In this document: positions 1 to 64,000 of the stretch, one piece after another
Position numbering within the stretch: the first letter of the stretch is position 1
How the letters are laid out: each line of letters starts with the position of its first letter
Assembly: GCF_002234535.1 (NCBI RefSeq)
Contig: NZ_CP022521.1
Location: 3,038,001-3,102,000, forward strand
DNA from: Actinoalloteichus hoggarensis
GTDB lineage: Bacteria > Actinomycetota > Actinomycetes > Mycobacteriales > Pseudonocardiaceae
Length of the DNA: 64,000 nt
Direction: 5' to 3'
Notes under the pieces: generated by a model
What the model saw: the letters and a program-made list of their open reading frames with translations, nothing else
The model's database searches: none
What the model was told of the DNA's origin: nothing
Program-made: the position numbers and the translations under genes

Positions 1-65
1 GGTCGAGGAGCTGCTTCCCGCCCCCCGCCGCCGTCCGCGCGGGGATCGAGACCAGAGGAGCACAC

Positions 66-1100
66 GTGTCCCGACCGTCCCCGCAGGACGGCCGAGCCAG
101 GCCCGCCACGGATGCCCCCGAGCGGACCGCCGCCGAGACCCCTGCCGGACCCGTCGAAGCCGAGGCGCCGAGCGCCGGCGGGGCGCCCGACCCGCTCGCG
201 GCGCCGTCCTCGTCCCGCGTCACCGAGGCGGCGGCCGTCGACGGCACCTCGCCGAGCCCGCTCGTCGTCGGGCCGCCGAAGCCTACTGCGGCGGCCTCGT
301 CCGGGAGTCTCCCGGCTGCATCGGCTGATTCCGCCGGGCGGCCTGCCGCCGACGTTCTCGGGCGGCCCGCCACCGGTTCCGTGAGGCGGCTCGCCGCCGG
401 CTCCCCTGGGCGGCTCGCCGCTCACTCCTTTGGGCGGCTCGCCGCCGTCCTCTGGGACATGGACGGCACCCTCCTCGACTCCGAGAAGCTGTGGGCCATC
501 GCCCTGGAGGAGACCGCCGCCGAACTGGGCGGCGTGATCAGCGCCGAGGCACGAGCCGCGATGGTGGGCTCCAACATGAGCAACAGCATGGGCATCCTGC
601 TCGCCGACCTGGGCCTCCCCGTCACACCGGACACGGTCGCCTCCGCCGGGGCCCGAGTCGCCGATCTCACCCGCGAGCTGTTCCGTACCGACCTGCTCTG
701 GCGTCCGGGCGCGCAGGAGGCCCTGCACGCCGTGCACGACACCGGCGTGCCGATGGCACTCGTGACCTCCACGATCCGGTCCCTGGGCGAGGTCGCGCTG
801 CTGACCATCGGCTCCGAACTCTTCACGACCGCCGTCTTCGGTGACGAGGTGCCGCACAACAAGCCGCACCCCGCGCCGTACCTCCAGGCCGCCGCCGCGC
901 TCGGAGTGAACCCCGCCGACACCGTCGCCGTCGAGGACTCGCCCGTCGGCGTCGCCTCGGCGGTCGCCGCGGGCTGCACGGTGCTGGTGGTGCCCTGCGA
1001 GGTGCCCGTCGAATCGGGAGAACGCCGGGTGCTTCGGGAGTCGCTCATCGGGGTCGATCCGGCCTTCCTGGCCGGGCTGCTGCCCGCTCCCGCCGTCTGA
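66..1100 (+). CDS. HAD-superfamily phosphatase with long repetitive N-terminal extension
   Basis: A 344-residue protein. The HAD hydrolase core begins only near residue 125. Motif I is DMDGT (nucleophile D131, acid/base D133), followed by a TST motif II, a lysine in NKPHP (motif III) and VEDSPVG (motif IV). This pattern fits the HAD-IA, beta-phosphoglucomutase-like phosphatases, which are usually about 220-230 residues and act on small phosphorylated metabolites in the cytosol; the substrate cannot be read here. The GTG start is favoured because AGAGGAG lies about 5 bases upstream. The first 125 residues are Ala/Pro/Gly-rich and probably disordered, ending in 8-residue repeats (GRLAAHSF type) encoded by a 24-bp tandem repeat. 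A shorter protein from an internal start is possible. Convergent with the next gene. Confidence 0.85.
   Translation: MSRPSPQDGRARPATDAPERTAAETPAGPVEAEAPSAGGAPDPLAAPSSSRVTEAAAVDGTSPSPLVVGPPKPTAAASSGSLPAASADSAGRPAADVLGRPATGSVRRLAAGSPGRLAAHSFGRLAAVLWDMDGTLLDSEKLWAIALEETAAELGGVISAEARAAMVGSNMSNSMGILLADLGLPVTPDTVASAGARVADLTRELFRTDLLWRPGAQEALHAVHDTGVPMALVTSTIRSLGEVALLTIGSELFTTAVFGDEVPHNKPHPAPYLQAAAALGVNPADTVAVEDSPVGVASAVAAGCTVLVVPCEVPVESGERRVLRESLIGVDPAFLAGLLPAPAV
336..446 (+). repeat. 24-bp coding tandem repeat (about 4.6 copies)
   Basis: Units start at 336, 360, 384, 408 and a partial unit at 432; each begins (G/A)GGCGGC(C/T)CGCC or a close variant. They encode 8-residue repeats of the type (G/R)R(P/L)A(A/T) plus three variable residues, directly before the HAD catalytic core. 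The 24-bp period keeps the frame, so copy number could vary without breaking the gene. Confidence 0.85.
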
Positions 1101-1154
1101 GCGGCAGCCCGCCGGCCCACGCGGGCCGCCGACCCGGCCGTATCCCGCGCCGCG

Positions 1155-1179
1155 CCGGTCCGTGTCGGTACGGGACCGG
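1155..1179. terminator. Hairpin between convergent genes
   Basis: A 7-bp perfect stem CCGGTCC/GGACCGG with an 11-nt loop lies between the stop of the HAD gene and the stop of the LLM gene. A second smaller hairpin, CGGCCC/GGGCCG with a 4-nt loop, lies at 1113-1128. There is no T-tract, which is common for actinomycete terminators. It could serve both strands. Confidence 0.5.
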
Positions 1180-1180
1180 G

Positions 1181-1999
1181 CTAGCTCGCGGCCTTCAGGG
1201 CCGCGGCGAACTCGTAGTCCCGCCGCCAGCCGGCCCTGGTCGGCGGCAGGATCACCCGCTCCGTGCCCGCATCGGCGTACGCGGCGAGCTGCGCCGCGGC
1301 CCGCTTGGGGTCGGCGTCCAGCGCGGGCGCCACCACCGTCGCGCGAGGCACCGGGCGCCCGTGGTCCGCGGCCAGCTCCGCCAGTCTGGTGAGCCGTGTG
1401 GCCACCTCCGTCGCGGGCAGCCCGAGCGACACCCAGCCGTCGCCGAACTCCGCCGCCCTGCGCAGGGCTCGGTCGCCGTCGCCCGCCACCAACACGGGCG
1501 GCATGGCCGATCCGGGCGTCAACGTCACCTCCGTCCCGTCGGCCAGCACGGTCGGGAGGCCGCCGATCAGGCCGGGCAGCACCCGCAACGCCTCGTCGGT
1601 GCGAGTCCCCCTGTCCTTGAAGGAGACCCCGGCGGCCCGCCAGCCGATGTCGCCGTGGGCGGGATTGCCGGTGCCGACGCCGAGCACGACGCGACCGCCG
1701 GACAACAGCTGAAGGGTGCTGACCTGCTTCGCCGCCCAGGCAGGCTGCCGCAGGGCGGGCAGCAGCACTCCGAATCCGATGGTGATCCGCTCGGTCACCG
1801 CCGCCGCGGTGGCCAGCACCACGGTGCTGTCCAGCATCGGGGCGCTCGCCACCAGATGGTCGGTGGACCAGACGGAGTCGAGCCCGACCTCCTCGGCGAA
1901 ACGGGCGCTCGCACCGATCTCGTTGGATATCGGCTGATCAGGGTATGGCGTGGAGGACGGGAGGATCACGCCAATCTCTAAGATCATGCCGGGTGGCAA
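1181..1999 (-). CDS. LLM-class (luciferase-like, probably F420-dependent) oxidoreductase
   Basis: A 272-residue TIM-barrel flavin/F420 monooxygenase family protein. Visible family features are EIGVILPSS at the first strand, FAEEVGLDSVWSTDH, ITIGFGVLLPALRQPAWAAKQ, LSGGRVVLGVGTG and the C-terminal VILPPTRAG. Actinobacterial members of this class mostly use F420 rather than FMN, so F420-dependent hydride transfer is the likely reaction; the substrate is unknown. The TTG at 1999 has a GGAG 7 bases upstream, whereas the ATG at 1987 has none at proper spacing, so TTG is kept. It lies alone between a convergent gene and a citrate synthase terminator, so it is probably monocistronic. Confidence 0.85.
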   Translation of the reverse strand: MPPGMILEIGVILPSSTPYPDQPISNEIGASARFAEEVGLDSVWSTDHLVASAPMLDSTVVLATAAAVTERITIGFGVLLPALRQPAWAAKQVSTLQLLSGGRVVLGVGTGNPAHGDIGWRAAGVSFKDRGTRTDEALRVLPGLIGGLPTVLADGTEVTLTPGSAMPPVLVAGDGDRALRRAAEFGDGWVSLGLPATEVATRLTRLAELAADHGRPVPRATVVAPALDADPKRAAAQLAAYADAGTERVILPPTRAGWRRDYEFAAALKAAS

Positions 2000-2030
2000 C
2001 CGTGGTCTCCGCCGGATTATTCCTTGACGC

Positions 2031-2057
2031 CACCGGGCGGGCCGGGCCCGCCCGGTG
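2031..2057 (-). terminator. Strong hairpin after citrate synthase
   Basis: Perfect 13-bp inverted repeat CACCGGGCGGGCC / GGCCCGCCCGGTG with a single central G, 18 bp beyond the stop codon of the minus-strand citrate synthase. It has the form of a factor-independent actinomycete terminator without a T-run. Confidence 0.7.
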
Positions 2058-2075
2058 CCGCGTCGAAGGTCCTGC

Positions 2076-3239
2076 TCAGCGCAACGGCAACGGCAACGGC
2101 TGCGGGGCGTCCGGGCCGACGTAGCGCGCGGCGGGACGGATGATGCGGCCGCCCTCGGCCTGCTCCAGGATGTTGGCGGTCCAGCCCACCACCCGACTGA
2201 CCGCGAAGGTCGGCGTGAACAGCGGGCGCGGGATGCCGCACAGCTCCATCACCACGCCCGCGTAGAACTCCACGTTCGCGTACAACTCGCGGCCCGGCTT
2301 CAGCTCCGCCAGGATCTCGACCACCCGACGTTCGACGGTCGTCGCGAAGTCGACCAACGGGCCGCCCAGCTCGGCGGCCTTCTCGCGGAGGAGCACGGCC
2401 CTCGGATCGTTCGTCCGATAGACGGCGTGGCCGAAGCCCATGATGCGTTCGCCCGCGAGGACCTTCGCACGGACCCAGTCGTCGATGCGGTCCGGCGTGC
2501 CGATGTCGTCGACGGAGTCCAGCGCCCGATCCGGGGCTCCGCCGTGGAGCGGACCGGTGAAGGCGCCGATCGCGGCGGTGACCGCCGACACGACGTCGGC
2601 GCCCGCCGAGGCCACCACCCTGGCGGTGAAGGTGGAGGCGTTGAAACCGTGGTCGACGGTCGCGATCAGGTAGGTCTCCACGGCACGAACGTGCGCGGGG
2701 GCGGGGTCCTCGATCCCCAGCATCGCCAACCAGTTCGCGGCGTGCGACAGTTCGGGGCGAGGCTCGATCGGCTCCAGTCCGGCACGAAGTCGGTGCAGGG
2801 CGGCGAGGATCGTCGGCGTCACGGCGCACACGAGCAGCGCGTCGGCCCGCCGTCGTTCCGGCGGCGCGTCCCACAGCGCGGGCAGATCGTGCACGGCGCC
2901 CAGCGCGGACAGGGCCGTCCGCAGCCCCGACATCGGGTCGGCGGACGGCCCGAGCGCCGCGATCGAGGGCAGCAGGGCGCGCAGCCGCTCGGGCAGCACC
3001 CGCAGGGGGGCGATCTCGGCGACGAAGCGCGTCAGCTCCGCCGGGTCGGGCAGCCTGCCCTCGACGAACAGGAACCACGTCTCCTCGAAGGAACGCGACG
3101 CGGCCAGGTCGATCGCCGAGTACTGCCGGTAGTGGTAGAAGCCTTCTCTTCCCCGTACGTCGCCGATCTCGGTGGTCGTGACGACGACGTCGCGAAGGCC
3201 TGCGGGAACCTCGATCGATCCGTCCACAGTGACAGACAT
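2076..3239 (-). CDS. Citrate synthase (or 2-methylcitrate synthase)
   Basis: A 387-residue citrate synthase-fold protein condensing an acyl-CoA with oxaloacetate (TCA or methylcitrate cycle, cytosol). The start is fixed by AAGGAGG just upstream of the ATG at 3239. Visible active-site elements are VDHGFNAST (H196), GPLHGGA (H231) and MGFGHAVYRTNDPRA (H270). At the place of the usual catalytic Asp (NVDFY-type motif) this protein reads NVEFYAG, a Glu (E323). The C-terminal FTPTFAVSRVVGWTANILEQ is typical. It is divergently transcribed from a second citrate synthase carrying a DNA-binding domain, across a 90-bp region with a palindromic repeat. The two are therefore probably co-regulated. Citrate and methylcitrate synthase cannot be separated by eye. 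Confidence 0.9.
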   Translation of the reverse strand: MSVTVDGSIEVPAGLRDVVVTTTEIGDVRGREGFYHYRQYSAIDLAASRSFEETWFLFVEGRLPDPAELTRFVAEIAPLRVLPERLRALLPSIAALGPSADPMSGLRTALSALGAVHDLPALWDAPPERRRADALLVCAVTPTILAALHRLRAGLEPIEPRPELSHAANWLAMLGIEDPAPAHVRAVETYLIATVDHGFNASTFTARVVASAGADVVSAVTAAIGAFTGPLHGGAPDRALDSVDDIGTPDRIDDWVRAKVLAGERIMGFGHAVYRTNDPRAVLLREKAAELGGPLVDFATTVERRVVEILAELKPGRELYANVEFYAGVVMELCGIPRPLFTPTFAVSRVVGWTANILEQAEGGRIIRPAARYVGPDAPQPLPLPLR

Positions 3240-3285
3240 GTGCACCTCCTTGGTGGTGTGCACTGTCGACTCGGCACTCCTGTAT

Positions 3286-3311
3286 TGTCAATATTGATGC
3301 AGTCAATATGA
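3286..3311. promoter_or_regulatory. Palindromic operator between divergent citrate synthase genes
   Basis: The perfect 10-bp palindrome TCAATATTGA (3288-3297) is followed after 5 bp by a second copy of its left part, TCAATATG (3303-3310), so GTCAATAT occurs twice 15 bp apart. On the minus strand the repeats contain -35-like TTGACT and TTGACA. The AT-rich block stands out from the GC-rich surroundings. It is the obvious site for autoregulation by the HTH domain of the neighbouring citrate synthase; that assignment is inference. Confidence 0.6.
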
Positions 3312-3329
3312 ACGGGAGGATCGCAGGTC

Positions 3330-4541
3330 ATGGCCGACTCCACCGCCGTCGAAGGTGATTCGCGTTACTTGACCACCGCCGAGGTGGCGCATCGCCTGGA
3401 CGTCAAGGAGGCGACGGTCTACGCCTATGTCAGCAGAGGCCTGCTGCGCAGCGTGCGAGCCAGAGGCGGACGCGGAAGCGTGTTCCGGCAGGACGAGGTC
3501 GAGGGACTCGCCGACCGGCGTCGCGACGGCAGGCAGGCCTCCGGCGCGGTCGAACGGATCCGCACCGAGCTGACGCTGATCGCCGACGACGAGCTGTACT
3601 TCCGAGGGCATCGCGCGGTCGACCTCGCCACGACCACCACGGTCGAGTCCGTCGCCCACCTGCTCTGGACCGGCGATCTCGCGGATCGGCCGCCGTTCCC
3701 CGCGCCCGCCGATCTCGTCGAGTCCGCCGAGGCCGCCATCGCCGTGCTGCCCAGGACCGCGCGACTGACCGACCGACTGCGGGTCGCCGTCGTCGCCCTG
3801 GGCGCGCTGGACCCGCTGCGCTTCGCGTTGAGCCCGGAATCGGTGATCCGCGCGGGGGAGACGCTGCTGGGCGTCCTGGCCGCCGCGCACGCGCCGCACG
3901 CCCCCCAGGGCGACACGGTCGCGCTGCGAGTGTGGCCGGTCCTCACCTCACGGCCGGTGCGGGCTCGACTGCTCACGGCGGTCCTCATCCTGCTGGCCGA
4001 CCACGACCTCGCGGTGTCCACGGTCGCCGCGCGGATCGCGGCGAACACGCGGGCCAACCCGTACGCGGTCGTCTCCGCGGGACTCGGCGCCCTCGACGGG
4101 CCCCGACACGGAGCGGCGAGCAGCCTCGCCTACCGTTTCCTGGGCGAGGCGCTGTCCGATCCGATCGACGCGCTGTCGGACCGGCTCCGCACCTCGGGCA
4201 CCGTGCCGGGCTTCGGTCATCGGGTCTACCAGCGCCGCGATCCGCGGGCGGAGCTCCTGATCACGCTGCTCCGCGAGTCGGGGGAGGCGGAGACGCCCCT
4301 GCGTGCCCTGGACGCCGTCACGGAGCGGCTGCGCGATCAGAACCCGTCGGCGTTCCCCAACATCGATCTCGCCCTCGCGGCGATGATGCACGCCTACGAC
4401 ATGCGGCCCGACGCCGGTGAGGCCGTCTTCGCCGTCTCCCGGGCCGTCGGCTGGCTGGCCCACGCGATCGAGGAGTACCGCGAGCCCGCGCTGCGGTTCC
4501 GACCGGTCGGCGTCTACACCGGAGCCCGGCCCGCTCACTGA
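3330..4541 (+). CDS. Citrate synthase fused to an N-terminal MerR/excisionase-like HTH domain
   Basis: A 403-residue protein. Residues 13-62 form a DNA-binding helix-turn-helix (YLTTAEVAHRLDVKEATVYAYVSRGLL, then a basic wing). Residues from about 75 are a citrate synthase domain with RGHRAVDLA, GPRHGAASS (H260), GFGHRVYQRRDPRAEL (H297), PNIDLALAAM (D346, catalytic Asp retained) and FAVSRAVGWLAHAIEEY. Such HTH-citrate synthases are known in actinobacteria, but their role is poorly defined. It might be an enzyme that also senses acyl-CoA/oxaloacetate and regulates itself or its neighbour. The start ATG has GGGAGG 10 bases upstream. It is divergent from the plain citrate synthase across a palindromic operator. 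Confidence 0.88.
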   Translation: MADSTAVEGDSRYLTTAEVAHRLDVKEATVYAYVSRGLLRSVRARGGRGSVFRQDEVEGLADRRRDGRQASGAVERIRTELTLIADDELYFRGHRAVDLATTTTVESVAHLLWTGDLADRPPFPAPADLVESAEAAIAVLPRTARLTDRLRVAVVALGALDPLRFALSPESVIRAGETLLGVLAAAHAPHAPQGDTVALRVWPVLTSRPVRARLLTAVLILLADHDLAVSTVAARIAANTRANPYAVVSAGLGALDGPRHGAASSLAYRFLGEALSDPIDALSDRLRTSGTVPGFGHRVYQRRDPRAELLITLLRESGEAETPLRALDAVTERLRDQNPSAFPNIDLALAAMMHAYDMRPDAGEAVFAVSRAVGWLAHAIEEYREPALRFRPVGVYTGARPAH

Positions 4542-4657
4542 GGAACCACGACGCACGACTCTCGCCGGAGCGCGAACGCCCGTGTCGATCGTCGTCTCGG
4601 CACTGACGGTCCTGTCGAGCGCCCGGTCTCGTCGGTGCCCGCGTGCAGGATGCCGCC

Positions 4658-5110
4658 ATGAACCTTCGACTCGACCGTGTCACCCCCGAGAACGTGCGAG
4701 AGGCCTGTGCGCTCGCCGTCGCACCCGAGCAGGAGGCCGTCGTCGCACCCGTCGCCGTCTCGCTGGCCGAGGCCTACGCACAGCCGGAGACGACCTGGCC
4801 GCGCCTGGTCTACGACGGCGACGACCTGGTCGGTTTCGTGATGGCGGGCTTCGATCCGGAGAATCCGGTGGAGCTGTTCCGCTGCGGCGTCTGGCGGTTG
4901 AACATCGCGGCGGGTCGGCAGGGCCGGGGCTACGGACGTTTCGCGGTCGAACAGCTCTGCGCCGAGGCACGGCGACGTGGACAGCGGCGCGTCACCGTCA
5001 TGTGGGAGGTCCATCCGGCAGGCCCCGAGGACTTCTATCGCCGGATCGGTTTCACCCCGACCGGGGAGACGTTCCACGGGCAGGTCGTCGGCGAACGCCT
5101 CCTGGACTGA
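4658..5110 (+). CDS. GNAT-family N-acetyltransferase
   Basis: A 150-residue single-domain acetyltransferase. The acetyl-CoA binding motif A is visible as NIAAGRQGRGYGRFAVEQLCAEA, followed by WEVHPAGPEDFYRRIGFTPTGE, the usual last strand with the conserved Tyr region. Overall it resembles diamine/spermidine-type GNATs, but the substrate cannot be assigned. ATG at 4658 is preferred over GTG at 4643 because AGGA (4647-4650) lies 7 bases before it. It is 117 bp downstream of the HTH-citrate synthase on the same strand and may be co-transcribed. Confidence 0.85.
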   Translation: MNLRLDRVTPENVREACALAVAPEQEAVVAPVAVSLAEAYAQPETTWPRLVYDGDDLVGFVMAGFDPENPVELFRCGVWRLNIAAGRQGRGYGRFAVEQLCAEARRRGQRRVTVMWEVHPAGPEDFYRRIGFTPTGETFHGQVVGERLLD

Positions 5111-5309
5111 CGAGACCCCGCCACCGCGGCCCGGCCGGGGACTCCGCGGCGGTCGGCTCTGGTGTCGTCGCGCCTCGGACCCTGGTCGGCGCGCAACGCG
5201 ACGTCGCAGGCGGCCACCGCCTGCGACGCCTCCGGCCACCGGGGAGCGGGCGGCGTCCGGCGTCGTGTCCGCGTGCGCGGCCATCGCGGGTCGGCCGTCG
5301 CTTTCGTGA

Positions 5310-5972
5310 TCAGCCTGCCCGGCCGAGGCGGTCGGCCGTGCGAGTGGTCTCCGGCAGTCGGTATCGCGGGGTGAGTCGCAGGACCAGCGCGCAGGCCGAC
5401 TCGACGTCGACGCGGTGCCCGACGGAGACGAACACCGGCTTCACCCCCGGCCTGGTGCGCAGCGCCCGGCCGACCACCTCGCCGTCCAGCCGCAGCGGCG
5501 TCCACTCGCCCCGTTCCCGGCCGGGTGGATCGTAGGGGCCCAGAGAGTTCTTGCCGACGCCGATGCTCGGCAGGTCCGTGAGCACACCGAGATGACAGGC
5601 CAGCCCGAAACGACGCGGGTGGGCGAGGCCCTGGCCGTCGCACACCAGCACGTTCGGCGTCACTCGCAGCCGTTCCAGCGCCCGCAGCAGCGCGGGCGCC
5701 TCGCGGAACGCGAACAGCCCCGGCACGTAGGGAAACGACGTCGTGGCGTGGACCACGGCGCTGTCGAGCACCGTCAGCGTCGTGACGTCGAGCACGGTGA
5801 CGGCGGCGACCAGTGCCCCGTCGTCGCCGACATAGGCGACGTCGAGGCCTGCGGCGGTGGCAGGCGCGCGGTCGAGGCCCGTCTGCCGGACCAGCGGCCG
5901 CAGGCGTTCCTGCACGGCGATCGCCTCGGCCTCCGTCGACGGCCACGAGTGGAGATCACGAACCCGGATCAT
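5310..5972 (-). CDS. nfi: Endonuclease V (deoxyinosine 3'-endonuclease)
   Basis: A 220-residue DNA repair nuclease that nicks DNA one base 3' of deoxyinosine (deaminated adenine). The family motifs are all present: GLDVAYVGDD with the first metal Asp, YVPGLFAFREAP with the wedge PYVPG and catalytic Glu, VLVCDGQGLAHPRRFGLACHLG with the second Asp, PSIGVGKN with the conserved Lys, and PVFVSVGHRVDVESA with the His/Asp. The length is standard. It is convergent with the GNAT gene and stands alone, so it is likely an independently expressed housekeeping repair gene. Confidence 0.93.
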   Translation of the reverse strand: MIRVRDLHSWPSTEAEAIAVQERLRPLVRQTGLDRAPATAAGLDVAYVGDDGALVAAVTVLDVTTLTVLDSAVVHATTSFPYVPGLFAFREAPALLRALERLRVTPNVLVCDGQGLAHPRRFGLACHLGVLTDLPSIGVGKNSLGPYDPPGRERGEWTPLRLDGEVVGRALRTRPGVKPVFVSVGHRVDVESACALVLRLTPRYRLPETTRTADRLGRAG

Positions 5973-6311
5973 CAGGGAATGCTAGGTGTGTGAACGGACG
6001 TCGCGACCGCGGCGTGGCCGCCGCCGCGGGTCGGTGGACGGGAGCTCGATCCGGCGCGTCGACGGCACGCCGAAGCCGCCGACGGCGAGAGCGGCCGGGT
6101 GCCCTGGTGGCGTGGCGAGGTGATCGCGGCCGCCGGACCGGGCCCGCGCCGAGGCCGTTCGGCCGCGACGATCGGCGTGCCCCGTTCACCGGGACACCAA
6201 CCCCTGCCCGGCGGGTGCGACGCGGTCCGGCCCGAACGGCCTCCGGCACGGCGGCCGGATCGGGGGCCGGTGCGTCGACCCTGTTCGCGCGTGGACCCCG
6301 GGCGGGGAGGC
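5973..6311. other. Intergenic region, no gene supported
   Basis: 339 bp between endonuclease V and peptide deformylase. It is very GC- and Arg-codon-rich in every frame with no family resemblance, and presumably holds the nfi promoter and the deformylase terminator. No strong hairpin or operator was recognised. Confidence 0.4.
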
Positions 6312-6977
6312 TCAGCCCTTCAACGCCTCCGCGCGGGCGGCTCGCTCGGCGAAGATCTCCTCGCGTCGTTCGTTCATCTCCCGCAGTGCCGTCTTACGAT
6401 CGCGGCCGGACAGCCGGTCGATGTAGAGCCTGCCGTCGAGGTGGTCCGTCTCGTGCTGGAGGCAGCGGGCGAAGAAGTCGTCCCCCGTCAACGTGAGGGG
6501 CTCGCCATGCATGTCCTGGCCGTGCACCACGGCCCGATCCGGCCGGGCCACCGTCATGAACGGGCCGGGCACCGACAGACAGCCCTCCATGCCGTCGGCC
6601 AGTCGCCGTTCCGCGGCGGGGATGTCCTCGACCACCGGGTTGGCGATGTGGCCGACGTGGCGGACACCGCTGAGGTCCGGGATGTCGTACACGAACAGTC
6701 GCAGGTCGACGCCGACCTGGTTCGCCGCGAGACCGACGCCCTCGGCGACGTACATCGTCGCGAACATGTCGTCGATCAGGCGAGCCAGTTCCGGCGTGCC
6801 GAAGTCGACGACGTCCTGGCAGGGCCGGTGCAGGACCTCTTCACCGACGACCGTCACCCGCAGCACCGAACCGCGGTCGGCCTCGGGGGCCCGACGCGGG
6901 AAGGCGCCGTCGATCGGCTTGCCCAGCACACGTACTCGGCGATCGACGGAGCGGGGACGATCCGAACCCACGGTCAT
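6312..6977 (-). CDS. def: Peptide deformylase
   Basis: A 221-residue metallopeptidase that removes the formyl group from nascent-chain N-terminal Met. The three diagnostic motifs are present: GVGLAANQVG (motif 1), EGCLSVPG (motif 2, Cys metal ligand) and QHETDHLDG (motif 3, HExxH). About 45 residues of extra N-terminal sequence precede motif-bearing core strands, as in several actinobacterial type I deformylases. The ATG at 6977 is chosen because GAGAGGG lies upstream; the frame is open further upstream but encodes unlikely Cys/His-rich sequence. The gene is divergent from an ArsR-like regulator across two CTTTGCAAAG palindromes, suggesting it is regulated and may be an additional rather than the sole housekeeping deformylase. 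Confidence 0.92.
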   Translation of the reverse strand: MTVGSDRPRSVDRRVRVLGKPIDGAFPRRAPEADRGSVLRVTVVGEEVLHRPCQDVVDFGTPELARLIDDMFATMYVAEGVGLAANQVGVDLRLFVYDIPDLSGVRHVGHIANPVVEDIPAAERRLADGMEGCLSVPGPFMTVARPDRAVVHGQDMHGEPLTLTGDDFFARCLQHETDHLDGRLYIDRLSGRDRKTALREMNERREEIFAERAARAEALKG

Positions 6978-7046
6978 ACGACGAGAGCCCTCTCTGCGGG
7001 AGCGGCCCGGCGTGCTGTGCCAGTGGCCGCAGAAGTTGACCGGACG

Positions 7047-7073
7047 CTTTGCAAAGTAGCAGACTTTGCAAAA
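7047..7073. promoter_or_regulatory. Paired CTTTGCAAA operators
   Basis: The perfect palindrome CTTTGCAAAG (7047-7056) and a second copy CTTTGCAAAA (7064-7073) are spaced 17 bp centre to centre. The second copy overlaps the ATG of the regulator at 7073. They form the divergent control region of the regulator and peptide deformylase. Binding by the adjacent ArsR-like protein is inferred. Confidence 0.7.
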
Positions 7074-7738
7074 TGAGCAGCGATGGCATCCTCGATTCCA
7101 GTCCGGTCGCCTCGGCACCCGCCGAGGATCTTCCCGAGCACGCCGTGCGAGTGGCGCTGCTCGACCTGCTGAAGGACGCCGAGACGATCACCGCGACCGA
7201 GGCCGCCAAGGCACTCGGCTACAGCTCCGGGCTGTGCTCTTTTCACCTGCGGAGCCTCGCCCGTCACGGTTATGTCGAGGAGGCTCCCCACGAGGGCGGC
7301 CGTGCCCGCCCGTGGCGACTGCGTGGCAGGGCCGGATCGCCCCGCCCCGCCTCGGCGGATGCGGCGTCCCGGGCCGCCGAGGACTCGGCCGCCGAGGACC
7401 GGCCCGACGGCGACTTCGGCGAGTTGGCCCGAGGACTGGAGGACGAGAGCCACCGCCGGTGGCTGGCGCACCGTGCGGCCGCGCCCCCGGACTGGCAGCG
7501 CGACGAGGCGTTCAGCTCCGTGGTGTACCTGACGCCGGAAGAGCTGGCCGAGCTGGGTGACGCCGTCCGGCAGCTGCTCGCGCGGTACCGCGGGCGCGAC
7601 ACCCGCGCCGAGATGCGACCGGAGGAGGCCGTGCCGGTGGCCGCCGTGATGCGCCTGTTCCCGCTGATCGCGGATGCGGAGGTCGAGGTGGGTGCCGCGC
7701 ACGGGGGTGCTCCCGACATCGGTGGCCCCGGCACATGA
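7073..7738 (+). CDS. ArsR-like winged-helix transcriptional regulator
   Basis: A 221-residue protein. An N-terminal winged HTH (residues about 22-80: AVRVALLDLLKDAETITATEAAKALGYSSGLCSFHLRSLARHGYV split over helix-turn-helix and wing) is followed by a linker and a C-terminal domain with DDE/SHRRWLAHRAA and LTPEELAELGDAVRQLLARYRGRD. The latter resembles the effector/dimer part of actinobacterial HTH_20-type regulators. The ATG at 7073 has no Shine-Dalgarno and abuts a palindrome. An upstream TTG at 7049 lies inside the first palindrome and is a poorer candidate. It probably represses itself and the divergent deformylase. Confidence 0.8.
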   Translation: MSSDGILDSSPVASAPAEDLPEHAVRVALLDLLKDAETITATEAAKALGYSSGLCSFHLRSLARHGYVEEAPHEGGRARPWRLRGRAGSPRPASADAASRAAEDSAAEDRPDGDFGELARGLEDESHRRWLAHRAAAPPDWQRDEAFSSVVYLTPEELAELGDAVRQLLARYRGRDTRAEMRPEEAVPVAAVMRLFPLIADAEVEVGAAHGGAPDIGGPGT

Positions 7739-7934
7739 CCGGTCGCGGCGCGTCGGGCCGTCGCGGGCCGACGGCCGACGACCGCGCCGTACCCCAACCG
7801 CGGCGTACCGGCCGACTGGCCGACGGCTGGTCCGGACGAGAGGGCGCGGACGCCGCGGACCGGCGACGAGTCGAGTGCCCCGAGTCCGAGACCGCTCCTG
7901 AGCAGTCGCCTGCGGCGTGCGCGGTCCGCGGCGT

Positions 7935-8654
7935 TCAGAACAGTCCCAGCGCGTGGACGTCGAGCCCGAGCGTGTCGTGCAGTCCGGCTGCCCCGACGGC
8001 GGTCAGCCGCACGGCGCGGCCCGGCCGGACCCGCCGTATCCAGCCCTGTGCCAGCAGCCGTCCGCACAGGGCGGCGCCCGCACCGCCCGCCAGATGGGTG
8101 CGGCGCTCGGTCCAGTCCAGGCACCCGCGCACCACGGGCCTGCGGCCGGGGCGCAGCGCCTCCTCGGGCAGCGTCATGACGTCGACCAGGAACTCCCGGC
8201 CCGCCGGGGTGAGGGTGAGGCCGCCCGCGGTGTCGAGCAGCCGGGCGTCGAGCATCGACTCGGTGATCGACACACCGAGCGTCCCCGCGAGATGGTCGTA
8301 GCAGGTCCTGGCGAGGGCGGTCGCCGTCGCGGCCCGGACCGCACGCAGCCCGCTCGGCCGTTCCGGCTGCGGCGGAAGCCAGGCGACGAGGTCTTCGAGC
8401 AGGGCGGCGGTCGCAGGGCTCGCCAGTTCGACGTAGCGATGCCTGCCCTGCCGCCGTTCGACGAGCAGCCCGCCCGCTACCAGGCGGTTCAGGTGTTCGG
8501 TCGTGGTCGACGGCGCGACTCCGGCATGACGCGCCAGCTCCGAAGGAGTCCACGCTCGTCCGTCCAACAACGCCAGGCAGAAGGTCGCGCGAGTGCGGTC
8601 GGCCAGCAGCCCGGTCAGCTCCGCGAGCGCGCGACCACGATGGGCCGTGTCCAT
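7935..8654 (-). CDS. ArsR-family transcriptional regulator
   Basis: A 239-residue regulator. The N-terminal winged HTH spans roughly residues 10-75 (DRTRATFCLALLDGRAWTP, SELARHAGVAPSTTTEHLNRL, wing GRHRYVELASP). A C-terminal domain of about 150 residues ends RLTAVGAAGLHDTLGLDV, with a CLDWTERRTHLAGGAGAAL segment seen in the common actinobacterial 'ArsR plus C-terminal domain' group; no Cys metal site is obvious. The start ATG at 8654 follows AGGATGGGGG; upstream sequence in the same frame is Arg-rich and not protein-like. It is divergent (281 bp) from the PEP-mutase-family gene, which is the most likely target besides itself. Confidence 0.83.
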   Translation of the reverse strand: MDTAHRGRALAELTGLLADRTRATFCLALLDGRAWTPSELARHAGVAPSTTTEHLNRLVAGGLLVERRQGRHRYVELASPATAALLEDLVAWLPPQPERPSGLRAVRAATATALARTCYDHLAGTLGVSITESMLDARLLDTAGGLTLTPAGREFLVDVMTLPEEALRPGRRPVVRGCLDWTERRTHLAGGAGAALCGRLLAQGWIRRVRPGRAVRLTAVGAAGLHDTLGLDVHALGLF

Positions 8655-8935
8655 GCCCCCATCCTGCTCGACGACGCTTCGGCGACGGCCGAACCCGCGT
8701 GACCATAGTGTGCGTGATCGACGGCGGATCGCCGGGACGGCGACCGCGCGCCGGTCACGGCGGACCAGCCGTCGCGGACACGGCCGAAGGCGGTGGTCGG
8801 CAGGCCGAGCGTCGTCCCGGAGGAAGGCGGGCGGCGAGACTCCCGCGGATCCCGCCGTGCGCCGTGCGGTTCGATGGCGAACCTCGGCGGACACGGCGCC
8901 GGGAACGGCTTGGAATCGAGACCACGGGAGGCGAC

Positions 8936-9745
8936 ATGAACGGCAGCGAGGCGTTCCGGGTGTTCCGCGCCCTGCATCACGGGCCGACGCCGCTGCTGCT
9001 GCCCAACGCCTGGGACCACGCCTCCGGCGCGGCGCTGACCGCGGCCGGGTTCTCCGCCGTCGGCACCACCAGCCTCGGCGTCGCCGCCTCGGCGGGGCTG
9101 CGGGACGGCCGAGGCGACACCCTCGCCGAGACCGCGGCGCTGGCCGCGGTGCTCGTGGAGCTGCCGGTGCCGATCAGCGTCGACATCGAGGCGGGCCTGC
9201 ACACGGAGGCGTCCGACGTCGCGGACTGGGCCGCCGAACTGGCCGAATCGGGGATCGCGGGGATCAACGTGGAGGACGGCCGCCCCGAGGGCCTCGCCGC
9301 CGTGGAGAGTCAGTGCGCACTGATCGCCGCGATCGCCGACCGCGCCCCCGGCCTGTTCCTCAATGCCCGCGTCGACACGCACTGGCTGGTCGCCGAGCCG
9401 CCGTCGGTGGAGGCGGCATTGAGCAGGGCTCGCCGCTATGTGGCGGCGGGTGCCGACGGGATCTTCGTGCCGGGGATCACCGAACCCGCCGACATCGCGC
9501 TGCTGGCCCGAGAACTGTCAGTGCCGCTCAACGTGCTCGCCGTACCGGGCGGCCTCGACGTCAGCGGCCTCGCCAAGCTGGGCGTGCGGAGGATCAGCAC
9601 CGGATCGCTGCTCTTCCGGACCGCCGTGGCGGCGGCCGTCGACACGGCGACGGCTCTGCGCGAGGGCAGGCCGATCGACTCGGCGGCCTACTCGTACGCC
9701 GCGCTCGATCGGTTCGCGGCGCGGCGCGGCCGCCCCGAGCGGTGA
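8936..9745 (+). CDS. Isocitrate lyase / PEP mutase family protein
   Basis: A 269-residue TIM-barrel enzyme. The family signature is seen as LLPNAWDHASGAAL, AVGTTSLGVAASAG, the Mg-binding loop PVPISVDIEAGL, GINVEDGRPEGL and LFLNARVDTHWL. These enzymes make or break C-C or C-P bonds in oxaloacetate-like substrates (methylisocitrate lyase, oxaloacetate hydrolase, PEP mutase). No sequence feature here decides between them, and the KKCGH catalytic loop of isocitrate lyases is absent. GGGAGG 5 bases before the ATG at 8936 sets the start. Its divergent neighbour is an ArsR-like regulator. Confidence 0.85.
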   Translation: MNGSEAFRVFRALHHGPTPLLLPNAWDHASGAALTAAGFSAVGTTSLGVAASAGLRDGRGDTLAETAALAAVLVELPVPISVDIEAGLHTEASDVADWAAELAESGIAGINVEDGRPEGLAAVESQCALIAAIADRAPGLFLNARVDTHWLVAEPPSVEAALSRARRYVAAGADGIFVPGITEPADIALLARELSVPLNVLAVPGGLDVSGLAKLGVRRISTGSLLFRTAVAAAVDTATALREGRPIDSAAYSYAALDRFAARRGRPER

Positions 9746-10058
9746 TCACCGCGCAGGGCTCGATGCCGGCCGGCGTATCCCGGTCCTCGGCGAGGGCGGG
9801 TGCGACCGGCCGAGGCGTCGTCGTCCGGCGATCGTCGACATGCCGAGTGGGAGTCGCAGGCGACGACTCGGCGGGCGGATCGGCTCGCGGTCGTCTCCGG
9901 ATCCTCACCGCCGGGCAGCCCTACCGGGTATGACGTGCCGGGCGTGACAGCCGCCGGGGCGCTTCCACCACGCCGTCGCTCGGCGCGGCCGGGCGACGGC
10001 GGTGATCATGTCGGTCCCCGCTTGTAGCGTCGGAGATCGCCCGAACCGCCCACGCCGC
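9746..10058. other. Intergenic region, no gene supported
   Basis: About 310 bp between the PEP-mutase-family gene and the MerR-type promoter of the efflux pump. GC-rich; no supported ORF or strong hairpin was recognised. Confidence 0.4.
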
Positions 10059-10089
10059 TTGACCTGAATTAATGTTGAGGTTCTAGCGT
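10059..10089 (+). promoter_or_regulatory. MerR/SoxR-type promoter of the DHA2 efflux gene
   Basis: A -35 box TTGACC (10059-10064) and a -10 box TAGCGT (10084-10089) are separated by 19 bp, the long spacer typical of MerR-family-activated promoters. The 18-bp element at 10063-10080, CCTGAATTAATGTTGAGG, begins at the last two bases of the -35 box. This is the same geometry as the enterobacterial soxS promoter box CCTCAAGTTAACTTGAGG, with 13 of 18 positions identical. Transcription would start near 10096, about 40 nt before the ATG. Confidence 0.7.
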
Positions 10090-10137
10090 CGGTCTCCACG
10101 CCGCGGCACCGGTCCGCGCGGAGACGAAGGGAACGTC

Positions 10138-11709
10138 ATGACGCACGCACCGCCGTCGGCGGGCACACGGGAGTGGCTCGGCCTCGCCGTGCTCGCTCTG
10201 CCCACGCTGCTCATAGCGATGGACATGACCGTGCTGCATCTCGCGGTGCCTGCCCTGACCGCGGACCTCGCCCCCAGCGGAGCGCAGCTGCTGTGGATCA
10301 TCGACGTCTACGGCTTCCTCGTCGCGGGCCTGCTGGTCACCATGGGCGCTCTCGGCGATCGCATCGGTCGACGGCGACTCCTGCTCGTCGGCGCCACCGC
10401 CTTCGCGCTGGCCTCGGTGCTGGCGGCGTTCTCCACCAGCGCCGAGATGCTCATCGTGACCAGGGCGCTGCTCGGCGTGGCAGGCGCGACCCTGATGCCC
10501 TCGACGTTGTCGCTGATCCGAGTCATGTTCGAGGACGCGGCGCAGCGGCGAGCGGCCATCGGCGTGTGGATGACCTGTTTCATGGTGGGCACGGCCATCG
10601 GCCCGCTCGCGGGCGGTGTGCTGCTGAACAGCTTCTGGTGGGGCTCGGTGTTCCTGCTCGGTGTGCCGGTCATGGTGCTGCTGCTCGCCGTCGGGCCGTT
10701 CCTCCTGCCCGAGCAGCGCGACCGGGGAGCGGGACGCCTCGATCTGATCAGCGCGTCGTTGTCGCTGGTCGCGATCCTGCTCGTGGTCGGAGGGCTGAAG
10801 GCGCTCGCCGAGGACGGCCTCGGCTGGCCGCAGCTCGCCGCGTCGACGGCGGGCGTCGCCCTGGCGATCGTCTTCGTGCGACGCCAGCGCGGCCTCGCCG
10901 ACCCGCTGCTGGACCCGAGGCTCTTCCGCGTCCCGGCGTTCTCGGTCTCGGTGACCGCCCAGTTCCTGGCGATCTTCGCGATGTCGGGCGTACAGCTGCT
11001 CGGCGCGCAGTACCTCCAGCTCGTGCTCGGACTCTCGCCGTTGCAGGCCGGGCTGTGGACGGTGCCGTCCGTGCTCGCCTCGACGGCGGGGACGCTGCTC
11101 GTCCCGGTGATCACCCGGCACGCCCGGCCCGCACCGGTGATGGCGACCGGGCTGGCCCTCGCCGGGATCGGCGGCCTGGTGCTCGCGAGCATCGACACGG
11201 CAGGCCTGTCGATCTACGTCCTCGGCTTCATGCTGATCGGGCTCGGCCTGGGACCGACGATGACCCTCGCCACCGATCAGATCATCGGCGCGGCGCCGGC
11301 TCGCCGCGTCGGCGCCGCCTCGGCGATCTCCGAGACCGGCGGTGAACTCGGCGGCGCGCTGGGAATCGCCGTGCTCGGCAGTCTCGGCGGCGTCGTCTAT
11401 CGGTCCGCGATCGCCGACGGGCTGCCCGCCGGCCTTCCCGCGTCGGCGGCGGACCCGGCGCGGGAGACGCTCGGCGGCGCGGTCGCCTCGGCGGGACTGC
11501 TGTCCGGGGACGAGGCGGCCGCGATGCTGGAGGCCGCTCGCACAGCCTTCGTCGACGGGCTGCGCGTGGTCGCCACGACCAGCAGCGTGATCATCATCGG
11601 CGTCGCCGTCCTGGTGGGGGCCCTGCTCCGTCGTAGTACGGCCTCGGCGGCGCCCGCACTCGAGCCGAAGGCGTCGGAGGCCGTCGAGCGGGAGCCGGAC
11701 CCGGCCTGA
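10138..11709 (+). CDS. MFS drug efflux transporter, DHA2 (14-TMS) family
   Basis: A 523-residue inner-membrane proton-coupled exporter. About 14 hydrophobic segments are visible. The MFS motif A is GALGDRIGRRRLLLVG after TMS 2, and the antiporter motif region includes GVAGATLMPSTLSLIR. The N-terminus LLIAMDMTVLHLAVPAL is typical of the DHA2 group that includes SmvA- and LfrA-like pumps for quaternary cations and dyes. GAAGGGA precedes the ATG. It sits alone behind a MerR/SoxR-type promoter, which suggests induction by a redox-cycling or cationic compound. The activator gene is not in this window. Confidence 0.9.
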   Translation: MTHAPPSAGTREWLGLAVLALPTLLIAMDMTVLHLAVPALTADLAPSGAQLLWIIDVYGFLVAGLLVTMGALGDRIGRRRLLLVGATAFALASVLAAFSTSAEMLIVTRALLGVAGATLMPSTLSLIRVMFEDAAQRRAAIGVWMTCFMVGTAIGPLAGGVLLNSFWWGSVFLLGVPVMVLLLAVGPFLLPEQRDRGAGRLDLISASLSLVAILLVVGGLKALAEDGLGWPQLAASTAGVALAIVFVRRQRGLADPLLDPRLFRVPAFSVSVTAQFLAIFAMSGVQLLGAQYLQLVLGLSPLQAGLWTVPSVLASTAGTLLVPVITRHARPAPVMATGLALAGIGGLVLASIDTAGLSIYVLGFMLIGLGLGPTMTLATDQIIGAAPARRVGAASAISETGGELGGALGIAVLGSLGGVVYRSAIADGLPAGLPASAADPARETLGGAVASAGLLSGDEAAAMLEAARTAFVDGLRVVATTSSVIIIGVAVLVGALLRRSTASAAPALEPKASEAVEREPDPA

Positions 11710-12114
11710 CCACACCCGGCGAGAGCGACGCAGACCGGACGGCGCCGCCGCACCCGTGGAGTCCGCGAAGTCCGACAGGAAGCCACCGGGAAGCCGACAG
11801 ACCGACGACGAGCGGCACGGACCCGCGGGTGCCCGATCCGTCCGAGATGGAGGAGGCATCCGCCCGTCGGGCAGGACGCCCGGCTCGCGCCCGCCGGCCT
11901 TCGAGACGGCCGGACATCGGACTCGTACAGACGGACGGAATACGTTCCGGATCGTCCGACTCCGGCACGGACGGCTCTCCGCTACTCCGACGGCCCGTCC
12001 GCCGCGGGGTGCGTTGTCGGCGCGATAGGCGATCCTGCAAGTCCACCACCGCCGCGGGCGAGCGCGACCGTAGCGATCACCCATCACCGTCCCCGAACCG
12101 ATCAGGAGCCCGCC
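11710..12114. other. Intergenic region, no gene supported
   Basis: 405 bp between the MFS pump and the ABC exporter. Reading frames are Arg/Pro-rich and unlike any family. AGGAG at 12104-12108 is the Shine-Dalgarno of the ABC gene. No clear palindrome was found. Confidence 0.4.
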
Positions 12115-14022
12115 ATGAGCATGGAGACCACGGCCTGGCACTCGCTGTACAGCGTGACCAGAGCCGAGCGCAGCGACCGCAAGCCCTTCTCCGCCGCCAC
12201 CCTGCGTCGCATCGGCGGCTTCGCCCGACGACATCGCCGCCGCCTCGTCCAGTTCCTGGTGCTCAGCATCGTGACCGCGGTGCTCACCGTCGCGACCCCC
12301 GTGCTCGCGGGCCGAGTCGTGGACGCCATCGTGCGGAGCGAGCCCGCCGACGTCGTCGTGTGGCTGGCGGTGCTCATCGCGGGCATCGCCGTCGCCGAGG
12401 CCGGGCTGCGGCTCGTCGTCCGCTGGCTGTCGGCGAGCATCGGCGAGGGTCTGATCCTCGATCTGCGCACCAGCGTCTTCGACCACGTGCAGCGGATGCC
12501 GGTGGCCTTCTTCACGCGCACCAGGACCGGCGCCCTGGTCAGCAGACTGAACAACGACGTCATCGGCGCGCAGCGCGCGTTCAGCGACACCCTCTCGGGG
12601 GTCGTCGGCAATCTGGTGACCCTGGTGCTGACCTTAGTGCTGATGCTGGGCATCTCCTGGCAGATCACCCTGCTCTCGCTGGTGCTGCTTCCGGTGTTCG
12701 TCATCCCGGCCCGTCGGATGGGCGCCAGACTGGCCAGACTCCAGCGGGAGGCGGCGGCCCACAACTCGGCGATGAGCACGCAGATGACCGAACGGTTCTC
12801 GGCACCGGGCGCCACCCTGGTGAAGCTGTTCGGCAGGCCTGCCGACGAGTCACGCGAGTTCGCCGACCGTGCCGCCAGAGTGCGGGACATCGGTGTTCGA
12901 CGAGCGATGGTGCAGTCGGTGTTCGTCACCGCGCTGACCCTGGTCTCCGCGCTGGCATTGGCGTTGGTCTACGGCCTCGGCGGCTACCTCGCGTTGGCGG
13001 GGAGTCTGGACGCGGGGGCCGTCGTCACGCTCGCCATGCTGCTGACCCGGCTCTACGCCCCGTTGACCGCGTTGGCGGGCGCCCGTGTCGAGGTGATGAG
13101 CGCTCTGGTCAGCTTCGAACGGGTCTTCGAGGTGCTCGACCTGAAGCCGTTGATCGCCGAGAAGCCCGACGCCCGCCCGGCGCCGGAGGGGCCGGTGTCG
13201 GTGGAGTTCGACAAGGTGGGCTTCGCCTATCCGGCGGCGGACAAGGTGTCGTTGGCGTCACTGGAGGAGGTGGCCGCGCTCGACTCCCGGGGCGGCGTCC
13301 AGGTGCTGCACGACGTGTCCTTCCGAGTCGAGCCGGGGCAGCTGGTCGCCCTGGTCGGTTCCTCCGGCGCGGGCAAGTCCACCATCGCCTCGCTGCTGCC
13401 CCGCCTGTACGACGTCGACGAGGGCGCGGTCCGGCTGGCGGGCGTCGACGTCCGCGATCTGACCGCCGCCGGGATCCGACAGACCCTCGGACTGGTCACC
13501 CAGGACGGACACCTCTTCCACGAGTCGATCCGCGCGAACCTGCTGTTGGCCCGGCCCGAGGCCGAGGAGGCCGAACTGTGGGAGGTGCTGCGGCGGGCAC
13601 GGCTGGAGGAGCTGGTGGCGACGCTCCCGGACGGACTGGACACGATCGTCGGCGAACGCGGCTATCGGCTCTCCGGCGGTGAGCGCCAACGACTGACCAT
13701 CGCCCGCCTCCTGCTCGCTCGCCCCAAGGTGGTGGTCCTCGACGAGGCCACCGCGCACCTGGACTCCACATCGGAACAGGCCGTGCAGGAGGCGCTGACC
13801 GAGGCCTTGGCGGGCCGGACGTCCGTGGTGATCGCTCACCGACTCTCCACGGTCCGTGCCGCCGATCTCATCCTGGTCATCGAGGACGGCCGCGTGGTCG
13901 AGCGCGGCACCCACACCGAGCTGCTCGCCGCGGGCGGCCGATACGAGGAGCTGCACCGCACCCAGTTCGACCAGACCGGCGGCGAACAGGCCGAACTGGA
14001 CGAGGCCCGGCCCGTCGGCTGA
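12115..14022 (+). CDS. ABC exporter, fused transmembrane and ATPase domains
   Basis: A 635-residue type I (MsbA/BmrA-like) half-transporter expected to work as a dimer. The transmembrane domain (residues about 40-320) has six hydrophobic segments. The ATPase domain has Walker A GSSGAGKST (from about 415), Q-loop GLVTQDGH, signature LSGGERQR (about 519), Walker B VVVLDEAT (D-E about 541-542) and the H-loop VIAHRLS (about 573). A roughly 20-residue insert (around ADKVSLASLEEVAALDSRGG) separates the first two strands of the ATPase domain. All catalytic residues are intact. AGGAG lies 6 bases before the ATG. The substrate is unknown; the upstream neighbour is also an efflux pump. Confidence 0.92.
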   Translation: MSMETTAWHSLYSVTRAERSDRKPFSAATLRRIGGFARRHRRRLVQFLVLSIVTAVLTVATPVLAGRVVDAIVRSEPADVVVWLAVLIAGIAVAEAGLRLVVRWLSASIGEGLILDLRTSVFDHVQRMPVAFFTRTRTGALVSRLNNDVIGAQRAFSDTLSGVVGNLVTLVLTLVLMLGISWQITLLSLVLLPVFVIPARRMGARLARLQREAAAHNSAMSTQMTERFSAPGATLVKLFGRPADESREFADRAARVRDIGVRRAMVQSVFVTALTLVSALALALVYGLGGYLALAGSLDAGAVVTLAMLLTRLYAPLTALAGARVEVMSALVSFERVFEVLDLKPLIAEKPDARPAPEGPVSVEFDKVGFAYPAADKVSLASLEEVAALDSRGGVQVLHDVSFRVEPGQLVALVGSSGAGKSTIASLLPRLYDVDEGAVRLAGVDVRDLTAAGIRQTLGLVTQDGHLFHESIRANLLLARPEAEEAELWEVLRRARLEELVATLPDGLDTIVGERGYRLSGGERQRLTIARLLLARPKVVVLDEATAHLDSTSEQAVQEALTEALAGRTSVVIAHRLSTVRAADLILVIEDGRVVERGTHTELLAAGGRYEELHRTQFDQTGGEQAELDEARPVG

Positions 14023-14142
14023 GGCCGGCCCTCGGCGGCCGCGGCGGGGCGCCTCCGCCGGCATGCCGAGGTCCGACGGGAGACGCGATCACGGCCGGGC
14101 GGGCTCCTTCCGCCCGGCCGCGGCCGTCCTGCTCAGCGAGAA

Positions 14143-14164
14143 CCGGCCCGAATGATCGGGCCGG
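14143..14164 (+). terminator. Hairpin after ABC exporter
   Basis: Perfect 8-bp stem CCGGCCCG/CGGGCCGG with a 6-nt loop AATGAT, about 120 bp downstream of the ABC exporter stop. A plausible terminator without a T-tract. Confidence 0.55.
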
Positions 14165-14230
14165 AGTGGACGCCGGGCCCGCGGTCGAGCGGCCCCGACC
14201 TCGGCGCCGATCGCGGGTGATGTGATCGCG

Positions 14231-14261
14231 ACCACTCTCGGCCGCATCCGGTCAGAGTGGT
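14231..14261. promoter_or_regulatory. Inverted repeat upstream of the Tat glycosidase
   Basis: The 8-bp arms ACCACTCT and AGAGTGGT are separated by 15 bp, 95 bp before the start of the secreted glycosidase. The right arm is extended by GGTCGTC, echoing CGACC left of the first arm. It could be an operator or a leader hairpin; the regulator is unknown. Confidence 0.35.
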
Positions 14262-14356
14262 GGTCGTCACGTCGGCGTCTTCCTACTGTCACCAGGCAGG
14301 GCAGCACGACGGGGGACGACGACGTCCCGCCGATCACGCGCACCGAGGGAGATCGC

Positions 14357-16540
14357 ATGGTCAACCGGAGATCGGTACTGCACGGTATGGGCGGCACACT
14401 GGCGGCCCCGCTCGCGGCGCGGGTGCTGGCGGCCGAATCGGAGGGCCGAGTCGCCACGGCCGAGAACGGCGCGGACGGCGTGGAGCGCATCGACCGGCAG
14501 GCCCTCGTCTCGCGCCACGACCTGCACCGCACCAGCGACGACACCGAACTGCCCGTCCAGGTCGGCAACGGTCGCTTCGCCTTCGGCGCCGACATCACCG
14601 GGCTCCAGACCTTCGCACCGTTCGCCACGATGGCCGACTGGGGCTGGCATTCCGACCCCCTGCCGCATGGAAGGCGCGTCGAGGACTATCGCGGCACGAT
14701 CTGGGACACCTACGGCAGGCCGGTCTACTACTGGACCGGGGACGAGGACCAGCCCGAACTGCACCACTGGTTGCGGGAGAATCCGCACCGCGTCAACCTC
14801 GGCCGCATCGGGCTGACCCTCACCAGGGCCGACGGGACGCCCGCGTCCCCGGACGACCTCACCGAGACACGGCAGCACCTGGAACTGTGGACCGGGCGGC
14901 TCCGCAGCCGGTTCCTCTTCGACGGCCGTCCCGTCGAGGTCGAGACGACCTGCGATCCCGAGACCGACGCGGTGGCGGTGCGTGTCACCTCGCCACTGAT
15001 CCGACTCGGCAGGCTCGCCGTCTTCCTGGACTTCCCCTACTCCACCGCCGCGGGACAGGACAAGTTCTCGGCCCCCTACGTGGGCTTCTGGGACCGTCCG
15101 GACGACCACACCACCGAGCTGCGTCGCCGAGGCGCCCGCCGTGCCGTCATCACCCACCGACTCGATGAGACCGTCTATGCCGTCGACGTCGCCTGGCGAG
15201 GCGCCGCCCGGCTGACCAGGGATGACGACCGGCTACACCGGTATCACCTGGCGGGTGGACGGTCGGAGACGCTCGCCGCCACCGTCCTGTTCACACCGGA
15301 GCCCGCCACGGCGCCCCCGCCGACGGCGGACGCGGTGGAGCGGGCGAGCGCCCACTGGTGGCCGAGGTTCTGGCGGTCCGGCGGGGCGGTCGACCTCGCG
15401 GGCTCCGCCGACCAGCGGTGGCGGGAACTGGAACGGCGCATCGTGCTGAGTCAGTACCACCTGGCCGTCAACGAGGCGGGCGGCGAACCGCCGCAGGAGT
15501 CGGGCCTGGTCAACAACGGCTGGTACGGGAAGTTTCACACGGAGATGTACTGGTGGCACGCGACCCACTACGCCCTGTGGAACCGGTGGCCGCTGCTGGA
15601 CCGCAGCACCGACATCTACGAACGGCTGCTCCCGTCGGCGCGGGACCGGGCGGCCGAGCAGGGCTTCGCGGGCGCCCGCTGGCCCAAGATGACCACCGCC
15701 GAGGGACGGGAGTCGCCCAACATCCCCACCGCGCTGCTGATCTGGCAGCAGCCGCACGTCATGTTCCTGGCCGAACTGGACTATCAGGCACATCCTCGAC
15801 GCGACACCCTGCGGAAATGGCAGGAGGTGCTGTTCGCCACCGCCGAGTTCATGGCCTCCTTCGCCCACCAGGAGTCCGAGGGAGGCCGCTACGTCCTCGG
15901 ACCGCCGGTGATGACCGCCAATGAACGCAACGACTCCGCCACCACGTCCAATCCGGCCTTCGAGCTCTCCTACTGGCGCTTCGGGCTGCGGGTGGCTCAG
16001 CAGTGGCGGGAGCGACTCGGCCTCGGCCGCGAGCCGCACTGGGACGACGTCCTCGCCAACCTGGCCCCGCTGCCGGTGCAGGACGGCCTGTACGTCCTCT
16101 ACGAGGGCGTCGAGGACATGTGGACCGTCCACAACACGAATCACCCCGACCCGATCGCGCCCTTCGGGATGCTGCCCGGCGACGGCGTCGACGTGGAGAT
16201 CATGCGCGCCACCGCCGAACAGGTGTATCGGACCTGGCCGGTCGACGACCTCTACAGCTGGGACTTCCCGCTGCTGGCGATGAACGCCGCGCGACTGGGC
16301 GACCCGCGGCGTGCGGTGGACTTCCTGCTGCACGAGCGCTTCGGGTTCACCGAGACCGGCCTGCCCGCCAGCGGGAAGTCCGGGGTGCCCTCGCCCTACT
16401 TCCCCGGTGCGGGCGGCCTGCTGTACGCCGTCGCGATGATGTGTGCGGGCTGGGGCGACGGGCCCGCCGGCGCCGCGCCCGGCTTCCCCGACGACGGCCG
16501 CTGGACGGTGCGGTGGGAGGGACTCGCCCCCGCTCTCTGA
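14357..16540 (+). CDS. Tat-exported (alpha/alpha)6-barrel glycosidase-like protein
   Basis: A 727-residue protein. The N-terminus MVNRRSVLHGMGGTLAAPLAARVLA is a twin-arginine signal (R4 R5), so folded export is expected. An N-terminal beta-sandwich-like region (VGNGRFAFGADITGLQTF ... LELWTGRLRSRFLFDGRPVEVETTCDPETDAVAV) is followed by a helical part with FHTEMYWWHATHYALWNRW, RWPKMT, IPTALLIWQQPH and GPPVMTANERND. These match the architecture of six-hairpin glycosidases related to GH65/GH95-type enzymes. Specificity is unknown. GAGGGA 6 bases before the ATG at 14357 sets the start. It is followed after 126 bp by a sugar-binding lipoprotein, suggesting breakdown and uptake of one glycan. Confidence 0.7.
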   Translation: MVNRRSVLHGMGGTLAAPLAARVLAAESEGRVATAENGADGVERIDRQALVSRHDLHRTSDDTELPVQVGNGRFAFGADITGLQTFAPFATMADWGWHSDPLPHGRRVEDYRGTIWDTYGRPVYYWTGDEDQPELHHWLRENPHRVNLGRIGLTLTRADGTPASPDDLTETRQHLELWTGRLRSRFLFDGRPVEVETTCDPETDAVAVRVTSPLIRLGRLAVFLDFPYSTAAGQDKFSAPYVGFWDRPDDHTTELRRRGARRAVITHRLDETVYAVDVAWRGAARLTRDDDRLHRYHLAGGRSETLAATVLFTPEPATAPPPTADAVERASAHWWPRFWRSGGAVDLAGSADQRWRELERRIVLSQYHLAVNEAGGEPPQESGLVNNGWYGKFHTEMYWWHATHYALWNRWPLLDRSTDIYERLLPSARDRAAEQGFAGARWPKMTTAEGRESPNIPTALLIWQQPHVMFLAELDYQAHPRRDTLRKWQEVLFATAEFMASFAHQESEGGRYVLGPPVMTANERNDSATTSNPAFELSYWRFGLRVAQQWRERLGLGREPHWDDVLANLAPLPVQDGLYVLYEGVEDMWTVHNTNHPDPIAPFGMLPGDGVDVEIMRATAEQVYRTWPVDDLYSWDFPLLAMNAARLGDPRRAVDFLLHERFGFTETGLPASGKSGVPSPYFPGAGGLLYAVAMMCAGWGDGPAGAAPGFPDDGRWTVRWEGLAPAL

Positions 16541-16666
16541 CCATGCCTCGGCGGAGCGAGCACGTCGACGTCGCCCATCACGCCCTTCCGCGTCGTGTCG
16601 TGTCGTCGGCGATCGCTCGCCCCGTCGGAGTCGACGTGCCCAGTCCGGGCCGGGAGAGGACGGAAG

Positions 16667-17956
16667 ATGAGTGTGCGACGACAGCCGCCGACCACGCGCG
16701 GCCGCGCGGCCGCGACGATGCTGGTGGCGGCGATGCTGCTCACCGCGTGCGGTGGTGATGCGACCGACGGCCGAGTCGAGCTGCGGTTCACCTGGTGGGG
16801 TGATGACGAACGGGCACGGGTCACCGAGGAGGCGATCGCGTTGTTCGAGGAGCGGCATCCGAACATCACGGTGAACACGTCGTATGCGGCGTTCTCGGGG
16901 TACTTCGAGCGGTTGGCGACCGAGGTCGCGGGCAACAACGCTCCGGACGTGATCCAGATGGACTACGCCTATCTGCGGGAGTACGGGGATCGGGGTGTCC
17001 TTGCCGATCTGCACGAGTTCGACGAGGATCAGCTGGGCACCGAGGGGATCACGCCGTTGCTGGCGCGGTCCGGGGAGATCGACGGGAGTCTGTACGCGCT
17101 GCCGATGGCGCAGAACACGCATGCGTGGGCGTATGACGAGCAGGCCTGGACGGAGTCCGGGGTGCCGCTGCCCGAGGCGGGCTGGACGTGGGAGGACCTG
17201 CTGAGCAGCAGTCAGGCGCTCACCGAGTCCACCGACGGCGAGCGCTACGGGACCACCGACTTCGGCTGGTCCTGGGAGACCTACCAGGTCTGGCTGCGTC
17301 AGCAGGACAAGGACCTCTACACCGACGCGGGCGAGATCGGCTTCACCTCCGACGACCTGCGCACCTACCTCGAACTCCTCGACGAGTTCCGCACCACCGA
17401 GGCCGCCACCCCCGCCACCATCACCTCCGAGATCGACGGCGCCATCACCAACTCCCCGCTGGCCATGTCGGACGCCTACTCCGAGTTCGCCTGGGACTCG
17501 GCGACGACCACGTTCTTCTCGGTGATGCCCGAGGGCGTCGACCTGGCGCCCATGCCCAGGACGGAGGGTGGTGAGCGCATCGGGCAGTTCGCCAAGCCGG
17601 GCACGCTGATCAGCATCGCGGCGAACAGTGATCACCCCGAGGAGTCGGCCGCCCTGGTCGACTTCCTGCTCAACGACGTCGACGCCGGACTCATCCTCGG
17701 CACCTCCCGAGGCATGCCCGTCAACGACGACGTCCGAGCAGCCGTCGGAGCCGAACTCGACGGCCCCGACCAACTCGTCTACGACTACGAGGAAGCCCTC
17801 GCCGACGAACTCGAGGAACCCCCGTCCGCCCCGCCACCGGGCAACAGCGCGCTCAAACGAGAATGGCAGCGACTCAACTCGGTGATCGGCTTCGGACGAC
17901 TGTCCATCGACGACGCGGTCGAACAGTTCATGGAACGCGCCGAACAGGAACTCTGA
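16667..17956 (+). CDS. ABC transporter sugar-binding lipoprotein
   Basis: A 429-residue extracellular solute-binding protein, family 1. The signal peptide ends in the lipobox LTAC, so C28 is lipidated and the protein is anchored on the outer face of the membrane. VELRFTWWGDDERARVTEEAIALFEERHP starts the first lobe; NAPDVIQMDYAYLREYGDRGVLADL and FAKPGTLISIAANSDHPEESAALVDFLLND are typical of the maltose/oligosaccharide cluster. GAGAGGA precedes the ATG at 16667. No permease genes follow, so it is an orphan binding protein or depends on permeases elsewhere. Codon third positions change from G-rich (16790-17190) to C-rich (17200-17480 and 17640-17950) within the gene, suggesting recombination between paralogues. 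Confidence 0.88.
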   Translation: MSVRRQPPTTRGRAAATMLVAAMLLTACGGDATDGRVELRFTWWGDDERARVTEEAIALFEERHPNITVNTSYAAFSGYFERLATEVAGNNAPDVIQMDYAYLREYGDRGVLADLHEFDEDQLGTEGITPLLARSGEIDGSLYALPMAQNTHAWAYDEQAWTESGVPLPEAGWTWEDLLSSSQALTESTDGERYGTTDFGWSWETYQVWLRQQDKDLYTDAGEIGFTSDDLRTYLELLDEFRTTEAATPATITSEIDGAITNSPLAMSDAYSEFAWDSATTTFFSVMPEGVDLAPMPRTEGGERIGQFAKPGTLISIAANSDHPEESAALVDFLLNDVDAGLILGTSRGMPVNDDVRAAVGAELDGPDQLVYDYEEALADELEEPPSAPPPGNSALKREWQRLNSVIGFGRLSIDDAVEQFMERAEQEL

Positions 17957-18204
17957 GGCCTGACGGGACCGCCCTCGCGAGTCGGTTCACGTATCCGCGT
18001 ACCGCGTCGGCGAAGTACGGCCGGGTCTGGTTCGGGTCTCTGTGCGACGGCGGTTTCACCATTGCCTGCCGCGGCTCGGCAGGCGGGCGCGACCTGCGTC
18101 GTGACCGACGGCCGGCATTCGACGCCACCGCGGAACAACGGCCGGACGATCTCCGCCGACCGGCGGACCTCGCGTCGCCCACCGTGCCGCGGGCCCGGGC
18201 CTGT
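17957..18204. other. Intergenic region between convergent genes
   Basis: About 250 bp between the lipoprotein and the lysozyme remnant. No gene, strong terminator or repeat was recognised. Confidence 0.35.
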
Positions 18205-18820
18205 CTAGCCCAGCGTCAGGTCTCCGACGCCGACGTCGCCGAGGGTGACATTGCGATCGACGCCGCCCGGGATGCCCGCCACGCTGCCCTGGTTCGTGTA
18301 CTGATGCAGCGCCAGCCGATCATGCGACCAGCCGGGATCGCCGGGGGGCGTCGTTGAAGCGGGCGATCCACAGGAACACCTCCTCATCGGCCCAGTCGTC
18401 CGGCCGCAGCACGTTCTGGAACCAGTCGAGGCTGGAGTACACCAGGATCGGCCGGACGTCGGACGCCTTGCGGAACTCGGCGATGAAGTCGCGGGTGAGC
18501 GCGTCGGCGTCGTCGCGCAGTTCCGCGGCCTCCACGTCCAGCATGGGCAGTAACGAGCCCTTCTCCAGCAACCCGTTCTCGCGGAGATGGTGCACGAAGT
18601 GGGCGACCTGTCCGGGGACGTCGCCCGGACGGGCGAAGTGATACCCGCCGGTGGCGACCCCCGCGTCACGGGCATGCGGGACGGTCTTCGCCGCCTGCGA
18701 GTCGACGTGCCCGGTTCCCTCGGTGACCTTGTGTGAACAGAAGACCACTCCGTCGTCGTGTACCGCGCTCCAGTCGTCGACGGCGTTCCAGTGAGAGAGG
18801 TCTATGCCCTGGTCTGCCAT
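18205..18820 (-). pseudogene. GH25 lysozyme-like hydrolase, frameshifted near its C-terminus
   Basis: The first frame (from ATG 18820, after GAGGAG) encodes MADQGIDLSHWNAVDDWSAV, then VVFCSHKVTEG, TGGYHFARPGD, LPMLDVEAAEL with the DxE catalytic pair, and EVFLWIARFNDAP. It then runs into an early stop. The missing GH25 C-terminus continues in another frame: PGDPGWSHDRLALHQYTNQGSVAGIPGGVDRNV, ending at 18205. The switch falls at a run of six G (18343-18348). The protein would cleave peptidoglycan between MurNAc and GlcNAc, yet no signal peptide is present. It may be a true inactivating frameshift, a sequencing error in the homopolymer, or slippage. Confidence 0.75.
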
Positions 18821-19863
18821 GAGGCTCCTCGCAATCCTAGTGGGTGAATGACGGCATCCGGCACTCCGACGTCGGCACGACCACGCCACGGCCGCGGTAT
18901 GAGCCGGACCGGTACGGCAGGCGGCGACCAGGTCACAGGCCTGTCGACACCCGGGCACGCGGTCCCCGTCGGATCGGAGCCGCGCCTCGGGCGTCCTGCC
19001 GAGGTGACCTGGCGTCGCGCGCGGACTCCTGGATCTCGAATGACGAACCGCCGAGCCGGACCGTCACTTATTGCAACGATTATGTAACTGAGAGGCGAAG
19101 TCAACGCCCGGCTGTCGAATTGGCACGAGCGTGGAGTCGGCGGCGGCGGTGGTCACGATGTGTGTTCGCTACTGTCGCCGGTGCCCCCGCCCCGACTACT
19201 TCGTCCGGGTGGACGCGGTCAGCGGCTCGGCGCCGACGAGACGGCGCCGAGCGAGACGGGACGGGACGCGCAGGCGTTGCCGCCGCACGGTGACCTCGCG
19301 GCGGAGCCGGATCGCACCGCGAGGCGGCCCGAGCCGATCACGCCGCCCGCGGATCGCGGACGCACCCGCGGCGAGGCATCGGTCTGTCGGCTTCCGCCGC
19401 GCGCGGGATCGGCGGGGGCGGAGAAGGCCTTCCCGTTTCGGTGACCCGACGGCGGCATTCCGGTTTCACACGCCGATTCGGGGAATTCGTATGCGGTGAT
19501 GGCAATTCCTGAATTGAAGGCCGCCTCTCGCGGCGCGGCCGTTCGCGCTGTCGATGGTGATCAGTGGGTGTCCTATCGGGTCCGGCGGGAGTCGGCGTGC
19601 CCGAATGCCGGATCTACCACGGGTTTCGGCAGGCGTGGCCTCGGTTGTCGGGGACGTCGCCTGCCGGGCGTCCCGGCGAGCCTGCCACGTCCGTAGGACA
19701 GGCGGTGGCGACGGTGTGTATTCGCGAGCCGGCAGCGGCGTCGATATCGCGGGTTCTGCATATGACACCTCAATAAGACCTGTGACACCGTGTCATGGAC
19801 AGCGGAGAAAGGCGGAACAGCGGTGATGACGGGTTCCGATTCGGACGGGAAAGAGGTGACAGG
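18821..19863. other. Gene-poor 1-kb region with palindromes
   Basis: No reading frame here resembles a protein family; frames are Arg-rich GC artefacts. An AT-rich patch near 19068-19090 (ACTTATTGCAACGATTATG) could be the promoter of the minus-strand lysozyme. The palindrome CAATTC-CT-GAATTG (19503-19516) is perfect. Direct repeats TGACACC occur at 19763 and 19783, the second within the palindrome TGACAC-C-GTGTCA. Confidence 0.45.
19763..19795. promoter_or_regulatory. TGACACC repeat / palindrome upstream of MFS pump
   Basis: TGACACC occurs at 19763-19769 and 19783-19789. The second copy is half of the 6-1-6 palindrome TGACAC-C-GTGTCA (19783-19795), whose last base is the A of an in-frame ATG. 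It is a plausible operator for the MFS gene downstream. Confidence 0.4.
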
Positions 19864-21306
19864 GTGCTGACGGCCGGTACATCCGCCACCCCCGCCCGGC
19901 AGGCGGACACGGGAAGGGCGGTCGAGGACGCGGCGAAGCCTCCCGAGGGGACTGCCCCCGTCGGCTCGGCCTTCGAGAAGGCGGCCCCCGAAGAGACGGC
20001 CGCCGCACGGACGAACCTCGACGGGGTGACCTCGGACCGGACGGTTCCCGAGACGACATCCCCGGCCGAGACGCTTCCCGCCGGGCAGACGAAGTCGGAG
20101 TCCTCCCCGGTCCCCGGTGATCTGCGGATGGCCGGACTGCTGTGGCCGGTGTTGGTCGCCTCGGCCGTCAGCCTGCTGCCCTTCACGGTGTTCAGCACCT
20201 ACCTGGTGGCCATCGCCGCGCATTCGGACAGCAGCGTGGCGGCCATGGGCGGGCTGCGCGGTCTCGGCGGACTGGCCTCGCTGGTGGTCGGCGCCCTGCT
20301 CGCGCCCCTGATCGACCGGGTGCCTCGGGAGCTCGCGGCGGCGGGTGCGCTCGCCCTGCTGGGCCTGTCCGCGGCGCTCGGTGCGGTCGGCCACTTCCTC
20401 GCGCTGTCGGCCTTCTGCTTCCTGATCGGGGCGGCGACCTCCGTGCTGAGCCCCGCGCTCGCCACCGCGGCGGCCGATCGGTTCACCTCCGACGCCGCCT
20501 CCGGGCGGGCGGCGACGCTGGTGACCGCGACCCAGTCGCTCGCCGCGATGCTCGCGGCGCCGCTGATCGTGGCGCCCGGCCTGATCTGGGGCTGGCAGGG
20601 CAATCTGCTGGCCGTCGCCGTCGTCTCGATGCTGCTGGCCGGTCTGTTCCTCGTGCGATCGCGCCGGAGCAGACCGCCGGCGGAGGTCGGACCGAGGCTC
20701 GGCTACCTGGCCTCCTTCCGCGCGCTGGCAGCCCTGCCGGGGGCCGTGCCCCTGCTGCTCATCGCCGCACTCCGCACGGCGGCCTTCATGGGCTACCTGG
20801 CGTACCTGGCACCGTTCTACTCCGAGCGGTTCGCCTTGGAGCCGGGCCCGTTCGCGTTCGTCTGGACGCTCAGCGGCGCCGCGTTCTTCGTGGGGAACCT
20901 GTTCACCGGCAGGCTGGCGAACCGGATCGGCTCGCGGCTTCCCGCTGAGCGGCTGCTCGCGGGGGGACTGCTGGCGGCGTTCCTGGCGATCTCGGGCTTC
21001 TATCTGACCTGGTCGCTGCCCGTGGCGCTGCTGTTGACCGGACTTCTCGGCGCGGCGCACGCGGTCGTCGCGGCGTGCGTGGTGAGTCTGCTGGTCCGGC
21101 GGTGCCCCACGCTGCGCGGCACGGCGCTCACGATCAACGCGGCCGGGATGAGCATGGGCGTGTTCGTGGGCGCGGCCCTCGGCGGCGCGGGTCTCGGTCT
21201 GGCGGGATATCCGGGTGTCGGCGTGGTGCTGGGCGGTCTCACCCTGGCTGCCTTCATGATCAGCCTGTGGGTGCGGACACCCGACCCGGCGTCCGCACCC
21301 GGCTGA
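19864..21306 (+). CDS. MFS efflux transporter, 12-TMS
   Basis: A 480-residue major facilitator. The first 85 residues are Thr/Glu/Pro-rich and probably disordered. About 12 hydrophobic segments then begin at MAGLLWPVLVASAVSLLPFTVF. The motif-A-like loop LAPLIDRVPRELAAAGAL follows TMS 2, and NLFTGRLANRIGSRLPAERLL marks the second half. The closest general type is the DHA1/AraJ-like sugar or drug exporter group. GTG at 19864 is chosen because AAGAGG (19851-19856) lies 7 bases upstream. ATG at 19795 would add 23 residues but has no ribosome site and overlaps a palindrome. Substrate unknown. Confidence 0.8.
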   Translation: MLTAGTSATPARQADTGRAVEDAAKPPEGTAPVGSAFEKAAPEETAAARTNLDGVTSDRTVPETTSPAETLPAGQTKSESSPVPGDLRMAGLLWPVLVASAVSLLPFTVFSTYLVAIAAHSDSSVAAMGGLRGLGGLASLVVGALLAPLIDRVPRELAAAGALALLGLSAALGAVGHFLALSAFCFLIGAATSVLSPALATAAADRFTSDAASGRAATLVTATQSLAAMLAAPLIVAPGLIWGWQGNLLAVAVVSMLLAGLFLVRSRRSRPPAEVGPRLGYLASFRALAALPGAVPLLLIAALRTAAFMGYLAYLAPFYSERFALEPGPFAFVWTLSGAAFFVGNLFTGRLANRIGSRLPAERLLAGGLLAAFLAISGFYLTWSLPVALLLTGLLGAAHAVVAACVVSLLVRRCPTLRGTALTINAAGMSMGVFVGAALGGAGLGLAGYPGVGVVLGGLTLAAFMISLWVRTPDPASAPG

Positions 21307-21308
21307 CC

Positions 21309-21333
21309 GCTCGCGCGGGCGTCGGCCGCGAGC
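21309..21333. terminator. Hairpin between convergent MFS and otnC
   Basis: 7-bp stem GCTCGCG/CGCGAGC with an 11-nt loop, starting 3 bp after the MFS stop and ending 8 bp before the otnC stop. Probably bidirectional. Confidence 0.55.
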
Positions 21334-21341
21334 CTCGGGAC

Positions 21342-22031
21342 TCAGACCGCGGGCGCGCCCGCCGACTGGTCGTCGACTCCGAGGTGGGTCCACGGCGACC
21401 GGTAGCGTTCGGTCAGCTCGCGAACCTCGGCGGGAGTCAGTGTTCGAGGCCGTCGGCCGCCCAGCGCGAGCAGCAGCCGCGCGGTCTCCTCGATCTCGAC
21501 GGCCATCGCGACCGCGCGGTCCATGCTCGCGCCGCCGACGACCGGGCCGTGGTTCTGCAGCAGCACGGCGCGGAACGGGAAGTCGAGCGACTCGATGCCC
21601 CGTGCCTGATCCTGGTCGCCCGGTGCGGCATAGGGGATCAACGGGAGCTGGCCGACGTTCATCACGAAGTAGGGCGTGACGGGCGGCATCGCGCTGTGCC
21701 GCGACCAGGCGGGCAGGCAGGAGTAGGCGGCGGCATGCGTCGAGTGCAGGTGGACCACGGCCCGCACCTCGGGGTCGCGGCGGTAGAGGGCCTGGTGTAG
21801 CGGAAACTCCTTGGAGGACTTCGGCCCGGACACATGGGCCCGATCCGCCGGGCACTCCAGGTCCAGCACGGACAGCTCCTCCACCGACAGCGCGCCGAGT
21901 GAGACGCCGGTCGGGCTCATGTGGACCCGGTCGCCGTCGCGGACGCTGAGGTTGCCGGAGGTTCCGGGGCTCAGGCCGAGTGCGTCCAGCCGGCGTCCGG
22001 CGTCGACGAGGGCGTGGCGGTGGTCGGTCAC
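21342..22031 (-). CDS. otnC: Class II aldolase/adducin-family sugar-acid phosphate decarboxylase (OtnC-like)
   Basis: A 229-residue class II aldolase-fold enzyme. It has LSPGTSGNLSVRDGDRVHMSPTG, KSSKEFPLHQALYRRDPEVRAVVHLHSTHA with the metal-binding HxH, and QNHGPVVGG. Known OtnC proteins decarboxylate 3-oxo-tetronate 4-phosphate to dihydroxyacetone phosphate after OtnK phosphorylation. It starts at GTG 22031, whose GTGA overlaps the stop of the upstream kinase gene, so translation is coupled; GGGAG lies 8 bases before the start. Its position next to an OtnK-type kinase supports the assignment, though related apionate or tartronate pathways use similar proteins. Confidence 0.83.
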   Translation of the reverse strand: MTDHRHALVDAGRRLDALGLSPGTSGNLSVRDGDRVHMSPTGVSLGALSVEELSVLDLECPADRAHVSGPKSSKEFPLHQALYRRDPEVRAVVHLHSTHAAAYSCLPAWSRHSAMPPVTPYFVMNVGQLPLIPYAAPGDQDQARGIESLDFPFRAVLLQNHGPVVGGASMDRAVAMAVEIEETARLLLALGGRRPRTLTPAEVRELTERYRSPWTHLGVDDQSAGAPAV

Positions 22032-23299
22032 GCGAGTCGCTCCCAGCTCGAGGTGAAGATGTCCTCGTCGCCGAAGTTCCCGGACTTCAGCGCGAGATTG
22101 ACGACGGCGCCAGCGCGGGTGGTCCCCGCCGCCCACGAGACGCCGGGGGACAGGCTCGCGCCGAGCCGCAGTCGGGTGACCTCCAGCGCGGTGAGCACCG
22201 TTCCGGACGTCTCGCCGCCCGCGACGACGAGTCCGCCCATGCCGTGTTCGGCGAACCGGGCGGCGCAGCGGCCCAGCGCGCGTTCGACCAGCACGGAGGC
22301 GGCCTCGCCGCCGTCGGCGCGCGGCGGTTCGACGTCGGCGAGCGAGTCCACGGCATAGACCAGCACCGGGCGTGCGGCGTCCTCGGCCCAGCGGGCCCGC
22401 GCCCACTCGACGACGGCGGCGACCTCGGCGTCCAGGTCGGTCCGCAGCGCCTCCAGGTCCAGCTTCCACCACGGCAGCCGGTTCCTGGCGTGGGCCACCT
22501 GCGCGCGGGTCGCCGCCGAGGCACTGCCCGCGAGGACGGCGCGGTGACCGCCGACGACGGGGATCAGCTCGGCCCGCTCGACGGGCGCGTCGGCGCTCGT
22601 CGCCGTCCCCAGGCCCAGCGCCAGGCCGGAACCGCCGGTGATCAGCGGCAGGTCGCGGGTCGCCTCGGCGATGACCCGGAGGTCGGCGTCATCGATCGCG
22701 TCGACGACCACCAGCGGTCCGCCGTCGGCGAACTCGGCGTCGAGGGCGGCCCGCAGCGCGTCGGGTCCGCGCCGGACGGTCTGGTGGAACACCTCGCCGA
22801 CGGCGTGCCGAGTCTGCGGTTCGAGCAGCAGGCGCACGCGAGACTCGGTCATCGGGGTCAGCGGGTGATGTCGCATGGAGCTCTCGTCGAGCAGGTCGGA
22901 GCCGACGAACAGGCGTCCCTGGTAGACGGTGCGTCCGGTGGCCGGAAAGGCCGGTACGACGACGGTGCCGGGCGTGTCGAGATCGGCCAGCAGGGCGTCC
23001 ATGACGGGGCCGATGTTGCCCTGCGCGGTGGAGTCGAAGGTCGAGCAGTACTTGTCGTAGATCCGTTCGCAGCCGAGGTCGAGCAGGGTCCGCAGCGCCG
23101 CCCGCGCGGTGGTCACCGCCTCGGCGACCTCGGCCGTGCGGGTCTTCACCGCGATCACCACGGCGTCGACGTCGGCGGGCACGTCCTCTCGCGCGGGGAC
23201 GCCGAGTGTCACCACCGTGCGCAGCCCGCGTGCGACGAGATTGGTGGCGAGGTCGGTCGCGCCGGTGAAGTCGTCGGCGATGCCGCCCAGCACGGGCAT
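22028..23299 (-). CDS. otnK: Four-carbon acid sugar kinase (OtnK-like, former DUF1537)
   Basis: A 423-residue kinase of the four-carbon acid sugar kinase family, with the N-terminal signature VLGGIADDFTGATDLATNLVARG and C-terminal nucleotide-binding segments (GMGGLVVAGGETSGTVLTALEV, KSGNFGDEDIF). Family members phosphorylate 3-oxo-tetronates or other sugar acids with ATP. The start ATG at 23299 follows a perfect AAGGAGG. It overlaps otnC by 4 bases. It is divergent from a DRL-like dehydrogenase gene, with a GntP permease and DeoR regulator beyond, together forming a sugar-acid utilisation locus. The exact acid (erythronate, threonate, other) is not decided by sequence. Confidence 0.86.
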   Translation of the reverse strand: MPVLGGIADDFTGATDLATNLVARGLRTVVTLGVPAREDVPADVDAVVIAVKTRTAEVAEAVTTARAALRTLLDLGCERIYDKYCSTFDSTAQGNIGPVMDALLADLDTPGTVVVPAFPATGRTVYQGRLFVGSDLLDESSMRHHPLTPMTESRVRLLLEPQTRHAVGEVFHQTVRRGPDALRAALDAEFADGGPLVVVDAIDDADLRVIAEATRDLPLITGGSGLALGLGTATSADAPVERAELIPVVGGHRAVLAGSASAATRAQVAHARNRLPWWKLDLEALRTDLDAEVAAVVEWARARWAEDAARPVLVYAVDSLADVEPPRADGGEAASVLVERALGRCAARFAEHGMGGLVVAGGETSGTVLTALEVTRLRLGASLSPGVSWAAGTTRAGAVVNLALKSGNFGDEDIFTSSWERLA

Positions 23300-23385
23300 G
23301 CGACCTCCTTGGTTCTTCTCGTGAGTGTGGGCGGGTCGGGGTGTCGCACGTGACCTCGCCTGGATGTGAAGAAATGATACACATG

Positions 23386-23414
23386 TTGACTTCGCTGTGA
23401 ATCCGAGGTTAGTT
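23386..23414 (+). promoter_or_regulatory. Candidate promoter for the DRL-GntP-DeoR operon
   Basis: TTGACT (23386-23391), a 17-bp spacer and TTAGTT (23409-23414) lie in the AT-richer divergent region 23300-23517. An imperfect inverted repeat GAAG...CTTC (23369-23394) overlaps the -35 and could be the DeoR-family operator. Moderate support only. Confidence 0.4.
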
Positions 23415-23517
23415 TGCGTTCGTTGTTGCGTCGTGGCAGCAGTCTCACGGGTCTGTGCACGCCGCGAAGTTCCACTCGCACTCGGGTCACGGCGACCGGG
23501 CAAGCACAGGAGAACCC

Positions 23518-24900
23518 ATGAATCACGAGCTGCTGTTCGCGGCGACGGTCGAGAGGACCGTCACCTTCGCCCTCACCGGGGCCAAAGGCGGCTTCGCCCG
23601 CACCCTGCTGGCCCAGTCCCGCGTGATGCCGGGGCTCACCCCCGCGGTGCTGTGCGACCTGGACGTGCCGGGGCTGCGGGCGCTGTGTCGGGAACTGGGC
23701 TTCGACGAGGCGGACCTCGTGGTCGCCGAGACCCCCGCCGAGGTCGCCGCCGCGGTGTCCCGAGGCGCGGTGGCGCTGGTCGCCGACGTCGCGCTGCTCA
23801 CCGCCGCCCGGTACGACATCCTCGTGGAGGCCACCGGCAACCCCGCCGTCGGCCACGCGGCGGCCAGGGCCGCCCTCGTCGACGGCAGGCACGTCGCCAT
23901 GGTCAGCAAGGAGGTCGACTCGGTGGCAGGCGTCTCGCTCGCGGCGCTCGCCGAGCGTAACGGCCTCGTCTACACCACCGCCGACGGCGACCAGCCCGCC
24001 AACCTCATCGGACTGCACAGCTGGGCACGGGTGCTGGGCCTCGAGATCGTGGCCATCGGCAAGTCCGGCGAGTACGACCTCGTCTTCGACCCCGCCACCG
24101 GGCGCGTCACCCAGCTCGACGAGACCGTCGACGCCCCGGCCCTCGGCGACCTGCTGACCCTGGGCGAGGACGTCCCCGCGACCCTGGCGGCCAGGGCCGA
24201 GGCGGTGGCCGGGCTCCAGCGCAGCGCCACCGCCGACCCGTGTGAGATGGCCGTGGTCGCCAACAGCACCGGCTGCGTCCCCGACGTCGAGACGCTGCAC
24301 TACCCCGTCGTCCGCATCGCCGAACTCGCCGACGTCTACGCGTCGCGCGAGGATGGCGGCGTCCTGCGTCGATCGGGCGTGGTCGACGTCTTCAGCGCCC
24401 TCCGCCTGCCCGGCGAGGCCAGCTTCGCGGGCGGCGTGTTCGCTGTCGTCCGGACCCACGATCCGGTCACCTGGGCCACCCTGGCGCAGAAGGGCCACGT
24501 CCTCAGCCGGAACGGGCGCTACGCCTGCGTCTACCTGCCCTATCACCTGATGGGCGTCGAGACGCCCATCACCCTGCTCTCGGCCGTCCTGCACGGCCGG
24601 CCCTCCGGCGGAGCCGCACCGCGGCAGCACGCCGTGCTCGCGGGTCGGGCCCGCCGCCCTCTGACGGCGGGCACCGTCCTCACCATGGGCGGGCACCACC
24701 ACGACGTCGACGGCGTGGCCGCAGTGCTGCTCCCCGCCGACCGGACGCCGGCCGCCACCGCGCCCCTCTACCTCGCGGCGGGGGCGACCCTCTCCCGCGA
24801 CGTCGCCGAGGGCGAGCTGATCACGCTCGACGACCTGACCGGCCACGACGAGGGCCTCCTCGCGGCCTGGCACGACGGACTGGCCGTCAGCGGCCGCTGA
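23518..24900 (+). CDS. DRL-family NAD(P)-dependent oxidoreductase with C-terminal SAF domain
   Basis: A 460-residue protein. The N-terminal Rossmann domain (TVTFALTGAKGGFARTLL) leads into DILVEATGNPAVGHAAARAALVDGRHVAMVSKEVDSVAG. This is the pattern of the DXR-like (DRL) / homoserine-dehydrogenase-like family, first described for an alternative DXP reductoisomerase in Brucella. Residues 380-455 form a SAF-type domain (ATLSRDVAEGELITLDDL). Most relatives lie in sugar-acid operons, and its place beside OtnK/OtnC and a GntP permease suggests it dehydrogenates or isomerises the acid feeding that pathway rather than making isoprenoids. AGGAGAA lies just before the ATG at 23518. Confidence 0.75.
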   Translation: MNHELLFAATVERTVTFALTGAKGGFARTLLAQSRVMPGLTPAVLCDLDVPGLRALCRELGFDEADLVVAETPAEVAAAVSRGAVALVADVALLTAARYDILVEATGNPAVGHAAARAALVDGRHVAMVSKEVDSVAGVSLAALAERNGLVYTTADGDQPANLIGLHSWARVLGLEIVAIGKSGEYDLVFDPATGRVTQLDETVDAPALGDLLTLGEDVPATLAARAEAVAGLQRSATADPCEMAVVANSTGCVPDVETLHYPVVRIAELADVYASREDGGVLRRSGVVDVFSALRLPGEASFAGGVFAVVRTHDPVTWATLAQKGHVLSRNGRYACVYLPYHLMGVETPITLLSAVLHGRPSGGAAPRQHAVLAGRARRPLTAGTVLTMGGHHHDVDGVAAVLLPADRTPAATAPLYLAAGATLSRDVAEGELITLDDLTGHDEGLLAAWHDGLAVSGR

Positions 24901-25113
24901 GCACCCCGCGGCGACCGGTCCGTCGGCGACCGCGGCGAGACCGTCGCCCCGCCGCCGGGGCCTGTTCCGGCCGCGGCTGATCGAAGGCGAGCGCGGGAGA
25001 CCGGCCACGTCCGTCCACCGGCCGGCTCACCCCGGGCCGACCCCATCACCGCATCTCCGTCGCGTGCTCCGCCCTCTCCGGGGTCCAGCACCGACACAGT
25101 CGAAAGGCGACCC

Positions 25114-26475
25114 ATGTCCGACGTCTACACGCTCGTGGCGTTCGGCACCGCGATCCTGTTGTTGGTGCTGATGATCGCCCGGTTCAAGGTCCACCCGGTG
25201 CCGACTCTGTTCGTCATCGTCACCGCGCTCGGCCTTGCGCTGGGCATGGGCGGCCTCGGTACCATCGAGATCATCACCGAGGGCTTCGGCTCGACGTTGG
25301 CCAGCGTCGGACTGCTGGTGATCTTCGGCTGCGTGCTCGGCAAGATGCTCGAGCTCGGCGGCGCCGCGCTGCGCATCACCGAGGAGGCCGAACGGCTGCT
25401 TCCCGGCAAGAAGCTGCCGTGGGGCATCGCGCTGGCCTCGATGGTCATCGGAATTCCGTTGATCGCCGACACCGTGGTACTCATGCTCATCCCGATCGTG
25501 TCGGTGATGGCGCACCGGACCGGCATCTCGATGATGAAGCTCGGTCCGATCCTCTACCTCGGCGCCTACGTCTTCACCTCCACGATGCCGCCCGGCCCCG
25601 GCCCGCTCGCCGCGACGTCGCTGCTCGGCGTCGAGATCGGCCAGGCGCTGCTGTGGGGCTTCGTCGTCGGCTTCCCCGGCATCCTCGTCGCCACCTTCTA
25701 CCTGCTGCGCACGAAGACCCACGTGGACCCCAAGCCCGAGTACATCGCCGACCTGGGACTCGGCTCCTCGGGCGCGGGCGGCACCGGCGACGGCGTCGAC
25801 ACCAGGCCGAAGACCAGCCTGACGCTGTCGCTGATCCCCGTCCTGTTCCCGATCAGCGTCATCATCCTGGCGTCGTTCCTGGTGCCGGTGCTGGGCGAGG
25901 AGTCGACCGGCGGACAGGTGCTCGGCTTCCTCGGCGAGCCCGTCGTCGCGCTGTTCCTGGGCTGTGTCTCCGCGCTCCCGCTGTTCGGGCGTCGCTGGCA
26001 TCGCAAGGAGGTGCTCTCCGACGTCTTCGAGCAGGGCCTCAAGCTCGCGGCCATGCCGATCGCGGTCACCGGCATCGGCGGGGCGCTGGCTCAGATCATC
26101 CGGGCCACCGGCGTCGCGGAGAGCGTCGCGGGCGGCATCGAGACGGTGGGCATCTCGCCGATCTTCGTGCCGTTCCTCGTCGCGGCGGCGGTCTGCACGA
26201 TCACCGGATCGAACATTCTCGGCGTCATGACGGCGGCGGCCATCATGCAGCCGTTGATCGAGACCCTCGGCCTCTCGCCCCTGGCGGTCTACCTGGCCTG
26301 CGCCACCGGCGCTCAGATCATGAAGCACGCCAACTCCTCCGGTTTCTGGGTCACCACCACGTTGTCGAACATGACCGTGGGCCAGGGGATCAAGTCGATC
26401 GGCGTCGCCTCGGTGCTCTCGGGGATCACCGGGTTCATCGTGCTGAACGTCCTGCTGGCTCTGGGAGCGGTCTGA
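25114..26475 (+). CDS. GntP-family gluconate/sugar-acid:H+ symporter
   Basis: A 453-residue integral membrane protein with about 12 hydrophobic segments. Family features are GMGGLGTIEIITEGFGSTLASVG, FGCVLGKMLELGGAALRI, IPLIADTVVLMLIPIV, TSTMPPGPGPLAATSLLGVE and the C-terminal GAQIMKHANSSGFWVTTTLSNMTVGQG. The family imports gluconate, idonate and related sugar acids with protons. It lies 213 bp after the DRL dehydrogenase and 40 bp before a DeoR regulator on the same strand, and most likely supplies the substrate of the OtnK/OtnC pathway. Confidence 0.92.
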   Translation: MSDVYTLVAFGTAILLLVLMIARFKVHPVPTLFVIVTALGLALGMGGLGTIEIITEGFGSTLASVGLLVIFGCVLGKMLELGGAALRITEEAERLLPGKKLPWGIALASMVIGIPLIADTVVLMLIPIVSVMAHRTGISMMKLGPILYLGAYVFTSTMPPGPGPLAATSLLGVEIGQALLWGFVVGFPGILVATFYLLRTKTHVDPKPEYIADLGLGSSGAGGTGDGVDTRPKTSLTLSLIPVLFPISVIILASFLVPVLGEESTGGQVLGFLGEPVVALFLGCVSALPLFGRRWHRKEVLSDVFEQGLKLAAMPIAVTGIGGALAQIIRATGVAESVAGGIETVGISPIFVPFLVAAAVCTITGSNILGVMTAAAIMQPLIETLGLSPLAVYLACATGAQIMKHANSSGFWVTTTLSNMTVGQGIKSIGVASVLSGITGFIVLNVLLALGAV

Positions 26476-26515
26476 TGATCCCTGTACCGTCAGGCACGCG
26501 AGGGAGGTCTCGATC

Positions 26516-27310
26516 ATGGCCGAGGAGACGCCGTTGATCCCGGATCAACGACGTGAACTGCTGCTCAAACACCTACGAGGTCAGATGGTGCTGAGCGTGC
26601 ACCAGCTCACCGAGATCCTCGGGGTGTCGCACATGACGGTGCGTCGCGACATCGCCGCGCTGGAACGGGAGGGTCGTGCCTTCTCCGTTCCCGGCGGCGT
26701 GCGGATCGCCAGTCAGGTCCGGCAGGAGCCGAGCTTCATCGACAAGTCCATGACCGAACGACCGCAGAAGCTCGCGATGGCCGGCGAGGCGGCGCGGTTG
26801 CTGCGGGACGACGCCACCGTGTATCTGGACGCGGGGACGACCATGCTGGCGATGGTGCCGCACGTTCTGGAGCACACGGGCATGACGGTGGTGACCAACG
26901 ACTTCTCCGTGGTCGACGCGCTGGTGGGCCGCCCCGAGGTCGAACTGATCCACGTCGGCGGTCGGATCGAGCATGCCAACCGCTCCAGCGTCGGACGGCT
27001 GGCGGCCGGGACGCTGGAGCAGCTCTCGCTGGACCTGGCGTTCGTCTCGACGAGCTCGTGGGATCTCCAGCGGGGTGTCACCACGCCCTCGTCGGCGAAG
27101 GTGGAGGTCAAGCGTGCGGCGATGGCGTCGGCCTCCGGCTCGGTGCTCGTGGCGGGCAGCCCGAAGTACGGCACCTACGGGATGTATCGCATCGCGGGCC
27201 TGCGGGACTTCGACGCGATCATCACCGACGACGGCCTGGCCGAGGCCGCGGCCGCGGGCATCCGGGACCTCGGCATCGAACTGGCGCTGACGGCGCCGAG
27301 CGGTGACTGA
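26516..27310 (+). CDS. DeoR/GlpR-family transcriptional regulator
   Basis: A 264-residue regulator. The N-terminal DeoR winged helix is clear: RRELLLKHLRGQMVLSVHQL, then TEILGVSHMTVRRDIAALEREG and wing VPGGVRI. The C-terminal sugar-phosphate sensor domain has DDATVYLDAGTTMLAMVPHV and TVVTNDFSVVDAL and SSAKVEVKRAAMASA. AGGGAGG is 8 bases before the ATG. It is the last gene of the DRL-GntP-DeoR operon and is the obvious regulator of both arms of the sugar-acid locus, probably responding to a phosphorylated intermediate from OtnK. Confidence 0.92.
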   Translation: MAEETPLIPDQRRELLLKHLRGQMVLSVHQLTEILGVSHMTVRRDIAALEREGRAFSVPGGVRIASQVRQEPSFIDKSMTERPQKLAMAGEAARLLRDDATVYLDAGTTMLAMVPHVLEHTGMTVVTNDFSVVDALVGRPEVELIHVGGRIEHANRSSVGRLAAGTLEQLSLDLAFVSTSSWDLQRGVTTPSSAKVEVKRAAMASASGSVLVAGSPKYGTYGMYRIAGLRDFDAIITDDGLAEAAAAGIRDLGIELALTAPSGD

Positions 27311-27338
27311 CCGTCCGGCACGGGCGACGCCGACGTGC

Positions 27339-28136
27339 TCAGATCCGGGTCGGCCGCGCACGCCGGGGTGAGCCGTGCTCGCGGAGGTCGACCTTCGCCG
27401 AACGGCCGCCGCCCACGACGTCTCGAGCCCGGCTCGGGCCGCCGTTCCTGGCGATGAGGACCGCGGCGTGGGCCGACCAGCCGAGGGTGGAATAGAGGGC
27501 CTCGCCGTCCGGGCTCGCCACGAGCAGGCCGATCGTGGCGCCGCGGGCGGCGGCCTCTCGGCTCAGGGCCGTCATCACGGTCGAAGCCAGTCCCCGTCGT
27601 CGATGCGCAGGGCGGGTCTCGACGGCATGCGCCACGGCGTCGCCACCGGTCAATGCCATGAGTCCTCGGGCGGCCGTCGTCCGCGACGGATGCCGGACGG
27701 TCGCCTCGATCACCGAGCCGGTCAGTGACACCGCGCTCGTGTAAGGCTCGGGGACGGTGTGTTCGTGGCGGGCCCCGTCGAGTCGCGTCGTCATGAACGT
27801 CTCGTTGCCCGCGTCCATCGCCAGTCCTGCGTCGGCGAGGACGGCCGCGACCGCCTCGGGGTGTCGGGTGGGCACGGTAAGCCAGTCTCGGTTCGGTGAG
27901 TAGGCCGTCTCCTCGGCCAGCGCACGGACGGAGTCGAGGTCCTCGTCGGCGTGCAGCGCGATGATCTCGGTGTGCCGGTCCGGCTCGCCGTGCCGGACGT
28001 GCAGTCCGCCGCGTGCCTCGTCGGCGGGCGGCAGATCCCGTGCGATGCCCCACCCGAGCTGCCAGCGGCGGACCAGGCCGGACAGGGCCGGTGTCGGTGC
28101 GTACATGTCGTAGAGACAAGCACGTCGGCCTGACAT
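27339..28136 (-). CDS. GNAT-family N-acetyltransferase (tandem-fold type)
   Basis: A 265-residue protein. The C-terminal half is a GNAT domain: AVAHAVETRPAHRRRGLASTVMTALSREAAARGATIGLLVASPDGEALYSTLGWS, including the Q/RxxGxG/A-type pyrophosphate loop and the final strand. The N-terminal half (LSGLVRRWQLGWGIARDLPPADEARGGLHV) looks like a degenerate second GNAT fold seen in actinobacterial homologues. No good ribosome site is present. ATG 28136 is chosen; ATG 28106 is an alternative. It is convergent with the DeoR gene. Substrate unknown. Confidence 0.75.
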   Translation of the reverse strand: MSGRRACLYDMYAPTPALSGLVRRWQLGWGIARDLPPADEARGGLHVRHGEPDRHTEIIALHADEDLDSVRALAEETAYSPNRDWLTVPTRHPEAVAAVLADAGLAMDAGNETFMTTRLDGARHEHTVPEPYTSAVSLTGSVIEATVRHPSRTTAARGLMALTGGDAVAHAVETRPAHRRRGLASTVMTALSREAAARGATIGLLVASPDGEALYSTLGWSAHAAVLIARNGGPSRARDVVGGGRSAKVDLREHGSPRRARPTRI

Positions 28137-28597
28137 GGCGACGGTGTGCCGTACTGGGCCGACGGCTGCCCGGTCACCGCCATGGCGCTGGAGATCCTCG
28201 GGCGGGCCCCGACATCCAGCGCGCCTGCGGAACTGGCAGGACATCGTGGCCGACCGGCTGATCGCCGACGGACTCGAACACGCTGGAGGGCGCCGAGGCG
28301 ACGGCCCCGGTGCGTCGCGAGGAGGAGCGGCTGCTCGTCGCGGGCCACCACCTCGCCCGGCTGGGCAGGTGTGTCGGTAGCGCCTCGACGAGGCGGCCTA
28401 CGACACGATCGCGGGTCCGTGCGGTCGGCCTGATGCCGCGCCCCGCCGGGCGTCGGAATCGGTCGGCCCGGCGCGCGACGTCGCCGGCGTGCCTGCGGCG
28501 CAACCGGTCTGGTCGGGCGGCCCGATCGACGGTGACCGTCATCGCCTGTGCCGTACCCCTGTGGCCGATGCGGTGCGTGCCGGGGCAGGGGTCGGGC
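28137..28597 (+). other. Possible decayed coding remnant
   Basis: 460 bp without an intact gene. Protein-like fragments appear in shifting plus-strand frames: a DIVADRLIADGLEHA segment near 28246, RREEERLLVAGHHLARLGR near 28310, and RLDEAAYDTIAG near 28382. This pattern suggests an old gene with at least two frameshifts. No family is recognised, and it may be chance in GC-rich DNA. Confidence 0.25.
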
Positions 28598-29062
28598 TCA
28601 GGACGGGCCGGGCCGGGGGTCCAACGCCGAGGTGACGTCGGCGAGCGCGTCGAGCTGCTCGGGGCTCAGCCGGTCGAACAGCATGCGCCGTACTTCGCGG
28701 ACGTGGCCGGGCGCGGCGGCGGCCAAAGCCGCGAAGCCCTGGTCGGTCAGGCTTGCCAGCACGACGCGGCGGTTGCGGCGGTCTCGTCGCCGGGCCACCC
28801 AGCCGCGTGCCTCGAGTCTGCTCACGGCATGCGAGAGCCTGCTGGGGGAGGAGCCGACCTCGGCGGCCAGCTTCGTCATCGACGTGCGTCGCCCGTCGCA
28901 CTCGGAGAGGGCGACCAGGATGTGGTAGTAGGCGTGCGGGATGCCGGCGTCCCGACGGAGCTGCTGATCCAGTGCCTCATGCAGCGTCTGCTGTGCATGG
29001 AGGCAGGAGCGCCAGATCTCCTGCTCGCGTGGGCTCAGCCACGCCACCGCCCCGGTCATCAT
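28598..29062 (-). CDS. MarR-family transcriptional regulator
   Basis: A 154-residue regulator. The central winged HTH is visible as MTKLAAEVGSSPSRLSHAVSRLEARGWV followed by the wing DRRNRRVVLASLTDQG; flanking helices form the dimer interface (LTLHEALDQQLRRDAGIPHAYYHILVAL region and C-terminal MLFDRLSPEQLDALADV). It is divergent from a DODA-type dioxygenase gene, with a perfect 12-bp palindrome in between. It therefore probably represses that gene and itself, released by a phenolic or quinone-like ligand. Confidence 0.9.
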   Translation of the reverse strand: MMTGAVAWLSPREQEIWRSCLHAQQTLHEALDQQLRRDAGIPHAYYHILVALSECDGRRTSMTKLAAEVGSSPSRLSHAVSRLEARGWVARRRDRRNRRVVLASLTDQGFAALAAAAPGHVREVRRMLFDRLSPEQLDALADVTSALDPRPGPS

Positions 29063-29114
29063 CCCAGCTTACAAAGCCTGGTCGAGTCTCATTCGATTCC
29101 CGCCGACATGTTCC

Positions 29115-29132
29115 TTGAAGCTTCAATATAAT
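29115..29132 (+). promoter_or_regulatory. MarR operator palindrome and -10 box of the dioxygenase gene
   Basis: The perfect palindrome TTGAAGCTTCAA (29115-29126) is immediately followed by the consensus -10 hexamer TATAAT (29127-29132). A repressor bound here would block RNA polymerase. Transcription would start near 29139, about 90 nt before the dioxygenase ATG. Confidence 0.65.
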
Positions 29133-29226
29133 CTGTGTCGTGCCCGTTCGCACACGACTCGGCAGGCCGTCCGGGCATCGTCGTCGAGCCGCCGCGGGCA
29201 TCCTCTGCGAGGAAGGACAGACACGC

Positions 29227-30108
29227 ATGAGCTCGATCTTCGACCCGCAGGTGCCCGCAGGCGCCTTCGACGACTTCCTTCTCGACGCGCTGCCCGCCGC
29301 CAGGGCACACCGCCGCTGGACCGAGCAGGACGGACCGCTGCCCGCCCTCTACCTCAGTCACGGGGCGCCGCCGCTCTTCGACGACGGGCCGTGGATGCGG
29401 CAGCTGCTCGCGTGGTCGCTCTCGCTGCCCAAGCCGCGCAGCATCCTGATCGTCAGTGCGCACTGGGAGGAGGCGCCGCTCAGCCTGTCCGCCACGGCCG
29501 CGCGCACCCCGCTCGTCTACGACTTCGGAGGGTTCGCCCGTCGGTACTACGAGATGACCTACCCGACGCCGGACGCGGGCGCGCTGGCGGACCGGGTCGC
29601 CGCCGCGATGTCGGACACGGAGCCGGTGCACCGGCATCGCGGTCGGGGCCTGGACCACGGGGCGTGGGTGCCGCTGAAGGTGATGTACCCGCTGGCCGAC
29701 GTGCCGGTTCTTCAGCTCAGCATCCCCACCCACGACCCGGATCGGCTGCTCGACATCGGGCGGCGACTGCGGGCGCTGCGCGCCGAGGGCGTGCTGGTGG
29801 TCGGCTCCGGCTTCATGACGCACGGCCTGCCCCACCTGACCAGGGAGATCATCACGCAAGGCCTGGTCCCCGGCTGGTCGGCCGACTTCGACGCCTGGGC
29901 CGCCGACGCGCTGGCCAGGGGTGACGTCGAGACCCTGGCCGCCTATCGCTCGGCCGCGCCCGGCATGCCGTTCGCGCACCCGACCGTCGACCACTACATC
30001 CCGCTCTTCGTGACGCTCGGCGCGTCCGACGACCCGGGCAGGCCCGTGACCACCACCATCGACGGCTACATGATGGGGCTCTCCAAGCGGTCCTTCCAAG
30101 TCGCCTGA
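29227..30108 (+). CDS. DODA-type extradiol aromatic ring-opening dioxygenase family protein
   Basis: A 293-residue LigB-fold protein related to YgiD / plant DOPA 4,5-dioxygenase. Metal and active-site histidines are visible in ALYLSHGAPPLFDD, ILIVSAHWEEAP, HRGRGLDHGAWVPLKVMYP and GSGFMTHGL. Members cleave catechols using Fe(II) or Zn. GAGGAAGGA precedes the ATG at 29227. The divergent MarR regulator and intervening palindrome indicate induction by an aromatic or electrophilic compound, suggesting detoxification of catechols or quinones. Confidence 0.88.
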   Translation: MSSIFDPQVPAGAFDDFLLDALPAARAHRRWTEQDGPLPALYLSHGAPPLFDDGPWMRQLLAWSLSLPKPRSILIVSAHWEEAPLSLSATAARTPLVYDFGGFARRYYEMTYPTPDAGALADRVAAAMSDTEPVHRHRGRGLDHGAWVPLKVMYPLADVPVLQLSIPTHDPDRLLDIGRRLRALRAEGVLVVGSGFMTHGLPHLTREIITQGLVPGWSADFDAWAADALARGDVETLAAYRSAAPGMPFAHPTVDHYIPLFVTLGASDDPGRPVTTTIDGYMMGLSKRSFQVA

Positions 30109-30253
30109 TCCCGCCCCCGAACCGGTCCGAACCGGCCCGACACGGACCTCCGTCGGCTTACAGTCGGCTGATGCAGACTGCCGTCGGTCCGTCGCCGGGG
30201 GAGCGGAGCCCCCTCCGCCCGGCCTGTTCCGCGCGTCCGGGCGTCGACCCGTC

Positions 30254-30895
30254 ATGACCGGCGACTCGACACACGGGCCCCCGGCCGTGCCCGGTGGCCG
30301 CGCCGAAGCGATCCTGCGGACCGAGCGGATGGTGCTGCGGCGCCTCACCGAGGCGGACGTCGACCTGCTGGTCGAACTCGACGCCGACCCGGCGGTGATG
30401 CGCTTCCTCACCGGCGGCCGACCCACTCCGCGAGACGTCGTCCGCGGACGGATCCTGCCCGCGATGCTGACGGCGTCCGACCGAGGAGACGTCCTCGGCT
30501 ACTGGGCGGCCTTCACACACACGGCGGACGACTCCCGGATCGACGGCGAGTTCCTCGGCTGGTTCGAGCTGCGGGCGACCGATGTCGTGGGCGAGGCGGA
30601 GCTGGGCTATCGCCTGCGTCGTCGGGCCTGGGGCGTCGGCCATGCCACCGAGGGGGCGGCGGCGCTGATCCGGCTGGGCTTCGAACGCGCCGGACTGCGC
30701 CGCGTCTTCGCCACGACGATGGCGGTCAACCTCGCCTCCCGACGTGTGCTGGCCAAGGCAGGCCTGACCCTGTTCCGGACCTTCCACGAGGACTTCGACG
30801 ATCCGATCGACGGTGCCGAGCACGGTGAGGTCGAATATGCCCTGACCAGGTCGGACTGGGAGCGGTACGGCGGTGCGGGCCACGTCGACCGGTGA
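30254..30895 (+). CDS. GNAT acetyltransferase, RimJ/RimL type
   Basis: A 213-residue Acetyltransf_3-type protein. ILRTERMVLRRLTEADVDLLVELDADPAVMRFLTGG is the typical start; GEAELGYRLRRRAWGVGHATEGAAALIRLGFERAGLRRVFATTMAVNLASRRVLAKAGL holds the acetyl-CoA motif and the NxxSxxVLxKxGF-like signature. Such enzymes acetylate protein N-termini or small amines. The 20-residue N-terminal lead is not conserved, so the true start could be a little downstream. There is no strong ribosome site. Confidence 0.85.
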   Translation: MTGDSTHGPPAVPGGRAEAILRTERMVLRRLTEADVDLLVELDADPAVMRFLTGGRPTPRDVVRGRILPAMLTASDRGDVLGYWAAFTHTADDSRIDGEFLGWFELRATDVVGEAELGYRLRRRAWGVGHATEGAAALIRLGFERAGLRRVFATTMAVNLASRRVLAKAGLTLFRTFHEDFDDPIDGAEHGEVEYALTRSDWERYGGAGHVDR

Positions 30896-31126
30896 CGGCT
30901 CGCCTCATCGGGTCGCAGGGGGACTCCGTGCGGGAGCGCCCAGGCGTCGCCCGCTGCCCGCACCGGGGACCTGGTCCTCGCGGCCGGAGGACTCGCTCGA
31001 GCCTGCACGCGCCCGGCCGCCGAACCGGCTCCGACGGCGACGTGCGGGGGCCGGGTCCGGCGACCGAGGGGACGTCCGCCACCGCACCCCGTCGATCCGG
31101 CGGCGGTGGCGGTGGCGGTCGGGCGA

Positions 31127-31831
31127 CTAGCGGAAGATCACGTCGCTGCACCCGTAGAACGTCTGATCGAAGTGGCCGGCCTGCCAGATCATGTAGACGA
31201 TGTGTCGGCCGGAGCGCCCGGGAGCGTTCACCTCGATGTCCACCGAGACACCGCCGAGTGAGGGCTCACCGCTGGGCGTCCCCTCGCCGGGAGCGACCCG
31301 ACCGGTCTCGCCGGCGAGTTCGAGATCGTCCCATCCGAGTTCGTCGGTCAGCGGATCGAAGCCCTGCCGCGTCACATAGATCCGGTAGTAGTCGGCGCCG
31401 TGCAGCGCCTGATCGTGGACGGTCGCGGTGAAGCTGGTGCCCACCTCGACGGCCCTCCAGGGCCCCGGCTCGTCCAATGCGGCGTAGCGGGTGCCGCCCG
31501 TGCGACCCGCGCTGCACAGCGTCCCATCGGGAATGGCGCCCTGGTGATCGCCGCCGACCCCTTCTCGATAAAGACCGTTCCAGTTCCACATGGCGTTCGT
31601 GTCGGCCTGCCAGGCCTGATAGCACATGGGGTCCTGGGTTGCCATGTCGGGATTCTGGAAATCGTGTCCCCAGCGTTGCCAACAGCCGTAGTTCCGGGAC
31701 GGCGGATCGATCGTCGAGCCGTGTCCGAAGGCGGAGCCCGCCCACAACGTCGACAGGAACAGCACCACGACGCCCGCGACGGCCAGCACCTTCACGGCGG
31801 CGGCTCGGGGCAGCAGAGTATGGGTGGACAT
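31127..31831 (-). CDS. Secreted AA10 lytic polysaccharide monooxygenase
   Basis: A 234-residue copper LPMO. A Sec signal peptide (residues 1-36, ending AGSAFG) leaves His37 as the new N-terminus, the first arm of the copper histidine brace. H144 in ALHGADYYRIYVTRQGF is the second brace His. The C-terminal IWQAGHFDQTFYGCSDVIF is typical of Streptomyces-type AA10 proteins acting on chitin or cellulose by oxidative chain cleavage. No carbohydrate-binding module is attached. Monocistronic and divergent from the quinone oxidoreductase gene. No dre-type site was seen upstream. Confidence 0.92.
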   Translation of the reverse strand: MSTHTLLPRAAAVKVLAVAGVVVLFLSTLWAGSAFGHGSTIDPPSRNYGCWQRWGHDFQNPDMATQDPMCYQAWQADTNAMWNWNGLYREGVGGDHQGAIPDGTLCSAGRTGGTRYAALDEPGPWRAVEVGTSFTATVHDQALHGADYYRIYVTRQGFDPLTDELGWDDLELAGETGRVAPGEGTPSGEPSLGGVSVDIEVNAPGRSGRHIVYMIWQAGHFDQTFYGCSDVIFR

Positions 31832-32097
31832 GTCATCCCCACATCGTCGGAGGAATTGTCCCCACCCAGCATAGGGTCCTGCCCTCGATTCATGAATGCG
31901 CCGTCCGGAGCAAATCGGCCGATGATCGACCGAGGCTGCATTCGATTCGCGAAGATTATCTCCGCGTCGCAGAATAGGAGATGTGAATGAATGTGTTCGT
32001 CGTCGTCGACGGCGGCCGGCGGATTCGACGCGCGTCCGTCGAACGAGCGCCCACGCGGCCGGCGGCGACTCCTCCCCGGCCGGACCGGGTGGCCTCC
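31832..32097. other. Divergent intergenic region
   Basis: The spacer between the LPMO start and the SoxR-type promoter of the quinone oxidoreductase. It contains AT-richer sequence (31900-31990) likely to hold the LPMO promoter. No protein-like frame was found. Confidence 0.4.
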
Positions 32098-32128
32098 TTG
32101 ACCTCAACTCCTCTTGAGGTCGCAGGAT
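32098..32128 (+). promoter_or_regulatory. SoxR/MerR-type promoter of the quinone oxidoreductase gene
   Basis: -35 TTGACC (32098-32103), a 19-bp spacer and -10-like CAGGAT (32123-32128). The 18-bp element CCTCAACTCCTCTTGAGG (32102-32119) has perfect outer arms CCTCAA and TTGAGG, identical to the arms of the classical SoxR box, and it occupies the same place relative to the -35 as in soxS. Transcription would begin near 32135, about 30 nt before the ATG. Confidence 0.8.
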
Positions 32129-32165
32129 CTCCTGATCGGTGCTCACGACGGACAGGGACTCGGGA

Positions 32166-33131
32166 ATGCGCGCGGTGTGGTTACGGGAATGGGGCGGTCC
32201 GGAGGTCCTCGTGGCGGGTCGGGCGCCCGACCCGACGGCGGGTCCCGGGCAGGTCGTGATCGCGGTGGCCTTCGCAGGCATCACGTTCGTGGAGACGCAG
32301 TTCCGCGCGGGCCGCGGACCGCGCAGGGCCGAGCCCGCCACACTGCCGCTGATTCCCGGCAACGGGGTGAGCGGGGTGGTGACCTCGGTCGGACCGGACG
32401 TCGAGCCCGGGTGGATCGGCAGGCGGGTCGTCGCGAGCGCGGGGGGACAGGGCGGCTACGCCGAGCAGGCGGCCGTCGACGCCGCGGCCCTGTTCGCGGT
32501 GCCCGAGTCGGTGGCGCTGGACGACGCGGTGGCGCTGCTGGCCGACGGCCGCACCGCGAACTGGCTGATCGACGCCGCCCGGCCCCGGCCGGGAGAGCGC
32601 GTGCTCGTCGAGGCGGCGGCGGGCGGCGTCGGCACGCTCCTCGTGCAACTGGCGAGCGCGGCGGGCGCGGGCGTGGTGGCGGCGGCGGGCGGACCGGCCA
32701 AGACCGAGCAGGCCGCCCGGCTCGGCGCGCGGACGGTCGTCGACTACCTGGAGCCCGAGTGGCCGGAACGGGTGCGGGCCGAGGTCGGTGGTGTGGACGT
32801 CGTGTTCGACGGGGTCGGCGGCGACATCGGCCGGGCGGCCTTCACGCTGCTCGGCGAGGGCGGCCGGATGATCAGCCACGGGCTCGCCTCCGGTGAGTGG
32901 GCGGGGATCTCCGAGGAGTCCGCCGTCGCGCGAGGCGTGCGGCTGGTGCGGCCGACCATGACTCCGGCGTCGGTGCGCCGCTTCACCGAACAGGCCCTGG
33001 CTCAGGCCGAAGCCGGAACCCTGCGGCCGATCATCGGACAGCGATTCCCGCTCGCCGAGGCCGCCGCCGCCCACGCGGCGATCGAGGCGCGGGCGACGGT
33101 GGGCAAGACTCTGCTGGAGGTCCGCCGCTGA
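32166..33131 (+). CDS. NADPH:quinone oxidoreductase-like MDR-family enzyme
   Basis: A 321-residue zinc-independent medium-chain dehydrogenase/reductase. MRAVWLREWGGPEVL and GQVVIAVAFAGITFVETQFRAG start the catalytic domain; LVEAAAGGVGTLLVQLASAAGAGVVAAAG is the NADPH-binding Rossmann loop; VDVVFDGVGGDIGRAAFTLLGEGGRMISHG follows. No structural-zinc cysteines are present. It reduces quinones or enones with NADPH. The upstream SoxR-like promoter fits the Streptomyces SoxR regulon, which is known to contain quinone-reductase-like genes. Expression is therefore probably induced by redox-active compounds. Confidence 0.88.
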   Translation: MRAVWLREWGGPEVLVAGRAPDPTAGPGQVVIAVAFAGITFVETQFRAGRGPRRAEPATLPLIPGNGVSGVVTSVGPDVEPGWIGRRVVASAGGQGGYAEQAAVDAAALFAVPESVALDDAVALLADGRTANWLIDAARPRPGERVLVEAAAGGVGTLLVQLASAAGAGVVAAAGGPAKTEQAARLGARTVVDYLEPEWPERVRAEVGGVDVVFDGVGGDIGRAAFTLLGEGGRMISHGLASGEWAGISEESAVARGVRLVRPTMTPASVRRFTEQALAQAEAGTLRPIIGQRFPLAEAAAAHAAIEARATVGKTLLEVRR

Positions 33132-33369
33132 TCCCGTTGCCCGCCCGCCGGCGTCACCCACGGGGCTGCCAAACTCGACGGCCGAGGCCATGATCGACGA
33201 CCGCGCTGACACGCCTGAACGACCACGAGCGTCCTCGGGCACGGGCCGCGCCTCGGTGTGCGCCATCGTGGCGAACCTGGCGGGGTGTCGAGACCGGAGC
33301 CGTCCGATCCGGCGCGCAGGGCATGGCGTGCGGTGATGGTCGCCGGTTGGTCGGCGACCACCACCGCGA

Positions 33370-34644
33370 TCAGAGCGTCACCGGCAACGCCGTCAACCGC
33401 AGCGCACCCGGTGCCATCGGTCGCTCCAGCTCGGCCGGGTCGACGGCGAGCGCGAGTGCGGGAAACCTCCCCGCCAGCGCGACGAAGGCCACCTCGCCCT
33501 CCTGACGGGCGAGCGCGGCCCCGAGGCAGTAGTGCGGCCCGTGCGCGAAGGCGAGGTGGGTCTCGCGCCTGCCGCGCTCCGCCGTCCTGGTGATGTCGAG
33601 CCGATCGGCCCCGGGGAACATCCGCGGATCATGGTTGGCTCCGACGAGCATGGGCATCACCGCCTCGCCTCGACGGACCACGGTGCCGGCGAGCTTCAGG
33701 TCCTCGGTGGCGTACCGCATCCGGGCCGCCAGCGCCGGGCCGCACCACCGCAGCAGCTCGTGCACCGCGCGCGGGGCGATCGTCGGGTCCGAGCGCAGCA
33801 GGGCGTACTGCTCGGGATGGGTGAGCAGTGCGGCGGTGCCGTTGGCGATCAGGTGAGCCGTCGTCTCGTGTCCGGCGATGATCAGGCTGAGGATCAGGGA
33901 GACCATCTCCACGTCGCTCAACCGGTCTCCGTCGGCGTCCTGCGCGTGGATCAGAGCCGAGATCAGGTCGTCCTCGGGCGCGTCGCGTCGCAGGGCGATC
34001 AGTGCTCGCGTCCAGTCGATCATCTCCAGCAGCGCCGCGCCGAACTCCGGGCCGCTGCCCGTCACGAGCAGCTCGCTCCAGCGACGCCACCGGGACCGGT
34101 CAGCCGCGGGAATGCCGACCAGTTCGCAGATCACGATGATCGGCAGCGGATAGGCGAAGTGGGTGAGCAGGTCCACGACGCCGTCCTCGGAGTCTCGCGC
34201 GGTCTCGACGAGTCGGTCGAGCAGCTCCTCGGTGATCTCCTCCACCCGCGGCCGCAGTGCGGCGACGCGGCGGGCGGTGAAGCCGCGGGAGACGAGCGCG
34301 CGCAGCCGAGCGTGATCGGCCCCGTCGGTGTCGGTGAGTCCCGCACGCAGGTACGGCAGACACTCCGGGGGGACGCCGCGTGCTCGCAGTTGCAGCTCCA
34401 TGGGGTCCGGGCCGCCGTCCGGCGATGGCGGGACGGCCATCACGAAGCGCGGGTCGTTCAAGACGAGCCGGACGTCGGCATACCGCGTGGCGAGGTGCAT
34501 CGGGCCGAGACCGGGCACATCCGCCCAGGCCAGTGGTGCCTGCTCCCGGATCCGGGAGTAGCCGCTCACCGGGTCGCGCAGCAGTTCGGGATCGAGGATG
34601 TCGACGGCGCCGCCTGCGGCCGTGTTCGGATCGATGACGGGCAT
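33370..34644 (-). CDS. Cytochrome P450
   Basis: A 424-residue soluble bacterial P450. I-helix AGHETTAHLIANG carries the acidic-alcohol pair for O2 activation; ELLRWCGPALAARMRYATEDLKLAG contains the ExxR motif; the haem loop is FAHGPHYCLGAALARQE with C373 as iron ligand. AGGGAG 8 bases before the ATG supports the start. No ferredoxin or reductase gene lies next to it, so partners come from elsewhere. A composite palindrome 30-60 bp upstream suggests control by a TetR- or MarR-like regulator not present here. Substrate unknown. Confidence 0.93.
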   Translation of the reverse strand: MPVIDPNTAAGGAVDILDPELLRDPVSGYSRIREQAPLAWADVPGLGPMHLATRYADVRLVLNDPRFVMAVPPSPDGGPDPMELQLRARGVPPECLPYLRAGLTDTDGADHARLRALVSRGFTARRVAALRPRVEEITEELLDRLVETARDSEDGVVDLLTHFAYPLPIIVICELVGIPAADRSRWRRWSELLVTGSGPEFGAALLEMIDWTRALIALRRDAPEDDLISALIHAQDADGDRLSDVEMVSLILSLIIAGHETTAHLIANGTAALLTHPEQYALLRSDPTIAPRAVHELLRWCGPALAARMRYATEDLKLAGTVVRRGEAVMPMLVGANHDPRMFPGADRLDITRTAERGRRETHLAFAHGPHYCLGAALARQEGEVAFVALAGRFPALALAVDPAELERPMAPGALRLTALPVTL

Positions 34645-34673
34645 GGTTCGAGCTCCCTGTGGGTGATACGAGC

Positions 34674-34705
34674 GATGACTTATGCCTTAAGCATATGCTG
34701 TCATC
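34674..34705. promoter_or_regulatory. Nested palindrome upstream of the P450 gene
   Basis: Outer arms GATGAC (34674-34679) and GTCATC (34700-34705) enclose an inner dyad TATGC-CTTAA-GCATA (34681-34695). The AT-rich block stands out from the GC-rich flanks and lies 30 bp before the P450 start, where it would overlap the promoter. Confidence 0.55.
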
Positions 34706-35797
34706 ATCTGGAATTTCGGACGGCGGAGGGTCTGAGTGCTTCCCGCCGGCCCTGGCGGGCATGCCGCGCGCCTCGTCCGAACGAGCCCGAGAAGCGGTCG
34801 TGAAGAGACTGCCCCATACCAGCGCGGTGGTGCGGAGCCTGTCGAGCAGCTCGGCGGCGGGGGACCCTCGCGGCGGCGGGAACGAGGAGGCGGCCCCGCC
34901 GACCGCCTCACCACGATCGTCCGCGAGGACGCCCGCGGAGCACGAACACGCCCCGTCCGGCTCCCGCTCGCCCCGACGAAGGCCCGACTCGACCTGCTCG
35001 GGCAGGTTCGTCCGCGTGGGCCGTACACGCGCGTCGTCGAGACGCGCCACGAGATCGTGACCCGGCCCGGGAGTCGCGGCGGCCCGGACGGTGGGCGGTG
35101 CGGAGTCGGGCGGCGGCATCCGGCGACCGGGCGCTCGATCTCGCCGGCAGGACAGAAGCGGGTCTCGGGCCCGCCGTGTCGACCGACGGCCGCCGATGTC
35201 GGATCGCCGCGACCGGGTCGGCGGGAGGCAGGCGGCCCCGACTGCTGTGTATCGCAGACGCCGAGGAACGGTCGTCAGGGCGCCGGCGTCGCCGAGATCG
35301 ATCCCGCCGCCGGGCGACACGGGCTGCGGTGCGCCGCCGTCCGGCGGTGGCCTCCAACGTGGTGGCCTGCCGCGTCACCCGCGTGGGGTCGATCATGGTG
35401 TCGCGCGAGAAGGCCGCGGCCACCACACCGCCTCGCCGGGTTCGACGGTGACCGTGCGGGACCGAGGCCCTCGGGACCGTTCCCCCGGGTACGGCCACGT
35501 CCGTCATCGGTTCACCGTGTTCGTCGAGCGCACCCGCACCGTCGGGCAGCCCCTCTCGATCGGTTCGCCGCCGCGGTGCCGCCGGAGGGGACGCATGCCG
35601 CGGCACGCTTCGCACCACCTGCGCCGACCTGCCATGTGCACGGATCGAACGGCGTGGGCCGGCGTCGCGTGAGGCGAATCTCCTGGGCAGCCGGTCGCCG
35701 CCGCGGCTAGGGTGCGGGGTGCTGATCGGTGACAGTGCTGTGCGGATCGCTCGTCGAACCCCTCGAAGCCGCAACCGATCCGTGGAGGAACGCCGCC
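34706..35797. other. Gene-poor 1.1-kb region
   Basis: Between the divergent P450 and MFS genes. Long frames exist on both strands but are Arg/Pro/Gly-rich without family motifs, and their codon use is not that of the flanking genes. GAGGAA near 35785 serves the MFS start. Nothing else could be supported. Confidence 0.4.
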
Positions 35798-37039
35798 ATG
35801 ACGCCGCCCGCCTACTCCGGGGCGACCTCGAACCGAGATCGCCGGGCTGCCACCAAGGCCTTGGCCGCCTTGGCGCTGGGCGGCTTCGGAATCGGGGTCA
35901 CCGAATTCGCGACGATGGGCCTGGTCCCGCAGATCGCCGCCTCCTTCGACGTCTCGATCCCGGCGACCGGGCACGCCATCACCTTCTACGCGCTCGGTGT
36001 CGTCGTGGGAGCGCCGCTGATCGTCAGTCTGGCGGCTCGCCTGCCCCGTAAGGGACTGATGATCGGGCTGATGGTCGCGCTCGCCGCAGGCAACGCGCTG
36101 TCGGCGGTGGCGCCGAGCGCCGGACTGCTCGTGGCCGCCCGGTTCCTGGCGGGCCTGCCACACGGCGCGTACTTCGGCATCGCCGCCGTCGTGGCGGCGG
36201 CCCTCGTCCCGCCGGGCCGACGCGGCAGGGCGGTCGCCAAGATCATGATCGGCCTGACCGTCGCCAACCTCGGCGGGGTCCCGATCGCGACGGCGGTGGG
36301 ACAGCAGGCGGGCTGGCGCAGCGCCTACTGGGCGGTGACGGTGATCGCGGTGATCACGGCGCTGGCGGTGCACCGTCACGTGCCGAGGATCGCCGCGACG
36401 CGTGACGCGGGCGTCCTCGGCGAACTGCGTGCCTTCGGCAGGATTCAGGTGTGGTTCGCGCTGTTCACGGGGATGATCGGCTTCGGCGGCATGTTCGCCG
36501 TCTACTCGTACATCTCGCCGACCACCACCGAGGTCACCGGCCTGCCCGAGTCCGCGGTGCCGTGGATGCTCGCGGTCTTCGGGCTCGGACAGACCGTGGG
36601 CGCCCTCGTCGGCGGTCGCTTCGTGGACCGATCCGTGCCGGGGTCCGTCATCGGCTCGCTGATCGCATCCGCACTCGTGTTGGCTCTGTTCGGTCTCACG
36701 GCCACCCTGCCGGTGCCCGCCGTCGCCTCGGTGTTCCTGATCGGTTTCACCTCCCAGGTGCTGGCGGGCGCGCTCCAGGTGCATCTCATGGACGCCTCGC
36801 CCGACGCGCCGTCGCTGGCCTCGGCCTCGAACCACTCGGCGCTCAACATCGCCAACGCCGCCGGGGCGTGGCTCGGCGGCCTGGCCATCACGGCGGGATG
36901 GGGCTACGCGTCCACGGCGTGGGTCGGCGTGGCCTTGAGCCTGACCGGCCTGGCCGTGGCACTGATCTCCGTGGCGGTCTTCCGGGTGAGCCGTCGTCGA
37001 TCATCCTCCCCGGTGACGGTCGGCCGTTCGCGAGACTGA
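35798..37039 (+). CDS. MFS transporter, AraJ/sugar-efflux-like
   Basis: A 413-residue, 12-TMS exporter. KALAALALGGFGIGVTEFATMGLVPQIAASFDVSIP is the hallmark start of the AraJ/NepI/PbuE-like DHA1 subgroup (GxxxTEF motif in TMS 1). GAPLIVSLAARLPRKGLMIGLM is motif A, ARFLAGLPHGAYFGIAAVVAA the TMS 4-5 region. The group exports sugars, purine nucleosides or drugs. ATG 35798 follows GAGGAA. No regulator adjoins it, so substrate cannot be inferred. Confidence 0.88.
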   Translation: MTPPAYSGATSNRDRRAATKALAALALGGFGIGVTEFATMGLVPQIAASFDVSIPATGHAITFYALGVVVGAPLIVSLAARLPRKGLMIGLMVALAAGNALSAVAPSAGLLVAARFLAGLPHGAYFGIAAVVAAALVPPGRRGRAVAKIMIGLTVANLGGVPIATAVGQQAGWRSAYWAVTVIAVITALAVHRHVPRIAATRDAGVLGELRAFGRIQVWFALFTGMIGFGGMFAVYSYISPTTTEVTGLPESAVPWMLAVFGLGQTVGALVGGRFVDRSVPGSVIGSLIASALVLALFGLTATLPVPAVASVFLIGFTSQVLAGALQVHLMDASPDAPSLASASNHSALNIANAAGAWLGGLAITAGWGYASTAWVGVALSLTGLAVALISVAVFRVSRRRSSSPVTVGRSRD

Positions 37040-37170
37040 CCTCCCTGCGCCGCCAGGACGGTCGTCGGCTCGTCGGACGGACCGGGCCGGTCGGTGCGCG
37101 TTCGGGCGGAGTCGGATCGGCCCGGCTCGGTGCTGGTCCGGCTGGAGCCGCCGTCTGCGGGCGGGCCGGA

Positions 37171-38175
37171 TCAATCGAGGTCGATCAGGTCGTCGTCGGC
37201 GGGCGGCCACTCACCGCCCCAGCGCACGTCCCGGGCCGCCCTGTACCGAGCTCCCTGCCGTCGGGAGACCGTGACGTCCGCCAGCGTCCCGTCGTCCGAA
37301 CAGAGCCGCAGGGCCACCTGTCCTCGGGGCTTGCGGGGATGCCGCAGAACTCGCCCGGCGGCCCGCCGCCAGTCGTGCGGCGAGGCGACGATGTAGGAGA
37401 ACTTCTCGTCCTCGAAGCTCAGCGCGCCGTCCTTGAGATGGCGGTGGGCCGAGCTGCGGGGCAGCCGCGCCGAGAAGTGGCACCAGTCCCGACCGCGGGG
37501 GATGGGGCAGGCGCCCTCGTGCGGGCAGGGCGCGACCAGCCGCAGACCGAGGTCGCGGAGCAGGTCGCGCGCGGCGGCGATGCGCTCGTAGCCGGCAGGC
37601 GTGCCCGGTTCGATGATCACCAGCATGCCGGTGCGGCGCGACAGCCATCGCACGACGTCGGCTCTGTCCCGTTCCGCCAGTTCGCCCAGCACATAGGACA
37701 GGGTGATCAGATCGGCGGCAGGCGAGTCGACGGAGGTGTCGATGACGCCGTGCGTCCACGTGGACCGCCGGACCGCCGTCGACGCCGCCGACTCGGCGAG
37801 GCGGCGGCCGAGGGCGATCGCCGGGGCGGACTGTTCCAGCACGGTGACGTCGGCGAGCGAGGGCCACGCGTCGGCCGCCGCCCAGACGTCGGCTCCGGTG
37901 CCGCCCCCGACGTCGACGTGGGTACGGGGCGCGAATCCGGGGGCGACGGTGCTGACCTGGTCGAACACCGAGCGGACCGCCGCATACGTGGCGGGCATCC
38001 GATAACAGGCGTAGGCCGCGACGTCCACGTCCGAGCCGAGGATCGGCCGCGCGGGCGGGGTGCCCTCCCGATAGTGACCGATGAGTCGCTCGACCGATCG
38101 TCCCAGCACCGGACGGGGAAAGCGCGTCAGCACGCCGTCGAGCGCGGACGTCAGATCGTTCGGGAGTGCCGACAT
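37171..38175 (-). CDS. Rsm22-like SAM-dependent methyltransferase
   Basis: A 334-residue member of the small-ribosomal-subunit Rsm22 family. THVDVGGGTGADVWAAADAWPS is the SAM-binding motif I; DLITLSYVLGELAERDRADVV and GMLVIIEPGTPAGYERIAAARDLL follow. CPHEGACP ... DWCHFSARLPRS provides the cysteine cluster that binds an Fe-S centre in homologues. The C-terminus has an OB-like extension (QVALRLCSDDGTLADVTVSRRQG). It probably methylates 16S rRNA or assists ribosome assembly. The start at 38175 lacks a clear ribosome site. It is convergent with the MFS gene. Confidence 0.85.
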   Translation of the reverse strand: MSALPNDLTSALDGVLTRFPRPVLGRSVERLIGHYREGTPPARPILGSDVDVAAYACYRMPATYAAVRSVFDQVSTVAPGFAPRTHVDVGGGTGADVWAAADAWPSLADVTVLEQSAPAIALGRRLAESAASTAVRRSTWTHGVIDTSVDSPAADLITLSYVLGELAERDRADVVRWLSRRTGMLVIIEPGTPAGYERIAAARDLLRDLGLRLVAPCPHEGACPIPRGRDWCHFSARLPRSSAHRHLKDGALSFEDEKFSYIVASPHDWRRAAGRVLRHPRKPRGQVALRLCSDDGTLADVTVSRRQGARYRAARDVRWGGEWPPADDDLIDLD

Positions 38176-38413
38176 GAGAGACCATTCTGCCGAGCGAGTC
38201 GGGCGCAGCCGGTGCAGGCCCCGCGTCGCGGTCGGCACGGCCCGTCGAGTCGCTGCCCGCCGGCGGTTGTCGGCCGCCGGTGTCCGCTGCCTCGAAGACC
38301 CTATGACGGCGCACCGACCGCCTCGGGTTCGTCGCGCGAGCCGGCCCCGACCACCGGCGTACCGGACGCGGTCCTGGCCGCGTGCCCGCGTCGGCGTCGA
38401 CCCGCCGGTCGAG

Positions 38414-38473
38414 ATCGTCGGAGCCGAACTCACCGGAGTCGAACACACCAGCGTCGAAGTCACCGGTATCGAA
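38414..38473 (+). repeat. 15-bp imperfect tandem repeat (4 copies)
   Basis: Four units ending in CGAA: 38414-38428, 38429-38443, 38444-38458, 38459-38473; core (C/G)TCACCGGnnTCGAA in units 2 and 4. They lie in the spacer between divergent Rsm22-like and glutamate decarboxylase genes. No open frame of a recognisable gene includes them. Confidence 0.55.
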
Positions 38474-38559
38474 CCCGCACCGCACCGGACGTACCGCGGT
38501 CGTGGACACCGGTCGCGATGCCCCCGGCGAGGTGCGGTTCGCGGACTTACGCTCGGGGG

Positions 38560-39936
38560 ATGGTGCTGCATTCGGGCCGTCGCCGGGACCCCGCTCCGCA
38601 GGGGGCGGGCAATCCGTTCCACGGCTTGGCCGATCCCGACCCGGGCTCCGAGATCACGCTACCCCACCTGCGTCTGCGGGACGGCCCCCTGCCGCCGGAC
38701 GCCGCGCTCCAACTCGTACGGGACGAGCTGGAGCTCGACGGCAGCGCCCGACTCAATCTCGCGACGTTCGTGACCACGTGGATGGAACCCCAGGCTCGCG
38801 CGCTGATGAACGACTGCGTGGCCAAGAACATGATCGACAAGGACGAGTATCCGCAGACGGCCGAGCTGGAACGCCGCTGTGTGAACATCCTGGCCGACCT
38901 GTGGCACGCACCGGAGCCCGCCGATGTCATCGGCTGCTCGACCACCGGCTCCTCGGAGGCCTGCATGCTCGCGGGCATGGCTCTCAAGCGCCGATGGCAC
39001 GGGCCGGGGCGGCCCAATCTGGTGATGGGCTCGAACGTCCAGATCTGCTGGGAGAAGTTCTGTGAATACTGGGAGGTCGAACCCCGCCTGGTGCCGATGT
39101 CGGGGGAGCGCTTCCACCTCACCGCTGAGGAGGCCGTCGCGCGGTGCGACGAGAACACCATCGGCGTCGTCGCCATCCTCGGGTCCACCTTCGACGGCGG
39201 TTACGAGCCCGTCGCCGAGATCACCGCGGCGCTGGACGGCCTACGACGACGCACCGGCCTCGACATCCCGGTGCACGTCGACGGGGCCTCCGGCGCCATG
39301 ATCGCTCCCTTTCTCGATCCGGGACTGACCTGGGACTTCCGGCTGCCGCGAGTGGCGTCGATCAACACCTCCGGCCACAAGTACGGCCTGGTCTACCCCG
39401 GAGTGGGCTGGGTGTTGTGGCGGCATCGAGAGCTGTTGCCCGCTGAACTGGTGTTCTCCGTGAACTATCTCGGCGGCGACATGCCGACCTTCGCCCTCAA
39501 CTTCTCGCGGCCCGGCGCGGAGGTGGCGGCGCAGTACTACACCTTCGCCCGACTGGGCCGGGAGGGATTCCGCGCGGTTCAGCAGGCCGCGAGGGACGTG
39601 GCCACTCGGCTGGCGGACCGGATCGAGGAGCTCGGGCCGTTCCGGCTGCTCACCCGAGGCGACGAACTGCCGGTGTTCGCCTTCACCACGAACGAGCGTG
39701 CCGAGGGCTTCACGGTCTTCGACGTCTCTCGGCGGCTGCGGGAGCGTGGTTGGCAGGTCCCCGCCTACAGCTTCCCGGCGGAACGACAGGACCTCTCGGT
39801 CCTGCGGATCGTCTGCCGCAACGGCTTCACGCAGGATCTCGCCGACCTGTTCTTCGAGGAGCTGCGTCGGGTGCTCGCCGAGCTGCGCTCCGCACCCGAC
39901 TGCGGGCACGCCACGGAGACGGCCTTCCACCACTGA
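38560..39936 (+). CDS. gadB: Glutamate decarboxylase
   Basis: A 458-residue PLP enzyme converting glutamate to GABA with proton consumption. Visible are ARLNLATFVTTWMEPQARALM, IGCSTTGSSEACMLAGMALK, IPVHVDGASGAMIAPF and SINTSGHKYGLVYPGVGW, with K274 forming the PLP Schiff base. The C-terminus CRNGFTQDLADLFFEEL matches the family; length is standard. The frame stays open far upstream because of GC bias; ATG 38560 is the family-consistent start though its ribosome site is weak. No GABA antiporter gene adjoins it, so a classical acid-resistance operon is not seen here. Confidence 0.93.
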   Translation: MVLHSGRRRDPAPQGAGNPFHGLADPDPGSEITLPHLRLRDGPLPPDAALQLVRDELELDGSARLNLATFVTTWMEPQARALMNDCVAKNMIDKDEYPQTAELERRCVNILADLWHAPEPADVIGCSTTGSSEACMLAGMALKRRWHGPGRPNLVMGSNVQICWEKFCEYWEVEPRLVPMSGERFHLTAEEAVARCDENTIGVVAILGSTFDGGYEPVAEITAALDGLRRRTGLDIPVHVDGASGAMIAPFLDPGLTWDFRLPRVASINTSGHKYGLVYPGVGWVLWRHRELLPAELVFSVNYLGGDMPTFALNFSRPGAEVAAQYYTFARLGREGFRAVQQAARDVATRLADRIEELGPFRLLTRGDELPVFAFTTNERAEGFTVFDVSRRLRERGWQVPAYSFPAERQDLSVLRIVCRNGFTQDLADLFFEELRRVLAELRSAPDCGHATETAFHH

Positions 39937-40322
39937 GCGTCGGCGTGGGGCGGACACCCGCGCCGGCACGACGGCGTGGACGGGAGGTCGCCCGGACAGG
40001 GGCAGGTCGCGGTCCAGCCCGGTCGCCCGCTCTCTCGGGCGCCGTCCCGGAACCGAGTCGTCGCCGGCCGCAGACGCGGACCCCGAGAGGTCGGCTTTCG
40101 TCGGTGTCGTGGCCGACGTGACCGGCGGCTCGCCGCGGCGGCTTCCGCCTCGGCTCCGCGGCCCGCCAGATTGCCGCCGCGATGTCCGGCAGCGCATGAG
40201 GCCGGGGGGGCTGGTCGCACCGGGCCGTGTTCAGCTCACTCAGTGAACGGTTTTCCTGGACGGGACACCCGACTCGGTTTAACGGGGGTCACAGTCCTAC
40301 GGTGGCATGACGTGACTGTCGC
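39937..40322. other. Intergenic region upstream of AEC carrier
   Basis: 386 bp. GC-rich until 40230, then an AT-richer promoter-like stretch (TGAACGGTTTTCCTGG and CGGTTTAACGGGGG) before the AEC gene. No gene supported. Confidence 0.4.
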
Positions 40323-41252
40323 ATGAACGGCGTGATCGAGGGCTTCTTCGTCATCGGAGCCGTCATCCTGGTGGGCTATCTCGTCGGGCGGACCGGCGTA
40401 CTCGGACCGTCGGCCACTCAGGTGCTCTCCAGGACGGCGTTCTTCGTCGCGACTCCCGCGCTCCTCTTCGTCACACTGGCTCATGCCGACGTCGGCGCCG
40501 TGCTCTCCTCCGCGCTGCTCGTGACGGGCGTGACCAGCTCTCTGGCCTGTCTGCTCTACATCCCGGTCGGCATGCTGCGGCGCAGGCCCGCCGGTGAGAC
40601 CGCGATCGGGTCGATGGCCGCGGGTTACGTCAACGCAGGCAACCTCGGCCTGCCGATCGCCGCCTACGCGCTCGGCGACGCGGCGGAGATGGCGCCGATC
40701 CTGCTGTTCCAGCTCGGCGTGCTCACGCCGGTCTTCACCACCGTCCTGGACATCCTCTCGGAACGGGCCGAAGGCACGCGGCCGCCGCTGCTGCGCACGA
40801 TGACCGCGCCGCTGCGGAACCCGATCGCGGTCGCCACCGCCGCGGGGCTGATCGTGTCGGCGACCGGCGTGGTCCCGCCTGCCGCGGTGCTGGCGCCGAT
40901 CGAGCTGCTGGCGAATCTCGCCGTGCCGGGGATGCTGCTGGCCTTCGGCATCTCGTTGCACGGGGCAGCCCTGCCTGGGCGGTCCAAGGAGACCATCCCG
41001 TCGCTGGCTGCCGTGGTGCTGATCAAGAACATCGTCCATCCGCTGCTGGCACTACTGCTGGGGCTGCTGCTGGGGCTGGAGGGCCACGCGCTGCTGGCCG
41101 TCGTGGTCTGTGCGGCGCTGCCTTCGGCGCAGAACGTGTTCGGGTATGCCGTGCGTTTCGATCAGGGCGTCACCTTGGCGAGGGAGTCCGCGCTCACCAC
41201 GACGATCTTGAGCCTGCCCGTGCTGTTCCTGACCGTCGCGCTGCTGGCCTGA
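40323..41252 (+). CDS. AEC-family (auxin efflux carrier-like) permease
   Basis: A 309-residue membrane protein with about 10 hydrophobic segments. The family's start FFVIGAVILVGYLVGRTGVLGPSATQVLSRTAFFVATPALLF, the central GYVNAGNLGLPIAAYALGD and the C-terminal VVVCAALPSAQNVFGYAVRFDQGVTLARES are diagnostic. AEC carriers move organic acids such as malate or malonate. The start ATG has no strong Shine-Dalgarno. It stands alone; no metabolic partner adjoins it. Confidence 0.9.
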   Translation: MNGVIEGFFVIGAVILVGYLVGRTGVLGPSATQVLSRTAFFVATPALLFVTLAHADVGAVLSSALLVTGVTSSLACLLYIPVGMLRRRPAGETAIGSMAAGYVNAGNLGLPIAAYALGDAAEMAPILLFQLGVLTPVFTTVLDILSERAEGTRPPLLRTMTAPLRNPIAVATAAGLIVSATGVVPPAAVLAPIELLANLAVPGMLLAFGISLHGAALPGRSKETIPSLAAVVLIKNIVHPLLALLLGLLLGLEGHALLAVVVCAALPSAQNVFGYAVRFDQGVTLARESALTTTILSLPVLFLTVALLA

Positions 41253-42012
41253 GACAGCCGGGAGGGAGAAGGGGCACGGCATCGAGGGGCGTCCCGAAAC
41301 AGCGAGATAGCGAATTCGATTCGAAATATCGAATAGTGACGTCGCAGGTGATTTTCTACTGGTCGATGAGTAAGGGTGTGGCATCGACTGTTCTCCGCGC
41401 TGTACAGGGCGACTGTCAACGGTCGATGCCGATGGTTGACGGATGTTCCCTCTCCTATTACGGTTTCTGGAAGCGCTTTCCGTAGGATCAAAATTCGACA
41501 TACCGAACGTCAAAGGGAGGCAACGGTGCCTCGGACGTCATGGATGACCCCGCCCCGCGACCGGTGGACGGACGACCCTGTGTCCGGTGTGACTCGGCGC
41601 CGCCGCATCCCGGGTCCCGGCCGGATCGGCGGGGCGCCGTCTGGTCCGTGTGCGGCGAGGAGGACCACGGTCCGCGTCGTCGACCCTCGTACGCCCCGGG
41701 ACCGCGACGGGCCGATCCAACCGGCGGCGCCTGCGACCTCGGCAGGCCGTTCCGTCGCTCACCGCACCGGTTCCGGCGACGACCCCGCGAATCGACCGAG
41801 GCACCCGATCCGGTGCGCGGTCCGGATCAGCGGTACGGCACCTGCCCCGAGCTGTCGGTACGGCGGCTCGCGCTCGGGCGGCCTCGGCAGGCCGCCGGAG
41901 GCTGTACACGCCGCTCCGCACGGTGTGCGGTAGGCACGACCACGATCACGATTCACAGCCGACGTCGAGCAGCCGGCCCTCGGTGGGCGGACGTCGGCGG
42001 AAGGGACCTGTG
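41253..42012. other. Long leader region of the GH43 gene
   Basis: 760 bp. The first 270 bp are AT-rich for this genome and contain the LacI-type operator at 41468. A strong ribosome-site-like AAAGGGAGG (41512-41520) precedes GTG 41526. The frame it opens (to about 41933) is Arg/Pro-rich without family resemblance, and another frame from ATG 41540 ends at the GH43 start. Whether a small or decayed gene exists here is unresolved. Confidence 0.4.
41468..41481. promoter_or_regulatory. LacI-family-type operator
   Basis: TGGAAGCGCTTTCC is a near-perfect palindrome with central CG, matching the general LacI/GalR operator form (TGGAAGCGCTTCCA type). It lies in AT-rich sequence upstream of the secreted GH43 and beta-helix genes. 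A sugar-responsive LacI repressor encoded elsewhere is implied. Confidence 0.6.
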
Positions 42013-43119
42013 ATGTCCGGTTCGTCAGCGACGACGCGCCGCACACGGCGAGGGCGGGGAGCCGCCGTCGCGGCGGCCGCCGTACTCGCCACCGGAACCG
42101 GCGTGCTCGCGCCGGCCGCCCCCGCCACGACGGCGACCGAAGAGCCTTACGCGGGCTACGTCTTCGTGTACTTCACGGGAGAGGACACCGCGGACGGGGA
42201 ACAGGTCTACCTCGCGGCGAGTCGAGGCGACGATCCGCTCGCCTTCGACGAACTGGGCGGCGGTCGACCGGTGCTGACCTCGGGCCTCGGCGAGCAGGGC
42301 GTCCGTGATCCCTTCCTCATCCGATCGCCCGCAGGCGATCGATTCTTCCTGATCGCGACGGACCTCCGGATACACGCCGACGGGGACTGGGACCGCGCCC
42401 AACGACACGGCAGCCGGTCGATCATGATCTGGGAGTCCGAGGACCTGGTGACCTGGTCCGATCAACGGATGGTGGAGGTCTCCCCGCCGACGGCGGGCAA
42501 CACCTGGGCGCCCGAGGCGATCTGGGACCCCGTTCGAGAGGTCTACTTCGTCTTCTGGGCGTCGAAACTCTATTCGGTGGACGACCCGGACCACGTCGGT
42601 GACAGCCACCACCGGATGCTCTACGCCACGACGCGAGACTTCGTCGAGTTCAGCGAACCCGCGGTGTGGGTGGACCCAGGACACTCGGTGATCGACTCCA
42701 CGCTGATCGAACACCATGGCACGTACTACCGGTTCACCAAGGACGAGCGCGACGCGAGCGCGGGCAGCCCGTGCGGGGAGTACCTCGTCGCCGAACGCGC
42801 CCAGGACCTTCTCGACCCGGCCTGGGAACTGGTCGCCGAATGCATCGGGCGGCCGACTCCGGACGGCCCCGGCATCGAACGGGGCGAGGGACCGACCGTG
42901 TTCAAGTCGAACACCGAGGACAGGTGGTACCTGTTCATCGACGAGTTCGGCGGTCGAGGCTACGTGCCCTTCGAGACCACCGACCTCGCCGAGGGCCGAT
43001 GGACGATGTCCAGCGGCTACGAGCTGCCTGCTTCGCCCCGACACGGCACGGTCCTGCCGATCACCCGCACCGAGCACGACCGCCTGACGGAGGCCCTGTC
43101 CGCAGCGGCCCTCCGGTGA
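42013..43119 (+). CDS. Secreted GH43-type glycosidase
   Basis: A 368-residue protein with an N-terminal signal peptide (RRTRRGRGAAVAAAAVLATGTGVLAPAAPA; cleavage after about residue 38). The five-bladed beta-propeller of GH43 is seen in YVFVYFTGED, QGVRDPFLIRSPAGDRFFLIATD, ESEDLVTWSD, TWAPEAIWDPVREVYFVFWAS, HSVIDSTLIEHHGTYYRFTKDE and GIERGEGPTVFKS. Likely activities are arabinofuranosidase or xylosidase on plant polysaccharide side chains. GAAGGGA precedes the ATG at 42013. It is followed after 173 bp by a secreted beta-helix protein on the same strand. Confidence 0.83.
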   Translation: MSGSSATTRRTRRGRGAAVAAAAVLATGTGVLAPAAPATTATEEPYAGYVFVYFTGEDTADGEQVYLAASRGDDPLAFDELGGGRPVLTSGLGEQGVRDPFLIRSPAGDRFFLIATDLRIHADGDWDRAQRHGSRSIMIWESEDLVTWSDQRMVEVSPPTAGNTWAPEAIWDPVREVYFVFWASKLYSVDDPDHVGDSHHRMLYATTRDFVEFSEPAVWVDPGHSVIDSTLIEHHGTYYRFTKDERDASAGSPCGEYLVAERAQDLLDPAWELVAECIGRPTPDGPGIERGEGPTVFKSNTEDRWYLFIDEFGGRGYVPFETTDLAEGRWTMSSGYELPASPRHGTVLPITRTEHDRLTEALSAAALR

Positions 43120-43188
43120 CATCACGTGGCGGCGCCGGCAGGCCCGCCGCTCGGCGAGGCCCGTCCCGAGGCCGCGCCTTTCGTCGAC

Positions 43189-43216
43189 ATCCGGCCGGAC
43201 GCCCGGCCGGCCGGAT
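43189..43216 (+). terminator. Hairpin between GH43 and beta-helix genes
   Basis: 10-bp arms ATCCGGCCGG / CCGGCCGGAT with an 8-nt loop. It may end the GH43 transcript or attenuate read-through to the next gene. Confidence 0.5.
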
Positions 43217-43292
43217 CCACGACGACAGTTCTCCGCCCGATCCGCCGCCCGTCCACGGGTCCTCGGCGGACTCGACACGCGAAGGAGACCCC

Positions 43293-44510
43293 ATGACCAG
43301 ACCGACGACATCACGCAGGCTGCGCCTTCTCCTCGGTGCCGCCATGGTCGCGACGGCGACTCTCGCAGGCGTGGGCCCGATGCTCACACCGCCCTCGGCC
43401 TCGGCCGCCGCACCGGCTTCCGCCGCCGCAGCGGATCCGAGTGGGAACGTCCCCACCCAGTGCGGCGGCGGCTCGTTCCACGCCGAGGCCTACCTGGACG
43501 GCGGCAACTGGGTCGCGCGCCGGGCCGGCTCCACCGTCTACACCGGCAACGACATGCGGGCCGCCGTGCAGGCGGCCATCGGCAGCCTCTCCCCGGGACG
43601 CACCACCAAGGAGCGCGTCGTGGTGTGGAGTTCCGGAACGATCAGCGCCGGAACCCGGATCTCGCTGCCCAGCTACACGACGCTCGACGTCTGCGGCACC
43701 ATCCACGTCTCCGGCTCTGGATCGGGCGACCAGGCGCCCGTCTACTCCAGGGGCACCACCGATGTGGAGGTGCAGAACCTGAGCGTCACCGGCTCGCCGT
43801 TGTACGGCGTCTTCATGCGTAACGTCACCAACGTCCACCTCCGCCAGATCGACATGCGCCTGTCCGGCGGCCTCGGCATCCGCATCGACAACCGCGGCGA
43901 CACCAGCGTGCGTAGCAGGAACATCCGGATCGACGACGTCTTCGTCTCCGGGGCAGGCACGCACGCCGTCGAGACCTACGGCGTCGACGGCCTGACCATC
44001 GGCACCGTCACGGCCCGTGACACCGGCGGGTCCGGGCTGCTGCTCAACGACACCATCAACGCCACCGTGGGCAGAGTGGACGGCCAGGGCGCCGGGACGG
44101 GCACCGGATACGCGGCCTTCCGGATGGCCAACCGGAACGGCTTCGTCAACGGCGGATACCCGACGAACATCCGCGTCGGCGAGGTCGTCGCGCGCGGCGG
44201 CGGCCGGGGGATCTTCTGTGTCTCCGAGAGCGGCGGAGCGGTCATCGACCGCGTGGACATCGCCGACACCGGCAACAACGCCATCCTGATCGAGAACTGC
44301 CACAACGTGACCATCGCCGCCCAGAGCGGCAGCGTGCGCGGGCCCGGCGACATCCGACTCGCGGCGCGGACCCAGTTCGCCCCCAACTCCGACATCACGA
44401 TCCAGAACCTGACCGTGACGAACTCCGCCGTCACGGAGAACCCCTGCAACGGCCGCAACATCGTCTTCCGCAACATCACCCGGGTCAACAGCGGATACAA
44501 CGTCTGCTGA
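43293..44510 (+). CDS. Secreted right-handed beta-helix protein (polysaccharide lyase/hydrolase-like)
   Basis: A 405-residue exported protein. The signal peptide (RRLRLLLGAAMVATATLAGV ... SASAAAPA) is followed by CGGGSFHAEAYLDGGNW and AVQAAIGSLSPGRTTKERVVVWSSGTIS, a pectate-lyase-like entry. Parallel beta-helix coils then repeat (TTDVEVQNLSVTGSPLYGVFMRNVTNVHLRQIDM; GVDGLTIGTVTARDTGGSGLLLNDTINATVGRV; DITIQNLTVTNSAV). It resembles glycoside hydrolase/polysaccharide lyase beta-helix enzymes; catalytic residues are not certain by eye. AAGGAG precedes the ATG at 43293. It is probably co-regulated with the upstream GH43 for plant or microbial polysaccharide breakdown. Confidence 0.8.
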   Translation: MTRPTTSRRLRLLLGAAMVATATLAGVGPMLTPPSASAAAPASAAAADPSGNVPTQCGGGSFHAEAYLDGGNWVARRAGSTVYTGNDMRAAVQAAIGSLSPGRTTKERVVVWSSGTISAGTRISLPSYTTLDVCGTIHVSGSGSGDQAPVYSRGTTDVEVQNLSVTGSPLYGVFMRNVTNVHLRQIDMRLSGGLGIRIDNRGDTSVRSRNIRIDDVFVSGAGTHAVETYGVDGLTIGTVTARDTGGSGLLLNDTINATVGRVDGQGAGTGTGYAAFRMANRNGFVNGGYPTNIRVGEVVARGGGRGIFCVSESGGAVIDRVDIADTGNNAILIENCHNVTIAAQSGSVRGPGDIRLAARTQFAPNSDITIQNLTVTNSAVTENPCNGRNIVFRNITRVNSGYNVC

Positions 44511-44528
44511 TCCGCCCGCCCGGCCTGC

Positions 44529-44556
44529 CCGGCGGTGCTCGGAACGGCACCGCCGG
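44529..44556 (+). terminator. Strong terminator after beta-helix gene
   Basis: Perfect 10-bp stem CCGGCGGTGC/GCACCGCCGG with an 8-nt loop, 18 bp after the stop codon. Confidence 0.7.
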
Positions 44557-44703
44557 TGCGCCGTCGGCTCCGTCCCGCCGGGTCCTGACCGGTGTCGACC
44601 GGGTCGGACGTCGATCGTGGCCGACGCGCGCGTGGAATCCGGTGGCGCGGGCGCCGCGCATCCCGCGGGCAGTGTCGCCCGTCGTGGAGCGAGGCCGCCC
44701 GCG

Positions 44704-45267
44704 TCACCGCGGCGGACTCGACGAGCCGGCTGCCGCGGGCGCCGCGCCTGCCACCGCCCGCAGCATCCGAAGCTGACCGATCTCGGCGACGTTCTTCATC
44801 AGCTCGGTGTTGACCCAGGCGAGCATGTGGGCGACCGTCAACTCCGGACTGTCCGGCCAGGGAAACGGCGCTCGGCCGTCCAGGTCGGCGTCGGTGAGCT
44901 CCGCCGAGACGACGGCCCACTCGTCGCGCAGCGCACGCAGCCAGGCGATCGTCGGCTCCCCCGGGCCGGGCCATTCGATCTCGGTGCGTTCCCGCGGCCG
45001 TCTGCCCCGAACGTGATCGATCGTCACGCTCCACCACCAGCCCACATGCCAGGTGAGCCACGCGATCGTCAGCGCGGGCACCGGATCGGGCTCGACCTCG
45101 GCGAAGTCCGCCACCCACCGGCCGTCCGCTCCACGCCGGACCGTCCAGCAGGGTTGTGCGGGTTCCCAGTCGAAGTCCTCCGAGGTCAGCCGGGTCAGAT
45201 GGAATTCGGTGAGCGCCCAGGTCAGATCGAACTGCCAGCGCAGCAGCTCGGCTCGGGTCGTCGACAT
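44704..45267 (-). CDS. DinB-superfamily protein
   Basis: A 187-residue four-helix-bundle DinB/YfiT-like protein. TTRAELLRWQFDLTWALTEFHL, AWLTWHVGWWWSVTIDHVRG and PELTVAHMLAWVNTELMKNVAEIGQLRML supply the helices and the usual three metal-binding histidines. Actinobacterial members include thiol-S-transferases that use bacillithiol or mycothiol; others are uncharacterised. No operon partner. The C-terminal 20 residues are Ala/Pro-rich and probably disordered. Confidence 0.82.
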   Translation of the reverse strand: MSTTRAELLRWQFDLTWALTEFHLTRLTSEDFDWEPAQPCWTVRRGADGRWVADFAEVEPDPVPALTIAWLTWHVGWWWSVTIDHVRGRRPRERTEIEWPGPGEPTIAWLRALRDEWAVVSAELTDADLDGRAPFPWPDSPELTVAHMLAWVNTELMKNVAEIGQLRMLRAVAGAAPAAAGSSSPPR

Positions 45268-45624
45268 CGGCCGATCCTGTCATCCCCGGCGGGTTCGAGC
45301 CGAACCGCTTTCTCCGCCGCGGGTCCGTCCGCCTGTGGCAGCCCGATTCGACCGGTGGCGCCGTCCGCTGAAGTCACCGTCGAATCGCGCGCAGCGGTGC
45401 CGGCGACGGTGGTGACGTGGGCGCGGTGACGACGCTGCCCACACGCCGTCCGGTGAAGGACAGGACGGCGCGCCGAACCGTTCGGGGCCGTCCACGGCGC
45501 CGATGTCGCGCGGTCGGGCGACGGCCGTCGCCACCGTCGGAACGGGAGCACGGGGCGACCGCATCGAACGAGGCTGAAGGACGTGCTCTTGACCCGGAAC
45601 GAGCGGCTGTGCTGATCTGGAGTT
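45268..45624. other. Intergenic region upstream of GH84 gene
   Basis: About 360 bp between the divergent DinB and GH84 genes. The GH84 reading frame stays open back through it but encodes Arg-rich sequence with no family match. The dre-type operator follows at its right end. Confidence 0.4.
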
Positions 45625-45636
45625 TGGTCTGGACCA
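45625..45636. promoter_or_regulatory. DasR-type operator (dre site)
   Basis: TGGTCTGGACCA matches the dre core TGGTCTAGACCA at 11 of 12 positions, within the longer inverted repeat AGTTTGGTC-TG-GACCAACT. It lies 18 bp before the GH84 start codon, just upstream of the AGGAGG ribosome site. DasR is the GntR-family repressor of GlcNAc/chitin genes, released by glucosamine-6-phosphate. Confidence 0.8.
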
Positions 45637-45653
45637 ACTCTCCAGGAGGTCCC

Positions 45654-47579
45654 GTGTTCCCACGTTCGTCTCGTACCGTCGCCCTGTTCGCGCTGCTGTC
45701 CGCCTTCGGACTGTCCGCGTCCGCAGCGGCGACGGCGGGTGAGGAGGCCCCCGTGTCCACCGTGCCGATCGTGACTCCGACGCCTCAGCAGATCACGCCC
45801 AACGGACGCGACGTCTCCGTGCCGCACACGGTGTCGCTCGTCCTCGGCGCCGACGTCGACCAGCCGACCGAGGACATCGTGCGCGACACCCTCCGGAAGG
45901 CCGGAGCCCGTCAGATCCGCACCGATGGTCGCGGCGCGCTGACCGTGGTGGTCGGCGGGATCGACGAGCCGGTGGTCGCCAGGGCCCTGACGGACGCGGG
46001 CGGCGAACGGCCCGACGAACTCGTCCCCGAGGGCTATTCGCTGGCGAGCACGGCTCGCGGGCGCGGCGGACTCGTCGCCTTGGCGGGCAACGACGGCGAC
46101 GGCGTGTACTACGCCGCGCAGACCTTCCGCCAGCTCGGCCTGGACGGGGCGCTCGCGGCCGTGTCCGTCGTCGACCACCCCTCGATGGCCTTACGCGGGA
46201 GCATCGAGGGCTTCTACGGCGCTCCGTGGTCCCACGAGGACCGCCTCGATCAGCTGGCCTTCTACGGCGACGTCAAGGCGAACACCTACGTCTACACGCC
46301 GAAGGACGACCTCTACCTCCGGGAACGGTGGCGTGAGCCGTACCCGGCCGCGGAACTGGACCAGCTTGAGGAACTCGTCACCGCGGCGACCACCCACCAC
46401 GTGCAGTTCACCTACGCCCTCTCGCCGGGACTGTCCGTCTGCTACAGCGATCCGGCCGACCTCCGGAGCCTCACCGACAAGCTGGACTCGCTCTATCAGC
46501 GCGGCGTCCGCAGCTTCTACGTCGCCTTCGACGACATCGACTACACCGAGTGGAACTGCGCCGGTGATCGGGAGCACTACGGCGAGCCCGGCCGGGAGGC
46601 GGCAGGTCGAGCGCAGGCGGAGCTGCTCAACGCCGTCCAACGCGGATATCTCGACACCCTGCCCGACGCCAGGCCGCTGCAGATGGTGCCCACCGAGTAC
46701 TCCGACGTCGAGGACTCGCCGTACAAGCGAGTCCTGCGCGAGACGCTCGACGAGCGGATCGTCATCCAGTGGACCGGCACCGACGTCGTGCCGTCCTCGA
46801 TCAGCGTGGCGGACGCGGAACAGGCCGCGCGGGTCTGGGGCCGCAAGGTGTACCTCTGGGACAACTACCCGGTGAACGACTTCGGCCAGACCACGGGCAG
46901 GCTGCTTCTCGCGCCCTACGACAAGCGGGAGGCCGGGCTGGACTCGGCGCTCAGCGGCGTGGTGCTCAACCCGATGAACCAGGCGGCCCCGAGCAAGGTC
47001 GCGTTGTTCGGCGGTGCGGCATTCGCCTGGAACAGCCGGGGCTACGACGCCGACACCGCCTGGCGGGCGGCCGCCGACTACCTGGCAGCCGGCGACCCGG
47101 CCACCACCCGTGCGCTGCTCGCGTTCTTCGACACCTCGCACCTGGCGCCGACCTTCGGGGAGGCGCCGTGGCAGCCGCAGTCGCCCGCGCTGGCCGCCGA
47201 GATCGACGCGGTGCGGGGGCAGCCGCACGGTGAGCCGCTCGACCGGCTCCGGGAACGCGCGACGCTGCTGGCCGCCGCGTCGGAGCAGATCCGCGCCGGA
47301 GTCGACGATCCGGAGTTCGCCGCGCAGACCAGGCCCTGGCTCGACGCGCTGGCTCTGTGGGGCCGTGCGCTGGAGGCCGCGGTCGACGGCATCGACAAGG
47401 CCGAGGACGATCCGGCGGGCGCCGACCGTGCGTTCGCCCACGCGGCGGAACTGGCCGATGAGGCGGCGGCGATCCAGACCATTCCCGGCACGACCCGACC
47501 GCAGGGGTCGATCAAGATCGCCGACGGCGTGCTGGACGTCTTCATCGCCGACGCACCGGGGCTCGTCGGCCGGGGCTGA
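45654..47579 (+). CDS. Secreted GH84 beta-N-acetylglucosaminidase
   Basis: A 641-residue protein with a Sec signal peptide (FPRSSRTVALFALLSAFGLSASAAATA). An N-terminal alpha/beta domain (GH20b-like; IVTPTPQQITPNGRDVSVPHTVSLVLG) precedes the GH84 barrel: RGSIEGFYGAPWSHEDRLDQLAFYGDVKANTYVYTPKDD, YALSPGLSVCY and FYVAFDDIDYTEWNC, with the catalytic Asp pair D293/D294 for substrate-assisted hydrolysis. A C-terminal helical bundle follows. It would release GlcNAc from glycoconjugates or chitin fragments. GTG 45654 is set by AGGAGG and the signal peptide. The dre site upstream ties it to amino-sugar control by DasR. Confidence 0.92.
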   Translation: MFPRSSRTVALFALLSAFGLSASAAATAGEEAPVSTVPIVTPTPQQITPNGRDVSVPHTVSLVLGADVDQPTEDIVRDTLRKAGARQIRTDGRGALTVVVGGIDEPVVARALTDAGGERPDELVPEGYSLASTARGRGGLVALAGNDGDGVYYAAQTFRQLGLDGALAAVSVVDHPSMALRGSIEGFYGAPWSHEDRLDQLAFYGDVKANTYVYTPKDDLYLRERWREPYPAAELDQLEELVTAATTHHVQFTYALSPGLSVCYSDPADLRSLTDKLDSLYQRGVRSFYVAFDDIDYTEWNCAGDREHYGEPGREAAGRAQAELLNAVQRGYLDTLPDARPLQMVPTEYSDVEDSPYKRVLRETLDERIVIQWTGTDVVPSSISVADAEQAARVWGRKVYLWDNYPVNDFGQTTGRLLLAPYDKREAGLDSALSGVVLNPMNQAAPSKVALFGGAAFAWNSRGYDADTAWRAAADYLAAGDPATTRALLAFFDTSHLAPTFGEAPWQPQSPALAAEIDAVRGQPHGEPLDRLRERATLLAAASEQIRAGVDDPEFAAQTRPWLDALALWGRALEAAVDGIDKAEDDPAGADRAFAHAAELADEAAAIQTIPGTTRPQGSIKIADGVLDVFIADAPGLVGRG

Positions 47580-48336
47580 GCGCGCCTTCCCTCGGACCGT
47601 ACCGGTGCGAGGCCGACGCGTCTCGACGATGAATCCCCGGTTCGGGCGGTCTCCGTGATCGCGCGAGCCGGGGTTCGTCACATTGACCGGACGGCAGCCG
47701 TCCGCTGACCACGGACCGGTCCACACCGCCAGACCGCGGCGGCTGGAGACGCCGACGTCCCGGCGAGCGCACGCAGCGGCGTGCGGGCGGTCGCGGTGGA
47801 ACGCCCGTGTCGGAGATCATCGACCGGTCACTCGGTGCGTCGGCGTCCCGGCGTCCCGGCGGCGGGGCTCATCGTCGCGCGTCGGGCACTGGGCATGGCC
47901 GCCGCCGACGGCAGACGAACCTCCTCGACGCGGCCCCCCACCACGGCGTGCCGGCTTCGCCATCGCGGCGTCGCGGACAGGCCGAGCACGGCGCACTGCC
48001 CGCGACGCGGCGCGGGAGGGCGAATGTCGTCACGGGCCGTGCCGCCGTGAGGTCGCCGGCCTGGCCTGCCGGATCGGCACGCCTCGATCGTGATGACCGG
48101 CCGTGGGCGGCACCGGCCATGCCGACGGGAAGCGCGGGGTTCGCGGAGCCGCCTGCGAGGTGCGGCGTGGTCGTGCCTCCGCGAGCGCCGAACCAGCGGT
48201 TCGCTCTACCACGCGACGCGAGTCGCGTGGGCGATCCTGCCGCCCTGTCGACCTCGTCAGCCGCCTTCGGGCCGAGACGGCCCCTGCGTCGCCGCCACAC
48301 CTGGTCCTCGCGGCGTGGCGGGCCGGGGTTGACGGC
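47580..48336. other. Gene-poor 760-bp region
   Basis: No supported gene. An imperfect hairpin with CCCCGG/CCGGGG arms (about 47635-47675) may terminate the GH84 transcript. The remainder is GC-rich with Arg-rich frames on both strands. Confidence 0.4.
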
Positions 48337-48672
48337 TCAGCGGGGTGTCTGCTGGTGGACGAGCAGGCGCCAGTCGCCGTCCCGCCGCAGGTAGGTGCTG
48401 GCCAGCGTGGCGGAGTAGGTCGCATCGTCGCGTCGCCCGGTGAAGGTGTAGGCGACGGTGGCGGTATGCACGGTCTCGATCAGCCGTGTGTCGGAGAAGG
48501 CCGTCTCGTCCCAACCCGGCGAGGAGTTCATCGCCGCGATGCACTGTGCTCTGTCGAGCACGGCGCCGGGGACGATCACGAGTGCGTCGTCATGGAGGAC
48601 CTCGGCGTAGTCATCGCCGCTGCCGTGGGCAAGTCGCTTCTCGACCGCAAGCAGCTCGTTCAGCACGCTCAT
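48337..48672 (-). CDS. NTF2/SnoaL-like small protein
   Basis: A 111-residue cone-shaped alpha+beta fold protein of the DUF4440/SnoaL type: MSVLNELLAVEKRLAHGSGDDYAEVLHDDALVIVPG, AMNSSPGWDETAFSDTRLIET, AYTFTGRRDDATYSATLASTYLRRDGDWRLLVHQQTP. Family members are small isomerases, hydrolases or ligand binders. The ATG at 48672 lies at one edge of a palindrome shared with the divergent TetR regulator. The transcript is probably leaderless and repressed by that regulator. Function unknown. Confidence 0.85.
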   Translation of the reverse strand: MSVLNELLAVEKRLAHGSGDDYAEVLHDDALVIVPGAVLDRAQCIAAMNSSPGWDETAFSDTRLIETVHTATVAYTFTGRRDDATYSATLASTYLRRDGDWRLLVHQQTPR

Positions 48673-48690
48673 ATATACAGTGTACATATG
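48670..48690. promoter_or_regulatory. Palindromic operator spanning two divergent start codons
   Basis: 10-bp arms CATATATACA and TGTACATATG separated by one G; 8 of 10 arm positions pair. The first CAT is the start codon of the NTF2-like gene (minus) and the last ATG that of the TetR gene (plus), leaving only 15 bp between them. -10-like hexamers TACAGT (plus, 48676-48681) and TACACT (minus, 48684-48679) each lie 6 bases before a start codon, so both messages should be leaderless. Confidence 0.7.
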
Positions 48691-49230
48691 ACAGTGGGCC
48701 GACCGACTCTCTCTCGACGGCGAGTTCTCACCGAGGCGCTGCGACTGATCGACGCCGAGGGCGCCTCGGCGCTGGGCGTACGGCGCCTGGCCGCGCGGCT
48801 GGGCGTCACACCGATGGCGTTGTACAACCACGTGGCCGACCGACAGGATCTCGTCGACGGCGTCGCCGAGATCGTCTTGAGCGAGGCCCGACTCGCCGAG
48901 GCCGAGCGATCGCCGTACGAGACGGTCATCGCCCAGGCCCGCGCGCTGTACCGCGCCTACCGCGCGCACCCGAACGCGGTGCCGGTGATTCGGCTCGCCG
49001 CGGGCCGAGACGTGGCGACCCTGCATCCCTTTCTGGTCGTGGAGCGTGCCTGCCGGACGTCCGAACCCGCGGTGGATCCCGTCCCGCTCTGGATCTCGGT
49101 GAACTCGCTGGCCGCCGGGTTCGCCGAGTACGAGGCCGCCGGGCACGCGATCGGACATGACTTCGAGACGTCGTTCCGGTCGGCGGTGGAGAACGTGGCC
49201 AGACCCGCGCTGATCGCGAGTGCGGAGTAG
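48688..49230 (+). CDS. TetR-family transcriptional regulator
   Basis: A 180-residue regulator. The N-terminal HTH is LSRRRVLTEALRLIDAEGASALGVRRLAARLGVTPMALYNHVADRQDLVDGV, followed by a helical ligand/dimer domain with PYETVIAQARALYRAYRAHPNAVPVIRLAAG and FETSFRSAVENVA. There is no Shine-Dalgarno; the ATG forms the right end of a palindrome that also covers the divergent NTF2-like start codon. It very likely autorepresses and controls that partner. Confidence 0.9.
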   Translation: MTVGRPTLSRRRVLTEALRLIDAEGASALGVRRLAARLGVTPMALYNHVADRQDLVDGVAEIVLSEARLAEAERSPYETVIAQARALYRAYRAHPNAVPVIRLAAGRDVATLHPFLVVERACRTSEPAVDPVPLWISVNSLAAGFAEYEAAGHAIGHDFETSFRSAVENVARPALIASAE

Positions 49231-49450
49231 CGGGATCGAGTCGTGGCCGTCGGCGTCCGTCATCGTGCCCGGCATGGACCGGCTCGTCGCGGCCTCGGCA
49301 GGCGGACGCGGATCGAGGACCGAGCCTGCTGCCTTTGATCTGCACGCGACCGCGCGACCGCCTGCTCCTTGCCTGGACCGGCGAGCCGTCGCCGTTCCCG
49401 CTGGCCTGCGCCTCTCGACCGGCCGCCCGCCACCCGGCACAATCACGGCG

Positions 49451-50689
49451 GTGACCCTCACCCCGCGCACCAACTGGTCCGGCAGCGTCACCTTCGCCGC
49501 CGACCGGGTCTTATCGCCTCGTTCCGTCGACCAGGTCCGGGAGCTGGTGCTCACCTCCCGCTCGGCACATGTGGTGGGCGCGGGACACTCGTTCAACCGG
49601 ATCGCCGACACCTTCGGGACGTTGATCTCGCTCGACAGCCTGCCGACGGTCTTCGATCTCCGCGCCGACACCGTGCGCGTGGGCGGGGGCATGCGGCTCG
49701 CCGAGCTGGCCTCCCGCCTGCACGCCCGCGGCCTGGCGCTGCCCGCGCTGCCTTCCCTGCCGCACATCACCGTGGCGGGCGCCTGCGCCACCGCGACGCA
49801 CGGCTCCGGTGCGACGATCGGCTCGCTCGCGGGCCTGGTTCGATCACTGGACGTCGTCACGGCCGACGGCTCGGTGCTGCGGTTGGACACGTCGCACGAG
49901 GACCTCACGGGCGCGGTGGTGTCCTTCGGCGCGCTGGGTGTCGTCGTGGCGATGGAGCTGGCGGTGTGCCCGACGTTCGACGTGACGCAGCGCGTCTTCC
50001 AGGACATGCCGTGGGACGCGGTGACGGCGAACCTCGACGCGGTGCTCACCTGTGCCTACAGCGTCAGCGTCTTCACCACCTGGCAGGGCACCGCCGAAGT
50101 CTGGACGAAGGGCCGCACCGACGCTCCGGCCGCGGACCTGAGCTGGACCGGTGCCCGCACGGCGACGACCGCACGGCACCCCGTGCCCGGCCAGCCCGCA
50201 CACCACTGCACCACGCAGCTGGGGGAGCCCGGACCGTGGCACGAACGGCTGCCGCACTTCCGCGCTGACTTCACCCCCAGTGTGGGAGCGGAACTCCAGT
50301 CGGAGTACTTCGTCGCCCGTGAGCACGCCGCCGAGGCGCTGCGGGCGTTGGCCGGGCTGCGCGACGATCTCGCCCCGGTGCTGCTGACCTCGGAGATTCG
50401 GACCATCGACGCCGACGAGCACTGGCTGAGCCCGACGTACCGACGTCCGAGCGTGGCGGTGCACTTCACCTGGCGGCCCGACGCCGCAGCGGTGGGGGCG
50501 GCCGTGCTGCGCATCGAGGAAGCACTCGCCCCGTGGGCACCGCGCCCGCATTGGGGGAAGCTGTTCGCGGCGTCCCCGGAGGTGCTGCGCGGCCGATACG
50601 CGCGGTGGGACGACTTCCGTGCGCTGCTCGAGAAGCACGATCCGACGCGGCGGTTCCGCAACGATCTCCTCGACGGGTGGTTCGGCTGA
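49451..50689 (+). CDS. FAD-linked alditol/xylitol oxidase (AldO-like)
   Basis: A 412-residue VAO-family flavoprotein. NWSGSVTFAADRVLSPRSVDQVRELV then VVGAGHSFNRIADT: H46 sits where the covalently flavinylated His46 of Streptomyces alditol oxidase lies. LPALPSLPHITVAGACATATHGSGATIGSL is the FAD-binding core. SVSVFTTW and the C-terminal PHWGKLFAASPEVLRGRYARWDDFRALLEKHDP follow the AldO plan. It oxidises a polyol C1-OH with O2, giving H2O2. GTG 49451 is family-consistent; the frame is open upstream without homology. Polyol source and partner genes are not adjacent. Confidence 0.88.
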   Translation: MTLTPRTNWSGSVTFAADRVLSPRSVDQVRELVLTSRSAHVVGAGHSFNRIADTFGTLISLDSLPTVFDLRADTVRVGGGMRLAELASRLHARGLALPALPSLPHITVAGACATATHGSGATIGSLAGLVRSLDVVTADGSVLRLDTSHEDLTGAVVSFGALGVVVAMELAVCPTFDVTQRVFQDMPWDAVTANLDAVLTCAYSVSVFTTWQGTAEVWTKGRTDAPAADLSWTGARTATTARHPVPGQPAHHCTTQLGEPGPWHERLPHFRADFTPSVGAELQSEYFVAREHAAEALRALAGLRDDLAPVLLTSEIRTIDADEHWLSPTYRRPSVAVHFTWRPDAAAVGAAVLRIEEALAPWAPRPHWGKLFAASPEVLRGRYARWDDFRALLEKHDPTRRFRNDLLDGWFG

Positions 50690-51351
50690 CCGTCGGCCGT
50701 TCGCCGAATCAGCGCCCCCAAACGGGCGGCTACCCGCATCGGTGCGCCGAGGGGGCGCGACGCTCGACGGAGACGGCCTGATCCGTTCCCACACACCAGG
50801 CGGAGGGCCGTGCGGCGCGTCGCCGGCTCGGGCCCGACGGCACGGACCATGTCGCTCCCTCGCTGCCCGGCGGCGCGGCGGTGCCCGCTACGCGCGTGAC
50901 GGGCGGGCACGAGGACCGCCTCTGCCTCGGTGGCGAGGACGGCCGGTTCTGACAGAGTCGGCCGCGCTGACGCGATCCCGACCGGATGACCGGCTCGCGA
51001 CACCGACGGAGCAGGACGTTCCCGCCTCGAACGCCGTCGACGAGGAACCGGTGTCGCGGGTGACCGGCGGCGCCGCGCAGGTGTTCGCCCCGGCGACGAC
51101 GGAAGACGACCTGTCGGCGGCGCCACATCGAAACGGTGTCGGGTAGGAGGACGCAGGACCAGCGGGGGCCCGCTCCGTCGTGCGGCCGGGCATCCGTCGT
51201 CGGCGGGCTCACGCCGAGCCCGCCGATCCGCACGCCGCACCGGGCGGCGGTCCGGAGATCCGGAGATTCCGGAGGGGGAGCGGTCGTGTGGTGCGCACGG
51301 CCGTCGGGGGTCGGCCGGTCGAAGCCGATCGGGTCTCGTAGGGTCTGTCGC
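50690..51351. other. Gene-poor 660-bp region
   Basis: No protein-like frame. Just before the next gene, TAGGGT (51339-51344) ends 7 bases before GTG 51352, consistent with a leaderless start. Confidence 0.4.
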
Positions 51352-52182
51352 GTGGAGCAGTTGACGAGCCCGAAGATCGCGGCCGAGTGGCCGGTGGAAC
51401 ACGCGGCGATCGCGGTGGTCGGCGCCGACGGCACGCTGCTGGGGCAACACGGCGACCTCGATCGTGTCTACGCGCTCGCCTCGGTCACCAAACTGCTGAC
51501 GTCCTACGCGGTGCTGATCGCCGTCGAGGAGGGCGCGGTGGAGTGGGACCGTCCGGCGGGGCCGGCGGGCTCGACGCTGCGGCATCTGATCGCCCACACC
51601 TCGGGGCTCGCGTTCGACGGCGGCTCGACCGTCGCCGAGGTCGGTGCCAAGCGGGTCTACTCCAACGGCGGTTTCGATCTGCTCACGGCGACGCTGGAAG
51701 AGGCGTCCGGGATCTCCTTCCCGACCTACCTGACCGAGGCGGTGCTGGATCCGCTGGGAATGTCGAACACGAGGCTTGAGGGCAGCCCGGCGGCGGGAGC
51801 CGTCGCCAGCGGCGCCGATCTCGTCCGGTTCGCCGCCGAGCTGCAGACACCGCGGCTGATGTCACCCGAGCTGCTGCGCGAGGCGACCACCGTGGCGTTC
51901 CCCGACCGGGACGGCGTGCTGCCCGGCTATGGAATGCAGCGTCCCAACGACTGGGGCCTCGGCTTCGAACTCCGCGACGGCAAGGAGCCGCACTGGACCG
52001 GGACACTCACCTCTCCGTCGACCTTCGGTCATTTCGGCCAGTCCGGCACGTTCCTCTGGGTGGACCCCGTCCTGAAGGTCTCCTGCATCGCCCTGACCGA
52101 CCGCGTCTTCGGCCGGTGGGCGGTCCGTGCGTGGTCTGACTTCAACGACGCGTTGGTCGCCGAGCTGCGCGCTCGAATCTGA
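51352..52182 (+). CDS. Serine beta-lactamase-like hydrolase (class C/esterase family)
   Basis: A 276-residue cytosolic (no signal peptide) beta-lactamase-fold enzyme. The SxxK motif is S44-V-T-K47 (YALASVTKLLTSYAVL), the YxN motif Y103-S-N (RVYSNGGFDLL), and HFGQSGTFLWVDPVLKVSCIALTDR supplies the third motif region. HLIAHTSGLAFDG is typical of EstB/penicillin-binding-like esterases. It probably hydrolyses an ester or amide rather than antibiotics. GTG 51352 lacks a ribosome site and may be leaderless. Confidence 0.88.
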   Translation: MEQLTSPKIAAEWPVEHAAIAVVGADGTLLGQHGDLDRVYALASVTKLLTSYAVLIAVEEGAVEWDRPAGPAGSTLRHLIAHTSGLAFDGGSTVAEVGAKRVYSNGGFDLLTATLEEASGISFPTYLTEAVLDPLGMSNTRLEGSPAAGAVASGADLVRFAAELQTPRLMSPELLREATTVAFPDRDGVLPGYGMQRPNDWGLGFELRDGKEPHWTGTLTSPSTFGHFGQSGTFLWVDPVLKVSCIALTDRVFGRWAVRAWSDFNDALVAELRARI

Positions 52183-52487
52183 CGGCGGACGAGATGGTCG
52201 TGGCGCCGATCGCCACCTCCGATGCCGGGCACCCGATCCGGCTCCGGCGCAGGCGGTGCCGCACCATGTGACCGGCCAGGCGACTGCCCGACGGCCGTGC
52301 CCGACGGCCGTACGCCCGGTCGTAGCCGCTCGGCCGTTCGTCGCCGCCCTACCGCCGGTTCGGCCTGGTGCTCGGATCACGCCCACGGTGCTCCCGTCGT
52401 CTCGTTCGGCCCGATGCGTCAGCCGAGCTGCCCGGGTCCGCGGCGCCGGCCAGCTCGTCGCGGCTGACGAGTGAGCTGACGGGAGTT
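52183..52487. other. Convergent intergenic region
   Basis: About 300 bp between the beta-lactamase-like gene and the terminator of the fusion gene. It contains GTGGCG-CCGAT-CGCCAC (52200-52216), a possible terminator for the plus-strand gene. Nothing else was recognised. Confidence 0.4.
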
Positions 52488-52523
52488 CCGAGGGGCGGTG
52501 TCCGTGCGAACACCGCCCCTCGG
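52488..52523 (-). terminator. Very strong terminator of the DyP-GRE fusion gene
   Basis: A perfect 14-bp stem CCGAGGGGCGGTGT / ACACCGCCCCTCGG with an 8-nt loop begins at the base next to the TAG stop of the minus-strand fusion gene. One of the strongest hairpins in the window. Confidence 0.85.
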
Positions 52524-55500
52524 CTACCGCTTCGGCTCGACGCTGAAGGGCCTGCGTTCGTGAGTGCGCTGGTGGCCCGGGAACATCGAGATGAAGAACT
52601 CCGACCAGCCGCCCATACGGACCCGGAGCAGATCGTATTTCTCCGGATCACGGCAAGCCGCCGCGAACGTCTCCGGGTTCGCGCACGTCACCGTCAGCAG
52701 ATTCGATCCGGCACCCTGACAGAAGGCCCGGAGTATCTCGGTGAGCGCGGTGAAATCGAACTCCTCCCGGATGTTGAAGTCGGTGGGCGCGGTATCCCAG
52801 AAGTCGGCCGTGCCCGCGCCGCTGAGGCTCCGCAAGGCTGCCAGGAAGTCGACCTCCTGGTGATCGACGGGCCGGTCGCCCGGACTGGGTGTGGGGCTGA
52901 GGTCGGTGGCCAGCGGTTCACCCGATCGGCGTCCCTCCGCCGACGCGCCCACCTGGGCACCGAACTCCAGGTAGTTCTCGAAGGTGCCGACTCCTGGTTG
53001 CAGCTGCAGACCGAACGGGTGTTCCGCGGTGCCGTATCGCCGGGCCAGTTCCACCATGGTGCGTGCGGTCGGAGCGGCGGGATCGGTGAACACGCTGAGC
53101 ACCGTGGTGGACATCCGTTGCAGGAAGTCGTTCCCGAAGGCGTCGATCTCGGGGTGGCCCCGCCCGTACTTCGGCAGCGCCAGCGCGGCCTCGCGCAGGT
53201 CACGGAAGCGCTCGGCGCGGGCGGCGACCCGGCCCGCGCCCGCCAGGCTGCTCGTGAACGGCTCCACCATCGACTCGCCCCAGTCGCACATCAACGCCTC
53301 GACCAGCTCCGGAAGGGAGGTCACCGCCGTGGCCGGATCGAAGACGAGGTGACGCACGGCGTACAGCGAGTTGATGGTGTTGGACAGACCCGTGAAGCAC
53401 GGCGCGAGGACGTTGTACCGGGCGCCGCCCGCGTAGTAGTCCATGCCCTTCTCGACGCAGTCGTCGACGAAGACCGACAACAGCGGCGACGGGCACACCT
53501 CGCTCATCCTCCCGTACAGCCCCAGCACGCCGTCGGCCTGCTTGGCGTACATCCAGGACAGGTGCGTGAAGAACAGGTCCTGCACCTCGTCGAAAGAGGA
53601 GATCCGGGTCGGTTTAGGGGAGGTGAACGACACTCGTTGGCCCCGGAAGTACATCGGTCCCGCCGTCAGCCAGGACTTCCCCTGATTGAGCGTGGCCTCC
53701 AACACCTGGAGCGTGTTGACGTTGCCGAGGGTGAACCAGTTCTTCCCGACGAACTGCGGCTCGTAACAGCCGTCACATGCGTAGTCGCGGGCTACGCTGA
53801 GCGGCACGGTGCTGCGCCACCGCTCACCTGCTTTCTCCGCGACCGGCGTGAATTCCGTCGGTCCGCTGCCCGAGCCGATGTCCTCACCACTGCGAACGAG
53901 CCCGGGGATGACCTTCTCGTCGTTGATCAGGATCGGATGGGCGCCACCGCTGAGGAGGGCGCGTGCCGACTCGTCCAGGTACTCCTGCGGGATGTCCGGT
54001 CGTACCCGTAGCGAGAGGCACGGGGCGTTCAAGGGCAGCCTGCGGGCAGCCCGAAGGCAGAGCATGGTCAGGCGGTTGTAGGCAGGCCTGCCGCTGCCGG
54101 GCGTGTCGTCGGCGACCGTGCCGCCGACGGTGATCTGCTGCACCCATTGATTGTTGGACCCACCCTGCGGATAGCTGCCGCTCGCCCCGCCCATCGCCAT
54201 GTTGCCGAAGGGCTGGTTGTCATCGACGAAACCCCGGTTCCACAACACGTTCTCGCCGAGCTTGACCCACAGGCAGTCGATGATCTCCTGCGCCTGGTCG
54301 TCGTCGATCTCGCCGAGCGCGAGATCGCGATCGTAGAAGGGCTGAAGAAGCTGGTCGAGCCTGCCGATCGCCGTCGGCTCGCCGATCAGGTGCAGGCACG
54401 AGTGCAGAGTGAAGATCAACTGCGTCGCCTCGGCGAGGGTCTCGGGCGGGCCGTCCGCCAGCTTGCGCATCCTCGCCTCGACATCGGCTAGATTGCGCTG
54501 CTCGACCTCCGATGACGCGGGAAGCCCGGCCGCCGTGTCGGCCGCCAGGTCGGCGAAGGCGAGGCAGTGCGCCTGGACCCCCTCCAGAGCCAGCCGAGTG
54601 GCCAGATAGAACTGCCGCTTCTGCTCGTCGGCGGCGGCCGCCAGTCGGCCCGCGACGTCGTCGATGAGGCCGCTGATGCCGTGGTCGAGCAGTCGTTGAT
54701 AGTCGGGGACCACATGGCCGACGCCGGAGGCGTGGCTGAGATTCTGGAAGAAGTGACCGAGCTTCTCGTCGTCGCGGGTGTAGTCGACGACGTACTTGCC
54801 CTGGCCGAGACCCAGACTGGGCATGCCGCCGACGATGATCTCCAGGGGATCGAGGTGGTAGGTGTCGGCTCCGTTGACCCAGTTGCCCTCGGCATCACGC
54901 CGACGCCCACGGAAGCCGTACTCCGTGGAGGCGAACACGCTGCCGAGACTGAGCTTCACGGCCCAGCCCATGCGCTCCATCACGGGCCGACTCATGATCT
55001 CCATCGCGCGTTCACGATCGAACTCGCGTTCCAGGAGTTCGGCGAGATGACCCGGCTCCGGCTGAACCCGGTCGAAGTACCAGTTGTCCTGCCAACGGGA
55101 GAAGGTCTTGCTCAGCAGGCGGAGCACCCGCTTGGACGGCGGCAGGGACCGCAGGCGTTCCGCACCCGACATCGTCGCCATGTGGAACAGATAGTCGCGA
55201 TGGTTGTAGTACTGGTAGCCGTTGCCGGAACGCTCGGTGAAGTGGCGATCGAGACGGTTCCAGTCCATTCCGGGGACCTCGTCCCAGCCCACGTCGGCGA
55301 GGTTCGCCAGCGTGGTCGGCTCCAGCTCCAGCATGGTCTGGTTGGGAACGAAATAGAAGCCGCCGATGTCGGCGTGTGCGGAGGTGAGCAGCCGATCGGC
55401 CATGTATCCGGGCCGGTCGCCCACCTGCGTGGCCATGACCGACTCCAGGACCCGGACGTTCTTGGCGTATCCGGCGAAGTAGACGCCCTGCTCGTCGCGC

Positions 55501-56474
55501 AGGCTCGCGCCCTTGTGCCGGAGATCGTCGCTGTGGACGGCGCTCGACGTGCCGTAGGGCAGACCGAGCCGCAGGATGCGCATCGTGTCGCCCGCGTCGT
55601 CCTGCGCCCGCGAGCACTTGATGTGGCTGCGCTCGTCCCTGGACGGCACGATGACGTCCTCGGCCGTACGCCCCACCAGGTCCTCGATCTGGTCCGGGCC
55701 CATGTTGAGGATGTGTTCCCAGTTGAAGGCGAAGCGCTGGGCCAGGACGAAGGAGGAGCCCGCGTACGGAGGGTCTTCGTTGCCGACGATCGTGTGACCC
55801 TCGATGGTCACCGGGTCCGTCGGGTTGTTGAGGTTCTCGGAGAATCGACAGCCGAGCACCTTGCCGCCCAGCTTGTCCGGGCGCACCGACTTGGTCGCCG
55901 CGTCCTGGGAGACCGTCCGTGAGGCGTCGACGCAGTCCTCCGCCGCCAGCAGTTCCGACAAGAGGTCGAACACCGCCCGACAGTCGCCGTCGCGGTCCGA
56001 CTTCAGGTGGAACCACAGATCGGCCTGCGAGTCGGCGAAGGTGCCATGGGAGCGCTCGAACACCGCGGAGACCAGCCCGGCAGCCGGGTCCTCGGCCGAC
56101 TCCGCCGGGAAGAGGAGGGCCATGCCCGTCGGTAGCGCGATGCCCTCCTGTTCGCAGATCTCACGCCACAGCGGGAAGCCGACGCCGACGACCGCGGTCG
56201 TGTTGGCGTCGGCATGACGCTCCTGGATCGTCTCCTGGATCGAGGACATCACCCTGGACAGCAGCGCCCGGCTGATCGGGACGCCGCCCGCCTGCCGCCA
56301 GAAGGTGGCGAACAGGGCGTACGGCGACGGGTGGATCAGTCCGCGCTGGATATGTCGCCAGATCTCGTGGCCGTCCAACACGTCGTCCGGCGGGAGCGGG
56401 CGGACCGGGGCGACGGTGCGAGGGCTGGGGAGGGTGGTCTGTGCCGAGTAAATGCCGGTCGATGAATCGGACAC
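52524..56474 (-). CDS. DyP-type peroxidase fused to a glycyl-radical enzyme (PFL-like)
   Basis: A 1316-residue protein from GTG 56474 (AAAGAAAGG 7 bases upstream). Residues 1-90 are an uncharacterised helical lead. Residues about 92-385 are a DyP-type haem peroxidase: FSENLNNPTDP (211-221) at the distal motif with Glu213 replacing the usual Asp, IVGNEDPPYAGSSFVLAQRF, H284 in SHIKCSRAQ as proximal haem ligand, and RILRLGLPYG with R302. Residues about 400-1316 are a glycyl-radical enzyme: YACDGCYEPQ with thiyl C903 and Glu905 (GCxEP, eliminase-type), YYAGGARYN, GTFENYLEFGAQVGASAEGRRSGEP, and C-terminal RMGGWSEFF with G1289 at the glycyl position (RVxGY consensus). Both radical residues are kept. 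No radical-SAM activase lies in the window. Substrate unknown. Confidence 0.88.
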   Translation of the reverse strand: MSDSSTGIYSAQTTLPSPRTVAPVRPLPPDDVLDGHEIWRHIQRGLIHPSPYALFATFWRQAGGVPISRALLSRVMSSIQETIQERHADANTTAVVGVGFPLWREICEQEGIALPTGMALLFPAESAEDPAAGLVSAVFERSHGTFADSQADLWFHLKSDRDGDCRAVFDLLSELLAAEDCVDASRTVSQDAATKSVRPDKLGGKVLGCRFSENLNNPTDPVTIEGHTIVGNEDPPYAGSSFVLAQRFAFNWEHILNMGPDQIEDLVGRTAEDVIVPSRDERSHIKCSRAQDDAGDTMRILRLGLPYGTSSAVHSDDLRHKGASLRDEQGVYFAGYAKNVRVLESVMATQVGDRPGYMADRLLTSAHADIGGFYFVPNQTMLELEPTTLANLADVGWDEVPGMDWNRLDRHFTERSGNGYQYYNHRDYLFHMATMSGAERLRSLPPSKRVLRLLSKTFSRWQDNWYFDRVQPEPGHLAELLEREFDRERAMEIMSRPVMERMGWAVKLSLGSVFASTEYGFRGRRRDAEGNWVNGADTYHLDPLEIIVGGMPSLGLGQGKYVVDYTRDDEKLGHFFQNLSHASGVGHVVPDYQRLLDHGISGLIDDVAGRLAAAADEQKRQFYLATRLALEGVQAHCLAFADLAADTAAGLPASSEVEQRNLADVEARMRKLADGPPETLAEATQLIFTLHSCLHLIGEPTAIGRLDQLLQPFYDRDLALGEIDDDQAQEIIDCLWVKLGENVLWNRGFVDDNQPFGNMAMGGASGSYPQGGSNNQWVQQITVGGTVADDTPGSGRPAYNRLTMLCLRAARRLPLNAPCLSLRVRPDIPQEYLDESARALLSGGAHPILINDEKVIPGLVRSGEDIGSGSGPTEFTPVAEKAGERWRSTVPLSVARDYACDGCYEPQFVGKNWFTLGNVNTLQVLEATLNQGKSWLTAGPMYFRGQRVSFTSPKPTRISSFDEVQDLFFTHLSWMYAKQADGVLGLYGRMSEVCPSPLLSVFVDDCVEKGMDYYAGGARYNVLAPCFTGLSNTINSLYAVRHLVFDPATAVTSLPELVEALMCDWGESMVEPFTSSLAGAGRVAARAERFRDLREAALALPKYGRGHPEIDAFGNDFLQRMSTTVLSVFTDPAAPTARTMVELARRYGTAEHPFGLQLQPGVGTFENYLEFGAQVGASAEGRRSGEPLATDLSPTPSPGDRPVDHQEVDFLAALRSLSGAGTADFWDTAPTDFNIREEFDFTALTEILRAFCQGAGSNLLTVTCANPETFAAACRDPEKYDLLRVRMGGWSEFFISMFPGHQRTHERRPFSVEPKR

Positions 56475-56784
56475 GGGTGTGCCTTTCTTTGTGCGCGGTC
56501 GGGCGGCGGTCTCCGTGCATGCTCGGCACGGCGGTGAATGCGTCGAGCCGCCGATTCGGTGGCGCCTGACATCCGGGAACGGAGAGATGGCGTGCAAAGG
56601 CGGCCCTGGTCGCCGCTGTCGGTTCGGCTGGACACTCCGGGTGTTCCGGGCAAGTGCTCGCGGATCGGCGCACGTCATGGTGGGCGACCGGGCAGCACGG
56701 CATCGCGCTCGGACCGCGAAGGCGGCCGTGTCGTCCCGGCGGTCGAGGCCGGTGACACGGCGATCGCTCCTCGGAAGAACGGCG

Positions 56785-56813
56785 ATACTAGAATGAAAGA
56801 TGTCTTCGATTAA
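56785..56813 (-). promoter_or_regulatory. Candidate promoter of the DyP-GRE fusion gene
   Basis: Reading the minus strand, TTAATC (56813-56808), a 17-bp spacer and TAGTAT (56790-56785) form a plausible sigma-70-type promoter in an AT-rich patch. The leader to GTG 56474 would be about 300 nt, long enough for leader control. Confidence 0.45.
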
Positions 56814-57239
56814 TGGGCTTCCCCATGCGTAAGTCAGGCAATGCACAAGTTAGTCGTCGCGCTGATGTCGTGTCATCCCTCGGTCGGGGGATTCGACCGG
56901 GTGATGTCAGATGTGTTTCTTCTTCGGATACGGCTCCGTCGCCGTGCCGTGCCGTGGCACGGCCGCCGAGAACCGGCGGGCGGACGTCCGGTTCCGGTCT
57001 CGCCGGACTCCGACTCTTCATACCCGGACTCTGCAGACTCCGGCTCCCCGGCTCGTCTCCGCCTTCTCCAGAGGCTCGCCTCCCCGGGCCGCGCCGGAAA
57101 CCGCGTCCGGCGGCAGACGTCGGCCGTCAGGACAGCGGTGTGTCGGCGGCCGCCCGGCGGCGTGGGGTTCTGATTCGTCGCCGCGCGCGCCGGGTACGCC
57201 GAGAGGACGACAGTTCACCCGAACGGAGAAGGAAGGACT
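56814..57239. other. Intergenic region between fusion gene and DJ-1 gene
   Basis: About 425 bp. It contains an AT-richer start, a hairpin CGGTCG-GGGGATT-CGACCG (about 56881-56900), and GC-rich sequence before the DJ-1 ribosome site. No protein-like frame recognised. Confidence 0.4.
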
Positions 57240-57821
57240 ATGGGACGACGACTGGACGGACATCGGGTCGCCATTCTCGCCGCGGACGGAGTCGAACAGG
57301 TCGAGCTCGTGCAGCCCCGAGAGGCGGTCGAGGCGGAGGGCGCGCGGACCACGTTGCTCTCGGTGGCCTCCGGCGAGATCCAGGCGATGAACTCCGACAT
57401 CGAGCCCGCCGACACATTCGCGGTGGACCGCGTGGTCAGCACGGCGACCGCCGACGACTACGACGCCTTGATCCTGCCCGGTGGCACGGTGAATCCGGAC
57501 AAGCTGCGGCAGGACGAGGCCGCCGTCGGATTCGTGCGGGACTTCTTCCGGGCGGGCAAGCCGGTCGGCGTGATCTGCCACGGTCCGATCACCCTGATCG
57601 AGGCCGACGTCGCACGCGGCCGCACGCTCACCTCATTCCCGAGCATTCGCACCGACCTGCGGAATGCCGGTGCGGTCGTCGTCGATCGAGAGGTGGCGAC
57701 GGACCAGGGCCTGGTCTCCAGCCGGAGCCCCGGCGACCTGCCCGCCTTCTGCGCGAAGATCGTCGAGGAGTTCGCCGAGGGCATACATCCGGTGCATGAC
57801 GAGGGCGCGACGGCGCGCTGA
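57240..57821 (+). CDS. DJ-1/PfpI-family protein
   Basis: A 193-residue class I glutamine amidotransferase-like fold protein. GHRVAILAADGVEQVELVQPREAVEAEGARTTLLS, DDYDALILPGGTVNPDKL with the acidic residue, and the nucleophile elbow PVGVICHGPITLIEAD with a Cys. SIRTDLRNAGAVVVDREVATDQGLVSSRSPGDLPAFCAKIVEEF closes the fold. Relatives act as deglycases/glyoxalases, chaperones or proteases under carbonyl or oxidative stress. AAGGA precedes the ATG. It is divergent from the DyP-GRE fusion and 141 bp before a small HVA-type gene; all three may belong to a stress response. Confidence 0.9.
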   Translation: MGRRLDGHRVAILAADGVEQVELVQPREAVEAEGARTTLLSVASGEIQAMNSDIEPADTFAVDRVVSTATADDYDALILPGGTVNPDKLRQDEAAVGFVRDFFRAGKPVGVICHGPITLIEADVARGRTLTSFPSIRTDLRNAGAVVVDREVATDQGLVSSRSPGDLPAFCAKIVEEFAEGIHPVHDEGATAR

Positions 57822-57962
57822 CCGGTCCCGCCGGCAGAGTCCCGTCGACGCGCCCCCTGCCGCCAGGGCAGGCGACCCGCCACGGCACCGCGGCGTCCGG
57901 ATACACCCGACGCCGCCGACCGGCGGCGTCGAGCGGGCGTCGAGGTGATCGAGGAAGGACGG

Positions 57963-58184
57963 ATGATGGCACGAGAAGAGTTCACACCCGGCGACGCCGT
58001 CGAGTGGAGCAGCCACGGCAGCACCGCCCGAGGAGAGGTGCGGGAGAAGATCACCCACGACACCGAGGCGGCGGGGCGCACCGTCCGTGCCTCGGCGGAG
58101 GAGCCCCAGTATCGCGTTCGCAGCGCCAAGAGCGGCCGGGACGCCGTGCACCGACCGCAGGCACTGCGCAGACGTCGTTCCTGA
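57963..58184 (+). CDS. Small HVA/DUF2945-type (tudor-like) protein
   Basis: A 73-residue protein: EFTPGDAVEWSSHGSTARGEVREKITHDTEAAGRTVRASAEEPQYRVRSAKSGRDAVHRPQAL shown in the order of an SH3-like barrel of the hypervirulence-associated/DUF2945 family. GAGGAAGGA lies just before ATG 57963; ATG 57966 is an alternative. The function of the family is unknown; genes often accompany general-stress loci. Confidence 0.82.
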   Translation: MMAREEFTPGDAVEWSSHGSTARGEVREKITHDTEAAGRTVRASAEEPQYRVRSAKSGRDAVHRPQALRRRRS

Positions 58185-58467
58185 TCCGCACCGGTCCGGG
58201 CACGGCACGACATCGGACCCTGTGACCGTGCCGGTGCTCGGCGCTCCGCCTCGAGGCAGCCGCGTCACCGAACCGCTGGTGGCGAGCCTGACTCGGTCGA
58301 CAACCGCCCGGCGGGCCCTCCGATCGACTTGTCCGCCGTCGTCCGCCGGTCCGGCCACGCCCGAGATCCGTCCCGCGCCGCGGGTTTGGTCGGTGGGACG
58401 CCGGGTAGGCCCAGTGCTGATCAGCTCGCGTGTCGGATGGCGCCGCCGCGACGACGAGGGGAGATCG

Positions 58468-60561
58468 ATGGCCGGCCAGGCAGGGATCGATCAGTCGTGG
58501 GGCGAACGGACCCCGTACGGTCCGGGCGAGCGGTGGCCTGTCCGCGTGGACGCCCATCTCGTCGACGGGGTGCGGCAGGAGCACGTGGAGCGGTGGATTC
58601 CGACCGTCGCCGTCCTGCACTCCAACGGCGACGGAATGCAGCTGGGAGTCGCCCGCGGTCGCATCGTCGGTGTCCGAGGGCGCGCCGACGACCGCGTCAA
58701 CCACGGCAGGCTCGACCCGAAGGGCCTCTACGGCTGGCAGGCCAACGGCTCCCGCGACCGACTCACCGTTCCACTCGTCCGTGAGGCGGGCGAACTCGTG
58801 GAGGCCACCTGGGACGAGGCCATGGATCGCATCGTGCGGCGCACCACCGAACTGCTCGCCGAGCGCGGCCCGAGCGCGATCGGTTTCCACACCAGCGGTC
58901 AGCTCTTCGCCGAGGAGTACTACACACTGGCGGCGATCGCACGGGGTGGACCGGGCACGAGTCACCTTGACGGCAACATCACCAGGCCGTGCACGGCCAC
59001 GGCGGCTTCCGTGAAGGAGTCGTTCGGCTGTGACGGGCAGCCGGGCTCCTACACCGACGTCGACCATGCGGACACGATCGCGCTGTTCGGGCATAATGTC
59101 GCGGCGACGCAGGCGGTGTTGTGGTCGCGCATCCTGGACCGACTGGCCGGGCCGAATCCCCCGGCGCTGCTGTGCGTCGACCCCAGGACGACCCCCGCCG
59201 CCAAGGCCGCGACACTGGCGGTCCAGGTGAACACTCTCCATCTCATTCGCGGGACGCTCGGCAGACCGGGAGCGGGCGTACTGCAGATGAACGGCCAGCC
59301 GACCGCCCAGAACGCGAGGGAGTGCGGCGCCGACGGTGATCTCACCGGCTTCCGCGGCTGGGCGAATCCGAAGCACATCGACGAGCTGGCCGCACTGTGG
59401 AAGATGGACCGGGCGAAGCTCGATCACGGCAAGCCCCCCGCCCACGCGATGAAGATGTCGCAGTACGCCGAGGAGGGCACGCTCGGCCTGTTGTGGGTCT
59501 CGGCCACGAACCCGGCGGTCTCGCTTCCGGAGCCGCGGCGGGTCCGCCGGATACTCCGAGGCGAGAGCCTGTCCCTGGTGGTCCAGGACGGCTTCCCCAC
59601 CGAGACCGCCGACCTCGCCGACGTGGTCCTGCCCGCCGCGTTGTGGGATGAGAAGACCGGAGTCTTCACCAACGCCGCCCGTACGGTCCACTTCTCCGGC
59701 AAGGCGGTGGAACCGCCCGGTTCGGCCCGGTCGGACCTGGACATCCTCCTCGACTTCGTCCGCAGGCTGGACCTGCGTGACCAGGCGGGCGATCCCTTCC
59801 CCGACTGGCATGACTCCGAGTCGGCCTTCGAGGCCTGGAAGGCGGCCGGCGCGGGACGGCCGTGCGACTACACCGGGCTCACACACGAGCGGCTCCGGTC
59901 CACCGGCCCGGTGCAGTGGTTTTGCGACGACAGACACCCCGACGGCACGGAACGGCTGGACGCCGACGGGCGATTCTCCGCGCGACCGGAGCACTGCGAG
60001 AACTACGGCCACGACCTGATCAGCGGGACGCCGATCGAAGTCGAACGTCACCGGGCGTACAACTCGGACGGACGGGCGATGATCCGTGCGAGGCCGTACG
60101 TCTCCGCCCCGGAGGGCGCGTCGGCCGACCACCCGTTCTCGTTGATCACCGGACGCAGCCTCTACCAGTTCCACACCCGCACCAAGACCGCCCGCGTGCC
60201 CGAACTGGACCGGGCCGCTCCGGACGTCTGGGTGGGGGTCGCGGCCTCCGACGCGGCCGCCTTCGGCTTCGACGACGGACGGCTCGCCGAGATCACCACC
60301 CCTCGGGGCATGGCCCGCGCGACCGTCCGGATCGGCGAGATCCGTCCCGGCGTCCGCCTCCCCTTCCACTACGGCTACTGGGACGTGTCGGAGCCCGAGG
60401 GCGGCCACCGGGCGGCCAACGAGCTGACCCGCACCGACTGGGACCCGGTGTCCAAGCAACCCGTCTTCAAGCTGGCGGCGGCCAGGATCGCCGCCGTCGA
60501 GCCCGATACGCCGTCGCCGGTGACGTCGGGGTCCGGACCCGAGAACGGAGGAGCGCCATGA
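58468..60561 (+). CDS. Molybdopterin oxidoreductase lacking the N-terminal Fe-S cysteines
   Basis: A 697-residue cytosolic member of the DMSO-reductase superfamily (nitrate reductase/formate dehydrogenase-like). At the usual CxxCxxxC [4Fe-4S] site this protein reads TVAVLHSNGDGMQLGV (about residues 46-62), without cysteines, followed by the conserved GRIVGVRGRADDRVNHGRLDPKGLYGWQ. LDGNITRPCTATAA retains C175 at the molybdenum-ligand position. The C-terminal molydopterin-binding domain (PFSLITGRSLYQFHTRTKT) is complete. GAGGGGA precedes ATG 58468. Its stop overlaps the next gene's ATG (ATGA), so translation is coupled with a zinc alcohol dehydrogenase. Substrate unknown. Confidence 0.87.
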   Translation: MAGQAGIDQSWGERTPYGPGERWPVRVDAHLVDGVRQEHVERWIPTVAVLHSNGDGMQLGVARGRIVGVRGRADDRVNHGRLDPKGLYGWQANGSRDRLTVPLVREAGELVEATWDEAMDRIVRRTTELLAERGPSAIGFHTSGQLFAEEYYTLAAIARGGPGTSHLDGNITRPCTATAASVKESFGCDGQPGSYTDVDHADTIALFGHNVAATQAVLWSRILDRLAGPNPPALLCVDPRTTPAAKAATLAVQVNTLHLIRGTLGRPGAGVLQMNGQPTAQNARECGADGDLTGFRGWANPKHIDELAALWKMDRAKLDHGKPPAHAMKMSQYAEEGTLGLLWVSATNPAVSLPEPRRVRRILRGESLSLVVQDGFPTETADLADVVLPAALWDEKTGVFTNAARTVHFSGKAVEPPGSARSDLDILLDFVRRLDLRDQAGDPFPDWHDSESAFEAWKAAGAGRPCDYTGLTHERLRSTGPVQWFCDDRHPDGTERLDADGRFSARPEHCENYGHDLISGTPIEVERHRAYNSDGRAMIRARPYVSAPEGASADHPFSLITGRSLYQFHTRTKTARVPELDRAAPDVWVGVAASDAAAFGFDDGRLAEITTPRGMARATVRIGEIRPGVRLPFHYGYWDVSEPEGGHRAANELTRTDWDPVSKQPVFKLAAARIAAVEPDTPSPVTSGSGPENGGAP

Positions 60562-61742
60562 AGGCAGTGACCTGGCACGGCAGACGAGACGTGCGAGTCG
60601 AGACGGTGCCCGACCCGGTGCTGCGTGAGCCGGACGACGTGATCGTGCGCGTCACCTCCACCGGCCTGTGCGGCTCGGACCTGCATCTGTACGAGGTGCT
60701 CGGCCCGTTCCTGGAACCCGGTGACATCCTGGGACACGAGCCGATGGGCGTGGTCGAGGAGGTCGGCTCCGGCGTCACGGCGGTGCGACCCGGCGACCGG
60801 GTGGTGGTGCCCTTCAACGTCTCGTGCGGCACCTGTCACATGTGCGCGGGCGGCCTGCACTCTCAGTGCGAGACCACCCAGGTGCGCGGGGCGGGGATGG
60901 GCGGGTCGTTGTTCGGCTACACGAAGCTGTACGGTCAGGTCCCCGGTGGGCAGGCCGAGTACCTGCGCGTTCCTTTCGGCAACGCTCTGCCGATCCCGGT
61001 GCCGCAAGGCCCTGCCGACGACCGTTTCCTCTTCCTGTCGGACGTGTTGCCGACCGCCTGGCAGGCCGTCGAGTACGCGGACATCCCCGACGGCGGCAGC
61101 GTCGTCGTACTCGGGCTCGGCCCGATCGGAGACATGGCCGCCCGGATCGCGCTGCATCGCGGGGCGGGGCTGGTCATCGGCGTGGACCGGGTGCCCGTCC
61201 GGCTGGCCAGGGCACGCGGCAGGGGAGTGCACACCATCGACCTGCGCGATCACGACGACGACCTCGCCGACGCCGTGCGGGATCTGACCGACGGGCGCGG
61301 GCCGGACTCGGTGATCGACGCGGTGGGGATGGAGGCGCACGGCTCGCCCGTGGCCGGGATCGCCCAGCGTCTCGTGGGCCGACTGCCCGCTCCGGTGGCG
61401 CAGAAGCTGATGCAGACCGCCGGGCTGGACCGGATGCACGCGCTCTATCAGGCCGTGGACGTCGTGCGACGGGGCGGGACGATCTCGTTGTCGGGCGTCT
61501 ACGGCGGGATGGCCGACCCGATGCCGATGCTGACCTTGTTCGACAAGCAGATCCGACTGCACATGGGGCAGGCCAACGTCCATCGCTGGGTCGAGGATCT
61601 GCTGCCGCTGCTCGACGACGACGATCCGCTCGGCGTCGACTCCTTCGCGACGCATCACGTTCCGCTCGCCGCCGCACCACAGGCCTACGAGATGTTTCAG
61701 AAGAAGCAGGACGGTGCCGTCAAGGTGCTGTTCCAGCCGTGA
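60558..61742 (+). CDS. Zinc-dependent alcohol/formaldehyde dehydrogenase-like MDR enzyme
   Basis: A 394-residue zinc dehydrogenase. Catalytic zinc ligands lie in TGLCGSDLHLYEV and ILGHEPMGVVEEVG. The structural-zinc cysteines are CGTCHMCAGGLHSQC. VVVLGLGPIGDMAARIALHRGAGLVIGVDRV is the NAD-binding loop. The extended region RLVGRLPAPVAQKLMQTAGLDRMHALYQAVDVVRRGGTISLSGVYGG resembles glutathione-independent formaldehyde dehydrogenase-type proteins. The ATG overlaps the upstream molybdoenzyme stop by 4 bases, and GGAGGAG is present. The pair may act in sequence on an alcohol/aldehyde. Confidence 0.88.
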   Translation: MKAVTWHGRRDVRVETVPDPVLREPDDVIVRVTSTGLCGSDLHLYEVLGPFLEPGDILGHEPMGVVEEVGSGVTAVRPGDRVVVPFNVSCGTCHMCAGGLHSQCETTQVRGAGMGGSLFGYTKLYGQVPGGQAEYLRVPFGNALPIPVPQGPADDRFLFLSDVLPTAWQAVEYADIPDGGSVVVLGLGPIGDMAARIALHRGAGLVIGVDRVPVRLARARGRGVHTIDLRDHDDDLADAVRDLTDGRGPDSVIDAVGMEAHGSPVAGIAQRLVGRLPAPVAQKLMQTAGLDRMHALYQAVDVVRRGGTISLSGVYGGMADPMPMLTLFDKQIRLHMGQANVHRWVEDLLPLLDDDDPLGVDSFATHHVPLAAAPQAYEMFQKKQDGAVKVLFQP

Positions 61743-61747
61743 CCGAC

Positions 61748-61786
61748 GACGCGGGGCGCCGGAGTGTCTGGTCGTCGCCCCGCGTC
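61748..61786 (+). terminator. Strong terminator of the molybdoenzyme-ADH operon
   Basis: 11-bp perfect stem GACGCGGGGCG/CGCCCCGCGTC with a 17-nt loop, starting 6 bp after the ADH stop codon. Confidence 0.75.
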
Positions 61787-61931
61787 CACCACCCGTCCGC
61801 GGGCTTCTCGGCGGCGTCGGCTCGGCGCGGTCGCGACCGTCGACGCATGCGGGCGCCGCGTGGACCTCGCGAACCGGACGAGTACGCGAACCGACGAGTA
61901 CCCAGGCAGGAACACCGAGAGGAGCAGCACG

Positions 61932-62777
61932 ATGACGGACACCATCCTCGTGACCGGTGCGGGCACCGGCTTCGGCAGAGAGGTCGCCCTGCGGCTGGCG
62001 GCGGGCGGCCATGACGTGATCGCCGGAGTGGAGATCGTCGCGCAGGTCGCGGCCCTGCGCGACGCCGCGCGGGATCGCGGCGTGGCACTGCGGGTGGAGC
62101 GCCTGGACGTGACCGATCCCGGGGATCGGGAACGCGCGGTGCGGTTCGATGTCGACGTGCTGCTCAACAACGCGGGCATCGCGGAAGGCGGCGCGACGGT
62201 GGACATCCCGGCCGAACGCCTACGCAGACAGTTCGAGGTCAACGTCTTCGGGCCCGTCCTGCTCACCCAGGGCATCGCCAAGCGGATGGCTCGGAAGGGC
62301 GGTGGTCGGATCGTCTTCATGTCCTCGGTCGCCGGGCTGATGACCGATCCGTTCACCGGAGCGTACTCCGGGTCGAAGCACGCTCTCGAGGCCTTCGCCG
62401 ATGCACTCGATCAGGAACTCGCGGAGTTCGGCGTCACCGTGGCGACGATCAACCCGGGGCCGTTCCTCACCGGGTTCAACGACACGATGTTCGAGGCATG
62501 GAAGACCTGGCGTGACGATCCGTCGGACCGGCTGGTGGACCACTCGACGTTGGCCTTCCCTCACGAGCAGTTCGACCCGGAGCCGGTGTTCGAGGCGACG
62601 GTGCGCGTGCTGCTGGGCGAGGACACCCGCTACCGGCATGTGCTGCCCGTCGAGAACGAGGACTCGATACGACGGCAGGTCGACGCCCAGTGGGATCGAC
62701 GACTCAACGACGGGACCCGCCCCGCGCCCGCGCAGGCCGCGCGGGACATGAAACCCGGTACGCCCGCGGCCCCCTGA
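61932..62777 (+). CDS. Short-chain dehydrogenase/reductase
   Basis: A 281-residue classical SDR. TILVTGAGTGFGREVALRLAAGG is the NAD(P)-binding motif, VDVLLNNAGIAEGG the NNAG motif, IVFMSSVAGLMTDPFTGAYSGSKHAL the catalytic Ser-Tyr-Lys (YxxxK), and ATINPGPFLTGFND the post-catalytic loop. Substrate not defined. AGGAG precedes the ATG at 61932. It follows the ADH gene after a terminator and is convergent with an aldehyde dehydrogenase gene. Confidence 0.92.
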   Translation: MTDTILVTGAGTGFGREVALRLAAGGHDVIAGVEIVAQVAALRDAARDRGVALRVERLDVTDPGDRERAVRFDVDVLLNNAGIAEGGATVDIPAERLRRQFEVNVFGPVLLTQGIAKRMARKGGGRIVFMSSVAGLMTDPFTGAYSGSKHALEAFADALDQELAEFGVTVATINPGPFLTGFNDTMFEAWKTWRDDPSDRLVDHSTLAFPHEQFDPEPVFEATVRVLLGEDTRYRHVLPVENEDSIRRQVDAQWDRRLNDGTRPAPAQAARDMKPGTPAAP

Positions 62778-62944
62778 CCTTCTCGACCAGGGAGCCGCCT
62801 GTCCCCATGGGGTGGACGGCGCAGCGTCGCCGGACCGCCGAACGGACCCGCGCGATGGCGGTTGATGGAAGCGGAGACCGGTACGGGTTCCGCCCCACCC
62901 GGCCGATCCGTTCGGGCGTCGAGCCGTTTCAGCGCCAGAGCCTT

Positions 62945-64000
62945 CTAGAGGCGGACCATCACCGTCTTCGCCTCGGTGTAGGCGTCCAGGACGTCGGTGC
63001 CGTGTTCACGACCGATGCCGGACTCCTTGACACCGCCGAAGGGCAGTGTCCCGCTGCTCATCTCTCCCCAGGTGTTCACCCATACCGTGCCCGCGCGCAG
63101 CGCGGCGGCGGTGCGGTGGGCGGTGGACACGTCTCTGGTCCAGACGGATGCGGCGAGCCCGTACACCGTGTCGTCACCCAGCCGGACGGCATCCTCGACG
63201 TCGGTGAAGGACATGATCGCCGCCACCGGGCCGAACACCTCCTCCTGCGCGATGCGCATGTCGTTGGTGACGTTGTCGATCAGCGTCGGCGGCACGAACA
63301 ACCCGCTGTCGCCGAGTGGCCTGCCGCCGAGCATGATCTCGGCGCCTTCCTCGCGAGCCACGTCGAGATAGGAGAGGACCCGGTCGAAATGCTCCCGGTA
63401 GGCCAGCGGTCCCATGACGGTGTGCGGGTGGAAGGGATCGCCGGGCACGTATCGACTCAGCTCCGCGGTCAGGAGCGCACCGAACTCCTCGCGGATCGAC
63501 TCCTGGACGAGGATGCGGGTCCCCGCGACACAGCCCTGTCCGCTGCCCGCGCAGAAGGCCGCCGCCGCGGCCGCCGCGGCGGCGGGGAGATCCGCGTCGG
63601 CGAACACGATGGTCGGCGACTTCCCGCCGAGTTCGAGGGTGACCCGGGCCAGGGTGTCGGCCGAGCCGCGCAGGACACGCCTGCCGATCCGTCCGGATCC
63701 CGTGAAGGACACCTTGTTCACGTCGGGGTGCCCGGCCAGGGCAGCACCGGTGACGGGGCCCGTGCCGGTCACGACGTTGATCACGCCGGCGGGCAGGTCC
63801 GTCTCGGCGAGCAGCGAGGCGAGCCGCAGCGCGCTCAACGGGCTCTGCTCGGCGGGCTTCAGGACCACGGTGTTGCCGGTGGCCAACGCGGCCGCGAGCT
63901 TCCACGACGCCTGGAGCATGGGGCCGTTCCACGCGATGATCGCCCCCACGACCCCGAGCGGCTCGCGAAGAACGTAGTCCAGCCGGGAACCGTCGCTCGG
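62945..64000 (-). CDS. Aldehyde dehydrogenase (5' end cut by the window)
   Basis: The C-terminal 351 codons of an NAD(P)-dependent aldehyde dehydrogenase; the start lies beyond 64000. The frame enters as DYVLREPLGVVGAIIAWNGPM (a typical PxGVxxxIxPWNxP segment), then KLAAALATGNTVVLKPAEQSPLSAL, KVSFTGSGRIGRRV, catalytic Glu in ARVTLELGGKSPTIVFADAD and catalytic Cys in AGSGQGCVAGTRILVQ. The C-terminus EVFGPVAAIMSF and LPFGGVKESGIGREHG is complete. Substrate unknown. Confidence 0.92.
   Translation of the reverse strand, partial: PSDGSRLDYVLREPLGVVGAIIAWNGPMLQASWKLAAALATGNTVVLKPAEQSPLSALRLASLLAETDLPAGVINVVTGTGPVTGAALAGHPDVNKVSFTGSGRIGRRVLRGSADTLARVTLELGGKSPTIVFADADLPAAAAAAAAAFCAGSGQGCVAGTRILVQESIREEFGALLTAELSRYVPGDPFHPHTVMGPLAYREHFDRVLSYLDVAREEGAEIMLGGRPLGDSGLFVPPTLIDNVTNDMRIAQEEVFGPVAAIMSFTDVEDAVRLGDDTVYGLAASVWTRDVSTAHRTAAALRAGTVWVNTWGEMSSGTLPFGGVKESGIGREHGTDVLDAYTEAKTVMVRL

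Follow-up and report, generated by a model that had tools for sequence, protein, structure and literature searches.

A DyP-type peroxidase domain fused to a glycyl-radical enzyme in Actinoalloteichus hoggarensis: conservation of the fusion and scarcity of recognisable activases among its carriers

Related enzymes and published fusions

Glycyl-radical enzymes (GREs) carry out difficult chemistry, such as dehydration and the cleavage of C-C, C-N and C-S bonds; they are destroyed by oxygen, depend on an oxygen-sensitive radical-SAM partner and are normally found in oxygen-averse microbes. The described systems closest to the C-terminal half of the protein considered here are the glycyl-radical diol and glycerol dehydratases and choline lyase CutC, which share with it the barrel fold, the GC-x-E motif and an equivalent of His164, whereas the fusion differs from them in its RxGGW loop, in mostly having no recognisable activase and in its N-terminal, putatively haem-binding domain. 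The closest relative of that domain is DypB of Rhodococcus jostii, a B-type DyP with the fold, proximal His and distal Arg in common with the fusion, which, unlike DypB, also carries a GRE. A looser parallel is provided by the ribonucleotide reductases, in which the same kind of thiyl-radical barrel is started by an oxygen-dependent cofactor in class I and by a glycyl radical in class III.

A DyP domain and a PFL-like domain in one chain have also been noted in ascomycetes, as Ccochdyprx of Chaetomium cochliodes in 2016, citing a 2014 review (PMC5041501), and as g1956 of Xylaria grammica in 2021 (PMC8469222), with the function described as unknown in both papers. Peroxyacetic acid is reported to induce the Chaetomium homologue 18.5-fold and H2O2 to induce it 3-fold, and a putative PFL activase, of unknown class, is reported from the same fungus (PMC5041501). 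The fusion architecture itself is thus already in print, while the original prediction knew of no described system for the radical chemistry that it implies; the present fusions, likened to the fungal ones by published domain description, come from bacteria of five phyla.

The fusion gene

The window, that is the whole stretch of DNA analysed, comprises 64,000 nucleotides. An uninterrupted frame with DyP and GRE elements had been predicted at 52524-56474 with no strand named; it is real and lies on the minus strand, where a single frame encodes 1316 aa plus a stop, the plus-strand reading being interrupted by stops. All motifs named in the prediction are found at the residues assigned to them in the 1316-aa translation.

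52524..56474, minus strand: gene of the DyP-GRE fusion, 1316 aa from a GTG start (reading frame, Pfam, homologues)
56482..56490, minus strand: Shine-Dalgarno-like AAAGAAAGG, 7 bases before the GTG of the fusion gene (read directly)

The open frame extends past the GTG to 56846 (1440 aa), and the aligned start place is also used in the relatives G002 and A. caeruleus, in which the frame was called from the first ATG or GTG. No RNA element was found in 52000-58000 of the window, and neither a viral contig nor a PADLOC match links the fusion to phage or defence.

The DyP half

55275..56387, minus strand: DyP-type haem peroxidase domain, predicted, about residues 30-400 (Pfam Dyp_perox_C and Foldseek)
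55836..55838, minus strand: Glu213, where DyPs have the distal Asp of GXXDG (E in 31/31; alignment with DypB)
55623..55625, minus strand: His284, predicted proximal haem ligand (H in 31/31; alignment with DypB)
55569..55571, minus strand: Arg302, distal Arg (R in 31/31; alignment with DypB)

Both predicted halves were recovered by Pfam, the N-terminal one as Dyp_perox_C (residues 216-379, E 4.3e-13) and the C-terminal one as PFL-like (residues 573-1125, E 1.7e-110, 371 bits). The best Foldseek match of the DyP domain is R. jostii DypB (3veg, E 9.3e-16), and it is a B-type-like DyP haem-peroxidase domain that would be expected to bind haem. The DyP elements originally predicted hold for the fold and the proximal His284, and the distal Arg is also present, but the catalytic Asp of GXXDG (Asp153 of DypB) is replaced by Glu213 in 31/31 fusions and therefore peroxidase activity of the fusion is not assured. 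A further DypB residue, Asn246, corresponds to Gly304 (Gly in 29 and Ser in 2 of the 31 fusions).

The glycyl-radical half and the linker

52527..55139, minus strand: glycyl-radical-enzyme domain, residues 446-1316 (PFL-like and Foldseek)
54714..54716, minus strand: His587, counterpart by alignment of glycerol dehydratase His164 (H in 31/31)
53760..53768, minus strand: C903-Y904-E905, thiyl Cys and Glu base, the C-x-E of dehydratase-type GREs (31/31; alignment)
52605..52613, minus strand: G1288-G1289-W1290, glycyl-radical loop RMGGW (31/31; G1289 aligned with GREs)
55140..55274, minus strand: linker joining the halves in the main fusion family, residues 401-445, with invariant W, H, Y and R abundant (column conservation)

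A structure model of residues 113-1312 is good in the GRE half and has as its best Foldseek match a diol dehydratase (5i2g, E 1.4e-31), while its DyP part, mostly at pLDDT 30-55, is unusable. Sequence and model comparison show the thiyl Cys, the Gly of the C-terminal loop and the PFL-like barrel fold of a GRE. The RVxGY-type loop is lacking, R-M/T-G-G-W standing in its place in 31/31 fusions, Pfam Gly_radical reaches 17.5 bits, under its cut-off of 22.2, and the organism's own genome and most carriers have no recognisable radical-SAM activase. The "complete" GRE of the original prediction is therefore borne out in its conserved thiyl Cys and glycyl Gly, but it is a non-standard one in its loop and in its sub-threshold Gly_radical score.

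The protein is not a pyruvate formate-lyase, having GCYE with no CC pair and scoring 30 bits with TIGR01255 where 994 are needed. Nor does it have His281 and Asp447, which we take to be the substrate residues of the B12-independent glycerol/diol dehydratases: the His281 position is Glu699 (31/31 fusions), and the Asp447 position of glycerol dehydratase is Thr915 (Thr in 12, Ser in 17, Ala in 1 and His in 1 of the 31 fusions). Invariant columns make up 14/45 of the linker, compared to 8/200 of residues 1-200, 44/200 of residues 201-400 and 194/871 of residues 446-1316.

Conservation and distribution

Cys903, Glu905, Gly1288-Gly1289, His284 and Arg302 are invariant in 31/31 aligned fusions from five phyla, which upholds the expected conservation of C903 and G1289; this alignment leaves aside Hymenobacter (frames broken), the divergent L111 (30% identical) and an Acinetobacter copy, G864, with an internal TAG. 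The survey of homologues likewise found the fusion itself conserved, in the two other genomes of the genus that were compared (86% and 77% identity) and in 27 further full-length copies in named genomes, besides one copy on a plasmid. An assembly artefact or chance frame is effectively refuted by these copies.

The GRE half is the better conserved (mean identity among fusions 0.62, against 0.54 for the DyP half), and the distances of the two halves correlate with a Mantel r of 0.97, which indicates that they co-evolved. It is improbable that the GRE half is a former radical enzyme now serving as a scaffold or binding domain within a large peroxidase; the shortage of activases over cut-off and the low Gly_radical score would fit such a loss, whereas the invariance of C903, E905, G1289 and H587 in 31/31 fusions and the stronger conservation of this half argue against it.

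The glycyl loop reads GGW in all DyP-linked GREs, namely the 31/31 fusions, L111 and the Hymenobacter GRE, while among 29 unfused GRE loci the loop is visible in 26, with GY in 25, GF in 1 and GGW in 0. This replacement of RVxGY by R-x-G-G-W in DyP-linked GREs is newly described here, as are the divergent DyP-GRE fusion and the separate-gene pair: L111 has a canonical GFRDG in its DyP half and, on inspection by eye, no conserved linker, and Hymenobacter has separate genes, GRE then DyP. A gene pair in this order would also be expected if the two halves catalysed consecutive steps on a single substrate, the DyP perhaps oxidising the GRE product, and activation were a separate matter, and the second DyP-GRE lineage also speaks for this; such a two-step enzyme leaves the missing activase unexplained and seems to us decidedly improbable.

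Survey of activases

The GRE activase model TIGR02494 scores above cut-off in 3/30 fusion genomes and in 0/2 further ones, the L111 genome and the Acinetobacter with the interrupted copy (3/32 in all). The PflA model TIGR02493 exceeds its cut-off in the same 3/30, 26/30 having no match above 62 bits, and each of the three activases adjoins a separate, ordinary PFL with an RVSGYA loop. The organism's own genome, a single contig and 100% complete, has no GRE activase over cut-off; most of the fusion genomes are drafts, so that single absences are weak. In the control, 45/47 genomes whose GREs matched without a DyP half have an activase above cut-off (Fisher p 3e-15 against 3/30, the genomes not being independent). 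These 47 were drawn from 73 matching genomes by excluding the own genome, 20 of the same order or class and 5 of the same phylum. The 20 have a DyP-half match among the matches listed, except for five that are not among them; of the five from the same phylum, G294 and G340 have their match in the DyP half, and G053, G079 and G199, with a best E of 1e-6 or weaker, are not among the matches listed. A recognisable GRE activase is thus absent from most carriers examined (29/32), a new observation, in contrast to the fungus with its reported putative PFL activase (PMC5041501).

A radical-SAM enzyme missed by the activase models could still act in trans, with the DyP half only clearing peroxide near the glycyl radical so that it survives in aerobes. 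To our knowledge, every known GRE requires a radical-SAM activase, which favours this explanation, as do other radical-SAM-like proteins in 6/6 genomes tested, sub-threshold activase-like matches in Trinickia (117 bits, split over two frames) and Shewanella abyssi (second match, 131 bits), the putative fungal activase (PMC5041501) and an AmrS-like protein in the organism's own genus. The last is encoded in its own genome at C1:2182240-2183667 (290 bits to TIGR04337) and is related to activases, but was rejected as the family's activase, matching at E<=1e-10 in just 4/32 carriers; QueE (L035) was also rejected, its best NCBIfam matches being QueE models, below their cut-offs. No activase-like protein is common to the carriers (AmrS-like 4/32, PflA-type 3/30), the three CX3CX2C matches in called frames of 29 loci include a single PflA-like one, which adjoins Chromobacterium's own PFL, and the glycyl loop is altered from RVxGY to RxGGW. 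We consider activation in trans rather unlikely.

A possible peroxide-fired start

As most carriers are without a recognisable activase, the DyP half may be a built-in igniter, and the best explanation, to which we give a probability of roughly 40%, is an activase-independent GRE whose radical is made by a peroxide-fired haem domain. The C-terminal half would be a working GRE of the C-x-E (dehydratase/lyase) group, and the N-terminal haem peroxidase would react with a peroxide, either H2O2 or an organic one. This would yield a high-valent haem, which, directly or by way of a Trp/Tyr radical, would oxidise the GRE half to give a radical on Gly1289 or Cys903, the transfer presumably running in this direction, so that no radical-SAM activase would be needed to start the enzyme and it might be fired again after quenching by oxygen. 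This explanation is favoured by the invariant radical residues, the activase counts, the GGW loop of DyP-linked GREs, the co-evolution of the two halves and the induction of the Chaetomium homologue by peroxides (PMC5041501); the putative fungal activase (PMC5041501), the AmrS-type and other radical-SAM-like proteins, the sub-threshold activase-like matches and the Glu in place of the distal Asp count against it. A relay through linker 401-445 cannot be general, because L111 is without the conserved linker.

The oxygen-tolerant or peroxide-linked chemistry suggested in the original prediction would fit the activase counts (3/32 compared to 45/47). More tentatively, aerobes may by this route, in which the fused haem peroxidase uses peroxide to create the glycyl or thiyl radical and no radical-SAM activase is needed, reach chemistry thought to be open to anaerobes only. 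By analogy, the fusion so conceived would stand to ordinary GREs as the oxygen-started class I ribonucleotide reductase stands to class III, although the haem-peroxide starter of the fusion is hypothetical. If true, a self-starting, peroxide-fired GRE would be a new way to make a protein radical, paralleling that split and attractive for biotechnology.

Gene neighbourhood

The spread of the fusion is patchy and no neighbour gene is widely common, which is also new here. An operon with activase or substrate genes was rejected, both flanking genes in the window (51136-52182 and 57240-57821) lying on the opposite strand to the fusion gene. Neighbours at 29 loci were clustered after crude frame calling, with flanks of at most 9 kb at nearly all loci, and no activase occurs among the families found in at least three loci. 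The most widespread neighbours are a response-regulator/sensor family (6 loci), an aldo-keto-reductase-like family (5 loci: 3 Acinetobacter, 1 Pedobacter, 1 Flavobacterium) and two families that occur solely in six Pedobacter loci. Genomes G000 and G001 have three further called genes in common, G002 and A. caeruleus none. Outside the clusters of at least three loci, a SUMF1/EgtB-like gene lies upstream of the Asticcacaulis fusion.

The fusion and its relatives

The fusion gene and two frames opposite it, which probably reflect G+C content, are:
52524-56474, minus strand: DyP haem peroxidase–glycyl-radical enzyme (GRE) fusion, 1316 residues, GTG start
52368-54011, plus strand: antisense frame, 547 aa
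54567-55922, plus strand: antisense frame, 451 aa

A Shine-Dalgarno-like AAAGAAAGG lies seven bases upstream of the fusion's GTG. The original prediction that a DyP peroxidase and a GRE share this frame was borne out by Pfam, which finds Dyp_perox_C at residues 216-379 (E 4.3e-13) and PFL-like at residues 573-1125 (E 1.7e-110), with Gly_radical below cut-off (17.5 vs 22.2 bits). No NCBIfam model reached cut-off for the fusion (Dyp_perox_fam, 99.1 bits vs 100.5; PFL2-3, 245 vs 678). Foldseek matched a predicted model of residues 113-1312, its GRE half predicted well and its DyP part not, to diol dehydratase 5i2g (E 1.4e-31), and a model of residues 1-440 (mean pLDDT 68) to R. jostii DypB (E 9.3e-16).

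Two short peptide patterns, scanned against a collection of 84,980 species genomes, hit 136 stretches; 27 of these are fusion relatives, every one full length, spread over Actinomycetota, Cyanobacteriota, Chloroflexota, Pseudomonadota and Bacteroidota. That the fusion, C903 and G1289 are conserved also holds, both residues being present in 31/31 aligned fusions. The closest named relatives are from Actinoalloteichus (Pseudonocardiaceae; 73-74%); all three same-genus genomes examined, including the window's, carry the fusion, the other two copies being 86% and 77% identical. Among 396 genomes drawn from the phylum, with two candidates scored per genome, the full-length match was to the own genome only, the others among those listed being to the GRE or DyP half alone. 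Three of 99 sampled Acinetobacter species have the fusion, two of them already in the set; the G864 genome's copy (C1:2639653-2643585) contains one internal TAG, either decay or a sequencing error. Many fusion hosts, such as Acinetobacter, Pedobacter and Actinoalloteichus, are aerobes. An additional fusion, 43% identical, lies on an Asticcacaulis plasmid, where a SUMF1/EgtB/PvdO-like gene (L041:6855-7859) is directly upstream, with a gap of about 30 bases.

A tree built from 58 GRE domains by a quick method, with long branches flagged and the clade base unresolved, puts the 31 fusions in a single clade (SH-aLRT 100). Two cyanobacterial fusions cluster with seven actinobacterial ones (support 92), a grouping that suggests horizontal transfer. 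Distances of the DyP and GRE halves correlate (Mantel r 0.97; 0/2000 permutations as high), and the halves, judging from their sequences, have co-evolved.

Sister to this clade (support 92) is L111 (205-3789, genome G701), a divergent DyP–GRE fusion with 30% identity in the GRE half and the motifs GFRDG (canonical, DyP), GCWEP and RVGGW; in a search of 395 genomes from the phylum of Pedobacter, its genome and the query's own were the two to reach E<=1e-60. A Hymenobacter plasmid (L042:8022-11361) carries a GRE annotated as two frames and then a separate DyP gene, the order opposite to that of the fusion's domains; both genes are apparently frame-broken, their frames being read separately, and the GRE's glycyl loop is RMGGW, as in the fusions.

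Conserved residues

Invariant in all 31 fusions are H587, E699, C903, Y904, E905, R1286, G1288, G1289 and W1290 of the GRE half and E213, H284 and R302 of the DyP half. By HMM alignment to DypB, E213 falls on the catalytic Asp, H284 on the haem ligand and R302 on the distal Arg, and G304 (Gly in 29/31, Ser in 2/31) aligns with Asn246. C903, E905 and H587 correspond to Cys433, Glu435 and His164 of glycerol dehydratase, whereas its His281 and Asp447 are absent from the fusion's GRE half. The linker (401-445) is denser in invariant columns (14/45) than the other three parts counted (8/200, 44/200 and 194/871), but in mean identity (0.61) it does not exceed the GRE half (0.62). The glycyl loop, R-M/T-G-G-W, departs from the RVxGY of ordinary GREs; among 29 unfused actinobacterial GRE loci the loop was visible in 26, with GY in 25 and GF in one.

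Search for an activase

TIGR02494 (GRE-activating protein) scored over cut-off in 3/30 fusion genomes, and in neither the L111 genome nor the Acinetobacter with the interrupted copy (0/2). TIGR02493 (PflA) did so in the same three, where PflA adjoins a separate PFL, its likely client, whose loop reads RVSGYA; Shewanella abyssi has PflA and a second, sub-threshold TIGR02494 match (131 bits). Of 47 control genomes with DyP-less GREs, all matched at E<=1e-10 and 45 were over cut-off. The Fisher p of 3e-15 for 3/30 vs 45/47 is indicative only: the genomes are non-independent, with seven from Pedobacter and three from Acinetobacter, drafts make up most of the fusion set, and the control organisms are probably anaerobic. 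No activase was found among the clustered neighbours at 29 fusion loci.

A trans-acting radical-SAM activase of an unrecognised kind is possible. TIGR02493 gave some match at E<=0.001 in 29/30 fusion genomes; scores were <=62 bits in all except the three positives and Trinickia (117 bits, split across two frames). A CX3CX2C scan of called frames gave three hits, of which one, from Chromobacterium, is PflA-like. In the own genome, a single contig of 100% completeness, no activase-model match is over cut-off; the best is an AmrS-type protein, with QueE among the rest. The AmrS-type protein, a GRE-activase relative (L033:853-2280; AmmeMemoRadiSam type, TIGR04337, 290 bits), is present in the three same-genus genomes, with a 35% relative in Shewanella abyssi; occurring in 4/32 carriers, it is ruled out as the common activase.

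How the radical may be started

The GRE half would perform radical chemistry, its radical residues being invariant, and it may be started in an unusual way, given the missing activase and the changed glycyl loop. The haem-peroxidase half would be the obvious candidate starter, because this partner recurs in a second fusion lineage and in a separate-gene pair. Against such a haem starter stand the Asp-to-Glu change at E213, read from the alignment, and the models, which give no interdomain arrangement. PMC5041501 reports a fungal homologue induced by peroxide and peroxyacetic acid, which fits a haem starter, and a putative activase in the fungus, which counts against it.

The radical chemistry implied by the fusion had been put forward as not known from a described system. 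The fusion itself is already in print: DyP-PFL fusions are noted as unexplained in PMC5041501 and PMC8469222, the former (2016) placing them in distantly related prokaryotes and eukaryotes, and a 2014 review is cited in that literature. For the activase absence, the GGW loop and the Glu substitution, no report was found in searches of the open-access literature, which leaves most subscription papers outside.

Gene neighbourhood

The broadest cross-phylum neighbours are a response-regulator/sensor family (6/29 loci) and an aldo-keto-reductase-like family (5/29, two phyla; L054:4522-5571 and relatives, <=9 kb from the fusion). Also in the window are:
57240-57821, divergent, next to the fusion: DJ-1/PfpI gene, also matching the large-catalase C-terminal domain
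58087-60561: formate-dehydrogenase/nitrate-reductase-like molybdopterin oxidoreductase

The DJ-1/PfpI gene has no counterpart in the called frames of three other loci compared. After the oxidoreductase come genes for a Zn alcohol dehydrogenase and an SDR.
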